Part shown: positions 1 through 64,000 of the stretch, piece after piece | Numbering within the stretch: position 1 is the first letter of the stretch | Layout of the letters: the number at the start of each line of letters is the position of its first letter | Source: Sphingopyxis sp. BE259 | GTDB lineage: Bacteria; Pseudomonadota; Alphaproteobacteria; Sphingomonadales; Sphingomonadaceae | Direction: 5' to 3' | NCBI RefSeq assembly: GCF_031457495.1 | Contig: NZ_JAVDWM010000001.1 | Location: forward strand, 3,522,001-3,586,000 | Length of the DNA stretch: 64,000 nt | The notes under the pieces: generated by a model | Database searches by the model: none | Told to the model about the DNA's origin: nothing | What the model saw: the letters and a program-made list of their open reading frames with translations, nothing else | Program-made: the position numbers and the translations under genes

Positions 1-1
1 G

Positions 2-1966
2 CCGCTCGACCACGTCCTGTCGATGTGGACGATCGCGGTGCTGATGATGGTCACGCTGGCCATCGTCGCACACAGCGTGCCAATGGCGTGCATCCTGTTC
101 ATCGCCCCGGTCAGCCTGTCAGCGGCCGCGGCGCTGGTCCGCGCCGGGGCGCCGCATCTGGCCGCTGTTGCGCTGGTTGCCGGATTGCTGCTCTGCCTGT
201 TCTGCGTCCGCTTTGCCCAAAGTCATATCCGCTATCGCCGCGCCGAAGAAACGCTGCACGAAAAGACCGAAACGGTCAGCCTGCTGCTGCGCGAATTCGA
301 AGAAACCTCGGCCGACTGGTTGTGGCAGACTGACAACAGCCGCCGCCTCGTTCATGTCTCGCCGCGCCTCGCCTATGCACTGGGCGCGACCGCCGAAACG
401 CTCGAAGGTGTGCCGTTGTTGCAGGCGCTGTCGGGCGATGCCTGGGACACCGGACTGTTTCCCAAAAGCCTGCACGAAATGGCCGAACGGATGAAGCGGC
501 GCGAGAGCTTTTCGAACCTGATCGTCCCGGTCACGATCGGCGGCGCACCGCGCTGGTGGGAGCTGTCGGCGTCGCCGCGCCTCGATGAAGCGGGCAAGTT
601 TCTCGGTTTCCGCGGCGTCGGGTCGGACGTCACCGAACAGCGCGCGACCGCCGAACAGATCGCCAAGATGGCGCGTTTCGACAATCTGACCGGCCTGCCC
701 AATCGCCTCAGCCTCAACGAAGATCTGGCGCGCGCGCTGACCAATGCGATCGACGCCAAGTCGCGCTGCGCGATGCTGATGATCGATCTCGACCGGTTCA
801 AGGCGGTCAACGACACGCTGGGCCACCCGGTCGGTGACAAGCTGCTGGCGCAGGTCGCGGCGCGGCTGAAAGGATTGATGGAACGCGGCATGACCTGCGG
901 GCGGCTGGGCGGCGACGAATTCGCCGTGGTGCTCCACAATGTCCCGTCGGCCGATGCCGCAGAAGAACTGGCGCAGCGCCTGATCACGACGATCAGCCGT
1001 CCCTATGTCGTCGACAATCACCAGTTGTTCGTCGGCGCCAGCATCGGCTTTGCGATCGGGCCGCAGGACGGCGCAACCGTCGAAACGCTGACCCGCAACG
1101 CCGATCTTGCGCTCTACAAGTCCAAGGATCGCGGCGGCAACGTCGTCGCCGGATACGTCGCCTCTCTCCACGCCCAGGCCGAGGAACGGCGGGTGATGGA
1201 ACAGGAATTGCGCGGCGCGCTCGAACGCCGCGAATTCGAACTTTATTACCAGCCGGTGGTGATCGCAGCCGACGGCACGCTGAACGGCTTCGAAGCCCTG
1301 ATCCGGTGGAACAACCAGAAACTGGGCAATGTGTCGCCGGGCCGTTTCATCCCGCTGGCCGAAGACGCACGGCTGATCTCGCCGATCGGCGAATGGGTGC
1401 TGCGCACCGCGTGCCACGAAGCGATGAAATGGCCGTCGAACCTGAAGGTCGCGATCAACGTGTCGGCGGACCAGCTCACCGATCCCAATTTTGCCTCGGT
1501 CGTCGTGTCGGCGTTGGCGCAAAGCGGGCTGCCCCCGCAAAGGCTGGAGATCGAAGTCACCGAAAGCGTGTTCCTGCGCGACGGCGGTGGTGCGGCCCAG
1601 CTGCTCGATCAGCTGATCGGCCTCGGCATCCGGCTGTCGCTCGACGATTTCGGCACCGGCTATTCGTCGCTCGGTTATCTACGCAAGACGCAATTTTCGA
1701 CGATCAAGGTCGATCGCAGCTTTGTCGTCGGTGCCGCCAAGGGCAGTATCGAATCGATCGCGATCATCCGCGCCGTCGTCGCGCTTGCCGACAGCCTGGG
1801 CATGTCGACGACCGCCGAGGGCGCCGAAACCGAGCTGGAGGTCGAAACGATCCGGGCGATGGGGTGCAGCAATATCCAGGGCTATTATTACGGCCGCCCG
1901 ATGCCCGCGACCGACGTGCTCGCACTATTCCGTTCGACCGAATCCGCGTCGAGCGCCGCAGCCTGA
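2..1966 (+). CDS. PAS-GGDEF-EAL cyclic-di-GMP signalling protein (5' end cut by window)
   Basis: A bifunctional-type cyclic-di-GMP enzyme. The frame is open to the first base, so the ATG at 23 may be internal; residues here are counted from it. Hydrophobic segments occupy about residues 1-65, followed by a PAS-like domain (about 95-210). The GGDEF domain has an intact GGDEF motif (residues 296-300) but no RxxD inhibitory site just before it. The EAL domain has EALIRW, the NVS and EVTES motifs, DDFGTGYSSL and KVDRSF, so phosphodiesterase activity looks possible. The signal sensed by the PAS domain cannot be told. Which activity dominates is not decidable from sequence. It reads alone, with no gene overlapping its 3' end. 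Confidence 0.93.
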   Translation, partial: PLDHVLSMWTIAVLMMVTLAIVAHSVPMACILFIAPVSLSAAAALVRAGAPHLAAVALVAGLLLCLFCVRFAQSHIRYRRAEETLHEKTETVSLLLREFEETSADWLWQTDNSRRLVHVSPRLAYALGATAETLEGVPLLQALSGDAWDTGLFPKSLHEMAERMKRRESFSNLIVPVTIGGAPRWWELSASPRLDEAGKFLGFRGVGSDVTEQRATAEQIAKMARFDNLTGLPNRLSLNEDLARALTNAIDAKSRCAMLMIDLDRFKAVNDTLGHPVGDKLLAQVAARLKGLMERGMTCGRLGGDEFAVVLHNVPSADAAEELAQRLITTISRPYVVDNHQLFVGASIGFAIGPQDGATVETLTRNADLALYKSKDRGGNVVAGYVASLHAQAEERRVMEQELRGALERREFELYYQPVVIAADGTLNGFEALIRWNNQKLGNVSPGRFIPLAEDARLISPIGEWVLRTACHEAMKWPSNLKVAINVSADQLTDPNFASVVVSALAQSGLPPQRLEIEVTESVFLRDGGGAAQLLDQLIGLGIRLSLDDFGTGYSSLGYLRKTQFSTIKVDRSFVVGAAKGSIESIAIIRAVVALADSLGMSTTAEGAETELEVETIRAMGCSNIQGYYYGRPMPATDVLALFRSTESASSAAA

Positions 1967-2130
1967 CGGCGACCAAGCGAAGCTGCCGCGCGACGAATTG
2001 ACCAGCTTAACAAAAGGTTCCGCCGCTCACCGCACCCGCGGCGCGGCTCGTCGCGTGGTGGGTGGTGGCGCGGGCAAAGCATGGCAAGGACGATCCAACG
2101 CTTGAACACAAGCATCGGGGGTCGCATTTC

Positions 2131-2706
2131 ATGCCGCATCGTAACTTTCTGGCTGCCGCCATTGCGTCCGTGATGACGCTTGCCAGCCTGCTCGTCAGCG
2201 CCCCGGCGGCGGCGCGCGATTACCTGCAATGCGTCCCCTTTGCCCGCGCCGAATCGGGCGTCGACATTCGCGGCGATGCCAAGACCTGGTGGGCGCAAGC
2301 CGCCAGCGACTATGCCCGCGGCGACGAACCGCGCGAGGGCGCGGTGATGGCGTTCGCCGGGACCCGCGGTATGCCGCTGGGCCATGTCGCGGTGGTCAAG
2401 AAAATCGTCAGCGACCGCGAAATCCGCATCGACCATGCCAATTGGTCGCCGATCAACGGCCGCCGCGGCCAGATCGAGCGCAATGTCCGCGTCGTCGATG
2501 TCAGCGATGCCGGCGACTGGAGCATGGTCCGCGTGTGGTATGCGCCGATCGGCGACTTGGGCCTGCGCGCCAATCCGGTGCAGGGTTTCATCTACGCGGG
2601 CGGCACGCCGAACAAAGCACCGAGCTTCAAGGCACCGGTGTGGGCGCAGAACGACTGGAAGCCCGGCAACGGCCTGGAAGTCGTCGTCGCCTCACTCGGC
2701 CAGTAA
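2131..2706 (+). CDS. Secreted CHAP-domain protein (putative peptidoglycan amidase/endopeptidase)
   Basis: 191 residues. The ATG at 2131 is preferred over an upstream in-frame ATG at 2062 because it starts a clean signal peptide (hydrophobic to about residue 24, cleavage near APAAA-RDY) and follows a GGGG stretch. The mature part begins with YLQCVPFARAESG, the usual start of a CHAP domain with its catalytic Cys (C34), and has the partner His in PLGHVAVV. CHAP proteins cleave peptide or amide bonds in peptidoglycan, here in the periplasm or outside. No cell-wall-binding domain is visible. The family call is good; the exact bond cut is unknown. Confidence 0.85.
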   Translation: MPHRNFLAAAIASVMTLASLLVSAPAAARDYLQCVPFARAESGVDIRGDAKTWWAQAASDYARGDEPREGAVMAFAGTRGMPLGHVAVVKKIVSDREIRIDHANWSPINGRRGQIERNVRVVDVSDAGDWSMVRVWYAPIGDLGLRANPVQGFIYAGGTPNKAPSFKAPVWAQNDWKPGNGLEVVVASLGQ

Positions 2707-2731
2707 GGGCCGAACAACCTCCTCAAATTAG

Positions 2732-2807
2732 CGTCATTGCGAGCGCAGCGAAGCAATCCAGGGCGGTGTACGCCACTCTGGATTGCTTCGCTGCGCTCGC
2801 AATGACG
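2732..2807. repeat. Intergenic palindromic repeat, family A copy 1
   Basis: A long inverted repeat with arms beginning CGTCATTGCGAGCGCAGCG and ending with its complement, and a short spacer that holds GGCGGTGTACGCC. The same arms recur at 35893-35988 (diverged) and 51202-51276. It lies between a + strand gene and a - strand gene that converge here. It could fold in RNA and act as a bidirectional terminator or mRNA stabiliser, but there is no T-tract. Confidence 0.85.
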
Positions 2808-2815
2808 AATGAAAG

Positions 2816-3100
2816 TTAGGCTTCCTCGCCCGCATCCTTGGCCGCGTCGCCGTCGCTCGCCGCCGCATCCTCGAACCACGCTTCGACCTCGCCCGACAGC
2901 TTGATCGTCATCGGCTGGCCAAAACGGTCCTTCGACTTGCCCGCGGCGACGCGGATCCACCCTTCCGAGATCGAATATTCCTCGACGTCAGTGCGTTCCT
3001 TGCCCTTGAAACGGATGCCGATGCCGCGCTGCAGCACCTCCATGTCGAAATGGGGCGAGCGCGGGTTGGTCGACATATGGTCGGGGGGGGTATCGGTCAT
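2816..3100 (-). CDS. DUF3297 family protein
   Basis: A 94-residue soluble protein matching the DUF3297 family, which is small, common in alpha- and gammaproteobacteria and of unknown biochemical role. Recognisable segments are STNPRSPHF near residue 10, QRGIGIRFKGKERTDVEEY and SEGWIRVAAGK in the middle, and an acidic alanine-rich tail. The start is supported by GGAAG seven bases upstream. That ribosome site lies beside the T-tract of the terminator of the TonB receptor gene upstream on the same strand, so it is probably transcribed by read-through or from its own promoter. Confidence 0.9.
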   Translation of the reverse strand: MTDTPPDHMSTNPRSPHFDMEVLQRGIGIRFKGKERTDVEEYSISEGWIRVAAGKSKDRFGQPMTIKLSGEVEAWFEDAAASDGDAAKDAGEEA

Positions 3101-3112
3101 GGTGCTACTTCC

Positions 3113-3150
3113 AGAAAAAATGATGGCGCGGCCCTAGCGGGACCGCGCCA
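3113..3150 (-). terminator. Rho-independent terminator of the TonB receptor gene
   Basis: On the minus strand a GC-rich stem (TGGCGCGG-T-CCC, loop GCTA, GGG-CCGCGCCA, one unpaired base) is followed by TCATTTTTTC. It lies just downstream of the receptor stop at 3174 and just upstream of the DUF3297 start. Confidence 0.75.
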
Positions 3151-3173
3151 CCATCGTCAATGGAAAGGGGTTT

Positions 3174-5501
3174 TCAGAACCCGGCTTTCAGCGTCACAAA
3201 AAACTGCTGTGGCGCTCCGGCGAGCAGGGTCTGGTTGTCGCCGCGGTTGGCAAAACCATTGGTGCCGATCGTCGACACATATTCCTTGTCGAACAAATTG
3301 GTCGCATTGACCTGCACCGAAATCCGCTCGTTCAGCCGGTAACCGATGCTGGCGTCAACGATCACAAAGCCGCCGACCTCGGCATCATTCTCGAACGAAT
3401 AGTATCGCTTGCCGGTGTAATTGGCGCCGAGCCGCGCGAAGAACGTGCCAGTGTCCCACGTAATTTCACCCTTGGCGAGGTGACGCGGTGAATTGACCAC
3501 TGTCTTGCCGGCGGTTGCCGCGACGGTCGTCCCCGCGGCGTTGACGACATCGTCCTGATATTCGGAGTTGTTATAAGCATAAGAGGCGAACAGCGACAGG
3601 TCCGGGGTGACCCGGAACGTCCCCGCCGCCTCGACGCCCCACGAGCGCACATCGCCGACATTCTGCAGGATCGCCGGATTGCCCTGAATCCCCGACCCAT
3701 TGGCAAAGGCGATGATGCAATCCTTGAAATCGACATAATAGCCCGCGATCACGCCCTGAAAGCGCGACGCCTTGGTGCGGAAGCCGAGTTCATAAGTCGT
3801 CGAGGTTTCGGGTTTCAGGTCAAGCGCGTCGAACCCCGCCTGCGTCGTCGCGAACGGCCCGCCGGTCGCCGAGCTTTCGAAGGCGCGCATATTTTCGGTG
3901 TAGCTGGCGAACACCTCATTATCATCGTTCAGGCGGAACAGCACCCCGGCCTGCGGCAGGAACCAGTCCTTCGCCTCGGTGCGCCCCGCGGCGAGACCGC
4001 CGCGGACGACCGGGGTCGCCAGATTGGTGACGCGCAGCCCCTTCCACCCCGCGTTGATCTGGACCTGCCCCAGATCGAGCGTGTCCTGCACATGATATTG
4101 CAGCGTCTGGGTGTTGAAATCGAACTCCCACTGGGTCGCCAGCGGATCCTTCGGGAAGGTCAGGCTGCCGCGACTCGGCGCCCCGGCGGTGTCGGCCAGG
4201 CCATAGAAACGGCGCGCCTGATTGAAGTCATTATCCTCATACCACATGCCGAGCTCGATCTGGTTGTCGCCAAGCGTAAACAGGCTGCTCGCGACGATGC
4301 CATAGCGCTCGATCTCATATTCGGTCGTGCGGATCGTGATCGGCGCGCCGCCGGGGGTGGTGACATAGGGGGTGAACCACAGCCCGCGGCCCTTGTTGCC
4401 ATGGTAATAACCCATCGCGTTCAGCGTCCAATATTCGTTCAGCGGCGCCTCGACCCCGACCCCCGCAAGCCAGTCCTTGCGGAGCCCCGACGCGTCATAA
4501 TAGGCATCATCGGCCGTCGTGATCGGCGCCGGAAAGGCTTCGCCCACCCCGGCAAAAGGCGCGGTGAACACGGCACCCAGCGGCAGCGAGCCGTTGGCGA
4601 CGCCGGTGTTGAACGCAGCGCGCGCGACCTGGTTCTGATAGATTTTGGCGACCCGCACCGCGGTGTCCCAATCCTTGGCGAAATTGTCCCACTGGTAACC
4701 CAATCGCCCGATCATCCCGGCGCTCAGATCCTGATAGTCGTTTTCGGCGCGGTCCGAATAGTTGACGAAGCCGAAGAACTGGCCGTCGCCAACCGGCTGG
4801 GCGATCCGTGCGTTCACCTGATGCTGGCGCTGGACGCCGTCGCCCTTCCATTTGTCGGCATCCTGCCATGCATAGCTCAGCGCCAGACGCGGGCCGTTCG
4901 CGCCGATCGCGCCGCTGTCGATCCGCACGAACGCGCGCTTGGTGTCTTCGCTGCCATAGGTACCCGACGCCTCGACGCTGAACGTTTCGGCGGGTTCGCG
5001 CGAGAAAAATTCGATCGTGCCGCCCAGATTGCTGCTCGACGCCGCCGCCAGCGAGCCCGCGCCCTGCGCGACTTCGACCCGGCCGACATTTTCGCTGATG
5101 ATCGCGCGGCTGATGTGCAGCCCGTTGTGATTGCCATAGCTCATGTCGCCGAGCGGCACCCCGTCGAGGGTGAAGCCCAGTTGCTGCTGCGCGAAACCGC
5201 GGATCGAGATGCGCGACGACCATTCATAGGCGCCGAACGGATCGGCGGCCTGAAAATTCACCCCCGGCAGCTTGTCGATGGCTTTCAGCGGGCTGATCCC
5301 CGCCACTTCCAGCGCGATGTCGGCGGCGCCAATCTCTTGCACCTGCCGCGCTTGCCCCTGGCCGAGCACGACGATCTCTTCGACCTCGCCGCCCGCATCG
5401 ACGGCCTCGCCCGCGGTTTCGGCCGCCAGCCCCGGCGTCGCCGCCAGCGCCAAGATCAATGCGGCGCCGCCCCGCAGGCGGTTCCTGAACTCCATCGTCA
5501 T
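3174..5501 (-). CDS. TonB-dependent outer-membrane receptor
   Basis: 775 residues from the ATG at 5501, chosen because AGGGGGA sits 8 bases upstream and a signal peptide follows directly; an upstream start at 5531 would spoil the signal. A TonB-box-like segment (VEEIVVLGQ) is followed by a plug domain (INFQ..SSRISIRGFAQQQLGFTLDG, then GRVEVAQGAGSLAAASSSNLGGTIEF). The remainder is a beta-barrel ending in the aromatic FFVTLKAGF typical of Bam-inserted proteins. These receptors import siderophores, vitamins, sugars or oligomers using TonB-ExbBD energy. No neighbouring transport or catabolic gene hints at the substrate. Confidence 0.92.
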   Translation of the reverse strand: MTMEFRNRLRGGAALILALAATPGLAAETAGEAVDAGGEVEEIVVLGQGQARQVQEIGAADIALEVAGISPLKAIDKLPGVNFQAADPFGAYEWSSRISIRGFAQQQLGFTLDGVPLGDMSYGNHNGLHISRAIISENVGRVEVAQGAGSLAAASSSNLGGTIEFFSREPAETFSVEASGTYGSEDTKRAFVRIDSGAIGANGPRLALSYAWQDADKWKGDGVQRQHQVNARIAQPVGDGQFFGFVNYSDRAENDYQDLSAGMIGRLGYQWDNFAKDWDTAVRVAKIYQNQVARAAFNTGVANGSLPLGAVFTAPFAGVGEAFPAPITTADDAYYDASGLRKDWLAGVGVEAPLNEYWTLNAMGYYHGNKGRGLWFTPYVTTPGGAPITIRTTEYEIERYGIVASSLFTLGDNQIELGMWYEDNDFNQARRFYGLADTAGAPSRGSLTFPKDPLATQWEFDFNTQTLQYHVQDTLDLGQVQINAGWKGLRVTNLATPVVRGGLAAGRTEAKDWFLPQAGVLFRLNDDNEVFASYTENMRAFESSATGGPFATTQAGFDALDLKPETSTTYELGFRTKASRFQGVIAGYYVDFKDCIIAFANGSGIQGNPAILQNVGDVRSWGVEAAGTFRVTPDLSLFASYAYNNSEYQDDVVNAAGTTVAATAGKTVVNSPRHLAKGEITWDTGTFFARLGANYTGKRYYSFENDAEVGGFVIVDASIGYRLNERISVQVNATNLFDKEYVSTIGTNGFANRGDNQTLLAGAPQQFFVTLKAGF

Positions 5502-5624
5502 CGACAAATCCCCCTTGTCCCGCCGCCACAATGGCGCGGTGGTCGCGGGGGCTTTAGGGAGGCGATATTGCGGCGCTGCGGCGAAGGCGTGACGCGGCGA
5601 TGACGGTAATAAGAAGTTTCGGCG

Positions 5625-6053
5625 TCACCCCATGTCGAGCTGCTCGGCGACCGGATAGAGATCGCAATTCTCGCGCTCGATCCGTATGCCCAGCACGTTG
5701 AGCACGACCTCGGTTTCGCTACAAAAGCCCGGCCAGTCGTCGGCGATCCGCGCCGCGGTCCATCGCGCGTCATACGCCGCAAAATCCTGCGCGATATGCC
5801 CCATTTCGCGCACAAACTCACCCGCCAGCGCGACGACCTCGGCATTGCCGCTCGCCTTCAACCGCGGATAGAGAATCCAGTCCTCGCACTTCAAATGGCG
5901 CAGCAGCGTATCGCGCAGCATCCCGCGCACCGATTCGAGTTCGGTCGGACGCGGCGCTTCGGGGCCGCGGATCAGGTCCATCAACAATTTTGAGAGCGTG
6001 GCAAGCGCGGCATGCTCGGCGCGCAGCCGCCGCATTTCGGGACCAATAGGCAT
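5625..6053 (-). CDS. Hemerythrin (HHE) domain protein
   Basis: 142 residues, predicted all-helical. It shows the repeated pattern of hemerythrin-like cation-binding domains: EHAAL near residue 14, RHLKCEDWILYPRL near 52-65, a His in the third helix (EMGHIAQDF), and a last helix RIERENCDLYPVAE. Such domains bind a di-iron centre and serve in oxygen, NO or iron handling. It stands 123 bases upstream of the TonB receptor on the same strand, so co-transcription is possible but unproven. Confidence 0.85.
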   Translation of the reverse strand: MPIGPEMRRLRAEHAALATLSKLLMDLIRGPEAPRPTELESVRGMLRDTLLRHLKCEDWILYPRLKASGNAEVVALAGEFVREMGHIAQDFAAYDARWTAARIADDWPGFCSETEVVLNVLGIRIERENCDLYPVAEQLDMG

Positions 6054-6225
6054 GGATCGCCTCTCTAAACTTCGGTCCCTTCATCGCTGTCCTATGGGAC
6101 CGGAATGAAAAGACGGTAAACGCGCATTAGCCTTGATCGGCCCGGGCCGCACCGCTCGGCGGCGGCTTAGGCCATTATCCGTGCGCCGTCCGGCAATCCT
6201 CCCTGTGGCGAAGCCATGGGGAGGA

Positions 6226-7383
6226 TCACACCGCCTCTCCCTCGCCCTCGGTCTCCTCAGTCTCCGCCGCCCCCGCCGCCTTCGCCTTGCGCGCCAACCG
6301 CCGCGAAGGCGCCTTGCGCACCGCCGCGATCCCGTCATCCGCCGGCATCGTCAGCGGCATCGTCAGCGGCATCGTCAGCGGGATCGTCAGCGGGACCGCC
6401 GGGACCGGCCGTCCCTCCGCCTCGGCCGCCGCGATCCATTCGTGGTACGCCTCCGGAATGTCGCCCCCCGCCGCCACCCAGCTCGCCTCGCCGCCGATGC
6501 GCTGCACCGGGTCGTCGTCGATCGGGCCCGGGTACATTTGCAGCGGCCCGTAATAGGGCGAATCATGCTCGCCCAGCGACACCAGCGGCACCGCGGGATC
6601 GCCCAACTGCATCGCGACCGCGCCGAAATCATCCTCCGCGACCGCCGCATCCATCGCGCGCTGCCGCTCGGCCAGCGCGAGCAGCGCCGCGCCGATCTCG
6701 GCCTCCGCCTGCGCATCGAGCGCCGCCCCCTCGAACCCTTCGATCACCCCCGCCGCCGCATCTTGTCCGCCGTGCACGTCGCCGCCCGTCGCGGACCCGG
6801 CCAAGGGACCATGGATCACCGTCCGCACCGTCGTCGTCGAAGCCTCGGCGACCGCCCCGGCGGCTCCGGCGCTGGCGCCCTCTCCCACTTCCGCATGTCC
6901 TGAGGAGCCGCGCAGCGGCGTCTCGAAGGACCCCGCCGTCGCCCGCGTCGAAAAATAGTTGATCGTCGTCCGCTTGCCCCCCGCATCCTGCCCGTAATGG
7001 CGCAGGCAGAACATCAGCAGCGCATCATTGTGCCGCCGCCGAAAGCCCATCAGCTTGCCCGCCACGAACACCGGCACCAGATAGCCGTCGATCGCGCGTT
7101 CGAACGCAATGTCCTTCAACCGCGCGACCCCGAAATCCAGCGCCGCCTCCCACGCCCGCCGAAAGCTCTCCGCACCGGGCGCGCGCCGCAGCGTATAGCA
7201 GTTCACCTGCGCCATATTCACCATCGCCGCCGCGCGGGTGACCGACCCGGTATCGGCCAGCGCCGATATGAACGCCTTCTGCCGCTCGGGCGTCCACCCG
7301 TCGTGCCGATATTTGCGCGGCACCGGCGTAAAGTCAGGCAGCGGCGGCCGCGCCTCCTTCGCGATCGGGGTGCGGTTCTGCAT
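6226..7383 (-). CDS. HTH-domain protein of unknown function with a low-complexity tail
   Basis: 385 residues. The N-terminal third looks like a DNA-binding module: a helix-turn-helix-like stretch (ISALADTGSVTRAAAMVNM, residues about 38-57) followed by a region rich in Arg and aromatic residues (about 75-140), a layout that recalls terminase small subunits and similar HTH proteins. The middle is alanine/glycine-rich. Near residue 330-345 a PLTM tetrapeptide repeat comes from a 12-base tandem repeat. The C-terminus is charged (KAKAAGAAETEETEGEGE). No partner gene is adjacent. I recognise the architecture as that of uncharacterised sphingomonad proteins and cannot assign a role. Confidence 0.75.
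   Translation of the reverse strand: MQNRTPIAKEARPPLPDFTPVPRKYRHDGWTPERQKAFISALADTGSVTRAAAMVNMAQVNCYTLRRAPGAESFRRAWEAALDFGVARLKDIAFERAIDGYLVPVFVAGKLMGFRRRHNDALLMFCLRHYGQDAGGKRTTINYFSTRATAGSFETPLRGSSGHAEVGEGASAGAAGAVAEASTTTVRTVIHGPLAGSATGGDVHGGQDAAAGVIEGFEGAALDAQAEAEIGAALLALAERQRAMDAAVAEDDFGAVAMQLGDPAVPLVSLGEHDSPYYGPLQMYPGPIDDDPVQRIGGEASWVAAGGDIPEAYHEWIAAAEAEGRPVPAVPLTIPLTMPLTMPLTMPADDGIAAVRKAPSRRLARKAKAAGAAETEETEGEGEAV
6344..6391. repeat. 12-bp tandem repeat inside the HTH-protein gene
   Basis: Four consecutive 12-base units, GGCATCGTCAGC three times and then GGGATCGTCAGC. They encode the repeated PLTM/PLTI tetrapeptides on the minus strand. The unit is a multiple of three, so copy-number change keeps the frame. 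Confidence 0.9.
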
Positions 7384-9800
7384 GTCTTTCCTCCTGCTTG
7401 GCCCGAGTGAAGTCGAGCAATCAAACCGAACAGGATATGTCAGACGGAAATTTTGTAGGAAAGCATTTTTGTTCTATTTATGTTCCCACTTGCCCTTTGA
7501 CAATTCTTCGCCTCCCTTGTGAGTGCAGATTCATGCCAATCAAACCCGCTTATTGGCAAACTGCGGATAACGTCCGTTGGCATATATTTAATGTGCATAA
7601 CAACGAACCATATGGGGTAGTTTCTGGATGCGCATTTCCTCAATCAAGGTTGAAAATCAGCCGCCGATTCAGCATTTTGATGTCAGCGACCTGTCCGACC
7701 TAGTCGTAATTGCTGGACCCAATGGGGTCGGCAAGACACGGCTGATTACCAGCCTTCTTAACGCGTTTAGAGGGTCCCCTACTGGGGTAGAGCTGATAAT
7801 CGAGGCAACTTCCAAAGACGAGGAAAGCAAGTTTGGAAGTAAAACTTTGTCCACCTCGGGGAACGGAATTCAGCGATTGATGCAGGTAATGCAAGCAAAT
7901 AAGCTCCGGCGAAACTATCAAAGCGGCGTTCTATATTTTGAAAGTGGACGTTCAATTCAACAGGTTAAAGCGCTATCGTTCGCCTTTGATTTTGCTGATC
8001 CCTATATTGAAAACGTATCCTGGGATTTACCTATGCAGGGGCTTGCTGGTAGGTGGCAAGACACGCAACATGCAATATTTAAAAAGATACAGAACCAAAA
8101 AACATCTATCGCTAACCGAGCAATAGAGCTTCGTGGTCAAGGCTACGATAGCATGAATCTCCAGTTCTCTGATCCTCTTGCTCCTTTTAAAGACGCATTC
8201 TTTAAAATGCTCGGTCCTAAGAGACTAACACGCGCGGATCTAAGCTCACAAAATTTGATGTACGAAGAAGATGGAGAAGAAAGATCGATATCTACACTAA
8301 GTAGTGGAGAACGAGAGGTATTGAACGTTACATTTGATTTCATATTGCGGAATCCGAACGATTGCATAATATTTTTTGACGAACCTGAGGTGCATCTTCA
8401 TCCAGAATTATTGATTCGAATGGTCGCAACCTTACGTTCTATAGGAAACAATAATCAGTTTTTCTTTCTTTCTCATTCGCCAGATCTCGTTAGTAGCTCA
8501 TTGGAAGACAGCGTGGTATTTTTGACCCCACGGAAAAATGATGGCTCAAACCAAGCGATAATTGTAAAACCGGGGGATGCAACGACCGAAGCGATGCATC
8601 AATTGGGACATTCGGTCGGAGTGCTCTCACTAGGTCGAAAAATTGTGGTGATCGAAGGCACCGATGCAAGCCTCGACAAGCGAACCTACTCTCAAATTTT
8701 GGCAAACAGATTCCCAGATCTAGTCCTCGTTGCAGGCGGCGGGAAACAGACAATAGAAAATTTCAGTCACTTGGTAACAACTGTACTCGATAAGGCCGTT
8801 TGGGGTGTCGATTTTTTCATGCTAGCCGACAGAGATTCCGGTCAGGTAATTTCTTCTTCAGGTAAAATGGAGCAACTACCTAGATACCATTTGGAGAACT
8901 ATTTTCTTGATAGTAAAATACTTGCAGCATGTTTTGAGACAATTGAAGATGATGAATCTTGGTTACGAGACCCTGCAGCGATTGAAAATTGCCTCGAGAA
9001 CCTAGCTCTCGAGAAGATCGGATATGCTGTAGCTCTTCGTGTATCGCACAAATTCCGTCAGCTATGCGGCAATGTAACTCTCATGCCGAGCGGCGTCCAT
9101 GATTTGGATAGAGCGGCTTTGATCGCGTCAATTTCGGAAAGGGCAGAAACGGAGCAGCTCCGCAATGCAGCAGCTCTAGACTTAACAGCCATCCGCGATG
9201 CGACAGAAAGCACTTACGACGAATTTCTAACATATATCACGGGCGGAACAGGTAGATGGAAGATCGACGTGCCCGGAAAGCCGATATTTAAGACGTTCTG
9301 CGGTCGGGCGAATATCCAAGTTGGCCGACTCAAAAATCTCTATCTCAAAGCTGTCGACGCGCGGGAGGCCGATACCTTTGACGAGCTAAACTCGATTTTT
9401 TCAAGGTTTTCGGCTGTTTCTTCAGCATCGACGCAAGAGTGCGTTGGGTCTCCCGATCCACTGAATGAGCCCAGTTTGGGAGACTAGCGCACAACCGCTA
9501 TTGCGCGGTTATTGATACCAAGAGGAGATTTGGCTCGAATTGGCGCCATGTTAATCGGTGAGCCTACTAGCCATTGCCCGACGGCGATTCGCTAGTGCCC
9601 CCCCCCTCGACCTGCCGCCTGACCAACCGCAATTTCGGGTCGCTGACCTCAGCGGGCATGCGGCGGGCCTGGCGACCCAAGGCCTTCGGTGATCGTCAGT
9701 TGATGCAGCTGTCGGGCACGCTCTTGCGGTATCGCACCGGTGGGTTGCTGACGTTCACGATGACCTCCCACTTCGTTGTAGGCATCAGCCATGCAAATTA
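7384..9800. other. AT-rich genomic island
   Basis: Base composition changes abruptly after the start of the HTH-protein gene at 7383. The 244 bases before the ATPase gene contain long A/T runs and no ORF of note, and the ATPase gene uses many AT-ending codons unlike all its neighbours. GC-rich sequence returns after about 9590. No integrase, insertion sequence, flanking direct repeat or tRNA marks the ends, so the entry mechanism is not visible. Limits are approximate. Confidence 0.7.
7628..9487 (+). CDS. ABC/AAA-type ATPase fused to a TOPRIM/DUF4435-like domain (candidate single-gene PARIS-like defence protein)
   Basis: 619 residues. The N-terminal half is an SMC/ABC-like ATPase: Walker A GPNGVGKT (30-37), signature LSSGERE (224-230), Walker B with catalytic Glu CIIFFDEPE (246-254) and a switch His in FFLSHSPD (279-286). 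The C-terminal half has TOPRIM/DUF4435 hallmarks: VVIEGTDASLD with Glu343, a GGGKQ turn (370-374), MLADRDSG with D401 and D403, and the RYHLENYFLD motif (419-428). In the PARIS anti-phage system an AAA_15 ATPase (AriA) and a DUF4435 nuclease (AriB) are separate genes or one merged gene, so this could be a merged form. OLD-family ATPase-nucleases are the main alternative. The AT-rich codons mark recent transfer. It has no operon partner. Confidence 0.82.
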   Translation: MRISSIKVENQPPIQHFDVSDLSDLVVIAGPNGVGKTRLITSLLNAFRGSPTGVELIIEATSKDEESKFGSKTLSTSGNGIQRLMQVMQANKLRRNYQSGVLYFESGRSIQQVKALSFAFDFADPYIENVSWDLPMQGLAGRWQDTQHAIFKKIQNQKTSIANRAIELRGQGYDSMNLQFSDPLAPFKDAFFKMLGPKRLTRADLSSQNLMYEEDGEERSISTLSSGEREVLNVTFDFILRNPNDCIIFFDEPEVHLHPELLIRMVATLRSIGNNNQFFFLSHSPDLVSSSLEDSVVFLTPRKNDGSNQAIIVKPGDATTEAMHQLGHSVGVLSLGRKIVVIEGTDASLDKRTYSQILANRFPDLVLVAGGGKQTIENFSHLVTTVLDKAVWGVDFFMLADRDSGQVISSSGKMEQLPRYHLENYFLDSKILAACFETIEDDESWLRDPAAIENCLENLALEKIGYAVALRVSHKFRQLCGNVTLMPSGVHDLDRAALIASISERAETEQLRNAAALDLTAIRDATESTYDEFLTYITGGTGRWKIDVPGKPIFKTFCGRANIQVGRLKNLYLKAVDAREADTFDELNSIFSRFSAVSSASTQECVGSPDPLNEPSLGD

Positions 9801-9840
9801 GTCGGGCGGCATTACCCACAATCCATCCCCCTCATCACCC
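9488..9840. other. Gap after the ATPase gene; no convincing gene
   Basis: The first 100 bases are moderately AT-rich and belong to the island; the rest is GC-rich. A + strand ORF at 9574-9801 and a 29-codon - strand ORF at 9696-9785 (MPTTKWEVIVNV...) have no recognisable domain and no strong ribosome site. I see decayed sequence rather than a gene. Confidence 0.5.
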
Positions 9841-10227
9841 ACCGACGATGCCGCTCAGCTACTGGTCGATCGCCATAGCATCGCCCGATACTGGTCGGCG
9901 GGCTGCGCGCGGATGTTCGGCTATTCGGATGCGGTGATGATCAGGGCGACGCTGGACCGCATCATCCCGCCGACACTGCGCGCGGGACACCGCAACGGAC
10001 TGGCGGCGGCGATGGCGACGCAGACGCTCGACCGCGAATCGCCGGTCGGCAATATCCCCGCGCTCCACGCCGACGGTGCCGTGCGGCGGCACCCGTTCCG
10101 GCAGGTTCAACTGTGCGACGCCTTTGGCGTCGGCACCGGGGCGGTCGTCACCTTTCTGCCCGCTACCCCACCCGGCGGCGGCAGCGGGCTGCGCGATGTG
10201 TTCGATCTGCCTGACGGGGCGGGGTGA
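9841..10227 (+). pseudogene. Truncated PAS-domain protein remnant
   Basis: Reading frame 1 from about 9841 encodes a typical single PAS domain: AAQLLVDRHSIARYWSAGCA, then RMFGYSDAVMIRATLDRIIP, LRAGHRNGLAAAMATQTL, and NIPALHADGAVRRHPF. This matches PAS proteins reading W-x-GAE-RMFGY...LD-IIP-LRA-H. An in-frame stop at 9799-9801 precedes it and no start codon exists before the ATG at 9913, which falls inside the conserved core. The 5' end is therefore lost. The C-terminus ends normally at a TGA. Loss may have come with insertion of the adjacent AT-rich island. Confidence 0.65.
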
Positions 10228-10277
10228 TGCGCTGTCGCGAAAGGACGTCGTCCTCGGATACCGGTCACCACCTGTAA

Positions 10278-10356
10278 CCGTTCGTGTCGAGCGAAGTCGA
10301 GACACGCTTGGCGCGCGCATGCCTTCGCGTGTCTCGACTTCGCTCGACACGAACGG
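10278..10356. repeat. Intergenic palindromic repeat, family B copy 1
   Basis: Near-perfect inverted repeat with arms CCGTTCGTGTCGAGCGAAGT...GACACG and the complement, separated by about 20 bases. The same arms occur at 62375-62448 and, with a decayed right arm, at 16334-16413. Confidence 0.88.
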
Positions 10357-10412
10357 AAAGGGAGGCGCGAACGGATAGGGAGGTGCGAGCGGGAAAGCGG
10401 GCCGCACCCAAC

Positions 10413-10442
10413 GCAAAACCGGCGGCCTTTGGGGCCGCCGGT
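10413..10442 (-). terminator. Rho-independent terminator of typA
   Basis: On the minus strand a 10-bp stem ACCGGCGGCC / GGCCGCCGGT with a short loop is followed by TTTTGCG. It starts just past the typA stop codon at 10450. Confidence 0.75.
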
Positions 10443-10449
10443 CTGTATC

Positions 10450-12282
10450 TTATGCCGCTTCTTTCTTGCGCGATGCTTTCTTGCGCTCGTGCGGGTCGAG
10501 CAGGCCCTTGCGGATACGGATGTTTTTCGGGGTCACTTCGACCATTTCGTCATCGTCGATGTACGCGATCGCCTGTTCCAGCGTCATCCGCTTCGGCGGG
10601 GTCAGGCGGATCGCGTCGTCCTTGCCGGTCGAACGGAAGTTCGTCAGCTGCTTCGACTTCATCGGGTTGACTTCCAGGTCATCGGGCTTGGCATTTTCGC
10701 CGATGATCATGCCTTCGTACAGCGCCTCGCCGGGCGACACGAACAGGATGCCGCGCTCTTCGAGCGGGCCCAGGGCGTAAGCCACCGCTTCGCCATTGCC
10801 GTTCGAGATCAGCACGCCGTTCTTGCGGCCTTCGATCGGACCCTTGTGCGGGCCATATTTTTCGAACAGGCGGTTCATGATCCCGGTGCCGCGCGTGTCG
10901 GACAGGAATTCGCCGTGATAGCCGATCAGGCCGCGCGACGGGCCGCTGAAGGTGATGCGCGTCTTGCCGCCGCCCGACGGACGCATGTCGGTCAGGTCGG
11001 CCTTGCGGATCTGCATCTTCTCGACGACCGTGCCGCTATGTTCGTCGTCGACGTCGATGACGACGGTTTCATAAGGTTCGGTGCGCTTGCCATTTTCGTC
11101 TTCGCCGAACAGCACGCGCGGGCGGCTGATGCCGAGTTCGAAGCCTTCGCGGCGCATCGTTTCGATCAGCACGCCCAGCTGAAGCTCGCCGCGGCCGGCG
11201 ACTTCAAAGCTGTCCTTGTCGGCACTTTCGGTGATGCGGATCGCAACATTGGTTTCGGCTTCGCGGAACAGACGGTCGCGGATCATCCGGCTCGTGACCT
11301 TGCTGCCCTCGCGGCCCGCCATCGGCGAATCATTGACCGCAAAGCGCATCGACAGCGTCGGCGGATCGATCGGCTGCGCGGCGATCGGCTCGCTCACGCT
11401 GGTGTCGGCGATGGTGTTGGCGACGGTCGCCAGCGCCAGGCCGGCGATCGCGACGATGTCGCCCGCGCGCGCTTCCTCGACGGGAACGCGCTCGAGCCCG
11501 CGGAACGCCAGCAGCTTCGACGCGCGGCCGGTCTCGATCACCTTGCCGTCCATGTCGATCGCGTGGATCGGCTGGTTGACCTTGATCGTCCCCGACTGGA
11601 CGCGCCCGGTCAGGATGCGGCCAATGAAGTTATCGCGGTCGAGCAGGGTGGCGAGGAAGGTGAACGGACCGTCTTCGGGCAGGCCGGGGGTGGGCACGTG
11701 GCTGACGATCGTCTTGAACAGCGGTTCGAGCGTGCCTTCACGCGCGTCGGGGCTTTCCGAGGCATAGCCGCCGCGGCCCGAGGCGTAGAGGATCGGGAAG
11801 TCGAGCTGTTCGTCATTCGCTTCGAGCGCCAGGAACAGCTCGAATACTTCGTCGAGCACTTCGGCGGCGCGCGCGTCGCTGCGGTCGATCTTGTTGACGA
11901 CAACGATCGGCTTCAGGCCGAGCGCGAGCGCCTTGCCGGTGACGAACTTGGTCTGCGGCATCGGGCCTTCGGCGGCATCGACGAGCAGGATGACGCCGTC
12001 GACCATGCTCAGGATCCGCTCGACCTCACCGCCGAAATCGGCGTGTCCGGGGGTGTCGACGATGTTGATGCGGGTCAGGTCGGCGCCTTCACCCCACTCG
12101 ACGCTGGTGCATTTCGCGAGGATCGTGATCCCGCGTTCCTTTTCGAGGTCGTTCGAATCCATCGCGCGTTCTTCGACGCGCTGGTTGTCGCGGAAGGTGC
12201 CCGACTGGCGGAAAAGCTGATCGACGAGGGTGGTTTTTCCATGATCGACGTGAGCGATTATGGCAATATTGCGCAGAGACAT
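10450..12282 (-). CDS. typA: Ribosome-associated GTPase TypA/BipA
   Basis: 610 residues, the usual length. TypA/BipA is an EF-G-like translational GTPase that aids ribosome assembly and stress or low-temperature growth. The G domain shows AHVDHGKTTLVDQL (G1, about 10-23), GITI (G2), DTPGHADFGGEVER (G3) and NKIDR (G4). Domain II, an EF-G-like domain V and the lysine-rich BipA C-terminus (RKGLLDPHERKKASRKKEA) follow. It is a single gene with its own terminator and is divergent from the cydAB regulator gene across about 185 bases. Confidence 0.98.
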   Translation of the reverse strand: MSLRNIAIIAHVDHGKTTLVDQLFRQSGTFRDNQRVEERAMDSNDLEKERGITILAKCTSVEWGEGADLTRINIVDTPGHADFGGEVERILSMVDGVILLVDAAEGPMPQTKFVTGKALALGLKPIVVVNKIDRSDARAAEVLDEVFELFLALEANDEQLDFPILYASGRGGYASESPDAREGTLEPLFKTIVSHVPTPGLPEDGPFTFLATLLDRDNFIGRILTGRVQSGTIKVNQPIHAIDMDGKVIETGRASKLLAFRGLERVPVEEARAGDIVAIAGLALATVANTIADTSVSEPIAAQPIDPPTLSMRFAVNDSPMAGREGSKVTSRMIRDRLFREAETNVAIRITESADKDSFEVAGRGELQLGVLIETMRREGFELGISRPRVLFGEDENGKRTEPYETVVIDVDDEHSGTVVEKMQIRKADLTDMRPSGGGKTRITFSGPSRGLIGYHGEFLSDTRGTGIMNRLFEKYGPHKGPIEGRKNGVLISNGNGEAVAYALGPLEERGILFVSPGEALYEGMIIGENAKPDDLEVNPMKSKQLTNFRSTGKDDAIRLTPPKRMTLEQAIAYIDDDEMVEVTPKNIRIRKGLLDPHERKKASRKKEAA

Positions 12283-12415
12283 GCGGGAACGGGCCTTGAT
12301 GGGAGGGGGCAGCGCCCGGAGCGCCGCGAAACGCCGCGCCCTTAACAGAATGGGTGCTGCGGCGCAACATGATTGCCGAAGTTGGCAAAGTTGTCACTGG
12401 GTCAACCCGCCAACA

Positions 12416-12441
12416 AAAGGTTCAATAATTATTGAAACTTT
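12416..12441. promoter_or_regulatory. Palindromic operator upstream of the GbsR/MarR-type regulator gene
   Basis: A perfect 16-base palindrome TTCAATAATTATTGAA (12421-12436) extends outward to 12416 and 12441 with one mismatched pair (12 of 13 pairs match). It lies 25 bases upstream of the regulator start in the typA-regulator divergent region. Position and symmetry fit autoregulation by the winged-helix protein encoded next; binding is inferred. Confidence 0.65.
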
Positions 12442-12466
12442 AGAAATTACCGGATATAGCGCCGGC

Positions 12467-13114
12467 ATGGATTTGTCCCCCGCCCCCGATTCGCGCCCGG
12501 TTTCCCCAGCGGCCTCCCCGTCATCACCATTCCGGCTCTCCCCGCTCGCGCAGGCCTTTGTCCTGCATTTCGGCGAGATGGGGAGCCGCTGGGGGATCAA
12601 CCGCACCGTCGGCCAGATTTATGCGATGCTGTTCCTGGCCGACGCCCCGCGTCATGCCGAAGAGATCGCCGACGCGCTGACCCTGTCGCGCGGCAGCGTG
12701 TCGATGGGACTGAAGGAACTGGCGAGCTGGAATTTGGTCCAGCTCCGCCACGTCCCCGGCGACCGCCGCGACTATTATGAAACGCCGCGCGACGTGTGGG
12801 CGATTTTCCGCACCCTGGTCGAGGAACGCAAGAAGCGCGAGATCGACCCCACACTGACGACTCTGCGCACTTTGCTGATGGAACCCGCGACCGATGCGTC
12901 CGATCGCTTCGCGCAGGAACGCATCGCGGCGATGCACGAACAGATCGAACTGCTGACCGACTGGTATGCCGAGATGCGGCGGCTCGACAACGAACGGTTG
13001 CTCCAGCTGCTGCGGCTGGGCGAACGGGTCGTGAAGGCGCTCGAATTCAAGGACCGCATGCTCGGCCGCAGCAAAGCCGCGCCCGCGACGGAGACCGACG
13101 ATGGACAATCTTGA
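12467..13114 (+). CDS. GbsR/MarR-family winged-helix regulator, probable controller of cydAB
   Basis: 215 residues from the ATG at 12467; longer frames upstream run through the operator palindrome and are rejected. The winged helix covers about residues 45-110 (INRTVGQIYAMLFLADAPRH, EEIADALTLSRGSVSMGLKEL, VPGDRRDYYE wing), as in GbsR-type MarR proteins. A helical C-terminus (about 120-200) probably dimerises. Its last 14 bases overlap the start of cydA, so the two are translationally coupled. This arrangement implies control of the bd-type oxidase; the signal is unknown. The perfect palindrome just upstream is the likely operator. Confidence 0.88.
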   Translation: MDLSPAPDSRPVSPAASPSSPFRLSPLAQAFVLHFGEMGSRWGINRTVGQIYAMLFLADAPRHAEEIADALTLSRGSVSMGLKELASWNLVQLRHVPGDRRDYYETPRDVWAIFRTLVEERKKREIDPTLTTLRTLLMEPATDASDRFAQERIAAMHEQIELLTDWYAEMRRLDNERLLQLLRLGERVVKALEFKDRMLGRSKAAPATETDDGQS

Positions 13115-14489
13115 CCCGCTGATCCTCGCGCGCATCCAGTTCGCGGCGAACATCAGCTTCCACATCCTGTTCCCGACGATAACCATCGCGCTCGGCTGGG
13201 CGCTGCTTGGCTTCAAGCTCGCCTATAACCGCACCAAAGACGGTGCGTGGATGGACGCTTACCGACTGTGGGTGAAGGTGTTCGCGCTCAGCTTCGCGAT
13301 GGGGGTCGTGTCGGGGATCACGATGAGTTTCCAGTTCGGGACCAACTGGCCGGGCTATATGGAAAAGGTCGGCAACGTCGCCGGGCCGCTGCTCGCCTAT
13401 GAGGTGTTGACCGCCTTTTTCCTCGAGGCGGTGTTCCTTGGCATCATGCTGTTCGGGTTCAGCCGGGTGCCGAACTGGGTCCACACCATGGCGACGCTGC
13501 TGGTCGCAGGCGGCACGACATTGTCGGCGTTCTGGATCATTGTCCTGAACAGCTGGATGCAGACGCCGGTGGGATACGAGATTCGCGATGGTGTCGTCCA
13601 TGCGACCGACTGGTGGGCGATCATCTTTAACCCGTCGATGCCGTACCGGCTGACCCATATGCTGATCGCCTCGGCGCTGACGGTCGCCTTCATGATCGCC
13701 GGGATGTCGGCGTGGCGCTGGCTGAAGGACGGCGGCGGCGAGGGCGTGCGGCGGACATTGAAAGCCGCCGTCTATGCCGCGGCGGTGCTGATCCCGGTGC
13801 AGATTTTCGTTGGCGACATGCATGGCTTGAACACGCTGGAGCATCAGCCGCAAAAAATCGCGGCGATGGAGGCGAATTGGGAAACGCGCAGCCATGTGCC
13901 GCTGGTGCTGTTCGCGATCCCCGACGAGGCGGCGCGGACCAACCATCTGGAAATAGCGGTGCCGTCGGGCGCCAGTCTGATCCTGAAGCATGAAGCGGCG
14001 GGCGTTGTCCCCGGGCTCAACGATTACGCGGGCAACCATCCTCCAGTCGGGCCGCTGTTCTGGGGGTTCCGGGTCATGGTTGGGATCGGCATGCTGATGC
14101 TGGCGCTGTCGTGGCTCGCCGCTTGGACGATCCGCCGCCGCGGGGTCGATGCGATGCCGCGCTGGCTGGTGCGGGCGCTCGTCGCGATGACCTTCAGCGG
14201 CTGGATTGCGACGCTGGCGGGCTGGTACGTCACCGAAATCGGGCGCCAGCCGTGGCTGGTCACCGGGGTGCTCAGGACCGCCGATGCGGTCGGCCCGGTC
14301 GGCAGCGCGATGGTCGCGAGTTCGCTGACGCTGTATCTGGCGGTCTATGCGGTGCTGCTGACCGCCTATATCGCGGTGCTCTATCGCCTCGCGCGACTGG
14401 GCAAGGCGGCGCCGGCGGGCAAGCCGATGTTCCCGCTGCCGGGAGTCGCCGAAGGTCCGGCCGAACCGCAATCGGAGGCGCCCGCATGA
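13101..14489 (+). CDS. cydA: Cytochrome bd-type ubiquinol oxidase subunit I
   Basis: 462 residues, a multi-spanning inner-membrane protein that oxidises ubiquinol and carries the haems. Seen are the haem-ligand region ISFHILFP (H21), RLTHML (H186) and the quinol-binding segment VGDMHG...QPQKIAAMEANWE (238-261). The Q loop is short, as in the cyanide-insensitive (CioA) branch rather than the long-loop E. coli form. The gene overlaps the regulator gene by 14 bases and cydB by ATGA (14486-14489), giving a tight three-gene operon for respiration under low oxygen or when haem-copper oxidases are blocked. Confidence 0.96.
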   Translation: MDNLDPLILARIQFAANISFHILFPTITIALGWALLGFKLAYNRTKDGAWMDAYRLWVKVFALSFAMGVVSGITMSFQFGTNWPGYMEKVGNVAGPLLAYEVLTAFFLEAVFLGIMLFGFSRVPNWVHTMATLLVAGGTTLSAFWIIVLNSWMQTPVGYEIRDGVVHATDWWAIIFNPSMPYRLTHMLIASALTVAFMIAGMSAWRWLKDGGGEGVRRTLKAAVYAAAVLIPVQIFVGDMHGLNTLEHQPQKIAAMEANWETRSHVPLVLFAIPDEAARTNHLEIAVPSGASLILKHEAAGVVPGLNDYAGNHPPVGPLFWGFRVMVGIGMLMLALSWLAAWTIRRRGVDAMPRWLVRALVAMTFSGWIATLAGWYVTEIGRQPWLVTGVLRTADAVGPVGSAMVASSLTLYLAVYAVLLTAYIAVLYRLARLGKAAPAGKPMFPLPGVAEGPAEPQSEAPA

Positions 14490-15493
14490 CCCCGTTCATC
14501 GATCCCTGGTGGCTTCCCGTCATCTTTGCCGGGCTGATGGGGCTGTCGATCCTGCTCTATGTCATCCTCGACGGCTATGACCTTGGCGTCGGCATGCTGA
14601 CGCGGCTCGAGCAGGACGAGAACCGCGACCTGATGATCGCGTCGATCGGGCCGTTCTGGGACGCCAACGAGACCTGGCTGGTGCTCGGGATCGGGTTGCT
14701 GCTGGTGGCGTTTCCAGTCGCGCACGGGCTGATCCTGACCCAGCTGTATTTGCCGGTGGTGCTGATGCTGATCGCGCTGATCCTGCGCGGGGTCAGTTTC
14801 GAGTTCCGCGCCAAGGCGGCGCCCGAACACAAGCAGCGCTGGGACCATGCGTTTTTCGCCGGGTCGCTGCTCACCGCGCTGTGTCAGGGCTATATGCTCG
14901 GCGCCTATGTGCTGGGGTTCGACCAGAGCCTGGCGGCGGTGCTGTTCTGCCTGCTTGCCGCCTTGGGGCTGGTCGCGGGCTATGTCTTCGTCGGCGCGTG
15001 CTGGCTGATCTACAAGGTCGAAGGCGAGTTGCAGAAGCGCGCGGTGCGCTGGGCCGAGATCAGCCTGTGGGCGACAGCTCTCGCGATGGCGATCATCTCG
15101 ATCGCGACGCCGCTGCTGTCGGAGCGCATCTTCGACCGCTGGTTCCGCCTGCCCGAGATTATCGCGCTGCTGCCAATCCCGATCGCCGCCGCAACCTTGT
15201 TCATCGGCCTCGCGATTTTCCTGCGTCGGCCGCTGCGGGCGAAGGACGAACTGTCATGGGTGCCGCTGGCGGTGGCGGGCATCCTGTTCGCGCTGGGCTT
15301 CGTCGGCATCGCCTACAGCTTTTATCCCTATCTGATCGCCGACCGGCTCGACATCTGGCAGGCAGCCGCGAGTCCCGAGGCGCTGAGCATCATCCTGATC
15401 GGCGCACTGGTCGTGCTGCCGGTGATCCTCGGCTATTCGATCCTGTCGCACTGGATCTTTCGCGGCAAGGCGACGCATTTGAGTTATGAGTGA
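14486..15493 (+). CDS. cydB: Cytochrome bd-type ubiquinol oxidase subunit II
   Basis: 335 residues with about eight membrane spans. It starts MTPFIDPWWLPVIFAGLMG, followed by LYVILDGYDLGVGML and GPFWDANETWLVLG, which are CydB signatures. Subunit II pairs with CydA to form the membrane oxidase. The ATG overlaps the cydA stop in ATGA, which fixes the start. No cydX-like small ORF is evident downstream; the frame ends 14 bases before a composite repeat. Confidence 0.96.
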   Translation: MTPFIDPWWLPVIFAGLMGLSILLYVILDGYDLGVGMLTRLEQDENRDLMIASIGPFWDANETWLVLGIGLLLVAFPVAHGLILTQLYLPVVLMLIALILRGVSFEFRAKAAPEHKQRWDHAFFAGSLLTALCQGYMLGAYVLGFDQSLAAVLFCLLAALGLVAGYVFVGACWLIYKVEGELQKRAVRWAEISLWATALAMAIISIATPLLSERIFDRWFRLPEIIALLPIPIAAATLFIGLAIFLRRPLRAKDELSWVPLAVAGILFALGFVGIAYSFYPYLIADRLDIWQAAASPEALSIILIGALVVLPVILGYSILSHWIFRGKATHLSYE

Positions 15494-15506
15494 GGGACGA
15501 TCGCTC

Positions 15507-15646
15507 TGGGGTGGGGAGCGGACATTCGCTACTCTCGTCATTCCCGCCAAAGCGGGAACCCAGGGACAGGCCCGCCGACGCACGCTTTGGGCCCCAGTTT
15601 CGCGGGGATGACGAAGTCGAGAAATGCGGAACGTCCGCAACCGGTC
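15507..15646. repeat. Composite intergenic repeat, family C copy 1
   Basis: An inner inverted repeat (CGTCATTCCCGCCAAAGCGG ... GGGGATGACG, 15536-15617) is framed on the left by TGGGGTGGGGAGCGGAC and on the right by ACGTCCGCAACCGGTC. The same frame surrounds a different core at 53427-53570. It lies between the cydB end and the convergent nucleosidase gene. Confidence 0.75.
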
Positions 15647-15661
15647 AACACCCGCCTTTGA

Positions 15662-16312
15662 CTACAGCATCGCCACCAGCCGCTCGATCTCCGCCGCCGC
15701 CAGCCGCGCCGCGCGGCGCAAATTCGTCTGGAAATCGCCGCCGCTCGCGTCATTGGCGTCGTCGGTCACCGCCTTGATTGCGGCCCAGGGCTTGCCCAGA
15801 CGCGCCGCCGCCTGCGCGACCGCGCCGACCTCCATATCGACCAGCGTCGCGCCGAGCGCTTGCAGGTCGGCCGCGGCAGCGGGGCAGGCGATAAAGCTGT
15901 CGCCGCTGGCGATGCGCGCGTGCGGCAGGCCGAGGTCGGGATCGGGTAACGCGGTAAAATGCGCCTCACCCGGCTCGCCCAGCGGCCAGTCACCCGCGCG
16001 GTAGCGGCGGAACAAGCCGGGCTGGCTCGCGCCATAGTCATGCTGGACCGCCTCGGCGATCCAGTACGCGCCTGGTGCAGCGCCAAGCGCGCCGCAGGTG
16101 CCGGTCATCAGCAATATGTCTACTTCGGTTCCGAGCAGGCCGACGGCGAGCGCGGCGTTGACCTTGCCGAGCCCGCAGGTGGCGATGGCGAGGTAGTGGT
16201 TGTGAGCGGTCAGGCGGCGGACGGCGATCGGGTCGTCTTGGCGGGTGCCGACGCCCGGGAACAGCGCGTTGGCTTCTTCAGGGAGCGCGGCGAGAATCAG
16301 GATTATGGCCAT
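15662..16312 (-). CDS. 5'-methylthioadenosine/S-adenosylhomocysteine nucleosidase family protein
   Basis: 216 residues of the PNP/UDP phosphorylase superfamily. MTA/SAH nucleosidase splits the N-glycosidic bond of these nucleosides for methionine and adenine salvage. Visible are an N-terminal strand (IILILAALPEE), the phosphate/ribose-loop segment MTGTCGALG (about 70-78), VDMEVGAVAQ with the ribose-contacting Glu, and KAVTDDANDASG with the catalytic Asp. Some superfamily members with this look act on other nucleosides or hopanoid intermediates, so the substrate is not certain. It is flanked by palindromic repeats on both sides and is not in an operon. Confidence 0.82.
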   Translation of the reverse strand: MAIILILAALPEEANALFPGVGTRQDDPIAVRRLTAHNHYLAIATCGLGKVNAALAVGLLGTEVDILLMTGTCGALGAAPGAYWIAEAVQHDYGASQPGLFRRYRAGDWPLGEPGEAHFTALPDPDLGLPHARIASGDSFIACPAAAADLQALGATLVDMEVGAVAQAAARLGKPWAAIKAVTDDANDASGGDFQTNLRRAARLAAAEIERLVAML

Positions 16313-16333
16313 CGCGTCGGTCTATCCAACTCT

Positions 16334-16413
16334 CCGTTCGTGTCGAGCGAAGTCGAGACACCGTGAAGGCGGGTGCGAGTGATGGACATCTCGAATTCGC
16401 TCGATGCGAGCGG
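16334..16413. repeat. Intergenic palindromic repeat, family B copy 2 (decayed)
   Basis: The left arm CCGTTCGTGTCGAGCGAAGT is intact. The right arm is altered to CTCGAATTCGCTCGATGCGA, so pairing is imperfect. It lies just upstream of the nucleosidase gene. Compare 10278-10356 and 62375-62448. Confidence 0.75.
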
Positions 16414-16579
16414 ATTTGAGTTCGTCGCCCCCGCGAAGGGCGTTTCAGAGTCACGTGCCTCTGAACGCGGCCGCCGTCGGTTCACGCAGCCGCGCAGAAT
16501 AAGGCCGCCTCGGCCCCCGCCTTCGCGGGGGCGACGATGATCTTGCCAAACCACCCTCACCCCGCCATCGCTCCCCGTC

Positions 16580-17539
16580 ATGCTCGCCCGCGTCTTTCCC
16601 GACCGCTTTGTCCCGATCCTGCTCGCGACGATCCTGCTCGCCAGCCTGCTGCCGGTGCGCGGCGCCGCGGTGCCGTTGGCGCAGGGGGTGTCGACCGCGG
16701 CGATCGTCTTGCTGTTTTTCCTGAACGGTGTGCGGTTGCCCCGCGACGAAGTGCTGCACGGCGTCCGCAACTGGAAACTACAGGGCAGCGCGCTGCTTTT
16801 CTGCTTCGGCATTATGGCACTGCTAGGGCTCGGCGCGCAGCAAGCGACCGCGGCCTTCCTGCCCGGGGCGCTCGCGCTGGGGTTCCTGTTCCTCGGCATC
16901 CTGCCCTCGACCGTCCAGTCGGCGACCGCGGCGAGCAGCATGGCGGGGGGCAATGTCGCGGCCAGCGTCGTCGCGGCGGCGCTGCTCAACCTGATCGGGG
17001 TCATCGCCGCGCCGCTATTGTTCGCGGCGCTCGCGGGCAGCGCGGGCGAGATCAGCGGCGCGGCGGCGTTGCGGATCGTCGCGATCCTATTGCTGCCCTT
17101 CATCGCGGGGCAGTTCGCGCAGCGCTGGCTGCGTCCATGGGTGCTGGCGCACAAGGGGCTGACGACGGTGATGGATCGCACCGCGATCGCGGTGGCGGTC
17201 TATGTTGCCTTTTCCGCGGCGGTGGTCGCGGGCATCTGGGACCAGCTCGACGGCCGCGAGATCGGCATCGTCTTTGGCGCTGTCGCCATCCTGCTCGCGC
17301 TGTCCTTCGGCGGCGCGTGGGGCCTGGGCGCGCTGCTGCGGCTCGCGCGGCCCGATCGCATCACCCTGCTGTTTTCGGGCGCGCAAAAAAGCATCGCGGT
17401 CGGTGCGCCGCTCGCCGCGACGCTGTTTCCGCCCGCGATCGCCGGCATGGTGCTGGTCCCGATCCTCGTCTATCATATGGCACAGCTGATCCTGTCGGCG
17501 TGGATCGCGCCGGGGCTGAACCGCGCAGATCAAGTGTAA
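16580..17539 (+). CDS. Bile acid:sodium symporter (SBF/YfeH-like) family transporter
   Basis: 319 residues with about ten hydrophobic spans and almost no polar tail, matching the SBF-like (YfeH/DUF4137) branch of the bile acid:sodium symporter family. Typical segments are LLFFLNGVRLPRDE (residues about 45-58), FLGILPSTVQSATAASSMAGGN (about 104-125) and FSGAQKSIAVGAPLAA (about 265-280). Family members move organic anions with sodium; the real substrate here is unknown. It is separate from its neighbours, with TelA-type genes starting 64 bases downstream on the same strand. Confidence 0.88.
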   Translation: MLARVFPDRFVPILLATILLASLLPVRGAAVPLAQGVSTAAIVLLFFLNGVRLPRDEVLHGVRNWKLQGSALLFCFGIMALLGLGAQQATAAFLPGALALGFLFLGILPSTVQSATAASSMAGGNVAASVVAAALLNLIGVIAAPLLFAALAGSAGEISGAAALRIVAILLLPFIAGQFAQRWLRPWVLAHKGLTTVMDRTAIAVAVYVAFSAAVVAGIWDQLDGREIGIVFGAVAILLALSFGGAWGLGALLRLARPDRITLLFSGAQKSIAVGAPLAATLFPPAIAGMVLVPILVYHMAQLILSAWIAPGLNRADQV

Positions 17540-17603
17540 TGCTTGAACAATACAGTGCTGCATGCCATATAGGCCGGGCAGCAAGGGGCTGGAAGGAAGA
17601 CGA

Positions 17604-18815
17604 ATGAGCGAGCAGACGGCAACCGCGACGGCGACCGACGAACTGAAACTGACCCCGCCCGACCCGGTGCCCGTCGTGTCGCCCGAAAAAGCCGCAGGCC
17701 TCGTCCCCTTGTCGGGCGAACAGAAATCGCAACTCGAAGAACGCGTCGACGGCTTTATCGACGATCTGATCGCGCAGGACGTCAACTCGCCCGCTTTTGG
17801 GCAAAAGGTCGACCAGATCACCAACATGGGCCGCAAGGAAATGCTGGAGGCGGCGAACCAGTCGAACCGCTTTCTCGACCGCCCGATCAAGGCAATGGAC
17901 CGCGACAGCGACATCGGCATGAACCTGATCGAGCTGCGCAACACCGTTGAGCGGCTCGACCCGTCGTCGAACGGCAAGCTGATGTCGAAACGCGGCATCC
18001 TCGACAAATTGTTCGGCAGCAGCGTCACCAATTATTTCGCCAAATATCGCAGCGCCCAGTCGCACATCTCGGGCGTGCTGGGGGCGCTGGCCAACGGCAA
18101 GGACGAGCTGTTGATGGACAATGCCGCCATCGACGTCGAACGCCGCAAATTGTGGGAAGCGATGGGCAAGCTGGAACAGATGGTCCACATCGCCCAGACG
18201 CTCGACGCCAAACTCGAAGCGAAAGCCGACGAACTCGACAGCAGCGACCCTGCCAAGGCCAAGGTGCTGCGCGAAAATGCGCTGTTTTACGCGCGCCAGC
18301 GGACGCAGGATCTGCTGACCCAAATGGCGGTGACGGTGCAGGGCTATCTCGCGCTCGACCTGGTGAAAAAGAACAATGTCGAGCTCGTCAAAGGCGTCGA
18401 TCGCGCCAGCACGACCACCGTCGGCGCGCTGAAAACCGCGATCACCGTCGCGCAGGCGATGACCAACCAGAAGCTGGTGCTCGAACAGATTACCGCGCTC
18501 AACACCACCACCGCGAACATCATCGACGGCACGTCAAAGATGCTGAAGGACAACACCGCGCGCATCCACGAACAGGCGGCGTCGAGCACGATCCCGATGG
18601 AAACGCTGCAACGCGCGTTCCAGAACATCTATGACACGATGGACGCGATCGACACCTTCAAGCTCAAAGCCCTCGACAGCATGAAGACGACGGTGACGAC
18701 GCTGGAGGGCGAAGTCGCCAAGTCAAAGGGCTATATCGCGCGCGCCGAGGGTGCGAGCCAGGCGCAGGCGAGCGTCGGCGGCGCGGATAGCCCGCTCGCA
18801 TCGCTCGAAGGCTAA
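17604..18815 (+). CDS. TelA-like toxic anion resistance family protein
   Basis: 403 residues, the length expected of the TelA family (PF05816), named for tellurite resistance although its molecular role is unclear. The ATG at 17604 follows GGAAGGAAG. The body is helical and coiled-coil rich: VDGFIDDLIAQDVNSPAFGQ, then a long region with NNVELVKGVDRASTTTVGAL and AQAMTNQKLVLEQITALNTT that is characteristic of the family. It is soluble, with a low-complexity, alanine-rich tail. The next gene starts 9 bases after its stop and is probably its operon partner. Confidence 0.92.
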   Translation: MSEQTATATATDELKLTPPDPVPVVSPEKAAGLVPLSGEQKSQLEERVDGFIDDLIAQDVNSPAFGQKVDQITNMGRKEMLEAANQSNRFLDRPIKAMDRDSDIGMNLIELRNTVERLDPSSNGKLMSKRGILDKLFGSSVTNYFAKYRSAQSHISGVLGALANGKDELLMDNAAIDVERRKLWEAMGKLEQMVHIAQTLDAKLEAKADELDSSDPAKAKVLRENALFYARQRTQDLLTQMAVTVQGYLALDLVKKNNVELVKGVDRASTTTVGALKTAITVAQAMTNQKLVLEQITALNTTTANIIDGTSKMLKDNTARIHEQAASSTIPMETLQRAFQNIYDTMDAIDTFKLKALDSMKTTVTTLEGEVAKSKGYIARAEGASQAQASVGGADSPLASLEG

Positions 18816-18824
18816 GGTCTGGGC

Positions 18825-19544
18825 ATGAGCATCAGCGAAGTTGACAAGGTCCGGATGTCCGCGGCATCGGCGATCGAACGATCGCGTGAACGCCGTCGTC
18901 CGATCGGGACCAAAAGCGTCGCGCTGCGCCGCCAGCATCTCTACAAAAAGCTGGGCCGGGTGCTCGTCGCCGCGGGTATCGTGCTGATCGGCGCGGCATT
19001 GTTCGGCGCGCTGATCCAGCCGCTGGGCTTCATCGGCCTCCTGGCATTGTTCGTGCTGCTGATCGGGGTCGCGGTGCTGTTCGGCCGCTCGCCCTTTCCC
19101 GAACCGCGCCAGGCCGATTTGCCGAAGACCGACCTCAAGCAACTCGCGGGGCGCACCGAAATCTGGCTGGAGGCGCAGCGCCCGATGCTGCCCGCCCCGG
19201 CGCGCACGCTGGTCGACGGTATCGGCGTTCAGCTCGACCTGCTGGCGCCGCAGCTCCAGACGCTCGACCCGCAAGAACCCGCGGCGGCGAACATCCGCAA
19301 ACTGGTCGGCGAAGATCTGCCCGAACTGGTGGCGGGCTATCAGCGCATCCCGGCGGGGCTGCGCACCGAAGCCCACGCCGGGCGCACGCCCGACGAGACG
19401 CTGGTCGGCGGGCTGAAGATGCTGGAAGCCGAAATCGGCAGCGCCGCGCGCAGCCTGGCCGCGGGCGAACTCGACAAGCTGGCGACGCGCGAACGTTACC
19501 TTCAGCTCAAATATCAGGGCATCGACGGCGACGATTCGCCGTGA
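18825..19544 (+). CDS. Membrane-anchored partner of TelA, XpaC-like
   Basis: 239 residues. A basic N-terminus (SRERRRPIGTKS) precedes two adjacent hydrophobic segments (about residues 48-68 and 70-87), and the remaining 150 residues are a soluble helical domain on one side of the membrane. In many bacteria telA is paired with a gene of the XpaC type (5-bromo-4-chloroindolyl phosphate hydrolysis protein) with this layout. The 9-base spacing from the telA-like gene supports a shared operon. The assignment rests on context and topology more than on a conserved motif. Confidence 0.72.
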   Translation: MSISEVDKVRMSAASAIERSRERRRPIGTKSVALRRQHLYKKLGRVLVAAGIVLIGAALFGALIQPLGFIGLLALFVLLIGVAVLFGRSPFPEPRQADLPKTDLKQLAGRTEIWLEAQRPMLPAPARTLVDGIGVQLDLLAPQLQTLDPQEPAAANIRKLVGEDLPELVAGYQRIPAGLRTEAHAGRTPDETLVGGLKMLEAEIGSAARSLAAGELDKLATRERYLQLKYQGIDGDDSP

Positions 19545-19571
19545 TTGCGCGGCAGGGCCCGACGAAAACCT

Positions 19572-20408
19572 TCATCTGAACTTGCATATATATTCGATGT
19601 CGGTTGTCGACATCATTCCCGGTACGGGATCGCAGTCATCAAGCTTGAGAATTCGGTTGCCTAGGCTGATCCGGGCACGCGCCAGAGCATCCATCGAAGC
19701 ACGCATTACTGTCGTCGTGCGCCGCTGCCAGTTGTCGATGGCCACAAGAGCGCCGTCGGGATCGGATCTTATGGTAACGACCAATCGGCGGGCTGGGCCA
19801 TAGACGCGTTCCAGCGACACCTTTAATTTCTGATCTTTGACATCCGGAATACAGTAGATGATTCCCTCAAAGTTCACGAGCTCGGGATCAATCAGGGGGC
19901 GGCCTGAGCGTCTCGGCGCAGCGTCCGGCATCGTCGGCACGATATAGATCGGCAAATACGACTGTTGAAATCCATCATCCAAGATAACACTGGCCTGAAT
20001 GACGGACATATATACGCCATTTATATCGCGAACTTCGGTTGCTGGTCTACTAAGACACAATCCCTTACCTTCCGATGCCGAAACACCTTGAACTACGACA
20101 GTGCGGGAGCGAACGTCCTTTTCCCATTCTTCGAGGGTGAACAATGACACCTCGTCGTTCCCCGTTAACGCCGCTTTCGCGTCTGCGATCAAACGGCTCC
20201 AAGTCCCATCCAGATCGGCAGTCTGTTCGTCGGTCAGCACTTCCGGCTGCTCGATCCCTGGCTTCTCCGAAATCTTAAAAGGCAAATTGCGAAGGTTGAT
20301 ACGGAGCATTGGATCGGCACTTTCTGCTGCCGTCGTGGTCTGCGCGAGACCGTCCGGAATCAGCAAGAGCGAAGCGAGCGCTACTTGCCACAGGGCCACC
20401 CACCGCAT
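19572..20408 (-). CDS. Secreted protein of unknown function
   Basis: 278 residues from the ATG at 20408, which follows GGGAGG; a longer frame to 20453 runs into the gene upstream. A signal peptide (WVALWQVALASLLLIPDGLAQ) starts the protein. The mature part has no motif I recognise; it contains a few cysteines (GKGLCLSRP, IIYCIPDV, LDDCDPVPG, EYICKF) that could form disulfides. Codon use is less GC-biased than the neighbours. It follows the small membrane-protein gene by 13 bases and is probably co-transcribed with it. Confidence 0.78.
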   Translation of the reverse strand: MRWVALWQVALASLLLIPDGLAQTTTAAESADPMLRINLRNLPFKISEKPGIEQPEVLTDEQTADLDGTWSRLIADAKAALTGNDEVSLFTLEEWEKDVRSRTVVVQGVSASEGKGLCLSRPATEVRDINGVYMSVIQASVILDDGFQQSYLPIYIVPTMPDAAPRRSGRPLIDPELVNFEGIIYCIPDVKDQKLKVSLERVYGPARRLVVTIRSDPDGALVAIDNWQRRTTTVMRASMDALARARISLGNRILKLDDCDPVPGMMSTTDIEYICKFR

Positions 20409-20421
20409 TCCATCCTCCCGT

Positions 20422-20895
20422 TCAACATTTGTCGCGATAAAATAAAACAGCAATGATTGTGAACGACAGGGACAGGCTCCAAACCATATATATCCCCTGT
20501 CTGGATATGCGATCGGACAAAGCTTCGATCCGAATATTGGATTCGCTCAGCTGACTCGCAAGATCAATCCCGAACCGATAAAAGCAATATATAGACAATA
20601 TGCCGATCACAATCGATCCAGCGTACAAAATAACCTCTAGCGCCTTAACGGATGACCTCGCGTTCAGAAATATAGTAATTCCTGCAATGCAAGCCACCTG
20701 TATAGACGCCATAAACTGCAACGTCGCGATCAATGCGTCCGCCGAAGATGATTGATTAGCGAGAGTTATTGCATCGCTTGCAATAGGAAGCTCTGGCATC
20801 CATGTTGCCGATCTTGCGAACAGCCATATGACGATCGGTATACTGGGGCCGACGGCAGCGGCAACTATCCACTCGCTTACAGCTTTTGCCGGCAT
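20422..20895 (-). CDS. Small integral-membrane protein of unknown function
   Basis: 157 residues from the ATG at 20895 (MPAKAVSEW). Four hydrophobic segments are visible at about residues 8-25, 54-76, 85-108 and 135-152. A polar stretch between the last two (LASQLSESNIRIEALSDRIS) could be a short coiled coil. No family is recognised. It is upstream of the secreted-protein gene on the same strand and shares its lower GC content. The two may form one unit acquired together. Confidence 0.7.
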   Translation of the reverse strand: MPAKAVSEWIVAAAVGPSIPIVIWLFARSATWMPELPIASDAITLANQSSSADALIATLQFMASIQVACIAGITIFLNARSSVKALEVILYAGSIVIGILSIYCFYRFGIDLASQLSESNIRIEALSDRISRQGIYMVWSLSLSFTIIAVLFYRDKC

Positions 20896-21068
20896 GCTAA
20901 ACCTGACCCTTGGCAGTCTCCACCACACCTGCGCACAATCCCCACCAGCCCAATGTCATTCATATTGTCATCGGGGGGCGGTGCAAGCAATGGGAAGTGC
21001 TAGGCCATCGCGAGGCTACCGACAGGCGTATCAAGATGAAAGGCTTTCGCCTCTGCGTCGCGCGCGAG

Positions 21069-21392
21069 CTAGGCACTCCGCCAGCGCTGGGTTCCGAACC
21101 ACAGCAGCAGAATGAGCAACAGCGGCGGGGCGAGGCCCCAATGCGTCGATGCGGCCAGCGGGGCAAAGATCGGCGCCGATGACAGCAACCACAGCGCCGC
21201 GAGCAGCGCGCCGATCGCCAGCGCCTCGAACCCAAAGCTCCGCCAGAAGCGCGCGCGGGCGCGGGCGTAGGCGGCCTGGGCATCGATCGCGCGTTCGACC
21301 TGGATAGTAAAAGCACGGTCGCCGGGACGCGTCGGCGGCGCCAGCATTGCCGCCAGCATCGCGTCCATGTCGGTATCGTTCGGGACCGTCAT
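21069..21392 (-). CDS. Small two-span membrane protein in a sigma-factor operon
   Basis: 107 residues. The N-terminal half is soluble and alanine/arginine-rich; two membrane spans lie at about residues 50-72 and 84-101. The ATG overlaps the stop of the sigma-factor gene (ATGA, 21389-21392), so the genes are coupled. A position directly after an ECF-type sigma gene often holds an anti-sigma factor, but there is no zinc-binding anti-sigma motif here, so that role is only a possibility. Confidence 0.75.
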   Translation of the reverse strand: MTVPNDTDMDAMLAAMLAPPTRPGDRAFTIQVERAIDAQAAYARARARFWRSFGFEALAIGALLAALWLLSSAPIFAPLAASTHWGLAPPLLLILLLWFGTQRWRSA

Positions 21393-21937
21393 CCGTCCGC
21401 TCCTTCACCAATCATCTTCTGCGCCTTGGCCCGCCCGCGCAAGACTAGGGATTTGAGCGTGCCGAGCGGCACCCCCATGATCTCGGCCGCCTCACCGTGC
21501 GACCAGCCATGGCCGAAGCACAATGTAAGCGCGGCGCGTTCCTGTGGCGACAGCGCGGCGAGCAAGCGGTCGGCGTCGATCGCTGCATCGCTGGCGCCGC
21601 GCGGATCGGTCGCGGTCGGCGCCTCGTCGCCGCCCGCTGCCAGCCCCTCACGTCGCCGCGCGGTGCGCCGCTGGTCAAGAAACAGCCGCCAGCCAATCCC
21701 CATGACCCATGCTGCATAACTCCCCTGCCCCCGATAATCGTCCGCGCGTTGCCACGCGCGAACAAAGGCTTCCTGCGCCAGATCGTCGGCATCGCATCCC
21801 GCGGCGCGAGCGAGAAATGCGCGCAATCGTCCCTCGTGCCGCAGCACGAGCAGTTGGAACGCGGCGCGATCCCCCCCGGCAACCCGCTGGTTGAGAGCCC
21901 AATCTTCATCGGCGCTTCCCCCATCACGCAGCGGCAC
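21389..21937 (-). CDS. ECF-type RNA polymerase sigma-70 factor
   Basis: 182 residues if the GTG at 21937 is the start; no ATG lies in frame in a suitable place, and the ORF extends further upstream inside the preceding gene. Region 2 is visible at about residues 22-85 (DRAAFQLLVLRHEGRLRAFL, DADDLAQEAFVRAWQRADDY, YAAWVMGIGWRLFLDQRR) and region 4 at about 125-175 (LSPQERAALTLCFGHGWSHG, AEIMGVPLGTLKSLVLRGRA). The start overlaps the upstream gene's stop by 14 bases and the 3' end overlaps the downstream gene, making a three-gene operon. Its target promoters are unknown. Confidence 0.85.
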   Translation of the reverse strand: MPLRDGGSADEDWALNQRVAGGDRAAFQLLVLRHEGRLRAFLARAAGCDADDLAQEAFVRAWQRADDYRGQGSYAAWVMGIGWRLFLDQRRTARRREGLAAGGDEAPTATDPRGASDAAIDADRLLAALSPQERAALTLCFGHGWSHGEAAEIMGVPLGTLKSLVLRGRAKAQKMIGEGADG

Positions 21938-22514
21938 GCTCCTCGGCAGACGCGGCGCGCGCGAGGCGGCGGCGGACGAGCAAGGCGATGCCGACAAAGG
22001 TGGGGAACAGCGCGGCGCCCGCCGCGGCACGGATCAGTTGCTCATGCCCCTGAATCAGCCCGAAGCCCGCCATCGCCAGGCCGATCGCGATCAGCACCAG
22101 CGCGTTGCGGTCGTCGCCCGGGACATCGGGGCTCTGGCCGCCGATATGTTCATAGGGCTTGTTGAGCTTCTCGATCAGCGGGCTGACCGCATCGGACTTT
22201 GCCTCCAGCGCGCGGCGGATCGAGCGGTGGAGCATCCATGCATGGAGCAGCCGCGCGAGCAGGAAAAAGCCGACGACGAACAAGGCGACCATCGTGACAT
22301 TTTCGAGCAGGCCAAAGAAGCTGTCGCTGATCGCGACCAGTTCGGTGGTCGGCGGCGGCGCGGGCAACAGCGCCGCGATGTCGCGCGGGTCGATATACGC
22401 CGCCACATCGGCGGGATTGATCACCTGCTGCGGCAACGTCACGGGTGCCACCGCAGCGGCGGGCGCCGCGGCGGCGGGGGTGGTAGCGGCCGCGGCGGCC
22501 ATCAGAAAATTCAT
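21924..22514 (-). CDS. Membrane protein resembling DUF6249
   Basis: 196 residues from the ATG at 22514, chosen because AGGAG is seven bases upstream. A short alanine/proline-rich N-terminus is followed by membrane spans at about residues 75-95 (VTMVALFVVGFFLLARLL), 140-158 and 168-185. Between them is a cytoplasmic-looking stretch (HRSIRRALEAKSDAVSPLIE). The order span, charged linker with a glutamate-rich helix, DDRNALVLIAIGLAMAGFG recalls the DUF6249 family, which often accompanies sigma-70 genes. It is first in the operon. Confidence 0.72.
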   Translation of the reverse strand: MNFLMAAAAATTPAAAAPAAAVAPVTLPQQVINPADVAAYIDPRDIAALLPAPPPTTELVAISDSFFGLLENVTMVALFVVGFFLLARLLHAWMLHRSIRRALEAKSDAVSPLIEKLNKPYEHIGGQSPDVPGDDRNALVLIAIGLAMAGFGLIQGHEQLIRAAAGAALFPTFVGIALLVRRRLARAASAEERAAA

Positions 22515-22746
22515 CCTCATTCTCCTGCATGCCGCATCGGCATGGTGAAACACAGGCGGCGACTTACGGCAAGGCGGGGATAATCTGCACCGGGGAGCAC
22601 AAATCAACCGCCGCGCAAAGCCGCCGCCCGGACCGGCGCGCTGTCCGGTCGTGGATTAGACGGCACGGCGGCGGGCGGTGGATGCACGGCGGCGAAAGAT
22701 TTCCGGCGACGGCAAATGTCGGCGCGCCCAGCCTGCGCTGGCGAGG

Positions 22747-23469
22747 TCAACCAGCCGCCATATTGCGCGCCGATCCGAAGCGGGCGATCAGATCATAGGC
22801 CGCGCCGACGAAATGCTGCCGCACCAGCGTGATTCCCTCATCAGCGCGCCAGGTTCGCCGTTCGATGAACAGACAGGCTGATCCCGGCGGCAGGTGCAAC
22901 CGCGCGGCGATGTCGCGATCGGCGGGCACCGCCGCGATGCGCGTTTCGGCTTCTGTCCAAGGCACGTGACGCAGCAGCCACGCGCCGGGCGACGCGCCGT
23001 CGAACGCCTGCGCCGCGATCTCCGGCACCGCGGTCAGGCTGATCAGTCGGGCCTCAAAGGCCAGCGGCGCATCGTCGGCGAAATGCACCCCCTCGATCAG
23101 CAGCAGGTCGCCGCTCCCGGCGAGCTGAACTTCCTCCACATGGTCAATGTCCGGCCGTTTCACGACCCGCTTCACCAGATCGAAGCGGTAGCGTTGGCCG
23201 CGCTGGATCACCTCCTGCTCCAGGTCAGGAACGTCCAGCACCATCGAATGCACCTTGGGCCGCGCGACGAACGAACCGGCGCGCTTGCGCCGGTCGATCA
23301 AGCCGGCCGCCGCGAGCGACGACAAGGCCTTGTTCACCGTCATCCGCGCACAGCCATAGTCGCGCTGCAATTCCTGTTCGGTCGGCAGACGATCCCCAGG
23401 GCGCAAGGATCCCGACAGGATCGCTGCCTCGATCGCGCTGCGGATGCGCTCGTGCAGCGGCAGGGTCAT
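22747..23469 (-). CDS. hutC: Histidine utilization repressor HutC (GntR family)
   Basis: 240 residues. The GntR winged helix covers about residues 5-72 (SAIEAAILSGSLRPGDRLPT, CARMTVNKALSSLAAAGLID). A UTRA ligand domain covers about 90-235. HutC represses hut genes and releases DNA when urocanate binds the UTRA domain. The ATG overlaps the hutF stop in ATGA (23466-23469), so hutF and hutC form one operon divergent from hutIHGUD. A likely operator lies between hutF and hutI at 24868-24879. Confidence 0.95.
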   Translation of the reverse strand: MTLPLHERIRSAIEAAILSGSLRPGDRLPTEQELQRDYGCARMTVNKALSSLAAAGLIDRRKRAGSFVARPKVHSMVLDVPDLEQEVIQRGQRYRFDLVKRVVKRPDIDHVEEVQLAGSGDLLLIEGVHFADDAPLAFEARLISLTAVPEIAAQAFDGASPGAWLLRHVPWTEAETRIAAVPADRDIAARLHLPPGSACLFIERRTWRADEGITLVRQHFVGAAYDLIARFGSARNMAAG

Positions 23470-24842
23470 GCGACAAGCGTCGCCAACGCCTGGCGATAGC
23501 GCGCGGCGATCCGGTCGCGCGCGACGTGACGGCCGCCCTCGACCACGACCTCGCCGCGGCGCCAGACCCTGTCGATCGCCCCGCGTCCCGCCGCGAACAA
23601 CAGGCCGTCGAGCAGTGATCCGACCGGCCGGTCGGCGAGCGTCGGATGATCGGCATCCAGGCTGACCATGTCGGCGGGATGACCGACCGCCAGCCCGCTT
23701 GGCACCCCCAGGGCCTGCGCCCCGCCGCGGACCGCGGCCTCGAACAGATCCTGCCCGGTTGAACGACCCGGCGCGGCGGCCAGGACATTGCGCGAGCGCG
23801 CGAACAGGCGCTGACCATATTCCAGCAACCGCAGCTCCTCCGTCATGTCAATCAGGACGTTGGAATCGGACCCGATCCCGAACCGCCCGCCCGCCGCCTG
23901 AAAGTCCGCGGCGGGAAACAGCCCGTCGCCCAGATTGGCTTCGGTCATCGGACAAAGCCCGGCCACCGCCCCGCTACGCGCCAGGGCGCGAGTTTCGGCG
24001 CCGGTCATGTGGGTGGCGTGGACCAGGCACCAGCGCCCATCGACCGCGGCGTGATCGAGCAGCCATTCGACCGGGCGTTGACCGCTCCACGCCAGGCAAT
24101 CGTCGACTTCCTTCACCTGTTCGGCGATGTGGATATGGATCGGCCCGGTTCCGGCCAGCGGGTGCAGCTGCGCCAGTTCATCGGCGGTCACTGCCCGCAG
24201 GCTGTGCGGCGCGATGCCGACCACCGCATCGGGCAGCGCCGCTGCACCGGCGCGCGCCGCATCGAGCAGCCCGGCAAAGCCATCGATGTCGTGGACAAAA
24301 CGCCGCTGCGCCGCGGTCGGCCCCGCGCCGCCAAACCCGGCATGGGCATAGAACACCGGCAAGTGCGTGAGGGCGATGCCGCTATCGCTGGCCGCAGCGA
24401 AGATCGCGTGGCTCAGTTCGCCCGGATCGGCGTAGACGGCGCCCGCCGGATCGTGATGCAGATAGTGAAACTCACCAACGCGGGTGAAGCCGGTCTCGAG
24501 CATCTCGACATAGGCCAGCGCCGCGACCGCCCGCAACTGGTCGGCGTCGATGCGATCGACGAAGCGATACATGATCTCGCGCCAGGTCCAGAAACTGTCA
24601 TCGCCCGGTCCGCGCCGTTCGGCCAGACCCGCCATACCGCGCTGAAAGGCGTGACTGTGAAGGTTCGGCATCCCGGCCACCCCGATCGCGTGGCGCAAAT
24701 CGCGGGGCTGGGGCGCTGCGCCAAGGGTGACCGACGTTATGATGCCGTCGGTGACGTCAATGCGGACTTGCTGCGCCCAGCCATCGGGCAATAGCGCCTG
24801 CCCGAAATGAAAGGTCCGCCGGGCATTTCCATCAACGATCAT
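23466..24842 (-). CDS. hutF: Formimidoylglutamate deiminase
   Basis: 458 residues of the amidohydrolase superfamily. It converts N-formimidoyl-L-glutamate to N-formyl-L-glutamate and ammonia, the fourth step of the five-step histidine route. Metal-binding and catalytic segments are [14 protein letters not shown] (about 64-78), [21 protein letters not shown] and [18 protein letters not shown] six bases upstream supports the ATG at 24842. Its presence with hutG, and the absence of a hutG-independent formiminoglutamase, defines the Pseudomonas-type pathway. Confidence 0.95.
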
Positions 24843-24867
24843 CGCACACCCTCCGCTCTGTCCAATT

Positions 24868-24879
24868 ATGTCTATACAT
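24868..24879. promoter_or_regulatory. Probable HutC operator
   Basis: ATGT-CTAT-ACAT, an imperfect palindrome in the 84-base gap between the divergent hutF and hutI starts. Known HutC sites have a TGTA/TACA-type core, which this resembles. One site here could control both operons. Binding is inferred from position and symmetry. Confidence 0.55.
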
Positions 24880-24926
24880 TATTGCTGATCAATGCAATAT
24901 TTCACCGCGGAAGGGAGATTCGATCG

Positions 24927-26126
24927 ATGCGATGCGACCGGATTTGGCGCGGCGCGCGGCTGGCCACGATGGTCGGCGACGGCCTGGGCGTGATCGAACA
25001 GGGCCTGGTCGCGGCGACCGACGGCGTCATCGTCTACGCCGGTCCAGAGGCCGAAGCGCCTGCGCTCGACGCTGCCGAAACCACCCGCTGCGACGGGCGC
25101 TGGATGACGCCGGGGCTGATCGATTGCCACACCCATCTGATCCACGCCGGCGACCGCGCCCGCGAGTTTGAAATGCGGCTCGACGGCGCATCCTATGAAG
25201 CTATCGCGCGCGCCGGGGGCGGGATCGTGTCGACGATGCGCGCGACCCGCGCGGCGAGCGAGGGCGAACTCGTCGCGGGCGCCTTGCCCCGGCTCGATGC
25301 GCTGATCGCCGAGGGGGTCACGACGGTCGAGATCAAATCGGGCTATGGTCTCGATACTGCCAGCGAAATCCGCATGCTGCGCGCCGCGCGCCGACTCGGC
25401 AGCGAGCGCCGCGTCCAGATCGCCACCACCTTCCTCGGCGCCCACGCCCTGCCGCCCGAATATGCCGACGACACCGACGGCTATATCGCGATGCTGATCG
25501 ACGAGATGCTCCCCGAGGTCGCGCGGCTGGGCCTCGCCGACGCGGTGGATGCCTTTTGCGAAGGCATCGGTTTCAGCGCGGCGCAGACCGCGCGGGTGTT
25601 CAATGCCGCCAAGCAAGCCGGACTGCCGGTCAAACTCCACGCCGAACAGCTGTCGAACCAGCATGGCGCGGCGCTCGCCGCCCGATATGGCGCGCTGTCG
25701 GCCGACCATCTCGAGCATCTCGACGAAGCGGGCATCGTCGCGATGGCCGCGTCGGGCACCGTCGCAACGCTGCTGCCCGGCGCTTATTATTTCATGCGCG
25801 AAACGCAGCTGCCGCCGGTCGAAGCCTTGCGCCGCGCCGGGGTGCCGATGGCGATCGCGACCGATTGCAACCCCGGCACCTCGCCGCTGACGTCTTTGCT
25901 GCTGGCGATGAACATGGGCGCGACGATATTCCGTCTGACCGTCGCCGAATGTCTGGCCGGGGTGACGCGCAATGCCGCGCGGGCACTGGGGCTGGCCGAT
26001 CGCGTCGGGACGCTGGAGGCCGGCAAGCGCTGCGACCTCGCGATCTGGGACGTCGAACGCCCCGCCGAGCTTGTCTATCGCATGGGGTACAACCCGCTCC
26101 ACGCCCGTATCTGGAGTGGCCTGTGA
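24927..26126 (+). CDS. hutI: Imidazolonepropionase
   Basis: 399 residues from the ATG at 24927, which follows GGAAGGGAG; a longer ORF starting at 24807 crosses the hut regulatory gap and is rejected. HutI is a zinc/iron amidohydrolase that opens 4-imidazolone-5-propanoate to formimidoylglutamate. Seen are [18 protein letters not shown] (metal His pair), [26 protein letters not shown] and [10 protein letters not shown] with the metal Asp. It is first in the hutIHGUD operon, and its TGA overlaps the GTG of hutH. Confidence 0.96.
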
Positions 26127-27652
26127 CCGAAATCTTGCTTGTTCCCGGGGCCGCCTCGCTCGCCGACTGGCGCGCCATCTATCGCGGCGCCGTGCCACGG
26201 CTCGACCCGGCATCGGCGCCGCGCATCGCCGCTAGCGCCGCCGCCGTCGGCCGCATCCTCGCGCATGGCGAGCCCGTCTACGGCATCAACACCGGCTTTG
26301 GAAAGCTGGCGAGCGTCCGCATCGACGACGCCGACCTGGCGACGCTCCAGTGCAACATTGTGCTCAGCCACGCTGCGGGAGTGGGCGATCCGTCGCCGGT
26401 GCCGATCATCCGGCTGATGATGGCGCTCAAGCTCGCCAGCCTGGCACAGGGCGCGTCGGGGGTGCGCCCCGAAACCGTCGCGTTGCTCGAAGCGATGCTG
26501 ACGCGCGGGCTGACCCCGGTGATCCCGGCGCAGGGATCTGTCGGCGCGAGCGGCGATCTCGCGCCGCTGTCGCATATGGCGGTGACGATGATCGGCATGG
26601 GCGAAATTTCCGTCGGTGACGAACGCCTGCCCGCTGCCGATGCGCTGGCGCGCGCCGGACTGACGCCGATCGAACTCGCCGCCAAGGAAGGCCTCGCGCT
26701 GCTCAATGGCACGCAATTTTCCGCTGCTAATGCGCTCGCGGGATTGTTCGAGAGTGAATTGCTGTTCCAGTCGGCGCTGGTCACCGGCGCGCTGTCGACC
26801 GAGGCCGCCAAGGGATCGGACACCCCGTTCGACCCACGCATCCACGAACTGCGCCGCCATCGCGGCCAGATGGAGGTCGCGGGCGCGCTGCGCGGTCTGA
26901 TGGCGGGATCGCCGATCCGCGCCAGCCATCTGGAAAACGACACGCGGGTCCAAGACCCCTATTGCCTGCGCTGCCAGCCGCAGGTGATGGGCGCAGTGCT
27001 CGACCTGCTGCGGCAGGCCGCGACGACATTGGCGATCGAGGCGAATGGCGTATCGGACAACCCGCTGATTTTCCCCGACACCGACGAGGCTTTGTCGGGC
27101 GGCAATTTTCACGCCGAGCCCGTCGCCTTCGCCGCCGACATGATCGCGCTGGCGATCTGTGAGATCGGGTCGATTTCCGAGCGCCGCATCGCGATGCTCG
27201 TCGATCCTGCGCTGTCGGGCCTACCCGCCTTCCTGACCCCGAAGCCGGGGCTCAATTCGGGCTTCATGATCCCGCAGGTCACCGCCGCGGCGCTGGTCAG
27301 CGAAAACAAGCAATGCGCCTACCCCGCCAGCGTCGATTCGATCCCGACGTCGGCCAATCAGGAGGACCATGTGTCGATGGCGGCGCATGGCGCGCGGCGC
27401 TTGCATGGCATGGCGGCCAACGCCGCCGCGGTGATCGCGATCGAATGGCTGGCGGCAGCGCAGGGCGTCGATTTCCACGCTCCGCTGCAATCGAGCGCGG
27501 CGCTCGCACGGGCACATCGCCTGCTGCGCGATGCCGTCCCGACGCTGGCCGACGATCGGCACTTTCATCCCGATATCGCGGCAGCGAACGCGCTCGTGCG
27601 GTCGGGCGCGCTGGCGGCGACGGCAGGCGACCTGCTTCCCGGCGTCGCATGA
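26123..27652 (+). CDS. hutH: Histidine ammonia-lyase
   Basis: 509 residues, the normal length. It removes ammonia from L-histidine to give urocanate. The Ala-Ser-Gly triad that cyclises into the MIO cofactor is intact (A142-S143-G144 in [14 protein letters not shown]), preceded by [10 protein letters not shown] near residue 53. A later conserved stretch [20 protein letters not shown] is present. The start is a GTG within GTGA overlapping the hutI stop, so translation is coupled. Longer frames upstream are antisense or out-of-phase extensions into hutI. Confidence 0.96.
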
Positions 27653-28455
27653 CCGACTGGCTCGCCATCCGGCGCGGCGAGGCGCCGCTGGTGATCGCCT
27701 TTCCGCACGGCGGCACCGACCTCGCCGGGTTGGACGAGCAGTTCGTTTCGCCCTGGCGCGCGCGGCTCGACACCGACTGGTGGATCGCCGAACTCTATAC
27801 CTTCGCCGCCGATCGTGGCGCGACCTTGGTCGCAACGGGCATTTCGCGCGCCGTCATCGACATGAACCGCGATCCATCGGGCGCTTCGCTCTATCCCGGG
27901 CAAGCGACGACCGAATTATGTCCGACGACGACGTTCGATGGCGAACCGCTCTATCGCTTCGGCACGCCCGACGAGGCGGAGATCATGCAGCGTCTTCACC
28001 TCTACCATCGTCCCTATCACGACGCGCTGGCTGGCGAACTCGCCCGGTTGCGCACGCAGCACGGCCGCGTCGTGCTTTACGACGCGCACTCGATCCGCAG
28101 CCGGGTGCCGCGGCTGTTCGACGGCGAACTGCCACAATATAATATCGGCACCAACGGCGGCGCCACCTGTTCGCCCGATCTCGAAGCAATGGTCGCTGCG
28201 ATCTGCGCGACCAGCGGCCGCAGTCATGTCGTCAACGGCCGCTTCAAGGGCGGCTGGACGACGCGCCATTATGGTCGCCCCGACGACGGCATCCACGCGA
28301 TCCAGATGGAACTCGCGCAGCGCGGCTACATGGCCGAGCCTTCCACGCCGACCGAAGCCAACTGGCCGTCGGCCCTGGATCCCCGCCCCGCGATCCGCCC
28401 CGTTCTCGAACAGGTGATCGCCGCGACCCTCGATTTTGCGAAAGGACAGACATGA
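27649..28455 (+). CDS. hutG: N-formylglutamate deformylase
   Basis: 268 residues of the N-formylglutamate amidohydrolase family. It hydrolyses N-formylglutamate to glutamate and formate, the last step. Characteristic segments are [13 protein letters not shown] (about 15-28), [33 protein letters not shown] and [14 protein letters not shown] with metal-binding His residues. The ATG overlaps the hutH stop in ATGA (27649-27652). Confidence 0.95.
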
Positions 28456-30134
28456 CGCGCCCTCTCAATCCGAGATTGGACAACAGCCGCATCATCAAGG
28501 CGCCCACCGGGACTGAACTGTCGGCGAAAAGCTGGCTGACCGAAGCGCCGCTGCGTATGCTGATGAACAACCTGCATCCCGACGTCGCCGAGCGACCCGA
28601 GGAGCTGGTCGTCTATGGCGGCATCGGCCGCGCCGCGCGCGACTGGGAAAGTTACGACAAGATCGTCGAAACGCTGCGGCGGCTGGAGGCCGACGAAACC
28701 TTGCTCGTCCAGTCGGGCAAACCGGTCGGGGTGTTCCGCACCCATGAACACGCGCCGCGCGTGCTGATCGCCAACAGCAACCTGGTACCGCACTGGGCGA
28801 ATTGGGACCATTTCAACGAACTCGATAAGCGCGGGCTGGCGATGTACGGCCAGATGACGGCCGGATCGTGGATCTATATTGGTACCCAGGGCATCGTGCA
28901 GGGCACCTATGAAACCTTTGTCGAGATGGGCCGCCAGCATCACGGCGGCAGCCTGGCGGGCAAATGGCTGCTGACCGCCGGGCTTGGCGGCATGGGCGGC
29001 GCGCAGCCGCTTGCCGCGGTGATGGCCGGCGCGTCGTGTCTGGCGATCGAGTGCCAGCCGAGCCGCATCGATATGCGGCTCCGCACCGGCTATCTCGATG
29101 CGGCGGCTTCGACAATCGAGGAAGCGATGGCGATCATCAAACAGAGCTGCGCCGATAAAAAGCCGGTTTCGGTGGGCTTGCTTGGCAACGCCGCCGAAAT
29201 CCTGCCTGAAATCTATCATCGCGGCATCCGCCCCGACCTGCTCACCGACCAGACCAGCGCGCACGACCCGGTGAACGGCTATCTCCCCGCTGGCTGGAGC
29301 GTCGCCGAGTGGATCGACAAGCGTCAAAGCGCCCCCGAAACCGTCGCCAAAGCCGCCAAGGCATCAATGGCGGCGCATGTCCGCGCGATGCTCGATTTCC
29401 AGGCGGCCGGGGTGCCGACCACCGATTATGGCAACAATATCCGTCAGGTCGCGAAGGATGCGGGGGTCGAGAATGCGTTTGATTTTCCGGGCTTCGTCCC
29501 CGCCTACATCCGCCCGCTGTTCTGCCGCGGCATCGGGCCGTTCCGCTGGGCCGCGCTGTCGGGCGATCCCGAAGATATCTACAAGACCGATGCCAAGGTG
29601 AAAGAGCTGCTCCCCGACAACAAGGATCTCCACCGCTGGCTCGACATGGCACGCGAGAAAATCCAGTTTCAGGGGCTGCCGGCGCGCATTTGCTGGGTCG
29701 GGCTGGGCGACCGCCACCGGCTCGGCCTCGCCTTCAACGACATGGTTGCCAGCGGCGAGCTGAAAGCACCCGTCGTCATCGGCCGCGACCATCTGGATTC
29801 GGGTTCGGTCGCCAGCCCCAATCGCGAAACCGAAGCGATGCGCGACGGCAGCGATGCGGTGTCGGACTGGCCGCTGCTCAACGCACTGCTCAACACCGCG
29901 AGCGGCGCAACCTGGGTGTCGCTCCACCATGGCGGCGGCGTCGGCATGGGCTTTTCGCAGCATAGCGGCATGGTCATCGTCGCCGACGGCACCCCTGAAG
30001 CGTCGGCGCGGCTCGAACGGGTGCTGTGGAACGATCCGGCGACGGGGGTGATGCGCCACGCCGACGCGGGATATGACATCGCGCTCGATTGCGCGCGCGA
30101 CAAAGGCCTCGACCTGCCCGCCATCACCAGGTGA
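28452..30134 (+). CDS. hutU: Urocanate hydratase
   Basis: 560 residues, full length. It adds water to urocanate to make imidazolonepropionate using tightly bound NAD+. Seen are the N-terminal [16 protein letters not shown] and [20 protein letters not shown], the Rossmann loop [17 protein letters not shown] (about 175-190), the active-site-region segment around [14 protein letters not shown], and the C-terminal [19 protein letters not shown] overlap with hutG and GTGA overlap with hutD make it part of the coupled operon. Confidence 0.97.
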
Positions 30135-30700
30135 GCGGCGTCCGACACCTTGCCAGCCACGCCTATGCCGCCCGGCCGTGGCGGAACGGCGGCGGGGTCA
30201 CCCACGACATCGTCACCGTTCCGGCGGGCGCAGGCGACGATGATTTTCTATGGCGCGCCAGCATCGCGACGATCGCCGCCGCCGGGCCGTTTTCGGTCTG
30301 GCCCGGGATCGATCGCGCGTTCCTGCTGCTGCGCGGCGAACTGTTGCTAACGATCGGCGGTGCCGGTGAACGGCGGATCGCCCCCGGCGCGGCGCCCATC
30401 CTGTTCGCCGGCGAAGCGGCGGTCGCGGCCCGGCCCATCGACGACCCCTGCACGGTGCTCAACCTGATGGCGCGGCGCGGGCGCAGGCGGATCGCGGCGG
30501 ACCGCTGGACGACGGCGCGGCCCAGCGCGGCGGCGCAAATCCTGTTGTTGGCCGAACAGCCGACAAACGTTCGCGTCCACGGCGACGCATTGGCGCTGGC
30601 ACAGGACGATACGCTGCTTCTGAACGGCGGCGTTCCCACCGGGCTGACATTCGATCGCCCGCTCATCGCCGCCGAAATCTTCTCTCAAATTGCACCTTAG
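30131..30700 (+). CDS. hutD: HutD family protein
   Basis: 189 residues from a GTG at 30131 that overlaps the hutU stop (GTGA). HutD is a cupin-fold protein of the hut operon, thought in Pseudomonas to limit hut expression, possibly by binding urocanate or formylglutamate. The family signature [15 protein letters not shown] lies at residues about 12-26, followed by [16 protein letters not shown]. The chain is divergent outside these blocks. It is the last gene of the hut operon. Confidence 0.9.
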
Positions 30701-30751
30701 CCCTGAGACTGTCGAAGGGCGCGTCTCAGGATAGGCGCCGTTCGACAGGGG
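30701..30751. repeat. Intergenic palindromic repeat, family D copy 1
   Basis: CCCTGAGACTGTCGAAGGGC followed after a short spacer by GCGCCGTTCGACAGGGG, an imperfect inverted repeat around the core TGTCGAA/TTCGACA. It lies in the gap between the convergent hutD and copB ends. Compare the better-preserved copy at 38567-38635. Confidence 0.65.
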
Positions 30752-30772
30752 TGAAGAAAGGCACGGCAGGCC

Positions 30773-31930
30773 TTAAAACCAGCCCTTGACCCCCATCACC
30801 AAACTGACGCTGTCGGCATCCTCGCCCGCTGCGCGCGCGAAGCGGGCAGTATCGCCGACCTTGCGCGCCCATTCGACCCCGACATAGGGCGCGAATTCCT
30901 TGACGATTTCATAGCGCAGCCGCAGCCCGAGCTCGACGTCCGACAGCCCCGATCCAGTCCCCGTTTCGGGGACGTCCTGCACCGCGAAATTGATCTCGGC
31001 CATCGGCTGGAGGATCAGTTTCTGGGTGATGCGCTGGTCGTAATGGCCTTCGAGGCGGGCGAGCAGATCGCCCTTGTTCGACAGGAACCACGCCCCCTCG
31101 ACCTCGAACCAATAGGGTGCCAGTCCTTCAAAACCGATCGTGGCATAGGTCCGGTCCGGCCCCGGGCCAAAGTCCTGCCGAATCCCGGCCTGGGCGTTGA
31201 AATAAGGTCCGACGGCGCGGCTATAGAGCAGCTGGGTCTCGACGTTTTCGATGCCCTCGCGAAAAACCCCCTCACCTTCGCTTTTCACGGTCAACCGGTC
31301 AATGTCGCCGCCATACCAGGCCTCGGCATCCCAGCGGTATCCGTCATGCCCCTTGCGCGCCTGCACTTCGGCCAGATTGAAACTGAGAAAAGCGATCTTT
31401 TGCGCGCCATTTTCGGCCATCATCGCGTGGCGCGAATGTTCCATTTCGGCCTTGGGGAACAGGCGGTCGGCATACCAGTCAGCAGGAGGCGCGGGCGCGA
31501 TGCCGTCGCCCGGTGGCAGGTCGGTGCCACTGGCGCCGTCGGTTCCCGCCGCCGTGGCCGCAGCCCTTGGGGTGCAATGGCCCATGGCGGCATGTTCGGG
31601 CGGACAGCCGGGATCAGACGGCGGCGGTGCCGCGTCCTCCATCGCGCCATGATCCATGGTGCCATGGTCCATGGTGCCATGGTCCATGGTGCCATGGTCC
31701 ATGGTGCCATGGTCCGGAGCCTCTTGATGCGCCGCCGCGTCGGGGGTGCAATGGCCCATCGCCGCATGCTCGGGCGGACAGCTTGGCGGTTCGGGCGCGG
31801 GCGACGTCTGCGGCGCAGGCGGGGGCGCAGGCGCCGCGCCATGCATCGCATGATCCATCGATTGCGCCGCAGCGGGCGCCGCGACGGCCAGCGGCGCGAT
31901 GCCCGAAAGCAGAAGCGCGAGCCGGGTCAT
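30773..31930 (-). CDS. copB: Copper resistance protein B, outer membrane
   Basis: 385 residues from the ATG at 31930, which overlaps the copA stop in ATGA. A signal peptide ends near AAPAAAQ. A long metal-binding region follows: several DHGTM pentapeptides (residues about 60-85) and two copies of PPEHAAMGHCTP. The C-terminal 230 residues form the CopB/PcoB beta-barrel-type domain (DWYADRLFPKAEMEHSRHAM, then alternating strands ending SLVMGVKGWF). CopB sequesters or exports copper at the outer membrane alongside CopA. Confidence 0.93.
   Translation of the reverse strand: MTRLALLLSGIAPLAVAAPAAAQSMDHAMHGAAPAPPPAPQTSPAPEPPSCPPEHAAMGHCTPDAAAHQEAPDHGTMDHGTMDHGTMDHGTMDHGAMEDAAPPPSDPGCPPEHAAMGHCTPRAAATAAGTDGASGTDLPPGDGIAPAPPADWYADRLFPKAEMEHSRHAMMAENGAQKIAFLSFNLAEVQARKGHDGYRWDAEAWYGGDIDRLTVKSEGEGVFREGIENVETQLLYSRAVGPYFNAQAGIRQDFGPGPDRTYATIGFEGLAPYWFEVEGAWFLSNKGDLLARLEGHYDQRITQKLILQPMAEINFAVQDVPETGTGSGLSDVELGLRLRYEIVKEFAPYVGVEWARKVGDTARFARAAGEDADSVSLVMGVKGWF
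31646..31715. repeat. 15-bp minisatellite in copB coding for DHGTM repeats
   Basis: Four consecutive 15-base units of the form GCCATGGTCCATGGT, the first with one change, plus a partial unit. On the minus strand they encode the MDHGT pentapeptide. Being a multiple of three, unit gain or loss keeps the frame and would change the number of metal-binding residues. Confidence 0.9.
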
Positions 31931-33720
31931 GCGGCGGCTCCTTTCGGACGGACGCTGACGACGCGCATCATCCCGGCGTGCATATGATAGAGCATGTGAC
32001 AGTGGAACGCCCAGTCGCCGAGCGCATCGGCGGTGAAATCGAAACTGGCGGTGCCGCCGGGCTGGACGAGGACCGTATGCTTGCGCGGCGAGCGATCGCC
32101 TTTGCCCGTGACCAGTTCGAAAAAATGGCCATGGAGGTGGATGGGGTGACTCATCATCGAATCGTTGATCAGGTTGATCCGCACCCGCTCGCCCTCGATG
32201 AACGGGATCGGTTCGTGATGGTCGGACATCTTGACGCCGTCGAACGACCACATGAAGCGTTCCATGTTGCCGGTCAGATGGATGTCGAGCGATCGCTCCG
32301 CAGCGCGCCCGTCGGGATTGCGCTCGAGCGCGACCAGATCATGGTAGGTCAGCACCTTGTGCCCGGTATCCTCCAGCCCCTGACCCGGTTCGTTCATGCG
32401 GTCGACCGGCATGGGCGAGATCGTCTGGACGCTCGGGTCGCGTTTCACTTGGGGCGCCACGTCGAAATCGCGCATACTATGTTGCATGCCGCCGTCGCCA
32501 TGCCCCATCGCGGCATGATCCGTCGGCGCGGCATCGGCGGACGGGGTGCAATGACCCATCGCGGCATGTTCGGGGGTGCAAGAGGCGTCGCCAGCCGTGC
32601 CGCCTGACATCGCGCCCATGCCCATGTCCTTCATGGTCGCCAGCGGCCGCTCGCGCAGTGGCGGCACTTCGGCAGCCATGCCGGGGCGCGGGGCGAGCGT
32701 AGCGCGCCCCATCCCGGACCGGTCATTCGCTTCGGCGACCAGCGTATAGGCGCGGTCCTCGACCGGAGTCACGATAACGTCGTAGGTCTCCGCGACGGCG
32801 ATCTGGAACTCGTCGATCTCGGTCGGCACGACGTTGAGGCCGTCGGCCTGGACCACCGTCATCCTGAGGCCCGGTATGCGGACGTTGAAGATCGTCATGG
32901 CAGAAGCGTTGATGATGCGCAGCCGGACGCGCTCGCCGGGATTGAAAAGCGCCGTCCAATTGTCGCGCGGGCCATGGCCGTTGACCAGAAACTGATAAAT
33001 CGATCCGTTGACGTCGGCAACGTCGGTGGGGTCCATCCGCATCGCGCCCCATTCGAGCCGCTCGTTCAGCGGCTGGTCCTTGCCCGCGAGCAGACCGGAC
33101 AGCGTTTGGCGCTGCATGTTGAAGTGGCCGGGGTTGACCTTCAGCTTGCGAAAAATCGCCTCGGGCGACAAATGGCTGTGGTCGGACAGCACTACGACAT
33201 GCTCGCGATCAAACCCGATCGGGTCAGCGCCCGCAGGATCGATGACGATCGGGCCATAATGACCCAGCTGTTCCTGCAGGCCCGAATGGCTGTGATACCA
33301 ATAGGTCCCCGACTGCCGCACCGGAAATTCATAGACAAAGGTGGAACGCGGCTTGATGCCGGGAAAGCTGACGCCGGGTACGCCATCCATATGAAACGGC
33401 AGGATCAGTCCGTGCCAGTGGATCGAACTGTCCTCGTCCAGGTCGTTGACGACCGTCAGCCGCGCCGTCTGCCCTTCTTTCAGGCGCACGAGCGGGCCGG
33501 GCACGGTGCCATTGATGCCGATCGCCCGGCTGATCTTGCCGTCGATCCGCATCGTCTGGCGCGCGATCCGCAGGGTGATGTCGTTGCCCGACACGGTCGG
33601 CAGCGACGATGCGATGCCCGCCGAAACCGGCTGTGCCCAGGCCGGAAACCACGCCGCAAGCGCCGCGGCGGTCCCGCCGCCCAAGGTGAGGTTGACGAAA
33701 CGGCGGCGCTCGATCTGCAT
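31927..33720 (-). CDS. copA: Copper resistance multicopper oxidase CopA
   Basis: 597 residues from the ATG at 33720, which gives a twin-arginine signal (ERRRFVNLTLGG) and has AGGA upstream; a longer start at 33765 is less likely. It is a periplasmic multicopper oxidase that oxidises Cu(I). Copper ligands appear in SIHWHGLILPFHMDG, GTYWYHSHSG, HPIHLHGHFFEL and WAFHCHMLYHMHAGM. Between the cupredoxin domains is a Met/His/Cys-rich loop (about 410-450) with CTPEHAAMGHCTP, a motif also found twice in CopB. It is the first gene of a copAB operon; no copRS genes are in the window. Confidence 0.96.
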   Translation of the reverse strand: MQIERRRFVNLTLGGGTAAALAAWFPAWAQPVSAGIASSLPTVSGNDITLRIARQTMRIDGKISRAIGINGTVPGPLVRLKEGQTARLTVVNDLDEDSSIHWHGLILPFHMDGVPGVSFPGIKPRSTFVYEFPVRQSGTYWYHSHSGLQEQLGHYGPIVIDPAGADPIGFDREHVVVLSDHSHLSPEAIFRKLKVNPGHFNMQRQTLSGLLAGKDQPLNERLEWGAMRMDPTDVADVNGSIYQFLVNGHGPRDNWTALFNPGERVRLRIINASAMTIFNVRIPGLRMTVVQADGLNVVPTEIDEFQIAVAETYDVIVTPVEDRAYTLVAEANDRSGMGRATLAPRPGMAAEVPPLRERPLATMKDMGMGAMSGGTAGDASCTPEHAAMGHCTPSADAAPTDHAAMGHGDGGMQHSMRDFDVAPQVKRDPSVQTISPMPVDRMNEPGQGLEDTGHKVLTYHDLVALERNPDGRAAERSLDIHLTGNMERFMWSFDGVKMSDHHEPIPFIEGERVRINLINDSMMSHPIHLHGHFFELVTGKGDRSPRKHTVLVQPGGTASFDFTADALGDWAFHCHMLYHMHAGMMRVVSVRPKGAAA

Positions 33721-33940
33721 GTTGTTCCTGAGTGTTGTTGCTGTCACGCGCCCTATACGCGGCAAGGGCCAGCGGCCCTCATCGCGACGACAAAGTCTTT
33801 CTGCACTGCGCCCAGCGGCAGTCAGCGGCCTGTTTGCTCCGCTAATTCTCTAAATAGCCTCGGTATTTGTGGGCCGCCCCGATAGCTGCGGTGACCCCGC
33901 ACTTTCCGCTTTGTGCGTTTGCACCAAAATACCAGAAATT

Positions 33941-34014
33941 TGGATGCCCCGCGAGGATTCGAACCTCGATAGGCGGTATCAGAAACCGCAGTCTTACCAT
34001 TAGACGACAGGGCA
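33941..34014 (-). tRNA. tRNA-Gln (anticodon CTG)
   Basis: The minus strand folds as a cloverleaf: a 7-bp acceptor stem TGCCCTG/CGGGGCA with one G-T pair, D-arm with TAATGGTAAGAC, anticodon stem GCGGT/ACCGC with loop TTCTGAT (anticodon CTG, Gln), and T-arm with GGTTCGAATCC. A discriminator T and encoded CCA end the gene. Confidence 0.95.
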
Positions 34015-34193
34015 ATCGTGAGGCGGGCGCAATATGATTGCACGGGCGCGCTGTCAAGGCCGCTGTGGCCGCCCGCCCGTCAGGCTGTCGTGCCTGCGCA
34101 CAAGGCCGCTTGCCCTGCCGCATTTCGCCGCTAGCATCGCATCATAACACAAAGGGGCCGCGCGCCCGCGCGGACACCCGAAGGAGTGGGTTG

Positions 34194-35486
34194 ATGCGTC
34201 ATATCGCGATCGTCGGGTCCGGCCCTGCGGGCTATTACACCGCCGAAACACTTCAGAAAGCAGAGGATATTGCGGTCGATGTCATCGACCGGCTGCCCGT
34301 TCCTTATGGTTTGATCCGAACCGGCGTCGCGCCCGATCATCAGTCGATCAAGGCGGTGTCGCGGCGGTATGAGGGGACCGCGCTGGCCGACAATGTCCGC
34401 TTCGTCGGCCATGTGTCGGTCGGCACCGATGTGACGATCGACGAACTCGTGGGACTCTACGATGCTGTGGTGCTGGCGACCGGGGCGCCCAACGACCGGC
34501 CGCTGGACATCCCCGGTGCCGACCTGCCCGGGGTGATCGGCAGCGCCGCCTTTGTCGGCTGGTATAACGGCCATCCCGATTTCGCCGCGCTGAACCCGCC
34601 GCTGGGCGCCGCCGGGGTCGCAGTGATCGGTAATGGCAATGTCGCGCTTGATGTGGCGCGGATCCTGGCCAAGACCGCCGATGAGTTCGCGGGCAGCGAC
34701 ATCGTCGCGCATGCGCGCGCACAACTGGCGCAAAGTGCGGTCCGCCATATCCACATTCTGGGTCGCCGCGGCCCGCACCAAATCGCGATGACGCCGAAGG
34801 AGCTGGGCGAGCTTGGTCATCTCGAACGCGCCAGCCCGCGCGTAGACCCCGCCGACCTGCCCCCCGAGGGCGACGACGCGCTGCTCGAACCCGGGATGCG
34901 CAAGTCGGTGACCCATTTGCGCAGCTTTGCCGCCAACCCGGTCGCTAAGCCGGTGACGATCGATTTCGATTTTTTCGCGATGCCGGTGGCGATCGAGGGA
35001 GAGGGGCACGCGCAGCGGGTGATCGTCGAGCGCACGACTTTGGGCGCCGACCTCAGCAGCCATGGCACCAGCCAGACCTATGCGATCGAGGCAGGACTGA
35101 TCATCAGCTGTATCGGCTATCAGACCCCGCCGATCCCCGGCGTCCCTTATGAACATGGCCGCGGGCGCTTTGCCAATGATGACGGGCGGATATTGCCCGG
35201 CCTCTATTGCGTCGGCTGGGCGCGGCGCGGGCCGTCGGGGACGATCGGCACCAACAAGCCCGACGGCGCGCGCGTGGCCGAGATGGTGCTGGAGGATGTC
35301 GGGCGCGGCACGGGCAAGGCCGGGCGCCCGGGGCTCGATGCGTTGCTGGCGAGTCGCGGGGTCACGCCGGTGACCTTCGCCGATTGGCGGCGGATCGAAG
35401 CCGCCGAGGTCGCCGCGGCGCTCGACGGCAATCCGCGCGAGAAATTCGTCAGCGTCGAGGCGATGCTGGAGGCGATCGGACGTTGA
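34194..35486 (+). CDS. Ferredoxin-NADP reductase-like FAD oxidoreductase (adrenodoxin reductase/FprA type)
   Basis: 430 residues from the ATG at 34194, which follows AAGGAG. It begins with a FAD-binding Rossmann motif IAIVGSGPAGYYTAETL (4-20), continues DRLPVPYGLIRTGVAPDHQ, which is typical of the adrenodoxin-reductase/FprA family, and has a second nucleotide motif AVIGNGNVALDVARIL (about 144-160) for NADPH. Near the end is YCVGWARRGPSGTIGTNK. Such enzymes pass electrons from NADPH to ferredoxin, for example for P450s. The next gene overlaps its stop by TTGA. No ferredoxin or P450 gene is adjacent. Confidence 0.92.
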   Translation: MRHIAIVGSGPAGYYTAETLQKAEDIAVDVIDRLPVPYGLIRTGVAPDHQSIKAVSRRYEGTALADNVRFVGHVSVGTDVTIDELVGLYDAVVLATGAPNDRPLDIPGADLPGVIGSAAFVGWYNGHPDFAALNPPLGAAGVAVIGNGNVALDVARILAKTADEFAGSDIVAHARAQLAQSAVRHIHILGRRGPHQIAMTPKELGELGHLERASPRVDPADLPPEGDDALLEPGMRKSVTHLRSFAANPVAKPVTIDFDFFAMPVAIEGEGHAQRVIVERTTLGADLSSHGTSQTYAIEAGLIISCIGYQTPPIPGVPYEHGRGRFANDDGRILPGLYCVGWARRGPSGTIGTNKPDGARVAEMVLEDVGRGTGKAGRPGLDALLASRGVTPVTFADWRRIEAAEVAAALDGNPREKFVSVEAMLEAIGR

Positions 35487-35890
35487 AAGACCGCGTCCGC
35501 GCCGCGCTGCGCTGGTTACTCACGCTCGCTTATGGCTATGCGGGCTGGGCGCATCTGGCGCGCCCGGCGCCGTTTCTGGCAATCACCCCGCCGTGGGTGC
35601 CGCGGCCCGAGCTGATCGTCGCCGCCACCGGCGTGGCCGAGATAGTGGGCGCGGTCGGCCTGTTGATCCCGGCGACGCGCAAGGCCGCGGGCTGGGGGCT
35701 GGCGCTTTATGCGCTGTGCGTGTGGCCGGCGAATTTCCACCACGCGCTCGCCAACATCGCGATCGGCGGCGAGACTTTGAGCTGGTGGTACCACGGCCCG
35801 CGACTGGCGCTGCAACCGGTGATCATTTGGTGGGCGCTGTGGGCGAGCGGGGCGGTAGAGTGGCCGTTTGGGAAGAACCGCAGACTATAA
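35483..35890 (+). CDS. DoxX-like small membrane protein
   Basis: 135 residues from a TTG that overlaps the stop of the flavoprotein gene (TTGA), which decides the unusual start. Four hydrophobic segments are visible at about residues 8-25, 42-62, 70-90 and 105-125. Matches to the DoxX-like pattern include YGYAGWAHLARP, a proline-rich loop ITPPWVPRPE, and a Glu-Gly helix TGVAEIVGAVGLLIP. DoxX-type proteins are quinol- or thiol-related membrane proteins of uncertain role. Coupling to the flavoprotein suggests a redox function. Confidence 0.8.
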   Translation: MKDRVRAALRWLLTLAYGYAGWAHLARPAPFLAITPPWVPRPELIVAATGVAEIVGAVGLLIPATRKAAGWGLALYALCVWPANFHHALANIAIGGETLSWWYHGPRLALQPVIIWWALWASGAVEWPFGKNRRL

Positions 35891-35892
35891 CC

Positions 35893-35988
35893 CGTCATCG
35901 CGACCCCGGCGAAAGCAGGGGGAAGCAATCCAGAGCGGTTTACGCAAACTCTGGATTGCCGCGTCGCCTGCGGCTCCTCGCAATGACG
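35893..35988. repeat. Intergenic palindromic repeat, family A copy 2 (diverged)
   Basis: Inverted repeat starting CGTCATCGCGACCCC and containing GAAGCAATCCAGAG, then CTCTGGATTGCCGCGTCG and ending TCGCAATGACG. The outer ends and the AATCCAG/CTGGATT core match 2732-2807 and 51202-51276, but the arm between them has changed. It fills the gap between convergent genes. Confidence 0.8.
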
Positions 35989-35992
35989 GAGG

Positions 35993-37264
35993 CTATTTCA
36001 CCACCGGCGTTTCAACCGGCGGCTGCCCCTTCTGGCTCGCGGCATAGGCTTCGACCGCCTTCAGCACGCGGATCATGTTGCCGCTCGCGATCTTTTCCAG
36101 ATCGGCCTGTGAATAGCCGCGCCGCGCCAGCTCGGTGAACAGCGCCGGATAACCCGCGACATCTTCCATCCCGACGGGTGCCGAATCCATCCCGTCATAA
36201 TCGCCGCCAAGCCCGATATGATCGACCCCGATGCTTTGCTTTAGGTGATCGATATGCGCGGCGACCTGGGCGATCTGGGTCTTGGGCGCCGGGTTCGCGG
36301 CGTCCCACGTCTTGAGCGCCGCGGTGACCGCGGCCGGGTCGCCCGAATATTGCGCTTTCAGCCGGGCCTCGAGCGCGGTGCGGTCGAGGCCGTGGGCGCG
36401 GACTACGGGATCGAGGAAGCCGGGCAGGAACACGATCATCACAATGCCGCCATTCGCCTTGACCGCGGGCAGCACCGAATCGGGAACGTTACGCGGATGG
36501 TCGTTGACCGCGCGCACCCCCGAATGGCTGAACATTACCGGTACCTTTGACGTTTCGAGCGCGTCCTTCATCGTTGCTTCGCTGACGTGGCTCAAATCGA
36601 CGATCATCCCGATCCGGTTCATCTCGCGCACCACCTGGCGCCCGAAATCGGTCAGTCCGTCATATTTGGGCGCGTCGGTCGCGCTGTCGGCCCATGGGAC
36701 ATTCTTGCTGTGGGTCAGCGTCATGTAACGCACCCCCATGCCGAACATCTCGCGCAAGACCGCCAGCGACGAACCGATCGACTGACCGCCCTCGATCCCC
36801 AGCATCCCGGCGACCTTGCCCGCCTTCATCTGCGCCTGCAGTTCACCGCTATTGGCCGCGAGCGACAGGTCATTCGGGTAACGCGCGATCAGCCGCTTCA
36901 TCACGTCGATCTGCTCGATCGTCTGCTGGATCGCCTGCGGCTCGTTGCTGTTCGACGGCACATATACCGACCAGAATTGCGCTCCGACATGGCCTTTCCG
37001 CAGGCGATTGAGGTCGGTGTGCATGGCGATGCGCGGCGGGGTCGCGTCGGGCTTGGCGGTGTCGGTGGTATCGACGAAATCAAACCCGTTGATCACATTG
37101 TCGACATGCGCGCGCAGCGCCCAGGGCACGTCGTTGTGACCGTCGAACACCGGCGCGCGCTTGAGCGCGGCTTCGGCAACGGCCTCGGGCGATTTCTGCG
37201 CTGCGGCGGGGGTGGTGACGAGGGCGATTGCGGCAAGGCCGGCGAGCAGGGTTGGTTTGTGCAT
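35993..37264 (-). CDS. Secreted membrane-type dipeptidase (peptidase M19)
   Basis: 423 residues from the ATG at 37264, which begins a signal peptide ending near TTPAAAQ; an upstream TTG at 37300 would hide it. The M19 (renal dipeptidase) zinc site is seen as VFDGHNDVPWALR (about 50-62), EGGQSIG with bridging Glu, LSHVSE, SHSGVRAVNDHPRN and GGDYDGMDSAPVGMED. These enzymes cleave dipeptides, including some with D-residues, in the periplasm or outside. It is a single gene. Confidence 0.93.
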   Translation of the reverse strand: MHKPTLLAGLAAIALVTTPAAAQKSPEAVAEAALKRAPVFDGHNDVPWALRAHVDNVINGFDFVDTTDTAKPDATPPRIAMHTDLNRLRKGHVGAQFWSVYVPSNSNEPQAIQQTIEQIDVMKRLIARYPNDLSLAANSGELQAQMKAGKVAGMLGIEGGQSIGSSLAVLREMFGMGVRYMTLTHSKNVPWADSATDAPKYDGLTDFGRQVVREMNRIGMIVDLSHVSEATMKDALETSKVPVMFSHSGVRAVNDHPRNVPDSVLPAVKANGGIVMIVFLPGFLDPVVRAHGLDRTALEARLKAQYSGDPAAVTAALKTWDAANPAPKTQIAQVAAHIDHLKQSIGVDHIGLGGDYDGMDSAPVGMEDVAGYPALFTELARRGYSQADLEKIASGNMIRVLKAVEAYAASQKGQPPVETPVVK

Positions 37265-37333
37265 GGAGCGCGACCTTAAGTCCTTGAGCGGATGACGCAA
37301 CCCCGCGGCGCACAGCGCGACCGAAACGGCTGC

Positions 37334-37349
37334 TTGACGTTTACGTCAA
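37334..37349. promoter_or_regulatory. Palindromic operator upstream of the acyl-CoA dehydrogenase gene
   Basis: TTGACGT-TT-ACGTCAA: perfect 7-base arms with a 2-base centre, ending 19 bases before the dehydrogenase ATG. Sites of similar form (ACGT-containing palindromes) are known for MerR-family regulators of branched-chain and fatty acid catabolism such as LiuR. The binding protein is not encoded nearby. Confidence 0.6.
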
Positions 37350-37368
37350 CCGCGCGCAGCATCGCATC

Positions 37369-38544
37369 ATGACAGCTTTCGACGACTGGCGCGCCCGTTC
37401 GCCCTATTATGACGAAACCCATGAGGCGCTGGCGCAAAGCGTCCGCCGCTTCGTCGAACGCGAGATCGCGCCGCACATCGACCGTTGGGAAGCCGAGGGC
37501 GAATTGCCGCGCGAACTTCACAAAAAGGCGGCTGAAGCGGGCATTCTCGGGCTGCGCTATCCCGAGCAATATGGCGGTCATTCGGAAGGTTTCGACAATT
37601 TCCACGGCCTGGTGCTGACCGAGGAACTGGCCGCGGTTGGCGCAGGCGGCCTTGGCGCATCGCTGATGACGCATGGTATCGGCCTGCCGCCGATCCTCGC
37701 GCTCGGCTCCGACGAGCTGAAGCAGCGCGTCGCGCCGCCCGTGCTGAGCGGCGACAAGATCATCGCGCTCGGCATCACTGAAGCGAGTGGGGGCAGCGAT
37801 GTCGCTAACCTCAAGACTACCGCAGTCAGGGACGGCGACAGCTACATCGTCAACGGCGGCAAGATGTTCATCACGTCGGGCATGCGCGCCGACTGGCTGA
37901 CCTGCGCCGTGCGCACCGGCGGCCCTGGCGCGGCGGGCATCTCGCTGCTGCTGATCGACATGGACAGTCCCGGCGTCGAGCGCACGCGGCTCGACAAGAT
38001 GGGCTGGCGGTGCAGCGATACCGCCGCAATCCACTTCTCCGACGTCCGCGTCCCCACCGCCAACCTGATCGGCCCAGAAAATGGCGGCTTCATCGGCATC
38101 ATGCGGAACTTCAATTCAGAGCGGCTCGGCATGGCGATGGGCTGCTGTGCCTACGCCCGCGTCGCGATGGCCGAAGCCGCCGAGTGGGCGCAGCAACGCG
38201 AGACGTTCGGCAAACCGCTGATCGGTCACCAGTCGATCCGCATCAAGCTTGCCGATATGGAACGCCAAATCGAGGCGACGCAGGCGTGGGTTGACCTAGC
38301 CGCCTGGCAAGTCCGCGAGGGCAAAGACCGCCCTGCCGACTTTGCGATGCTCAAGGTGCAGGCGACGCGAATGCTGGAGTCGGTGGCGCGCGAAGCGGCG
38401 CAGGTGCTGGGCGGCGTATCCTATATCACCGGCAGCAAGGTCGAGCGCATCTACCGCGAAGTGCGCGTCAACGCGATCGGCGGCGGCAGCGAGGAAATCA
38501 TGCTGGATCTGGCGGGTCGGCAGTTGTTCGGGGGAAAGCGCTAG
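37369..38544 (+). CDS. Acyl-CoA dehydrogenase family protein
   Basis: 391 residues with the full three-domain ACAD fold. Seen are the flavin-contacting GITEASGGSDVANLKT (about 128-143), MFITSGMRADW (about 166-176), the helix RQTF-like QQRETFGKPLIGHQSI, and the C-terminal YITGSKVERIYREVRVNAIG followed by GGGSEEIM with the likely catalytic Glu. It oxidises an acyl-CoA with FAD; the chain type is unknown. The palindromic operator upstream suggests tight control by a catabolic regulator. It is not followed by other beta-oxidation genes. Confidence 0.93.
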   Translation: MTAFDDWRARSPYYDETHEALAQSVRRFVEREIAPHIDRWEAEGELPRELHKKAAEAGILGLRYPEQYGGHSEGFDNFHGLVLTEELAAVGAGGLGASLMTHGIGLPPILALGSDELKQRVAPPVLSGDKIIALGITEASGGSDVANLKTTAVRDGDSYIVNGGKMFITSGMRADWLTCAVRTGGPGAAGISLLLIDMDSPGVERTRLDKMGWRCSDTAAIHFSDVRVPTANLIGPENGGFIGIMRNFNSERLGMAMGCCAYARVAMAEAAEWAQQRETFGKPLIGHQSIRIKLADMERQIEATQAWVDLAAWQVREGKDRPADFAMLKVQATRMLESVAREAAQVLGGVSYITGSKVERIYREVRVNAIGGGSEEIMLDLAGRQLFGGKR

Positions 38545-38566
38545 GGCGTAGCCTGTTCCGATTGGA

Positions 38567-38635
38567 CCGTAGCTCTGAGCTTGTCGTAGGGCGCTTCACG
38601 GCGATAGTCGCCCTTCGACAAGCTCAGAGCTACGG
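38567..38635. repeat. Intergenic palindromic repeat, family D copy 2
   Basis: Near-perfect inverted repeat: CCGTAGCTCTGAGCTTGTCG and GCGCTTCACGGCG spacer, then CGACAAGCTCAGAGCTACGG. It lies between the acyl-CoA dehydrogenase gene and the convergent membrane-protein gene. The TGTCGwAGGGCG segment also occurs at 30701-30751. Confidence 0.8.
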
Positions 38636-38665
38636 TGATGATTGAGGCGCCGCAACAGGACGGCT

Positions 38666-39262
38666 CTAGGCCGCCAGCCGCCGCGCGTAGCGGTCGAGCC
38701 GCGCCAGCTGCGCCATCAGCGCGGCGAGTAGTAACAGCTCGACCAGCGCCGTCCCGACGATCAGCGCATGCGCCGAATCGCCGCTCGCACCTTGAAACGC
38801 GCGCACCAGGCTGGCCCCGACCGACAGCGCCAAACTCCCCGCCGCAAAATGCAGCCAGCGCCGCACCAACGCGATCCGGCTGCGCGACGCCATCCACCAC
38901 GCCGCGCCGATGCACGCCAGCGCCGCGAGCATCCCGCCACGATCGAACCAGGTCAGCGGATCGGCGCCGCCGGGAAGGTCGAGAATGACCGTCCGCAGCC
39001 GCATCAGCAGCAAGGTCGCGCCGCCGAGCAGCGCCGCGGCAACGCACGATCTCCGCAACCGGTCGGGCAGCGCCGCCTCGGCATAAGCACGCGCAATGTC
39101 GGCGGGGCGCCCGAACCGGCGCACCGCATCCGCCTCTCCCACCTCGTCGGCGGTGTCGCACAGATGCGATTCGATCTCGTCGCGCACCCGCCGCGACAGG
39201 CGCGGGTCAAACGCGAGGACGTGATCGAGCTCGTCCAGATAGGTGGCGATCGGCCCACTCAT
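38666..39262 (-). CDS. Membrane protein paired with PadR regulator (HAAS-like N-terminus)
   Basis: 198 residues. The first 70 residues form a soluble helical module (YLDELDHVLAFDPRLSRRVR, EIESHLCDTADEV, AVRRFGRPADIARAYAEA) like the short HAAS/permease-prefix modules that go with PadR regulators. Four membrane spans follow at about residues 72-88, 108-125, 138-155 and 168-188. The ATG overlaps the padR stop (ATGA, 39259-39262). It may sense a membrane state and work with the regulator, but its ligand is unknown. Confidence 0.78.
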   Translation of the reverse strand: MSGPIATYLDELDHVLAFDPRLSRRVRDEIESHLCDTADEVGEADAVRRFGRPADIARAYAEAALPDRLRRSCVAAALLGGATLLLMRLRTVILDLPGGADPLTWFDRGGMLAALACIGAAWWMASRSRIALVRRWLHFAAGSLALSVGASLVRAFQGASGDSAHALIVGTALVELLLLAALMAQLARLDRYARRLAA

Positions 39263-39585
39263 GCGCGCGCGCCAAGCACCAGATCGATCCCGCTGGCAAA
39301 ACTTTGCCAGCCCGCGCGCCGCTCGATCAGCGACTGGCGGCCGCTGTCGGTCAGCGCATAGACGCGGCGTTTGCGTCCGCCGTCGGACTGGACCCAGCGG
39401 CTGGCCAGCAGCCCCGCGAGTTCGAGCCGGTGCAGCGCCGGATATATCGTCCCTTCGGGAAGATCGAAATGGCCGCCGCTGCGCGCCCGAATCGCCTCGA
39501 TGATCGCATAGCCGTGCAACGCATCGTCGCCGATCGTGGCGAGCAGCACGGCATCGAGGTGCCCCTTGAGCATTTCCGCAGACAT
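39259..39585 (-). CDS. PadR-family transcriptional regulator
   Basis: 108 residues, the short PadR-s2 type. The winged helix is typical: LDAVLLATIGDDALHGYAII, RSGGHFDLPEGTIYPALHRL, ELAGLLASRWVQSDGGRKRR and VYALTDSGRQSL. It is divergent from the membrane-protein gene at 39661, and the gap holds a CTAGGTAT/ATACCTAG palindrome that is the probable operator. It is co-transcribed with the HAAS-like membrane gene. Confidence 0.93.
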   Translation of the reverse strand: MSAEMLKGHLDAVLLATIGDDALHGYAIIEAIRARSGGHFDLPEGTIYPALHRLELAGLLASRWVQSDGGRKRRVYALTDSGRQSLIERRAGWQSFASGIDLVLGARA

Positions 39586-39609
39586 GGCCGCCGATTTAGC
39601 TTTGCAACG

Positions 39610-39632
39610 CTAGGTATGCAAGTTATACCTAG
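39610..39632. promoter_or_regulatory. Probable PadR operator
   Basis: CTAGGTAT-N7-ATACCTAG, a perfect 8-base inverted repeat between the divergent padR and 39661 starts. A further CTAGG half-site follows at 39638-39642. The position allows control of both directions. Confidence 0.65.
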
Positions 39633-39660
39633 CAACACTAGGCTTAAAACGGAGGATGTG

Positions 39661-40287
39661 ATGACGGCGACAACGACCGCGACGGAAAAAGGCTGGGCCG
39701 AGGGCTGGGGGCTGTTCTGGACGCTGACTTGGGTATTGGCCGCAATGTCGCTCGGCTTCCTGTTCGTCATCGGCTGGGACACCGACGGCTATCGCATGGT
39801 GATCCGCGCCACCGCCCGCACCTCGCTCGTCCTGTTCCTCGCCGCCTTTGCCGCATCCGCCGCCTTCAAACTGTGGCCCGGCCCCTTCACGCGCTGGCTG
39901 CGCCGCAATAGGCGCCAGCTCGGGCTCGGCTTTGCGATCTCGCACTTCATCCATGCGCTCGTGATCATCGCGCTGTGGCAGACCGATCCCGCCACCTTCT
40001 GGGTGCTGACCAACCCGAAATCAATCGTTACCGGCGGCACCGCCTATCTGTTCATCGCGCTGCTCGCGGCGACCTCGTTCGACCGCATGGTCAAGGCGCT
40101 CGGCCCCAAAGCATGGGGCCGCCTCCACTGGTGGGGCGTGTGGATCGTCGCGCTCAGCTTCATCTTCACCAACGGCAAACGCATCCCGGTGAGTGGCTGG
40201 TATGCACTTCCGGTGGTGCTGGTCGTCGCGGTGATCGTGCTGCGGGTGGTCGCGGGACGGAAGCAGCGGCGCGCGGCGCTAGCCTGA
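39661..40287 (+). CDS. Ferric reductase-like transmembrane protein (MsrQ-like)
   Basis: 208 residues from the ATG at 39661; longer upstream frames cover the PadR operator. About six membrane spans are visible, with histidines placed in them as in haem-binding ferric reductase-like domains (FAISHFIHALVIIALW about residues 95-110; GRLHWWGVWIVALSFIF about 155-170). The C-terminus is basic. It is divergent from padR and probably controlled through the CTAGGTAT palindrome. A haem-carrying electron-transfer role is likely; the partner enzyme is not adjacent. Confidence 0.75.
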   Translation: MTATTTATEKGWAEGWGLFWTLTWVLAAMSLGFLFVIGWDTDGYRMVIRATARTSLVLFLAAFAASAAFKLWPGPFTRWLRRNRRQLGLGFAISHFIHALVIIALWQTDPATFWVLTNPKSIVTGGTAYLFIALLAATSFDRMVKALGPKAWGRLHWWGVWIVALSFIFTNGKRIPVSGWYALPVVLVVAVIVLRVVAGRKQRRAALA

Positions 40288-40339
40288 ACTGTTGCCCCGC
40301 CCCCTCGACTTCACAGCGGATCGACGGCACACTCGGCAT

Positions 40340-41542
40340 ATGGACACACTTCATAGCTGGCCCGCCGAGGCTGAACCCCTACTCGACGACCTTGTCGACC
40401 TGCGCCGCGCGATTCATCGCGAGCCGGAGCTGGGCCTCCAGAACCCCAAGACGCTCGCCAAGATCAAGGACGCGCTGGCCGGCCTACCGCTCGAATTTCG
40501 CGAGGGGCCTTCGACGACTGGGCTGGTCGCGATCCTGCGCGGACCGGCCAATGGCCGCACCGTGCTGCTACGCGGCGACATGGATGCGCTGCCGCTGGTC
40601 GAGGACACCGGGCTCGACTTCACCTCCGAAACCAGCGGCGCAATGCATGCGTGCGGGCATGACACGCATGTCGCGATGCTCGTCGGCGCGGCGAAGCTGC
40701 TCTGTGCCGCGCGCGACCGCCTGCCCGGCACGGTGATGTTCATGTTCCAGCCGGGCGAGGAAGGCCATCATGGCGCGCGCTTCATGCTCGACGACGGGAT
40801 CATCGACCCGCTGCCTGACGCGGCGTTCGCGCTCCACATCATGCCCAATGCGCCGCACGGGATTTTCGCGTCGCGCGCCGGGCCGCTGCTCGCCTCGTCC
40901 GATGTCCTGTCGATCACCGTCAAGGGTGCGGGCGGCCATGCGTCGATGCCGCACGATGCGGTCGATCCCATCCCCGTCGCCTGCGCGATCGTCACCGCGA
41001 TCCAGACGATGGTGACGCGCCGCGTGTCGGTGTTCGACCCGGCGGTGGTGACGATCGCAAAGATCAGCGCCGGGACAACGAACAATATCATCCCCGAAAC
41101 CGCCGAGATGCTTGGCACGATCCGCACCCTGTCCCCCGAGCGCCGCGCCATGGTCGCGCGCGAGTTGAAGCGCCTCGTCCCCGCGATCGCCGAGGCGCAT
41201 GGCTGCACCGCAGAAATCGTGATCGATGAGGGCTTTCCGGTCACCATCTGCGACAGCCGCGCGGTCGCGTTCGGCCAGTCAGTCGTCGAGGCGACCTTTG
41301 GCGAAGCGGCGTGGCTGACGATGGACCACCCGGTGATGGGCGCCGAGGATTTCTCTTATGTGCTCGAAAAGGTGCCCGGCGCGATGTTCTGGCTCGGTGC
41401 CAGCGCCGAAGGCAGCGACTGGCGCGCCTGCTGCGGCCTCCACAGCAACCGCATGGTCCTCGACGAAAAAGTGATGGCGCGCGGCGCGGCGCTGCACGCC
41501 GCGCTGGCGGAGCGGTTTTTGAACGAAGGATTTGGCACATGA
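40340..41542 (+). CDS. M20-family amidohydrolase (hippurate/IAA-amino acid hydrolase type)
   Basis: 400 residues from the ATG at 40340. The metal site of M20D enzymes is seen in LLRGDMDALPL (about 83-93), MHACGHDTHVAMLVGAA (about 109-125), FQPGEEGHHGARFML (about 145-159) and MGAEDFSYVLEKVPGAMFWLG (about 345-365). A dimerisation insert with GAGGHASMPHDAVDPI is also present. Members hydrolyse N-acyl or N-aroyl amino acids. The stop overlaps the next start (ATGA). Confidence 0.93.
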   Translation: MDTLHSWPAEAEPLLDDLVDLRRAIHREPELGLQNPKTLAKIKDALAGLPLEFREGPSTTGLVAILRGPANGRTVLLRGDMDALPLVEDTGLDFTSETSGAMHACGHDTHVAMLVGAAKLLCAARDRLPGTVMFMFQPGEEGHHGARFMLDDGIIDPLPDAAFALHIMPNAPHGIFASRAGPLLASSDVLSITVKGAGGHASMPHDAVDPIPVACAIVTAIQTMVTRRVSVFDPAVVTIAKISAGTTNNIIPETAEMLGTIRTLSPERRAMVARELKRLVPAIAEAHGCTAEIVIDEGFPVTICDSRAVAFGQSVVEATFGEAAWLTMDHPVMGAEDFSYVLEKVPGAMFWLGASAEGSDWRACCGLHSNRMVLDEKVMARGAALHAALAERFLNEGFGT

Positions 41543-41787
41543 TCAACATTATCGGCGCGATTATCTCGGGCCTGATCATCGGCGCGCTGGCGCGGTTCTT
41601 TTATCCCGGCGCGGTCGAAATGGGGTGGATCGCGACGATCCTGCTCGGCATCGGCGGCTCGTTGCTGGCGGGGCTCGCGACGACACGCGGCGTTCGCGGT
41701 GAATTTCACCGCGCCGGGTGCTTCGCATCGGTGATCGGCGCTATCCTGCTGATTCTTGTCGGCCGGTTGCTTGGGGTCGGCGGCTAG
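41539..41787 (+). CDS. GlsB/YeaQ/YmgE-family small membrane protein
   Basis: 82 residues with three hydrophobic helices, starting MINIIGAIISGLIIGALARF. The pattern GLIIGALARFFYPG...GWIATILLGIGGSLLAGL...FASVIGAILLILVGRLLG fits the transglycosylase-associated/GlsB family of stress-linked membrane proteins. The ATG overlaps the stop of the amidohydrolase gene (ATGA), so it is translated from that transcript. Confidence 0.9.
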   Translation: MINIIGAIISGLIIGALARFFYPGAVEMGWIATILLGIGGSLLAGLATTRGVRGEFHRAGCFASVIGAILLILVGRLLGVGG

Positions 41788-41814
41788 CCGCCGGGACCCG
41801 GCGGGACCAGCGCC

Positions 41815-42681
41815 ATGGCGAACAGCAGCGGACATCTCGCGGCGTGGGTCAGCCGCAACTATCCGTTCGAAAAGGGGCAATGGCGGCTCGGCAGCCTCGC
41901 CTATCGCCTGCTGCCCGAAGCCGCGGTGCGGGGGCAGATCCGCACCGTCCGAACGCGGCACGGCTTTGCCATGCGGCTCGACCTTGGCCAGTTCATCGAC
42001 CGCACCATCTATTGCACCGGCGGCTGGGAGCCCCTGGAGACGCGGGTCATCACCGCCGCGCTGAAACCCAGCGATATCTTTGTCGATGTCGGCGCGAACA
42101 TCGGTTTCTTTTCATTGCTCGCTCACCGGCTGGTCGGTCCGAACGGCCGCGTCCACGCGGTCGAGGCGACGCCAACGACCGCCGACCTGCTCGACGCCAA
42201 TATTGCGCTGAACGGCGCCGACACCATTTATGTCCACCGCTGCGCCGCGGGCGACCGCAACGGCGTGGTCACCATGGTCGTCCACGACACCGGCAATATC
42301 GGCAGCAATCACCTGTCGTTCGGCGGGGCAGGTTCCGAAATTGCGCTGCGCCGCTTGGACGATCTGGTCGCGGGACCGGCGATCCGCCTGATCAAGCTCG
42401 ACATCGAGGGGGCCGAGGCGATGGCGCTGCGCGGCGCCGGGGCACTGCTCGACGGGGACACGGCGCCTGCGCTGTTGTTCGAATTTTCGCCCGCCATGCT
42501 GCGCGGGATGGGCGATGACCCCGCGACGCTGCTCCACCATCTGGAAGCCAAGGGCTACACGATCCACGAAATCCACCCCGACCGACTGACCCCGCGCGAC
42601 GACACGGTCCTGGACCGCGCCCAGACCTATCTGCTCGCGCTCAAGCCCGGCGACCCGCTGCACGCCGCGCTGGGTGGCTAG
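41815..42681 (+). CDS. FkbM-family SAM-dependent methyltransferase
   Basis: 288 residues. The SAM-binding motif FVDVGANIGFFSLLAHRLVG lies near residues 84-103, followed by acidic loop AVEATPTT and the family segment IRLIKLDIEGAEAMALRGAG (about 184-203). FkbM-type enzymes O-methylate sugars or lipids and polyketides. It is not in a glycan cluster. Its TAG stop shares a CTAG with the convergent nadB stop. Confidence 0.9.
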   Translation: MANSSGHLAAWVSRNYPFEKGQWRLGSLAYRLLPEAAVRGQIRTVRTRHGFAMRLDLGQFIDRTIYCTGGWEPLETRVITAALKPSDIFVDVGANIGFFSLLAHRLVGPNGRVHAVEATPTTADLLDANIALNGADTIYVHRCAAGDRNGVVTMVVHDTGNIGSNHLSFGGAGSEIALRRLDDLVAGPAIRLIKLDIEGAEAMALRGAGALLDGDTAPALLFEFSPAMLRGMGDDPATLLHHLEAKGYTIHEIHPDRLTPRDDTVLDRAQTYLLALKPGDPLHAALGG

Positions 42682-44255
42682 GGCACCAGCACCGTGTCGA
42701 CCGCTTGCGGCAGCATCGCCGGGTAATCGAGCGTGTAGTGCAGCCCGCGGCTTTCCTTGCGGTGGAGCGCGCTCTTCACGATCAGCTCGGCGCATTGCAG
42801 CAGGTTGCGCAGTTCGATGAGGTCGGTGGTGACGCGGAAGTGGCCGTAATAATCCTCGACCTCGCCGGTCATCATGTTGATGCGATGCTGGGCGCGCTCC
42901 AGCCGCTTCGTCGTCCGCACGATGCCGACATAATTCCACATGAAACGGCGGATTTCGGTCCAGTTCTGTTTGATGATCACCTCTTCGTCGGAGTCGGTGA
43001 CGCGGCTTTCATCCCAGGCACGGATCGCCGGGGGGGCCTCCAGCTGGTCCCAGCGCGCGATGATGTCCTTCGCTGCCGCCTCGCCGAACACGAAACATTC
43101 CAGCAGGCTGTTCGACGCGAGGCGATTGGCGCCGTGCAATCCGCTTTCGGTGCATTCGCCCGCGGCATAAAGCCCGGGCAGGTCGGTGCGCCCGGCCAGG
43201 TCGATCAGGATGCCGCCGCAGGTATAGTGCTGCGCCGGGACCACCGGGATCGGCTGCCGGGTCATGTCGATCCCCAGCGTCAGCAGCTTGTCATAGATGT
43301 TCGGGAAATGCCCCGCGACGAAATCGGGATCGAGATGGCTGATGTCGAGATGGACATAATCGAGCCCCGACCGCTTGATCTGGTCATCGTTGGCGCGCGC
43401 CACAACATCGCGCGGCGCGAGTTCGGCGCGGGCGTCATAATCGGGCATGTAACGATGCCCGGTGACTGGGTGCTTCAGGATGCCGCCTTCGCCACGCACC
43501 GCCTCGGTAATCAGGAAATTCTTGACGTCGAGGTTGTAGAGGCAGGTCGGGTGAAACTGCATCATTTCCATGTTCGACACGCGGCACCCGGCGCGCCACG
43601 CCATCGCGATGCCGTCGCCAGTCGCGCCCCGCGGGGCTGTAGAGAATTGATAGACACGCCCTGCCCCGCCGCTCGCCAGGATGGTCGCGCGGCCGACATG
43701 CGCGTGAACCTTACCGCTCTTTTCGTCGAGCGCATAGACGCCCCACACTCGACCCGACCCCGAATAACGCTCCTCGTGCCGCCCGGTAATCAGATCGACG
43801 CACGCCTGCCCCGGTAGCAGGGTGATGTTCGGATGCGCCTCCGCGGTCTTGAGCAAAGCCGCCTGCACCGCCCAGCCCGTCGCGTCATCGACATGGACGA
43901 TGCGGCGGTGCGAATGGCCCCCCTCGCGCGTCAGGTGCAGCGCCTCGGCATCCTTGTTGAACGGGACGCCCATCAGGGCGAGCCGCTCGATCGAGGCGGG
44001 CGCATTTTCGACGACGAATTCGACCGTCTCGCGCCGGTTCAATCCGCCGCCTGCGACCATCGTGTCTTCGATGTGATTTTCGAACGTGTCGCCCGCGTCG
44101 AGCACCGCGGCGATGCCGCCCTGCGCCCAGGCGGTCGAGCCGCCGGTCAGCTCGCCCTTGGCGAGCACCAGCACCTTGCAATGATCGGCCAGCGCGATCG
44201 CCGCGGTCAGTCCGGCGGCGCCCGAACCGATGATGATGACATCGTATTCACTCAT
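42678..44255 (-). CDS. nadB: L-aspartate oxidase
   Basis: 525 residues from the ATG at 44255. NadB oxidises L-aspartate to iminoaspartate for NAD synthesis, using FAD. Seen are DVIIIGSGAAGLTAAIAL (4-21), GGSTAWAQGGIAAV, SHRRIVHVDDATG, TCGGILIDLAGRT and GLHGANRLASNSLLECFVFG. nadA and nadC, often adjacent, are not in the window. Its stop codon overlaps that of the convergent methyltransferase gene. Confidence 0.96.
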   Translation of the reverse strand: MSEYDVIIIGSGAAGLTAAIALADHCKVLVLAKGELTGGSTAWAQGGIAAVLDAGDTFENHIEDTMVAGGGLNRRETVEFVVENAPASIERLALMGVPFNKDAEALHLTREGGHSHRRIVHVDDATGWAVQAALLKTAEAHPNITLLPGQACVDLITGRHEERYSGSGRVWGVYALDEKSGKVHAHVGRATILASGGAGRVYQFSTAPRGATGDGIAMAWRAGCRVSNMEMMQFHPTCLYNLDVKNFLITEAVRGEGGILKHPVTGHRYMPDYDARAELAPRDVVARANDDQIKRSGLDYVHLDISHLDPDFVAGHFPNIYDKLLTLGIDMTRQPIPVVPAQHYTCGGILIDLAGRTDLPGLYAAGECTESGLHGANRLASNSLLECFVFGEAAAKDIIARWDQLEAPPAIRAWDESRVTDSDEEVIIKQNWTEIRRFMWNYVGIVRTTKRLERAQHRINMMTGEVEDYYGHFRVTTDLIELRNLLQCAELIVKSALHRKESRGLHYTLDYPAMLPQAVDTVLVP

Positions 44256-44329
44256 GCACGCCTCTGTTGCACAGCGAGGCGGCCTGCGACAGGGGGGATC
44301 GATGGTCGCCAGCAAGGGGAATAGTCGTG

Positions 44330-45151
44330 ATGCCTAAAGCCGAGCTTCAGCGGCGCATGGTGCTCGCCGGGCTGGCGGCACTGCCGATCGCCGGCTGTGC
44401 GACGATGATGCCGGGTGCGGCGTCCGCTCTCTCGGTCGCAACGTTCAACATCTGGCACGATGCGGGCGGACAGTGGCCGGTGCGGCTGCAACTGCTGACC
44501 GCCGCGCTGCGCGCCGTCGATGCCGACGTCATCGCGTTGCAGGAAGTGCTCGAAGATGCGCGCAAGGGGCTGCCCAACCAGGCCGATACGATCGCGCAGG
44601 CGCTGGGCTACCCCTACGTCCATTTCGTCGCGGTCGAGCCCGAAGGCGCGCCGAAACGGTATGGCAATGCCATCCTGACCCGCCTGCCGGTGATCGAGGT
44701 CGCCCGGCGCAAGCTGGCGCCGCTCGCCGATTCACGCACCGCGATCCGCGTCCGGGTGCGGACCACTGCCGGGCCGGTCGACATCGTCGGCACCCATCTG
44801 GCGTGGCAGCCCGAGGCGGGGGCGGTGCGTGCCGAGCAGCTTGCCGACCTCATCGGCTGGCTACCGACCGACGGGGTGCCGCTGATCGTCATGGGCGATT
44901 TCAACGCGCCGCTCGATGACCCGGGACTGCGCGCAATGGGGCCGCCGCGTTTCGTGTCGGCGCTGCCGCCGGGCGCTACGGCAACGACGCTCAATCCCGC
45001 GCGTGGCCACGCACCGCGGGTGATCGATCATATCTTCGTCGAACCCGCCGCCTTCGCGGTGGCCGGCGCCCGCGTCATCGGCGAGCAGCCGGTGGGCGGC
45101 GAATATGCGTCCGATCATTTCGGGGTCGCAGCGCGCCTGACGCGGCGTTGA
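44330..45151 (+). CDS. Endonuclease/exonuclease/phosphatase family protein, exported
   Basis: 273 residues from the ATG at 44330, preceded by AAGGGGA. The N-terminus (QRRMVLAGLAALPIAGCATM) looks like a signal peptide with a lipobox Cys. The EEP domain has ATFNIWHDAGGQWPVR, ALQEVLEDARKGLP, VGTHLAWQPEAG, MGDFNAPLDDPGL and a C-terminal YASDHFGVAARL with the catalytic Asp-His pair. The family cleaves phosphodiesters or phosphomonoesters with Mg; its substrate could be nucleic acid, phospholipid or inositol phosphates. It converges with the ABC ATPase gene 4 bases away. Confidence 0.88.
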   Translation: MPKAELQRRMVLAGLAALPIAGCATMMPGAASALSVATFNIWHDAGGQWPVRLQLLTAALRAVDADVIALQEVLEDARKGLPNQADTIAQALGYPYVHFVAVEPEGAPKRYGNAILTRLPVIEVARRKLAPLADSRTAIRVRVRTTAGPVDIVGTHLAWQPEAGAVRAEQLADLIGWLPTDGVPLIVMGDFNAPLDDPGLRAMGPPRFVSALPPGATATTLNPARGHAPRVIDHIFVEPAAFAVAGARVIGEQPVGGEYASDHFGVAARLTRR

Positions 45152-45155
45152 ATGG

Positions 45156-46088
45156 TCAGGCGGCGCTGCGCGTCAAATTCAGGAACACATCTTCCAGATC
45201 GGCCTCGCGTGTCGACACATCGACGATGCCGTGCCCCATCGCATTCACTGCGGCGAGCACTTCGCCCGCGTTCATGCGATCCTTGTTGTAACTGATCGCC
45301 AGCCCGCGCGTCCCTTCGCGCTCGATCTTGTCGAACGCCGGGTGCGTCGGCAAGTCGGTGATGTCTTCGTCCAGCGTCACCACAACGATCTTCTCGCGCG
45401 CCATATCGACCAGCTCGCGCGTCGGCTTGTTGGCGATCAGTCGGCCATGATTGATGATCGCAATCCGGTCGCACAGCTCTTCGGCTTCTTCGAGATAATG
45501 CGTCGTCAATACCACCGTCACGCCGCGGTCGTTGAGCGACTGGACATAGGACCACAGCTGCTGACGCAGTTCGATGTCGACCCCCGCGGTCGGTTCGTCG
45601 AGCACGATGATCGGCGGCGAATGGACCATCGCCTTGGCCACCAGCAGCCGGCGCTTCATGCCGCCAGACAGGGTACGGGCGTAGGCGTCGCGCTTGTCGG
45701 TGAGATGCACCGCAGCAAGCAGGTCGTCCGAAATGCGCTTGCCCTTCGGCACGCCGTACAGCCCAGCCTGATTCTCCAGTGTCTCGAACGGCGTGAAAAA
45801 AGGATCGAAGACGATTTCCTGCGGTACGATGCCGATCGAATATTTGGCGTTGCGCGGGTCGGCGTCGATGTCGAAGCCCCAGATGCTCGCCGATCCCGCC
45901 GTCTTGTTGACCAGCCCCGCCAATATATTGATCAGCGTCGACTTGCCCGCGCCATTGGGGCCGAGCAGCCCGAAAATCTGGCCCCTCGGCACGTCGAAGC
46001 TGACATTGTCGAGCGCCTGCTTGCCGCCGGCATAGGTTTTGGACACGGCGTCGATGCGGATGGCGGCTTCGGTCATGGCCTGTGCCAT
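45156..46088 (-). CDS. ABC transporter ATP-binding protein
   Basis: 310 residues from the ATG at 46088; an internal ATG at 46076 is equally possible, since neither has a clear ribosome site. Walker A GPNGAGKS is at 43-50, the signature LSGGMKRRLLVAKAMVHSP and Walker B IIVLDEPTAGVDIE follow, with H-loop VLTTHYLEEAEEL. The C-terminus (TDLPTHPAFDKIEREG onward, ending DVSTREADLEDVFLNL) resembles the NatA/DrrA drug or Na export type. No membrane partner lies next to it. It is divergent from a DUF4402 gene. Confidence 0.9.
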   Translation of the reverse strand: MAQAMTEAAIRIDAVSKTYAGGKQALDNVSFDVPRGQIFGLLGPNGAGKSTLINILAGLVNKTAGSASIWGFDIDADPRNAKYSIGIVPQEIVFDPFFTPFETLENQAGLYGVPKGKRISDDLLAAVHLTDKRDAYARTLSGGMKRRLLVAKAMVHSPPIIVLDEPTAGVDIELRQQLWSYVQSLNDRGVTVVLTTHYLEEAEELCDRIAIINHGRLIANKPTRELVDMAREKIVVVTLDEDITDLPTHPAFDKIEREGTRGLAISYNKDRMNAGEVLAAVNAMGHGIVDVSTREADLEDVFLNLTRSAA

Positions 46089-46188
46089 AGCCGCGCGCCC
46101 GCGCGTGTAAAAGCCCCCATCGCCCCGGCCGCATTTGCCCAGCGCCGCGTTAACGCTATGTTGGAAACTTGCCGCTAGGACCAATTCT

Positions 46189-46749
46189 GTGAGGACCAGA
46201 CGCATAAATAACCCGCAGCTCGCGCTGCGCGGCATCGCCGCCTGCGCGCTGATGATGGCCTCGGCCGTTGCGGTGCCGGCCCATGCCCAGCAGACCGCGC
46301 AGGGCCAGAGCGAAGCCATCGTGCTGCGCCCGCTCTCTTTCTTCAAGGTCAACGACCTCAGCTTTGGCGACATCATTCCGTCGAACGTCGCCGGTACGGT
46401 GACCCTGGAACCCGATGGTTCGCGCAGCCGCACCGGCGGTGTCACGCTGGCCGGCAATGGCGGCGAGCCCGCGCGTTTTGCCGGCCTCGGCAGCCTTAAT
46501 CGCGAAGTCAACATCTCGCTCGGATCGAATACGATCTGGCTCAACGGGCCGGGGGTGCGGATGCGCGCCCGCACCTTTGAAATCGGCAGCACCCCGACTG
46601 CGGTGCTGTCGACCTCGCCGACGCGCTTCCGGATCACCTCACCGCTCGGCAACTATAATTTCCCGGTCGGCGCGACGCTAGAGGTCGGCGCCAACCAGGC
46701 GCCGGGCGATTACAGCGGCACCTTCACGGTGACACTCAATTATCTCTAG
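46189..46749 (+). CDS. DUF4402 secreted protein, paralogue 1
   Basis: 186 residues from a GTG at 46189, supported by AGGA eight bases upstream and by the like start of its paralogue at 47194. A basic N-terminus and hydrophobic signal (RGIAACALMMASAVAVPAHAQ) are followed by the DUF4402 beta-sandwich-like region: LSFGDIIPSNVAGTVTL, GVTLAGNGGEPARF, and the C-terminal NQAPGDYSGTFTVTLNYL. The family is secreted and possibly pilus- or surface-related, with no proven role. The paralogue lies two genes downstream. Confidence 0.9.
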   Translation: MRTRRINNPQLALRGIAACALMMASAVAVPAHAQQTAQGQSEAIVLRPLSFFKVNDLSFGDIIPSNVAGTVTLEPDGSRSRTGGVTLAGNGGEPARFAGLGSLNREVNISLGSNTIWLNGPGVRMRARTFEIGSTPTAVLSTSPTRFRITSPLGNYNFPVGATLEVGANQAPGDYSGTFTVTLNYL

Positions 46750-46893
46750 AGCTTCTGTGGGGGAAGAAGCGGCACCGGATGACCACCTGTATTCGCAAGA
46801 ATGCTTGCCGGTGCCGCATGTTCCCACCCATCTAGCCCCCTTGGCGCAGACCCCGATTGCTCCCGCCCCGCGCGCTTGCTATGGGCGCGGTCG

Positions 46894-47091
46894 ATGACCC
46901 AGCCTGCGCCCGAAACCATCCGCACCCCCAAAACCCGCATCGCTTGCGACGGCACCGGCGATGGCCTCGCCGACGCCGCGCTCGGTCACCCGCGCGTGTG
47001 GCTGGAAATCGATCCCGACGCGGGCTTTGCCGATTGCGGCTATTGCGACCGTCGCTTCATTCTGAGCGGCGGGATCGCCGACCACGCCTGA
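46894..47091 (+). CDS. Zinc-finger domain protein (zf-CHCC)
   Basis: 65 residues from the ATG at 46894. It fits the CHCC zinc-finger family related to the NDUFS6 C-terminus: IACDGTGDG (first Cys), ALGHPRVWLEID (His) and FADCGYCDRRFIL (CxxC). Such small proteins are widespread in alphaproteobacteria and are linked to complex I assembly by homology. It sits between the two DUF4402 genes. Confidence 0.88.
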   Translation: MTQPAPETIRTPKTRIACDGTGDGLADAALGHPRVWLEIDPDAGFADCGYCDRRFILSGGIADHA

Positions 47092-47193
47092 TCACCGCGG
47101 CGGGCGGTCAGACGTAAACAGCCTCTTTACCAACCCTGTGCATCAACGACTCACATCCCGCTGGCATATCTGTGCCAGACAGGAGCAGAATCT

Positions 47194-47748
47194 GTGGGGA
47201 TTCGAGGGACCAGAAACTGTCAGGACGCGGCCCGCGCCCTGAGCACCGCCGCCGTCGCGGCTGGCGCGCTGCTGTGTGGGCCGGTCCACGCCGCCGACAC
47301 CAATGTCACCGTCAATGCCGCCGTCGTGCGCCCGAACACACTGATCAAGACCGACGATCTCGATTTCGGGACGCTCGTCAGCGGCGCGGCGGGTGGCACG
47401 GTAACCATCAACCCGGTGACCAATGCCCGCACCTCGGGCGGCGGCGTGACGCTGGTCGGCACGAGCGCACAGCGTGCGGTGTTTCAGGGCACCGGCGGCA
47501 TTTTTCTGATCACCGTGTCGGGCAGCACGTCGGTGACCTTGGCGCGCATCGGCGGCGGCGCCCCGGCGATGACCGCGACGCTGGTCCGCGCCGCCAGCAC
47601 CGGCGGCGGCGGCATCGCCCTGCTCGGCGGCACGTTGCTGCCCAGCGGCGTGCAGACCTATTATATCGGCGGCACCCTGACCGTTCCCGCGAATCAGGCG
47701 CCTGGCGATTACAGCGGCACCTTCACGCTGACCGTGAACTACCTTTAA
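47194..47748 (+). CDS. DUF4402 secreted protein, paralogue 2
   Basis: 184 residues from a GTG at 47194 with AGGAG ten bases upstream. A signal peptide (LSTAAVAAGALLCGPVHAAD) precedes LDFGTLVSGAAGGTVTI, GGGVTLVGTSAQRAVFQGTG and the C-terminal NQAPGDYSGTFTLTVNYL. The last block is almost identical to that of paralogue 1, whereas the middle is much more diverged, so only the ends are strongly constrained. Both genes keep a GTG start. Confidence 0.9.
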   Translation: MGIRGTRNCQDAARALSTAAVAAGALLCGPVHAADTNVTVNAAVVRPNTLIKTDDLDFGTLVSGAAGGTVTINPVTNARTSGGGVTLVGTSAQRAVFQGTGGIFLITVSGSTSVTLARIGGGAPAMTATLVRAASTGGGGIALLGGTLLPSGVQTYYIGGTLTVPANQAPGDYSGTFTLTVNYL

Positions 47749-47798
47749 TTACGCCATGACGGTTTGCGCCGACGCGCACCCGTGCCTATATCGGCCGC

Positions 47799-49241
47799 AT
47801 GACCCGTCCCACCGACCCCCGCCGGTTCCTCTATCGCGCCGACGCGCTCGACCCCGATCTGGCGCAGGCGCTCGCGCGCGAAGCGCTGGCGAAAGCCGAC
47901 GACGGCGAGCTGTACCTGCAATATCGCGCGACCGAGAGCTTCGGCTTCGACGACGGGCGCCTCAAGACCGCCGATTATTCGACCGACGCCGGGTTCGGTT
48001 TGCGCGCCGTGTCGGGCGAGATGACCGGCTTTGCCCATGCCAGCGAAATCAGCGCCGGGGCAATCCGCCGCGCCGCCGAAACGCTGGCGCTGCTCGATCC
48101 GTCGAACCAGCCGCACGCCGCGCCGCCGCCGCGCACCAACCGCCACCTGTATGACGAAGCGAACCCGCTCGACCTGATCCCGTTCGCGAAGAAGGTCGCG
48201 CTGTGTCAGGAAATCGACGCCGCCGCGCGCGCCCGCGACCCGCGCATCGCGCAGGTGTCGGTGAGCCTCGCGGGCAGCTGGTCGGTGGTCGAGATCGTCC
48301 GCGCCGACGGTTTCCTCGCCACCGACATCCGCCCGCTGGTCCGCCTCAACGTCTCGATCGTCGTCGAAGAAAACGGCCGCCGCGAAACCGGCGTGTTCGG
48401 GCTCGGCGGGCGGTACATGTACGACCATCTGTTCGAACCCGCGCAGTGGAACCGTGCGATCGACGAAGCGCTGGCGCAGGCGCTCGTCAACCTTCGCGCC
48501 GTCGACGCCCCGGCGGGCGAGTTCACCGTGCTGCTCGGCCCCGGCTGGCCGGGGGTTCTGCTCCACGAAGCGGTTGGCCACGGGCTGGAGGGTGATTTCA
48601 ACCGCAAGGGCACCAGCGCCTTTTCGGGCCGCATCGGCCAGCGCGTTGCCGCCCCCGGCGTCACGGTGGTCGACGATGGCGCGATGGACAGCCCGGTCGG
48701 CGGCGGCCGCCGCGGCTCGCTCAGCATCGACGACGAAGGCACGCCAACGGGTGAGACGGTGCTGATCGAGGACGGCATCCTCAAGGGCTATATGCAGGAC
48801 CGCCTCAACGCGCGGCTGACGGGGACGGAGCCTACCGGCAACGGCCGCCGCGAAAGTTTCGCCCATGCCCCAATGCCGCGCATGACCAACACCTTCATGA
48901 AGGGCGGCAGCGACGATCCCGCCGAACTGCTGAGCCGCGTCAAAAACGGTATCTTCGCCAAGAGCTTTGGCGGCGGACAGGTCGATATTGTGTCGGGAAA
49001 ATTCGTGTTCAGCTGTACCGAGGCGTACAAGATCGAGAATGGGAAGATCGGCGATTCGATCAAGGGCGCGACCTTGATCGGCGACGGGCCGAGCGTGCTG
49101 ACCAAGGTCATGGGAATCGGCAATGACATGGCGATCGACGAAGGCATCGGCATCTGCGGCAAAGGCGGCCAGAGCGTTCCTGCAGGCGTTGGCCAGCCGA
49201 CCTTGCTGGTCAGCGGGCTGACCGTGGGCGGGACGGCGTAA
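47799..49241 (+). CDS. tldD: Metalloprotease TldD
   Basis: 480 residues, the family length. TldD/TldE is a zinc protease pair that degrades or matures peptides such as microcin B17 and CcdA. The active-site helix GVLLHEAVGHGLEGDFNRKG (HExxxH at 256-261) is intact, preceded by YLQYRATESFGFDDGRLK and followed by the family segments DDGAMDSPVGG and RMTNTFMKGG, ending GIGICGKGGQSVPAGVGQP. A tldE/pmbA partner is not in this window. Confidence 0.96.
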   Translation: MTRPTDPRRFLYRADALDPDLAQALAREALAKADDGELYLQYRATESFGFDDGRLKTADYSTDAGFGLRAVSGEMTGFAHASEISAGAIRRAAETLALLDPSNQPHAAPPPRTNRHLYDEANPLDLIPFAKKVALCQEIDAAARARDPRIAQVSVSLAGSWSVVEIVRADGFLATDIRPLVRLNVSIVVEENGRRETGVFGLGGRYMYDHLFEPAQWNRAIDEALAQALVNLRAVDAPAGEFTVLLGPGWPGVLLHEAVGHGLEGDFNRKGTSAFSGRIGQRVAAPGVTVVDDGAMDSPVGGGRRGSLSIDDEGTPTGETVLIEDGILKGYMQDRLNARLTGTEPTGNGRRESFAHAPMPRMTNTFMKGGSDDPAELLSRVKNGIFAKSFGGGQVDIVSGKFVFSCTEAYKIENGKIGDSIKGATLIGDGPSVLTKVMGIGNDMAIDEGIGICGKGGQSVPAGVGQPTLLVSGLTVGGTA

Positions 49242-49259
49242 ACCGTCGCCAGCCACTGT

Positions 49260-49333
49260 CGTCATCCCGGACTTGATCCGGGATCCATAGTCGCCGCCCG
49301 CTGCATGGACCCCGGATCAAGTCCGGGGTGACG
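49260..49333. repeat. Intergenic palindromic repeat, family C core copy
   Basis: CGTCATCCCGGACTTGATCC ... GGATCAAGTCCGGGGTGACG, a long inverted repeat with a spacer of about 20 bases. The core matches the one at 53456-53547 but lacks its GGGGTGGGGAGCGGAC frame. Confidence 0.88.
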
Positions 49334-49452
49334 ATAGCGTTGTGACGCACCTCACTTGGCGGCGCCCCTTCCCGCGCTTATAGTCCTTCAAACAGAACAA
49401 GAATCGGGTCGCATCATCCGCCGGGTCTCCCCCGGCAACAGGGAGGATATTC

Positions 49453-50694
49453 ATGCGTTCGAGTCTGCGTTTTGTTTCCGTTGCGACCATCGCCGCGATG
49501 CTCGCCGCTGTCCCCGGCTCCGCGCAGAAGAGCACCGGTCCCAAAGAACGTTATGAAATGGACGTCGCGACCGCATCGGGCTTCGCCGCGATGGCGGCGG
49601 GGGGCCGCGGGGTCGGCAATGTCATGGGCATGATGTTCGGCGGCGGACCGGAGGGCAAGGTCGCGCACACTCTGGAGCTGCGGCTGGGATCGAACCAGGC
49701 GCCGACCGCACCGCCGGTCAAGGCCGACCATTTCTTTCTGCCGCAGGCCAAGCTCGGCAAATCGGTGCCGCTATGGGGGCCCGAACCCGGCAAGCGGCAG
49801 GACGAAACCGGCACGTCGGAATTGCCGAAGGATTTTGAACGCCCCAAGGGCCGACTGCTCCTGTTCTGGGGCTGCGGCGCCAAGGCCGGGCCGGGGCAGC
49901 CGGTGATCATCGATTTCGCCAAGCTCGCCGCCGGACAGATGCCCCCCAACCTCTATACCACCACCGTGCCGCGCATCCGCGAAGTGATGACGTCGAACAG
50001 CAAATCCTATGCCGGGTGGCCGAACAGCAAATCGTCGAAACAGCCGCCGTCGGGGTCGTCGCTGCTCGGCGCCCACCGGATCGCGGGCAATGTCGGGCCG
50101 GAGATCAACTTCACCCTGGCGCAGGATTATATGCCCGCGCTGAACGCCTCGACGTCCATGCAGGGCGACGGATCGGTGATGGTCCGCTGGAACCAGCTCG
50201 CCCCCGCGACCGGCTATGTCGCCTGGGCGTTCGGCGGCATGGACCGCGGTGGGGCGGGCGGCGACATGGTGTGGTGGACCAGCAGCAACGCCCGCGAATT
50301 CGGCGGCGGGCTGTGGGACTGGTTGCCGCCGTCGACCGTTGCCGGGCTGGTGACCAAGAAAGTCGTGATGCCTCCTGCACAGACCAGCTGTGCGATCCCG
50401 GCCGAGGTCAAAAAGGCGTCGGGCGAGATGATGTTCGGCAACCTCAACGCCTTTGGCCCCGAGGCCAATTTCTCTTACCCGCCCAAACCCGCGGGCAATG
50501 CGGTGTGGAACATCGACTGGACCGCAAAAGTCCGCTTCCGCTCGCACACCAGCCTGCTGATCGGCGCCGATTTTGGCGGCCAGAACGGATCTGCGAGTGG
50601 CGCGAACGCGAGCAGCGGCACCGCCGCGCCACCGGCGAAAAAGAAGAAATGCAAAGGCCCGCTCGGCATCCCGCTGCCCGATGGGGCGTGCTGA
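49453..50694 (+). CDS. Secreted protein of unknown function, 413 residues
   Basis: 413 residues; GGGAGGATATTC lies just upstream of the ATG at 49453. A signal peptide ends near AAVPGSAQ. The mature part has a glycine- and methionine-rich start (FAAMAAGGRGVGNVMGMMFG), an FWGCGAKAGPGQP segment and repeated Trp/Gly strands (RWNQLAPATGYVAWAFG). The C-terminus is lysine-rich and ends in cysteine (KKKKCKGPLGIPLPDGAC). No known domain is recognised. It probably resides in the periplasm or cell surface. Confidence 0.75.
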   Translation: MRSSLRFVSVATIAAMLAAVPGSAQKSTGPKERYEMDVATASGFAAMAAGGRGVGNVMGMMFGGGPEGKVAHTLELRLGSNQAPTAPPVKADHFFLPQAKLGKSVPLWGPEPGKRQDETGTSELPKDFERPKGRLLLFWGCGAKAGPGQPVIIDFAKLAAGQMPPNLYTTTVPRIREVMTSNSKSYAGWPNSKSSKQPPSGSSLLGAHRIAGNVGPEINFTLAQDYMPALNASTSMQGDGSVMVRWNQLAPATGYVAWAFGGMDRGGAGGDMVWWTSSNAREFGGGLWDWLPPSTVAGLVTKKVVMPPAQTSCAIPAEVKKASGEMMFGNLNAFGPEANFSYPPKPAGNAVWNIDWTAKVRFRSHTSLLIGADFGGQNGSASGANASSGTAAPPAKKKKCKGPLGIPLPDGAC

Positions 50695-50787
50695 ATCCCG
50701 CAAATGCCGTCATCAGTCAGCCCTTGTTCACCCCGGCGCGGGTATGGCGGCATCAGGTAGGGTATTGAGCAAGACAGGAGTCGGACC

Positions 50788-51192
50788 ATGCGCCCGCTGA
50801 TCACCGCTATAGTCGCCGCCGCCGCCATCGCGGCAATGCCCGCTACCGCTTCCGCCATGGAGCGGCAGGCGCCCGAGGACCGCCTCGCCAAACTGCTCGA
50901 AGGCCGCGTCGCCGGTCAGCCGCAGGATTGCATCCAGCTGTCGACCGTCAGCAGCAGCCAGGTGATCGACAACACCGCGATCGTCTATCGCATCGGCAGC
51001 ACCCTGTGGGTCAATCGGCCCGAGGGCGGCGCCCAGTCGCTCGACGACGACGATATTCTGGTCACCAAGTTGCCGACCGGCCAGCTGTGCAGCATCGACA
51101 CGGTCCAGCTCCAGGATCGCGGCAGCAACATGTACAACGGCTTCGTCTCGCTGGGCAAATTCGTGCCGTATCGGCGCGTGAAGGGCGAATAG
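50788..51192 (+). CDS. Small secreted protein of unknown function
   Basis: 134 residues. A signal peptide (LITAIVAAAAIAAMPATASA) leads a mature domain of about 110 residues with two cysteines (QPQDCIQLST and GQLCSIDT) that may form a disulfide. No domain is recognised. It stands alone with a palindromic repeat starting 10 bases after its stop. The pattern of a single conserved Cys pair and RIGSTLWVNRP is typical of small uncharacterised periplasmic proteins of sphingomonads. Confidence 0.75.
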   Translation: MRPLITAIVAAAAIAAMPATASAMERQAPEDRLAKLLEGRVAGQPQDCIQLSTVSSSQVIDNTAIVYRIGSTLWVNRPEGGAQSLDDDDILVTKLPTGQLCSIDTVQLQDRGSNMYNGFVSLGKFVPYRRVKGE

Positions 51193-51201
51193 CGATATTT
51201 G

Positions 51202-51276
51202 GTCATTGCGAGCGCAGCGGAGCAATCCAGGGGTTGCATAAACCGCTCTGGATTGCTTCGCTGCGCTCGCAATGAC
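51202..51276. repeat. Intergenic palindromic repeat, family A copy 3, overlapping a start codon
   Basis: GTCATTGCGAGCGCAGCGGA ... TTCGCTGCGCTCGCAATGAC with AATCCAG/CTGGATT inner arms, matching 2732-2807. Its last bases AATGAC contain the ATG of the DUF924 gene (51272), so the repeat supplies that start codon. Confidence 0.88.
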
Positions 51277-51847
51277 GAACGCTTTGGAAACGCCCGCCAC
51301 CCCGCCCACCGACTGGGCGCAGCAGCTCCTTGCCTTCTGGTTTGTCGCCCACGGCCACGACGACTGGTATCGCGGCGGCGCCGATTTCGATAAGGCGGTG
51401 CGCGACCTTGCCGAAGGCTGGCACGAAGCGCTGCGCTCGCGACCCGCCGAAGCCTTCCTGACCGATCCCGACACCGCGCTCGCCGCCGCGATCCTGTTCG
51501 ATCAGGTGCCGCGCAACATCTTTCGCGGCCATGCCGATGCCTTTGCCACCGACCCGCTCGCCCGCGCCATCGCGCGCGGCATCGTCGAAAAGGGATGGGA
51601 TCAGGCCTGGCCCGACGAACGGCGGCAGTTCGCCTATTTGCCCTTCGAACATAGCGAAGACATCGCCGATCAGCGCGAATCGCTGCGCCTGATGGGCCAG
51701 CTCGCCGACCCGATGTTCCTCGATTACGCACAAAAGCATTTCGACATCATCGATCGCTTCGGCCGTTTCCCGCACCGCAACGAGGCGCTGGGCCGCGCGA
51801 CACGCGATGACGAGGCGGAGGCGATAGAAGCGGGCAAGAATTGGTGA
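51272..51847 (+). CDS. DUF924 family protein
   Basis: 191 residues, the usual length. Typical segments are LLAFWFVAHGHDDWYRGGADFD (near 19-40), LILFDQVPRN-like AAAILFDQVPRNIFRGHADAF (about 71-90) and FAYLPFEHSEDIADQ (about 124-138). The function is unknown; the fold is TPR-like. The start lies inside the right arm of a palindromic repeat and no clear ribosome site precedes it, so translation may be weak or start elsewhere. Confidence 0.9.
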   Translation: MTNALETPATPPTDWAQQLLAFWFVAHGHDDWYRGGADFDKAVRDLAEGWHEALRSRPAEAFLTDPDTALAAAILFDQVPRNIFRGHADAFATDPLARAIARGIVEKGWDQAWPDERRQFAYLPFEHSEDIADQRESLRLMGQLADPMFLDYAQKHFDIIDRFGRFPHRNEALGRATRDDEAEAIEAGKNW

Positions 51848-51893
51848 TAGGGCGGACGCGATCCACCATCCTTTTGCGGCGCGGAGCCCAGCC

Positions 51894-52460
51894 ATGGCCG
51901 ACTTCACCGACACGCTGACCGACAAACATATCGCCTTCATCGAGAAACAGCCGGTCTATTTCACCGCAACCGCCGCCGCCGATGCACGCATCAACCTGTC
52001 GCCCAAAGGCTATGCCGACAGCTTTCGCATATTGTCCGACAATCAGGTCGCCTACCTCGACCTCGCCGGATCGGGCAACGAGACCCACGCGCACCTTGCC
52101 GCAGACGGGCGCATCACAATCATGTTCTGCGCCTTTGACCGCAGCGCGCTGATCCTGCGCATCTATGGCCGCGGGCGCCCGGTGCTGCCGCAGGACGATG
52201 AGTGGGACGTGCTTGCGGCGCATTTCACCCTGCTGCCCGGCACCCGCCAGATTTTCGTCATCGACGTGGAGAGCGTCCAGACCAGCTGCGGTTGGGGCGT
52301 ACCGATGATGGAGTTGCAGCACGAACGCGACACACTGCAAAAATATCACCGCCAGGCCGACCGCGCCTTGTGGGTCGAAAAGACGCTGGGCCGCACCAAA
52401 AGCATCGATGGTCTGCCGACGCGCCCGACCGACCGGTTTATCGAGGGCGAGACCGCCTGA
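51894..52460 (+). CDS. Pyridoxamine 5'-phosphate oxidase-related (FMN-binding split barrel) protein
   Basis: 188 residues of the split-barrel fold. The N-terminal half shows KQPVYFTATAAADARINLSP and AYLDLAGSGNETHAHLAADG, with ITIMFCAFDRSALILRIYGR, as in FMN-binding PNPOx-like proteins of unknown substrate. The C-terminus (YHRQADRALWVEKTLGRTKS) is also common to the group. Its TGA overlaps the ATG of the DUF2007 gene by one base. Confidence 0.9.
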   Translation: MADFTDTLTDKHIAFIEKQPVYFTATAAADARINLSPKGYADSFRILSDNQVAYLDLAGSGNETHAHLAADGRITIMFCAFDRSALILRIYGRGRPVLPQDDEWDVLAAHFTLLPGTRQIFVIDVESVQTSCGWGVPMMELQHERDTLQKYHRQADRALWVEKTLGRTKSIDGLPTRPTDRFIEGETA

Positions 52461-52705
52461 TGCCATTGGTCGAACTGGTCCGAATTCCGAATGGCGCTGA
52501 GGCCGAACTGCTGCGCGGGCGGATCGAAAGCGCCGGGGTGCATGCGGTGTGCTTCGACGCCGGCATGAACATCGCCGAAAGCGTCGGGCTGATGATCCCG
52601 GTGCGGATCATGGTGCTCGACGAGGATCTGGACGAAGCGCGGGCATTGCTGGCGGAATTTGACGATCCGGGGAACGGCTTGGCGGCTGGAGCGCTAGACC
52701 GCTGA
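52460..52705 (+). CDS. DUF2007 (putative signal-transducing) protein
   Basis: 81 residues from the ATG at 52460, which overlaps the previous TGA (TGATG). It matches the small DUF2007 fold: LVRIPNGAEAELLRGRIESA, GVHAVCFDAGMN, VRIMVLDEDLDEARALL. Family members resemble a PII-like signal domain, but no function is proven. It is the middle gene of a short + strand run. Confidence 0.88.
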   Translation: MPLVELVRIPNGAEAELLRGRIESAGVHAVCFDAGMNIAESVGLMIPVRIMVLDEDLDEARALLAEFDDPGNGLAAGALDR

Positions 52706-52709
52706 GACC

Positions 52710-53405
52710 ATGATCAAAGTTGCCAGTTACAATATGCGCAAGGGCATCGGGCTCGACCGCCGCCGCGATCCCGGACGGGTGCTGTCGGTGCTCGGCGAAC
52801 TCGACGCCGACATCGTCGCGTTGCAAGAGGCCGACCGGCGGTTCGGCACCCGCGCCAGCGCGATCCCGCCACATATGTTCGACGAGCATAGCGACTATGT
52901 CCCGGTCGGGCTGACCGGACGCCCGCACAGCATCGGGTGGCACGGCAACGCGCTGCTGGTCCGCAAGGGCGCCGCGATCGAGGAAAGCCACGCGCTCCAC
53001 CTGCCGACGCTCGAACCGCGCGGGGCGGTCGCGGCGACGATCCGCATCGGCGATACCAGATTGCGGGTGGTCGGCATGCACCTCGACATTTCGGGGCTGC
53101 GGCGGCGGCAACAGGCGCGCGCAATCCTGAACCATGTCGCCGACGGCGAGGAGCTACCGACGATCCTGATGGGCGACTGCAACGAATGGCGCGCCACCGG
53201 CGGGTGCCTGCACGATTTCGGCGAGCGCCACCGGCTGGTCGACACCGGTCACAGCTTCCACAGCCGCCGCCCGGTCGCCAAACTCGACCGCATCTTTGCC
53301 TCACCCGACCTCGAAGCCATCGACGCCGGGGTGCACCGCAGCGCGCTCGCGGCGCGGGCGTCGGATCATCTGCCGATCTGGGCGCGGTTTAGGGCTGCGG
53401 GATAG
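52710..53405 (+). CDS. Endonuclease/exonuclease/phosphatase family protein
   Basis: 231 residues, cytosolic (no signal). The EEP core shows VASYNMRKGIGLDRRRDP, ALQEADRRFG (metal Glu), WHGNALLVRKGA, MHLDISGLRRRQQARAI, LMGDCNEWRA and the terminal ASDHLPIWARF. It follows the DUF2007 gene by 4 bases, so it is in the same operon. Unlike the EEP protein at 44330 it has no signal peptide. Its substrate is unknown. Confidence 0.9.
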   Translation: MIKVASYNMRKGIGLDRRRDPGRVLSVLGELDADIVALQEADRRFGTRASAIPPHMFDEHSDYVPVGLTGRPHSIGWHGNALLVRKGAAIEESHALHLPTLEPRGAVAATIRIGDTRLRVVGMHLDISGLRRRQQARAILNHVADGEELPTILMGDCNEWRATGGCLHDFGERHRLVDTGHSFHSRRPVAKLDRIFASPDLEAIDAGVHRSALAARASDHLPIWARFRAAG

Positions 53406-53426
53406 CAGCAGGATCGGATGTCTGCT

Positions 53427-54126
<700 letters not shown>

Positions 54127-54143
54127 TGACAAAGGGGGAAACT

Positions 54144-55613
54144 ATGACGTTCGCAAACAAGATTGCGGCGGGCGCCGGGGCCGTGGGCCTCGCGCTGTTC
54201 GCCGCGCTTCCTGTCTGGGCGCAGGAAGCGGCGACCGCGGTCGCCGCACCGGCCGCGCCGGCAGTTGAGGCGGCGGCGCCCGCCGCTTTCGTGCCCACCG
54301 CCGAGATGGTGAACAAGGGCGACGTGGCGTGGATGCTCGTCGCCTCGGCGTTGGTCCTGATGATGTCGGTGCCCGCGCTGGCGCTGTTCTATGGCGGCCT
54401 GGTCCGCGCCAAAAACATGCTGTCAGTGCTGATGCAGGTGCTGACGATCGTCTGCGTCGCGGCGCTCGTCTGGTTCAGCTGGGGCTATTCGATGGCCTTC
54501 ACCTCGACCGGCACGCCCTTCCCGTCGCTGTTCGGCGGGCTCGACAAGGCGTTCCTATCGGGCGTCGATGTGACGACCTTTGCCGCGACCTTCTCGAACG
54601 GGGTCTATCTCCCCGAATATGTCTTCGTGGTGTTCCAGATGACCTTCGCCTGCATCACGCCGGCGCTGATCGTCGGGGCGTTTGCGGAGCGCGTGAAGTT
54701 CACGCCGCTGATCATCTTCACGGTGCTGTGGCTGACGCTGGCCTATTTCCCGATCGCCCACATGGTGTGGTATTGGGCCGGACCGGACTTCCTGCATGCC
54801 GCACCGACCGACATGGGCCTGCTGTGGGGCTGGGGTGCGCTCGACTTTGCCGGCGGCACCGTCGTCCACATCAACGCTGGCATCGCCGGTCTGGTCGGCT
54901 GCCTCGTGATCGGTCCGCGCCTTGGCTACAACACAGAACCGATGCCGCCGCACAATCTGGTCATGACGATGATCGGCGCCTCCTTGCTGTGGATCGGCTG
55001 GTTCGGTTTCAACGCCGGTTCGGGCCTGGAAGCCAACGCCTTCGGCGCGCTGGCCTTCATCAACACGCTCGTTGCTACCGCTGCTGCGGGGGCGACCTGG
55101 GCGATCATCGAGCAGATCATCCACAAGAAACCCTCGCTCCTGGGCGGGGTTTCGGGTGTCGTCGCCGGTCTGGTCGCGATCACCCCGGCGGCGGGCTTTG
55201 CCCACCCCGGCACCGCGATCCTGCTCGGCGCCGTCGCCTCGCTGGGCTGCTTCTTCTTCGTCACCACGGTGAAGAAGAAACTCAAATATGACGACACGGC
55301 CGACGTGTTCGGCATCCACGCCGTCGGCGGCATCATCGGCGCGATCGGCACCGGCTTCGTCGCCAACCCGGCATGGGGCGGTCAGGGCTGGATCGATTAC
55401 ACCGCGCCCGTCGCCGTGGCCGGCGAGTTCGACCTGACCGGTCAGGTGATGACCCAGATCTGGGCCGTCGGCACCACCGTGCTGTGGACCGGCGTGGTCA
55501 GCGTGGTGCTGTTCCTCGGCCTCAAATATACCATCGGCCTGCGCCCGTCGAAGGACGTCGAGCAGGAAGGGCTCGACCTCGCAGAGCATGGCGAGCGCGC
55601 CTACAACTACTGA
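54144..55613 (+). CDS. amtB: Ammonium transporter AmtB
   Basis: 489 residues from the ATG at 54144, which follows AAAGGGGGA; an ATG at 54123 is too close to glnK. A cleaved signal and an alanine-rich lead precede eleven spans. Conserved stretches are PALALFYGGLVRAKNMLSVL, WYSMAF-like WGYSMAFTSTG, DFAGGTVVHINAGIAGL and GWFGFNAGSGLEAN; the pore His pair appears in VVHINAG and FGIHAVGG. GlnK blocks it when nitrogen is ample. Three stacked terminator-like hairpins follow. Confidence 0.96.
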   Translation: MTFANKIAAGAGAVGLALFAALPVWAQEAATAVAAPAAPAVEAAAPAAFVPTAEMVNKGDVAWMLVASALVLMMSVPALALFYGGLVRAKNMLSVLMQVLTIVCVAALVWFSWGYSMAFTSTGTPFPSLFGGLDKAFLSGVDVTTFAATFSNGVYLPEYVFVVFQMTFACITPALIVGAFAERVKFTPLIIFTVLWLTLAYFPIAHMVWYWAGPDFLHAAPTDMGLLWGWGALDFAGGTVVHINAGIAGLVGCLVIGPRLGYNTEPMPPHNLVMTMIGASLLWIGWFGFNAGSGLEANAFGALAFINTLVATAAAGATWAIIEQIIHKKPSLLGGVSGVVAGLVAITPAAGFAHPGTAILLGAVASLGCFFFVTTVKKKLKYDDTADVFGIHAVGGIIGAIGTGFVANPAWGGQGWIDYTAPVAVAGEFDLTGQVMTQIWAVGTTVLWTGVVSVVLFLGLKYTIGLRPSKDVEQEGLDLAEHGERAYNY

Positions 55614-55701
55614 TTACACGAGACAGGATACCCGTCGCCGCACGTCTCTCCTTTCAAAAGACGGCGGCGGGATCCTCACCAGGTTCCTCCTGCGAACCAC
55701 T

Positions 55702-55730
55702 GGCCGGGGCTTGTCCCCGGCCATTTTTTT
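55702..55730 (+). terminator. Rho-independent terminator of amtB
   Basis: GGCCGGGG, loop CTTGT, CCCCGGCC followed by ATTTTTTT. It is the first and best-paired of three similar hairpins after amtB. Confidence 0.85.
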
Positions 55731-55834
55731 GATTGTGGCCAAATTGGCCACGGGCCAGGGGTTTATCCCCGGCCATTTTTTTGATTGTGGCCAAATTGGC
55801 CACGGGCCAGGGGTTTATCCCCGGCCATTTTTTT
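55731..55834. repeat. 52-bp tandem repeat carrying further terminator hairpins
   Basis: Two identical 52-base units starting GATTGTGGCCAAATTGGCCA (55731 and 55783). Each has a GTGGCCAA-A-TTGGCCAC palindrome and a second hairpin (GGCCAGGGG, TTTAT, CCCCGGCC) with a T-run. The half-unit before them is the amtB terminator, so the block probably grew by duplication of that terminator. Confidence 0.9.
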
Positions 55835-56003
55835 GGCCTGCGACGCCGCACGCTTGCATTCGGCTACTGTGGCCGCCGCGCAACAGCTCTCGGTAATTTT
55901 GTTGCGCGGGATTCGCGGACCATTGCGAATTGCCCCGGACAGGCGCACCTCTTGCGGCGCGACGCGGCAACATAGCCGCGCGCGTTACAGAGAGGATATC
56001 ACC

Positions 56004-58373
56004 ATGCATGCTCGCACTATGCTGCTGGCCGGGCTTTCGACGCTCGCGCTGGTTCCTGTTGCCACGCCCGCGCTCGCCCAAGAGGCCGGCGCCGCCGACG
56101 ACGACAGCAACATCATCATCGTCACCGCGACCAAACGCGACGCCAATCTTCAGGACATTCCCTTCTCGATCAACGCCCAGACGGCCGAGGACATCCAGAA
56201 ATCGGGCGCCGTGACGCTGGAGGATCTGTCACGCAACGTCGCGGGTCTGTCGGTCCAGAACCTCGGGCCCGGTCAGAGCCAGGTGTCGGTGCGCGGCGTG
56301 TCCGCCGGGCAGGTCGTGCGCGACCAGCCGGGGGTCAAGGAACAGGTCGGGGTGTATCTCGACGAAAGTGTGATCTCGCTGTCGCTGTTCACCCCCGACG
56401 TCGATCTGTACGACCTCAACCGCGTCGAAACGCTGCGCGGGCCGCAGGGGACGTTGTTCGGGTCGGGTTCGGTCGGCGGCACCATCCGCTATATCACCAA
56501 CCAGCCCAAGATCGGGGTGATGGAGGGCAGCGTGGAGGCGAACCTCAACCTCGTCGATGGCGACGATATCGGCGGCCATCTGAAGGGCGCCGTGAACATC
56601 CCGATGGGCGACACCGCAGCGATCCGCGCCGTCGGCTATTACACCCGCTACGGCGGCTTCATCAACGCGGTCGGCCCGGCGGGCGGCGACGATGTCAACA
56701 GCGGCGAACGCTATGGCGGCCGCCTCGCGCTGACCTTTGAACCCAGCGACAATTTCTCGATCACCCCGCGCGTGGTGTATCAAAAGATCACCGCCGACGG
56801 CTTCAACCGCCAGGACATCTACAACCTCTACGGCAACCGCTTCACGACGACGCGGCCGCAGGTCACCTATGACGAGCGCGAGCAATATCTGTTGCTGCGT
56901 GAGGGGTTCGAGGATGAAACGCTGATCGCCGACCTGAACGTCAATGTCGGCCTTGGCGGTGCCAAGCTGACCTCGGTGACCAGCTATATCAACCGCGACA
57001 TCCTGGTCAGCCGCGACGCCAGCGCGCTCACCGGGTCGGTGTCGGTCGATCTTGGCTATCCCGACGCCGGGGTGCTGCTGCCCTCGAACCTGCTCGATAC
57101 CACCGACCTCAAAACCTGGTCGCAGGAGCTGCGGCTTGCGTCGGACAATGACAGCCCGTTCCAGTGGGTCGTCGGCGCCTTTTATTCGAAAGTCGACCGC
57201 GTCTATACCCAGACGCTGCCGACCCCGGGCTATGACGCGGTCACCGATGCCACGCTCGGCGCCGGCACCTCGGCAGCGGTCGCCAACGGCTTTGCTGCCA
57301 ATTCGCCGTACAACGCCTTCCTGCCCTACGACATCAAGCAGTTCGCGCTGTTCGGCGAGGTCAGCTACGACCTCAGCGAAGCCTTCACCGCCACGGCGGG
57401 CGGGCGCTATTACGACTTCAAGGAAACGCGCAGCTTCAAATCGGGCGGCCTGTTCGCCAATGGCGACAACCGCACCGACAGCACCAAGTCGAGCGGCTTC
57501 ACCCCGCGCTTCCTGCTGTCCTACGACCTCAGCGATGCGGTGACGGTCAACGCGCAGGCGTCGAAGGGCTTCCGCCTCGGCGGGGTCAATGATCCGCTCA
57601 ACCTGCCGCTCTGTTCGCCCGCCGATGCCGCATTGTTCGGCGGCTTCCAGGATTATGACGACGAATCGCTGTGGAACTACGAGCTTGGCGTGAAATCGCA
57701 GGGCCGCGGCTTCACCTTCAACGCCGCGGGCTTCTACAACGACATCAAGAACCTGCAAGTCACGCTCGATGCCGGCAGCTGTTCGTCGCGTGTCGTGTTC
57801 AACGTGCCCAAGGCGCATTCGATGGGGGTCGAATTCGAACTCGGCCTGTCACCCGCCGACGGGCTCGACTTCAACCTGTCGGGTAGCCTGATCGAGGCCG
57901 AATTCGATTCGACGCTGCCTGGCGTGCTGGCCGCGACGACCGGGATCCGCGAAGGCAACCGTCTGCCGTCGGTACCCAAATTCCAGCTGTCGGCGTCGGG
58001 CAGCTATGAATGGCCGATCGGCGATACGGCGAACATGTATGTCGCCGCATCATTCCAGCATGTCGGCACCCGCTTCACCCAGCCGGCCGACCAGGAAAAC
58101 AATCCGCGGACCTTCGTCCACGGGCTGCCATTCGGCGGCGCTCCGGCGGGCGCATCGACGACGGTCGACCTGCAATTGCCCGACTATCAGCTGGTCAATC
58201 TCAGCGCCGGGGTCGACTTCGACAACGGCCTGTCGCTGATCGCTTACGTCAACAATCTGTTCGACGAAAATGCGCTGCTGTCGTTCGATCGCGAACGCGG
58301 CGGGCGCGCGCGCCTCGGCTATACGGTCGGCCAGCCGCGCACCTTTGGCATCACCGCGCGCAAGACGTTCTAG
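56004..58373 (+). CDS. TonB-dependent outer-membrane receptor
   Basis: 789 residues from the ATG at 56004, which follows AGAGAGGA. A signal peptide ends near ATPALAQ; a TonB-box-like NIIIVTATKRDANLQDIP and a plug domain (VSVRGVSAGQVVRDQPGVKE, then LRGPQGTLFGSGSVGGTI) follow. The barrel ends with RTFGITARKTF. It resembles receptors annotated as CirA/OmpA-type in sphingomonads that import plant or aromatic compounds, but no substrate is indicated by neighbours. It differs in sequence from the receptor at 3174. Confidence 0.93.
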   Translation: MHARTMLLAGLSTLALVPVATPALAQEAGAADDDSNIIIVTATKRDANLQDIPFSINAQTAEDIQKSGAVTLEDLSRNVAGLSVQNLGPGQSQVSVRGVSAGQVVRDQPGVKEQVGVYLDESVISLSLFTPDVDLYDLNRVETLRGPQGTLFGSGSVGGTIRYITNQPKIGVMEGSVEANLNLVDGDDIGGHLKGAVNIPMGDTAAIRAVGYYTRYGGFINAVGPAGGDDVNSGERYGGRLALTFEPSDNFSITPRVVYQKITADGFNRQDIYNLYGNRFTTTRPQVTYDEREQYLLLREGFEDETLIADLNVNVGLGGAKLTSVTSYINRDILVSRDASALTGSVSVDLGYPDAGVLLPSNLLDTTDLKTWSQELRLASDNDSPFQWVVGAFYSKVDRVYTQTLPTPGYDAVTDATLGAGTSAAVANGFAANSPYNAFLPYDIKQFALFGEVSYDLSEAFTATAGGRYYDFKETRSFKSGGLFANGDNRTDSTKSSGFTPRFLLSYDLSDAVTVNAQASKGFRLGGVNDPLNLPLCSPADAALFGGFQDYDDESLWNYELGVKSQGRGFTFNAAGFYNDIKNLQVTLDAGSCSSRVVFNVPKAHSMGVEFELGLSPADGLDFNLSGSLIEAEFDSTLPGVLAATTGIREGNRLPSVPKFQLSASGSYEWPIGDTANMYVAASFQHVGTRFTQPADQENNPRTFVHGLPFGGAPAGASTTVDLQLPDYQLVNLSAGVDFDNGLSLIAYVNNLFDENALLSFDRERGGRARLGYTVGQPRTFGITARKTF

Positions 58374-58385
58374 GACCAGGAAAGG

Positions 58386-58418
58386 GGCCGGTTCGGGTGC
58401 GAACCGGTGCCTTTTTTG
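58386..58418 (+). terminator. Rho-independent terminator of the TonB receptor
   Basis: CCGGTTCG, loop GGTG, CGAACCGG followed by TGCCTTTTTTG. It lies just past the receptor stop at 58373. Confidence 0.88.
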
Positions 58419-58439
58419 CTGCACGCTGCACTGCACAAT

Positions 58440-58570
58440 ATTTAGGCAACTCTGCCGCAATTTTAGGCCTTTTCAACATGACATTAATATGGCATTCATT
58501 GCGTCAACAGTTTCAGGAGGGGAGAGCCTGAAAGGCTGGGCCGGGACGCAAGTCCCGGCCCTCTTTTTTT
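58440..58570 (+). ncRNA. Possible small RNA
   Basis: Between the receptor terminator and the convergent 58607 gene lies a second complete terminator, preceded by an AT-richer stretch and a small hairpin (AGCC-TGAAA-GGCT). Only a 17-codon ORF (MTLIWHSLRQQFQEGRA) fits here. A second terminator with no gene before it suggests a short independent transcript. The 5' end is a guess. Confidence 0.35.
58538..58570 (+). terminator. Second rho-independent terminator
   Basis: A 10-bp stem GGGCCGGGAC/GTCCCGGCCC with a GCAA tetraloop, then TCTTTTTTT. It points in the + direction, with no + strand gene between it and the previous terminator. Confidence 0.85.
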
Positions 58571-58606
58571 GCGCGCCGGATAGGCTGCCCGTAAAAAAGC
58601 CTGATT

Positions 58607-59092
58607 TCAGGATTTTCTCTCAAAGCGCAGCGCCGCAAAGCCGCGCCAGCTGCTGTCATCCTTTAACACCGAATCGGTGACGATCATCCGATCGGACGCT
58701 TCGAGCACGTAGGTCGAGCGACCGATTTCGACGTCGGCGCTGCCCCACAGATTGTGCCATTCCGACCCCGAAACGCGCCCGCCGATCGGCCGTGTTCGGC
58801 CGTCCTTATCGGTCCAGCGGCCGCTCACCCGCCCTTTGGCATCGACACGGTAAGTCGCCTCGGCCGCATAGGCGATCGGCGGCGTTCCCGGCACCGCCAA
58901 TTGATAGGCGAGCACCGTCGCGCTGCCATCGGGCGCCGCCTTGATCACCAGCGTTGCCGTCGCTGCCTTGCCGAAGGCGGTCCCTTCGCCGGTCCACGTC
59001 CCGTGCCAGGCGGCGAGCGATGGCGCCAGGTCCTCCGCCGCCGCGGGGGCCGCGGCCGCCAGCATCGCCGCGACGACCCAGCGCGCCGTCAT
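58607..59092 (-). CDS. Secreted protein of unknown function
   Basis: 161 residues. A signal peptide (MTARWVVAAMLAAAAPAAAE) precedes a mature beta-rich domain with GTWTGEGTAFGKAATATLVI and VSGRWTDKDGRTRPIGGRVS. No known domain is recognised. The start ATG overlaps the stop of the VOC gene (ATGA, 59089-59092), so they share an operon. Confidence 0.8.
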   Translation of the reverse strand: MTARWVVAAMLAAAAPAAAEDLAPSLAAWHGTWTGEGTAFGKAATATLVIKAAPDGSATVLAYQLAVPGTPPIAYAAEATYRVDAKGRVSGRWTDKDGRTRPIGGRVSGSEWHNLWGSADVEIGRSTYVLEASDRMIVTDSVLKDDSSWRGFAALRFERKS

Positions 59093-59463
59093 GCCGCCAT
59101 TTCCGATCGCGAGAACATGAAGGGATTGCCGTCGGGATCATAGAAAGTGATCAGCTTTACCAGCCCCGGGATATGCTGGATGTCGCCGTCCTGCCGCACC
59201 CCCTCAGCATCGAGATGCGCTTTGGCCGCATCGATGTCCACCACTTCGAATACATTGGTCGCGCCTCCGCCCTGCACGACCGCCTCGACCTGGCTCAGCC
59301 CGATATTGACCCCCGCCATCGGGGTCGCGAGTTCGCACCAGCCGATCTCGTCGGCGCGGTAGAGCAATTTGCAGTGCATGACGCGCTCGTACCAGGCGAT
59401 CGACGCGGTCATGTCGGTCACCCCCATCGAACAGGTCAGCTCGGATCCGATTTCGAGTGTCAT
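59089..59463 (-). CDS. VOC-family (glyoxalase/bleomycin resistance-like) protein
   Basis: 124 residues in one vicinal-oxygen-chelate module. The pattern is clear: TCSMGVTDMTASIAWYERVM, then GWCELATPMAGVNIGLSQVE, FEVVDIDAAKAHLDAEGV and the end ITFYDPDGNPFMFSR with the conserved Asp-Pro-Asp-Gly. Members can be dioxygenases, isomerases or resistance proteins; the substrate is unknown. It is divergent from a winged-helix regulator gene and translationally coupled to the next gene. Confidence 0.93.
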   Translation of the reverse strand: MTLEIGSELTCSMGVTDMTASIAWYERVMHCKLLYRADEIGWCELATPMAGVNIGLSQVEAVVQGGGATNVFEVVDIDAAKAHLDAEGVRQDGDIQHIPGLVKLITFYDPDGNPFMFSRSEMAA

Positions 59464-59524
59464 GCCATTCCTCCCACACCCATCACGCTTGCCTCATTGG
59501 TCCGGTTTGTATAGTTACTTGCAA

Positions 59525-60064
59525 ATGCCGTCAAGCACGCCCGACCCGCTGCTGATCCAGCTTGGCAGCCACCGCTGGCTGGTGCCGTTGCTCGCCGATC
59601 TGGCGGCGCATCGCGGCGCGCGTTTCGTCGAGATGATCCACCGGCTGGGGCTATCCCGCGACAGCCTGACGCGCACGCTGGAAGCCGCGGCGACGATCGG
59701 CTGGGTGCAGCGCAATCCGGGTCACGGTCACCCGTTACGCCCCGAATATATCCTTACGGAAGCAGGCGCCGCCGCCGCCGCGCGCGCCGCGACGATCAAC
59801 GAAGCGCAGGTGGCGATCGGCCTGCCGCCCGGCGCCGCAACGCGCTGGACGCTGCCGCTGGTGGCAGGAATCGGCGCGGGCCACGACCGCTTCAACGCCC
59901 TGTCGCGGCTGCTCGCCCCCGCCACCCCGCGCGCGCTGTCGCAGGGGCTGTCGGTGCTGGGCGCACATGGACTGGTAAACCGCGCGGTGCTGGATGGGCG
60001 ACCGCCAAGCAGTCGCTACGACCTTACCGGGCGAGGACAGGTGCTGGCGGGAGCGTGCCGCTGA
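59525..60064 (+). CDS. Winged-helix regulator with two HxlR/MarR-like domains in one chain
   Basis: 179 residues from the ATG at 59525; longer frames overlap the VOC gene. It has two winged-helix modules. Repeat 1 runs from RWLVPLLA (17-24) to YILTEAG (75-81), repeat 2 from RWTLPLVA (107-114) to YDLTGRG (165-171), and the Arg-to-Tyr spacing is 58 residues in both. Single HxlR proteins are usually about 110-130 residues. The two repeats may bind DNA as an intramolecular dimer. It is divergent from the VOC gene and probably controls it. Confidence 0.88.
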   Translation: MPSSTPDPLLIQLGSHRWLVPLLADLAAHRGARFVEMIHRLGLSRDSLTRTLEAAATIGWVQRNPGHGHPLRPEYILTEAGAAAAARAATINEAQVAIGLPPGAATRWTLPLVAGIGAGHDRFNALSRLLAPATPRALSQGLSVLGAHGLVNRAVLDGRPPSSRYDLTGRGQVLAGACR

Positions 60065-60081
60065 TTGCGACGAGTAGCAGA

Positions 60082-60639
60082 CTAGCTACACGCGCCGGTG
60101 CGCTCGGCAATCACGCTGATCGTCAGCTTGTTCATCGTCGCCTGCGCCTGCTTCATCTGCTCCGCCTCTTCGGGCGCCATCGACGCCAGCACCGAATCGG
60201 GGAGTTCGAGCTTGATCTGCCCGTTGATATCGACGCGATCGCTCGACACTGCGCCGCTATAGGCAATGTCGAAACTGCCGCCCGCCGCGCGTTCGGGATC
60301 GGTCGGGCAACTCAGCTTGCCACTGAACGCATTGCCCTGCCGCGGTGCGGCGTCGAGCGAACAGCCCTCGGCCATGCCCAGATGTTGGCGTACCAGCATC
60401 TCGGGAACATCCTCGCCATAACCGGCAACGAGGCAAAAGCCGTCCTGCTCGTCTCTGGCAATCTTGCTGGCCAAGGGCATTCCGCCCTGCATGTCGCCGC
60501 CGATCGACACCTTATATTGACCGGGCAGCAGCGTCGCGGGTGCCTCGCTCGCCGGATCGCGCGCCTCGGTGCAGCCCGAAAGCGCCAGACCGGTCGCCAC
60601 GACAAGCGCCGCCGCTGCGGTGCGAAACAGTAAAGCCAC
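60082..60639 (-). CDS. DUF3617 lipoprotein
   Basis: 185 residues. The N-terminus has a lipobox LALSGCTE with Cys at about residue 23, so it is a predicted lipoprotein. The mature DUF3617 domain shows LLPGQYKVSIGGDMQGG, FCLVAGYGEDVPEMLVRQHL, a pair of cysteines in GCSLDAAP and KLSCPTDPER, and KLTISVIAERTGAC at the end. The family has no proven function. Confidence 0.9.
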   Translation of the reverse strand: MALLFRTAAAALVVATGLALSGCTEARDPASEAPATLLPGQYKVSIGGDMQGGMPLASKIARDEQDGFCLVAGYGEDVPEMLVRQHLGMAEGCSLDAAPRQGNAFSGKLSCPTDPERAAGGSFDIAYSGAVSSDRVDINGQIKLELPDSVLASMAPEEAEQMKQAQATMNKLTISVIAERTGACS

Positions 60640-60701
60640 GCTGAAACTCCCCCATGCCCGTGCACAGCAGACTTAGCGGACATTCTATGCAAATTCGTAA
60701 A

Positions 60702-62294
60702 TCAGCGCGCCGAAAGCGCCGCCTTCACGAACTCCGCTGCGCGTTCGCCGATCATGATGCTCGGCGCATTGGTGTTGCCCGACACCAACCGCGGCATGAT
60801 GCTGGCGTCGGCGACCCACAGACCGTCGATGCCGTTCAGCTTCAGCGTCGGGTCGACCACCGCGCCCGCATCGCTGCCCATGCGGCACGTTCCGACGGGG
60901 TGATAGACGGTGTCGGCGCGGCTGCGGATCAGCGCGTCAAGCGCGGCATCGTCGTCGAGGTTCACCGGGTGCCGATCGCTCCCCGCATAGTCCGCCAGCG
61001 GCGGCGCGGCGACGATCCGGTGCATCATCCGCACCCCGGCCCTTAGGGTCACCATGTCGCGCGCGTCGGTCAGAAAGCCCGGATCGATCGCGGGCGCTGC
61101 CGCGGCATCGCCCGACGCCAGCCGCACCGTGCCGCGGCTTTCGGGGCGCAGCACGCAGGCATGGCACGAAAAGCCGTGGCCCTTGACCTTGGTCCGCCCA
61201 TGATCCTCCAGCATCGCGGGGACGAAATGATATTGGATGTCGGGCGCGGGCAGATCGGGATGCGATTTCCAGAACCCCCCCGCCTCGGCAAAGCAGGTGG
61301 TCATGATGCCGGTGCGCTTCAGCCGGTGCTCAATAACCGCCTTCGCCATCCGCCAGGTGCCCGACAGGCTGCTACCGAGCGGGTCGGCCGACCGTGTTTC
61401 CCAGCTCGACACATAATCGATATGGTCCTGCAGATTGTCGCCGACCGCGGCGCGGTCGAGCGTCACCGCGATCCCCTTGTCGGCCAGATGTTCCGCCGGG
61501 CCGATCCCCGACAGCATCAAGATCTGGGGCGATCCGAACGCCCCCGCCGAAAGCACGACCCCGCCGCGCGCGCGCAGTATTTCCTGCCGCCCGCGGCGGC
61601 GGATCATCACCCCGGTCGCGCGGCCATCCTCGACGATGATCTTTTCGACCAGCGCCCCGGTCCGGATGTCCAGATTGGCGCGCCCGCGCAGCGGCTCGAC
61701 ATAGGCGCGCGCCGCCGACCAGCGTTCACCGCCCTTTTGGGTCACCTGATACAGCCCGAACCCTTCGTTGTTCGGTGCGTTGAAATCGCCGGTGCGCGGC
61801 AGTTGCAGCGCGGCGGCGCTTTCGATGAAACGGCGGCTGGTCACATTGGGCCAGCGCTGGTCCATGACATTCAGCGGGCCTTCGTGCCCATGAAATTCAT
61901 CGCCGCCGCGCTCATTGCCCTCGCTGCGCTTGAAATATGGCAGCACGTCGGCATAGCCCCACCCGGTCGCCCCCAGCGCCGCCCACTGATCGTAATCAAA
62001 GGCATGGCCGCGGATATAGACCATCGCGTTGATCGCGCTCGACCCGCCCAGCCCGCGCCCGCGCGGCTGATAACCGATGCGACCATTCAATCCCGGTTGC
62101 GGCAGCGTTTCATAACGGTAGTTCGACTTTTCGGGGATGAAGGGCATGAACCCCGGCGTCTTGATCCGCACATCGTCGTTCGTCCCGCCGGCCTCGACCA
62201 GACACACCGTCCGCGTGCCATCCTCGGCCAGCCTTCCGGCCGCCGCGCTTCCCGCGCTACCGCCGCCGATGACGATGATGTCGAATTGATCCAT
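60702..62294 (-). CDS. GMC-family FAD oxidoreductase (choline dehydrogenase-like)
   Basis: 530 residues from the ATG at 62294; a longer start at 62330 adds a poor N-terminus. The GMC fold shows DIIVIGGGSAGSAAAGRLAE (4-23), RGRGLGGSSAINAMVYIRGH (about 83-102) and a C-terminal catalytic region with VYHPVGTCRMGSDAGAVVDP and SGNTNAPSIMIGERAAEFV. It oxidises an alcohol with FAD; choline is a guess by family. It is not next to betaine genes. Confidence 0.92.
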   Translation of the reverse strand: MDQFDIIVIGGGSAGSAAAGRLAEDGTRTVCLVEAGGTNDDVRIKTPGFMPFIPEKSNYRYETLPQPGLNGRIGYQPRGRGLGGSSAINAMVYIRGHAFDYDQWAALGATGWGYADVLPYFKRSEGNERGGDEFHGHEGPLNVMDQRWPNVTSRRFIESAAALQLPRTGDFNAPNNEGFGLYQVTQKGGERWSAARAYVEPLRGRANLDIRTGALVEKIIVEDGRATGVMIRRRGRQEILRARGGVVLSAGAFGSPQILMLSGIGPAEHLADKGIAVTLDRAAVGDNLQDHIDYVSSWETRSADPLGSSLSGTWRMAKAVIEHRLKRTGIMTTCFAEAGGFWKSHPDLPAPDIQYHFVPAMLEDHGRTKVKGHGFSCHACVLRPESRGTVRLASGDAAAAPAIDPGFLTDARDMVTLRAGVRMMHRIVAAPPLADYAGSDRHPVNLDDDAALDALIRSRADTVYHPVGTCRMGSDAGAVVDPTLKLNGIDGLWVADASIMPRLVSGNTNAPSIMIGERAAEFVKAALSAR

Positions 62295-62374
62295 ATCCGC
62301 CGCTCCCCTCGCCACCGGTTCGGTGGTCAATCGGGACTTACATGAATGTCATTAAGCGGTGTGGCAACCCCTCT

Positions 62375-62448
62375 CCGTTCGTGTCGAGCGAAGTCGAGAC
62401 ACGTCTGCGCCCGCCTTCGCGTGTCTCGACTTCGCTCGACACGAACGG
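62375..62448. repeat. Intergenic palindromic repeat, family B copy 3
   Basis: CCGTTCGTGTCGAGCGAAGT...GTGTC and the matching right arm GACACGAACGG with a spacer near TCTGCGCCCGCCTTCGC. It matches 10278-10356 closely. Confidence 0.88.
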
Positions 62449-62482
62449 GCATCCAGGATGCCCTACGCCGTCGCCCGATCGT

Positions 62483-62788
62483 TCAGATGCAATTGCCCAT
62501 CAGACAAGCAATCAAAAGAAGGATCATCGGCGAAGCGATCGCGAGGGCCAGGATCAGCAGCAACCCTCCCGCCGCCGCCAGCCGAGCGTCGCCTTGGCGC
62601 CAACTGAAAATCGCGCCGAGGCCGAAAACAACCAGAGCGCCGGAAAGAAGCACGATGTTGATCTCGGCGGGCGCGGCTTCGGCATGGAACAGCAACAATA
62701 CAATCAGCGGCACGCCGCCCGCCAATAGCGCAGCTAAATCCCAGTGCTTCCAACCGGCAAAACCGTGGGGCTTACCTCGCGCCCTCAC
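62483..62788 (-). CDS. Small hydrophobic membrane protein of unknown function
   Basis: 101 residues with three hydrophobic spans at about residues 18-35, 44-62 and 70-95. The N-terminus is basic (RARGKPHGFAGWKHWDL). No family is recognised. The start overlaps the stop of the sterol desaturase gene (ATGA, 62785-62788), so they are co-translated; it may assist that protein. Confidence 0.7.
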   Translation of the reverse strand: MRARGKPHGFAGWKHWDLAALLAGGVPLIVLLLFHAEAAPAEINIVLLSGALVVFGLGAIFSWRQGDARLAAAGGLLLILALAIASPMILLLIACLMGNCI

Positions 62789-63699
62789 TCCGCCGCTTCC
62801 TCGCTCGCTCGCCCCGCCGCCCAGCGTTCCTTGATCATTGCGCTGGTCGCGCGGCTGCCGTCGTGGCTCCAGCCGGGTTCGCGCCAGATATAGCTCAGCT
62901 TATGCTTCCACGGCGCCGCCCATACATCCTTGGCGATCCCGACCCATTCATGCACCGCCGCCCACAATATGTTGAAGCTGCCGAGCTGTTTGACGATGCC
63001 ATAGCGCACCGGCTCGTCGTCGCGTTCGGCCACGAAGCTGCCGAACATCCTGTCCCAGATGATGAAAACGCCGGCGTAATTCGCATCGAGATAGCGCGGA
63101 TTGACGCCGTGGTGGACGCGGTGGTGCGACGGCGTGTTCATCACCGCCTCGAACCATTTGGGCAGTCGTTTGATCGCCTCGGTATGGATCCAGAACTGGT
63201 AGATCAGGTTGAGCCCGGCGCAGAAGAAGACCATCGCGGGCGGAAAGCCGATCAGGAACAAGGGCAGGCGGAACAGGAAGGTCAGGCTGAAAAAGCCCGT
63301 CCAGGTCTGCCGCAGTGCGGTCGACAGATTATAATGCTGCGAGCTGTGGTGGATGACATGGCTCGCCCAGAACCAGCGCACGCGGTGGGCGCTGCGGTGA
63401 AAGGCGTAATAGGCCAGATCGTCGAGAAAGAAGCAGAGAATCCACGCCCACCACCAGCGAGCAAATTCGATGCCGATGTCGAACAGGCGAAACTGATACA
63501 CCCAAACCGACGCCGCGATCACCCCTGCGCCGACCAGCGCCCCCGCGACCTGGCTGCCGGTGCCGAGCATCAGCGACGTCATCGTATCGCGCGCGCTGTA
63601 GCGGCTTTTGTCGGCGCGCCGCGAAATCACCATTTCGGCAATTAGCAGCAGGATGAACGCCGGAACGGCGTAAACCACCGGATCGGGCAGACTATCCAC
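62785..63699 (-). CDS. Sterol desaturase/fatty acid hydroxylase family membrane protein
   Basis: 304 residues from a GTG at 63699; an ATG at 63738 lies within the coding part of the upstream gene and is less likely. Several membrane spans carry the di-iron histidine motifs of the family: AFHRSAHRVRWFWASHVIHH (HxxxH and HxxHH), HTEAIKRLPKW and TPSHHRVHHGVNPRYLDANY. Such proteins hydroxylate or desaturate lipids at C-H bonds. The exact lipid is unknown. The gene overlaps its upstream and downstream neighbours. Confidence 0.86.
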   Translation of the reverse strand: MDSLPDPVVYAVPAFILLLIAEMVISRRADKSRYSARDTMTSLMLGTGSQVAGALVGAGVIAASVWVYQFRLFDIGIEFARWWWAWILCFFLDDLAYYAFHRSAHRVRWFWASHVIHHSSQHYNLSTALRQTWTGFFSLTFLFRLPLFLIGFPPAMVFFCAGLNLIYQFWIHTEAIKRLPKWFEAVMNTPSHHRVHHGVNPRYLDANYAGVFIIWDRMFGSFVAERDDEPVRYGIVKQLGSFNILWAAVHEWVGIAKDVWAAPWKHKLSYIWREPGWSHDGSRATSAMIKERWAAGRASEEAAE

Positions 63700-64000
63700 A
63701 GTTGAGATCCCGCATCCGGCTCGCCCACATTCCGGCATCCTTGCCCAGATGCAGCGTCACCGCGCCGAACGTCCGCTCGGGCATCGTCAGGGTCAGGAAA
63801 TCCTTGTCGAGCCGCCCCTCGACGCTGGCATCAATGGGGCGGGCGGCGAAATGATTGCCGTGGGCGCGAACCAGCATCTGGCGCCCCTCCGCATTGCGGA
63901 CGATCGCAGCGAAACCCGCGCGGTCGCGCGCGGCCTCAACCCCGCCAAATCCCGCCTCGGCCTCTTCGGCGAGCCGGATCGCATGCGCTTCATCTTCGAT
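63692..64000 (-). CDS. Hypothetical protein, 5' end beyond the window
   Basis: The minus-strand frame is open to the last base and continues outside. The visible 102 codons encode an alanine-rich, soluble C-terminal part (EAARDRAGFAAIVRNAEGRQ, RPIDASVEGRLDKDF, FGAVTLHLGKDAGMWASRMR) ending at TAG (63692-63694). No domain is recognised. It overlaps the start of the sterol desaturase gene by 8 bases, implying co-transcription. Confidence 0.6.
   Translation of the reverse strand: MEDEAHAIRLAEEAEAGFGGVEAARDRAGFAAIVRNAEGRQMLVRAHGNHFAARPIDASVEGRLDKDFLTLTMPERTFGAVTLHLGKDAGMWASRMRDLNCG

Follow-up and report, generated by a model that had tools for sequence, protein, structure and literature searches.

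A compact one-chain ATPase-TOPRIM protein, likely of fused PARIS type, at a variable chromosomal site in Sphingopyxis

The window, that is, the whole 64,000-nucleotide stretch of Sphingopyxis sp. BE259 DNA that was analysed, raises the question of which family a solitary, AT-rich gene with both an ATPase and a TOPRIM half belongs to, and what its product may do. The gene, annotated here as a fused ABC ATPase-TOPRIM gene of the AriAB type, occupies 7628..9487 on the plus strand, running from ATG to TAG and encoding 619 aa. A sequence-only reading had described a single 619-residue chain encoded by AT-rich DNA without a partner gene, and had proposed a merged PARIS protein or a novel relative. 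The open reading frame (ORF) was recovered as one chain, and its GC content is indeed low, at 46% against about 65% for the window. In 1-kb bins, 8001-9000 has 42.4% GC, and every bin of the window except four lies between 60.6 and 70.8%. A promoter search of the gene returned one sigma-70-like site against 2.0 expected, and none stands out. A second GC dip (51.5%) is found at 20001-21000, over ORFs of 293 and 168 aa at 19572-20928 (minus strand) that are possibly another acquired segment; a PADLOC search with the 293-aa protein gave no match.

The gene lies within an accessory segment at approximately 7470..9569, the edges of which were drawn from homology to relatives. On the left, homology ends at 7383-7396 or 7447-7485, and on the right it returns at 9570-9710, most often at 9599. 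Only two other ORFs of at least 80 aa occur in this segment, both short and overlapping (101 and 87 aa), which bears out the absence of a partner gene. The left flanking gene (6226..7383, minus strand) gave no PADLOC match, and a search of 61 congeneric stretches with its first 180 residues was positive in 22. The right flank is formed by a gene at 10450..12282 (minus strand) that we take to encode a typA/bipA-type GTPase; DNA matching 11400-12379 is present in 79 of the 80 genomes of the genus, a count that includes the source genome. Between them is a decayed gene remnant (9570..9748, minus strand), presumably of an rRNA pseudouridine synthase, a homologue of which adjoins typA in many congeneric genomes. 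An intact pseudouridine synthase homologue, 82% identical to the protein of locus L050, is located elsewhere (G000:C1:2777998-2778534). Further downstream of the ATPase-TOPRIM gene, a short ORF at 9913-10227 (plus strand) resembles, by our eye, a PAS sensor fragment, and 9500-10450 may hold more gene remnants.

The same interval was compared in 21 congeneric genomes. Recognised defence or restriction genes were present in 10 and defence-associated domains in 6, with other genes in 3 and nothing or a remnant in 2. This is a variable site in the genus that often holds defence genes. An OLD ATPase-TOPRIM protein sits at the same site in one congeneric genome (L071, 9609-11261), so the one site has been used by two kinds of ATPase-TOPRIM protein. 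A palindromic repeat, GTGTCGAGCGAAGTCGAGACAC, is also present downstream at 10278-10356, and again at 16340-16361 and 62381-62442. Five exact copies of GTGTCGAGCGAAGTCGAGACAC occur in the window where none is expected, two pairs of which face each other, in the manner of a REP-like dispersed element.

Residues 1-314 (7628..8569; all features of the gene are on the plus strand) form the ATPase half, a predicted AriA-like sensor and motor. Invariance was scored in a 45-row family alignment of relatives that are 49-76% identical to the window protein. The Walker A motif GPNGVGKT (residues 30-37; 7715..7738) has invariant G30, N32, G33, G35 and K36, the ABC signature LSSGERE (residues 224-230; 8297..8317) has invariant L224, S225, S226, G227 and E228, and the Walker B motif DEPE (residues 251-254; 8378..8389) has invariant D251, E252 and P253. 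The switch His283 (8474..8476) is likewise invariant. Residues 315-600 (8570..9427), judged by structural model, Foldseek and PADLOC, form a putative AriB-like TOPRIM plus helical half. The catalytic Glu and DxD of a TOPRIM domain are present as Glu343 (8654..8656) and Asp401-Arg402-Asp403 (8828..8836), with E343, D401 and D403 invariant both in the 45 rows and in a 70-row alignment (A3, where Glu343 is residue 29). In the LENYFLD motif (residues 422-428; 8891..8911), which corresponds to YHIENYLLD in the consensus of the long fused proteins discussed below, E423 and N424 are invariant in the 45 rows. Because K36, S225, G227, E228, D251, E252, H283, E343, D401, D403, E423 and N424 do not vary, the motifs are not chance resemblances, and both the ATPase and the TOPRIM motifs named by the sequence-only reading proved to be correctly placed.

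The window protein belongs to a real family, with at least 1101 members at E<=1e-3 among 8000 candidates scored. Pfam AAA_15 and AAA_21 matched over their cut-offs, at 59.3 and 60.7 bits, against thresholds of 32 and 27 given for two-gene PARIS (PMC9122126). Both were matched by all 45 family rows. The expected second Pfam family did not appear: DUF4435 (PF14491) had no match in the window protein at E<=0.1, which counts against fused PARIS, the C-terminal half as a whole matched nothing in Pfam, and DUF4435 was found nowhere in the source genome at E<=0.001 and in only one of the 45 rows, at 1.3e-6. According to the accessible part of PMC9122126, two-gene PARIS is defined by DUF4435 itself and fusions are defined by separate fused profiles, with a fused threshold of 80 bits that possibly pertains to another profile than PADLOC PDLC02981.

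In PADLOC, the window protein matched the fused AriAB profile PDLC02981 at 198 bits (E 6.7e-59), as a PARIS-type assignment would predict. Among the best 25 of 140 rows, the runners-up were PtuA (97.5 bits) and AriA (67.9 bits), and the OLD-like fused profiles scored lower still (retron I-B ATPase-Toprim, 53 bits; GajA, 49 bits). When residues 322-619 were searched alone at E<=1, AriAB (5e-24), a second AriAB profile (7.6e-4) and AriB (8.2e-4) were the only matches, and no OLD, GajA or retron model was among them.

Direct comparison with the two-gene nuclease gave less. A profile comparison of the window family with a 25-row alignment of two-gene DUF4435 proteins (A2) was marginal (hhalign 6%, P 0.006) and counts against fused PARIS, and an HMM of A2 scored the family no better than shuffles (top shuffle, 5.8 bits; best family row, 0.5). 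A simple claim of AriB by sequence therefore fails. Searched by sequence against the PDB, the C-terminal half had no meaningful match and reached no solved AriB. The long fusions reached AriA and not AriB by this route, and the two-gene profile A2 did not reach solved AriB either. Sequence links inside PARIS are thus weak in general, and the case for PARIS rests on the fused profile, on a bridge through the long fusions and on the fold.

The bridge begins with a 698-aa protein from a Kovacikia minuta plasmid (L017), which is 23% identical to the window protein over residues 180-566 and for which 2019 of 7999 candidates passed E<=1e-3 as relatives. We take these relatives to be long single-gene PARIS fusions. 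Among the 120 long proteins listed, a count by eye gave 52 with a precomputed Pfam DUF4435, as opposed to the single compact row in which it was found. The long fusions (~698 aa; AAA_15/AAA_21 plus DUF4435) have the domain order of the window protein and match it in profile over the whole length: an alignment of 24 long fusions against the window family gave a probability of 99.9% (E 3.1e-35, 575 columns), at 22% identity, and the two are collinear up to the C-terminal W....PG[KR] motif. They have in common LSSGE[KR]E, DEPE, EG...S.[LF]DK, G.K, D.D, YH[LI]ENY[FL]LD and W....PG[KR]. The long fusions in turn matched A2 (22.5%, P 9e-4) with Glu-Gly, G.NK, D.D and IEN aligned. On a Lichenicola cladoniae plasmid (L016, 1947-8567), a gene for a 720-aa long fused PARIS-like protein overlaps an integrase gene, and a two-gene pair of ATPase and DUF4435 follows 2.6 kb further on.

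The C-terminal half was folded separately because VIA, when run on the complete model, had covered mainly residues 1-339. Our predicted model of residues 315-600 has a pLDDT of 90.6, and a Foldseek search with it returned two PDB chains at E<=0.001. Each belongs to a solved PARIS complex and is taken as AriB from chain length and numbering. The superposition is loose (rmsd 6.6, 12% identity), which counts against fused PARIS. It starts at residue 6 on both sides, and Glu343 (model residue 29) sits like AriB E26 in order only. On the basis of this model, the C-terminal half has a predicted AriB-like fold, in keeping with the TOPRIM/DUF4435-type fold suggested from the sequence. With the fused profile and the bridge to the long fusions added, the window protein is likely to be a fused PARIS-type protein.

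Other identities have to be weighed against this one. When the whole-length model was used, the top Foldseek ranks went to retron Eco8, OLD, GajA and PtuA, which counts against fused PARIS. A class 1 OLD-family nuclease would be a stand-alone ATPase-TOPRIM protein that attacks DNA and is no relative of PARIS. We consider it unlikely, as OLD-like_TOPRIM (PF20469), matched by the OLD protein of L071, has no match in the window protein at E<=0.1, the C-terminal half had only AriB chains as significant fold matches and hit none of the OLD, GajA or retron models of PADLOC, and the whole-length profile match was to DUF4435 fusions. Gabija (OLD class 2) was rejected, given that no GajB helicase gene adjoins and the ORF list of the accessory segment shows no second gene.

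An effector of a retron or another multi-gene system, with its partners elsewhere, would account for the weak match to the NCBIfam retron Eco8 effector profile (38.8 bits, cut-off 250) and for the top VIA Z of the ATPase half being that of retron PtuA. The accessory segment, however, holds the window gene alone, and no RNA family reached the Rfam gathering threshold in 6000-12000, and we consider such an effector very improbable. Least probable of all is a housekeeping ATPase without a defence role. A cell-cycle role is reported for one archaeal ATPase of the OLD class (PMC12796447, from its accessible part), but the window gene is AT-rich, lies at a variable site and is very sporadic, with no other full-length member in the genome sets scanned. 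A RecF-type ATPase was also rejected (15.4 bits against a cut-off of 172). Family models thus place the protein with AriAB and not among OLD, GajA or RecF proteins, an outcome in favour of the sequence-only reading.

The sporadic occurrence was seen at every level searched. A second full-length member was absent from 98 relatives, 16 of which had weak, partial matches. None was found in 384 class, 397 phylum and 396 family genomes (overlapping sets), where at most three candidates per genome were scored among the rows listed. A scan of a further 195 genomes of the order with PADLOC AriAB at E<=1e-25 turned up no other bearer, and none of 14 control genomes was positive. Among plasmid records there were 13 matches, each below 60% identity and each short of 80% coverage, and among phage records there were none. 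Viral contigs yielded one relative (L015, an IMG/VR contig, 511-10114), a compact member of 42% identity; a serine recombinase gene is situated 2 kb away from it, and a family A DNA polymerase gene 5.4 kb away. The genome contig scan also yielded one (L013, a Bdellovibrio MAG), 2.6 kb from a DUF6119 gene. Six of the ten neighbours of these two relatives that were put to Pfam had no match. The wider context of the family is thin, given how few relatives these scans returned.

Within fused PARIS, the window protein appears set apart by the length of its ATPase. Between Walker A and LSSGE, all 45 window-family rows have 185-198 residues and both L013 and L015 have 189, whereas the 23 long fusions that allowed measurement, out of 24, have 276-279, making the insert of the compact proteins about 90 residues shorter. 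In a tree of 34 proteins (21 short fusions, 12 long fusions and one OLD protein), short and long rows each fell on their own side of a branch, with support of 97/99 and 100/99. With 5.6 and 6.9 changes per column on the branches between them, and a still longer OLD row, the depth of the tree is untrustworthy. Judged from these alignments, the window protein is placed in a compact clade separate from the long fusions. No description of this clade or of the chromosomal site was found in the accessible literature on fused PARIS and defence hotspots, which covers few subscription papers. Single-gene fusions as such are already in print (PMC9122126, PMC12409363, both in part), and PADLOC AriAB finds this protein; the merged form proposed at the outset is supported and its novelty is toned down.

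The AriA of two-gene PARIS forms a hexamer in which three AriB are held until Ocr or other phage proteins cause AriA to release them; released AriB pairs and cuts tRNA-Lys and other tRNAs, and the AriB E26A mutant is inactive (PMC11455837; accessible parts of PMC12409363). It is hypothesized that the window protein is a one-gene abortive-infection protein of this type, acting in phage defence. What was computed here comprises the domain composition, the invariance of the active-site residues, a predicted fold like that of AriB, the lack of a partner gene and the position at a variable site that often holds defence genes. The N-terminal ABC ATPase would serve as the sensor and, within an ATP-dependent oligomer, would keep the C-terminal TOPRIM nuclease silent until the ATPase part is bound by a phage protein, which may be a restriction inhibitor. 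Short of proteolysis, a fused nuclease has no way of leaving as AriB does in two-gene PARIS, so it would be activated in place, which we regard as the economical reading. The TOPRIM halves of neighbouring chains may then pair, forming two-metal sites with Glu343/Asp401/Asp403, and would cut an essential nucleic acid, so that translation and phage growth stop. We rate the chance that tRNA, the most likely target, is the one cut as about even. The shortened Walker A-signature region may carry the sensor and, being about 90 residues shorter, may reflect a different phage trigger in the compact clade. We suggest, tentatively and with more doubt than conviction, that this clade evolved separately as a one-chain PARIS, having another sensor and trigger, in which the nuclease is switched on in place by re-arrangement of the oligomer and not by release of a dimer.

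The sensor and killing enzyme of PARIS thus appear fused in one compact protein. Two-gene and single-gene PARIS together occur in 5.2% of genomes (PMC9122126, accessible part). Compared with the two-gene system (AriA plus AriB; PDB 8ux9 and 8v46), the window protein is one chain, so its AriB half cannot leave as a separate dimer, and it has ~139 fewer residues than AriA between the Walker A lysine and the signature serine, a figure that depends on a weak Walker A alignment. As a one-chain protein, it is a simple system for asking how a tethered AriB becomes active, and the variable site offers a catalogue of neighbouring defence candidates within a single genus. The single-gene HEC-04 (IbfA), reported to be anti-phage (PMC12111858, accessible part), likewise has an ATPase and a TOPRIM domain; no HEC-04 model was among the best 25 of 140 PADLOC rows. 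OLD classes 1-3, including GajA and the retron Eco8 effector, share the order of an N-terminal ABC ATPase and a C-terminal TOPRIM domain, but in fold comparison AriB ranks above their TOPRIM domains, and the profiles of these classes miss the C-terminal half of the window protein. In the available part of a review of OLD proteins, it was not clear whether single-gene AriAB is a separate OLD class or has a mechanism unlike class 1 (PMC10568477); the grouping of the C-terminal half with AriB, by fused profile and by fold, argues for PARIS in that question.
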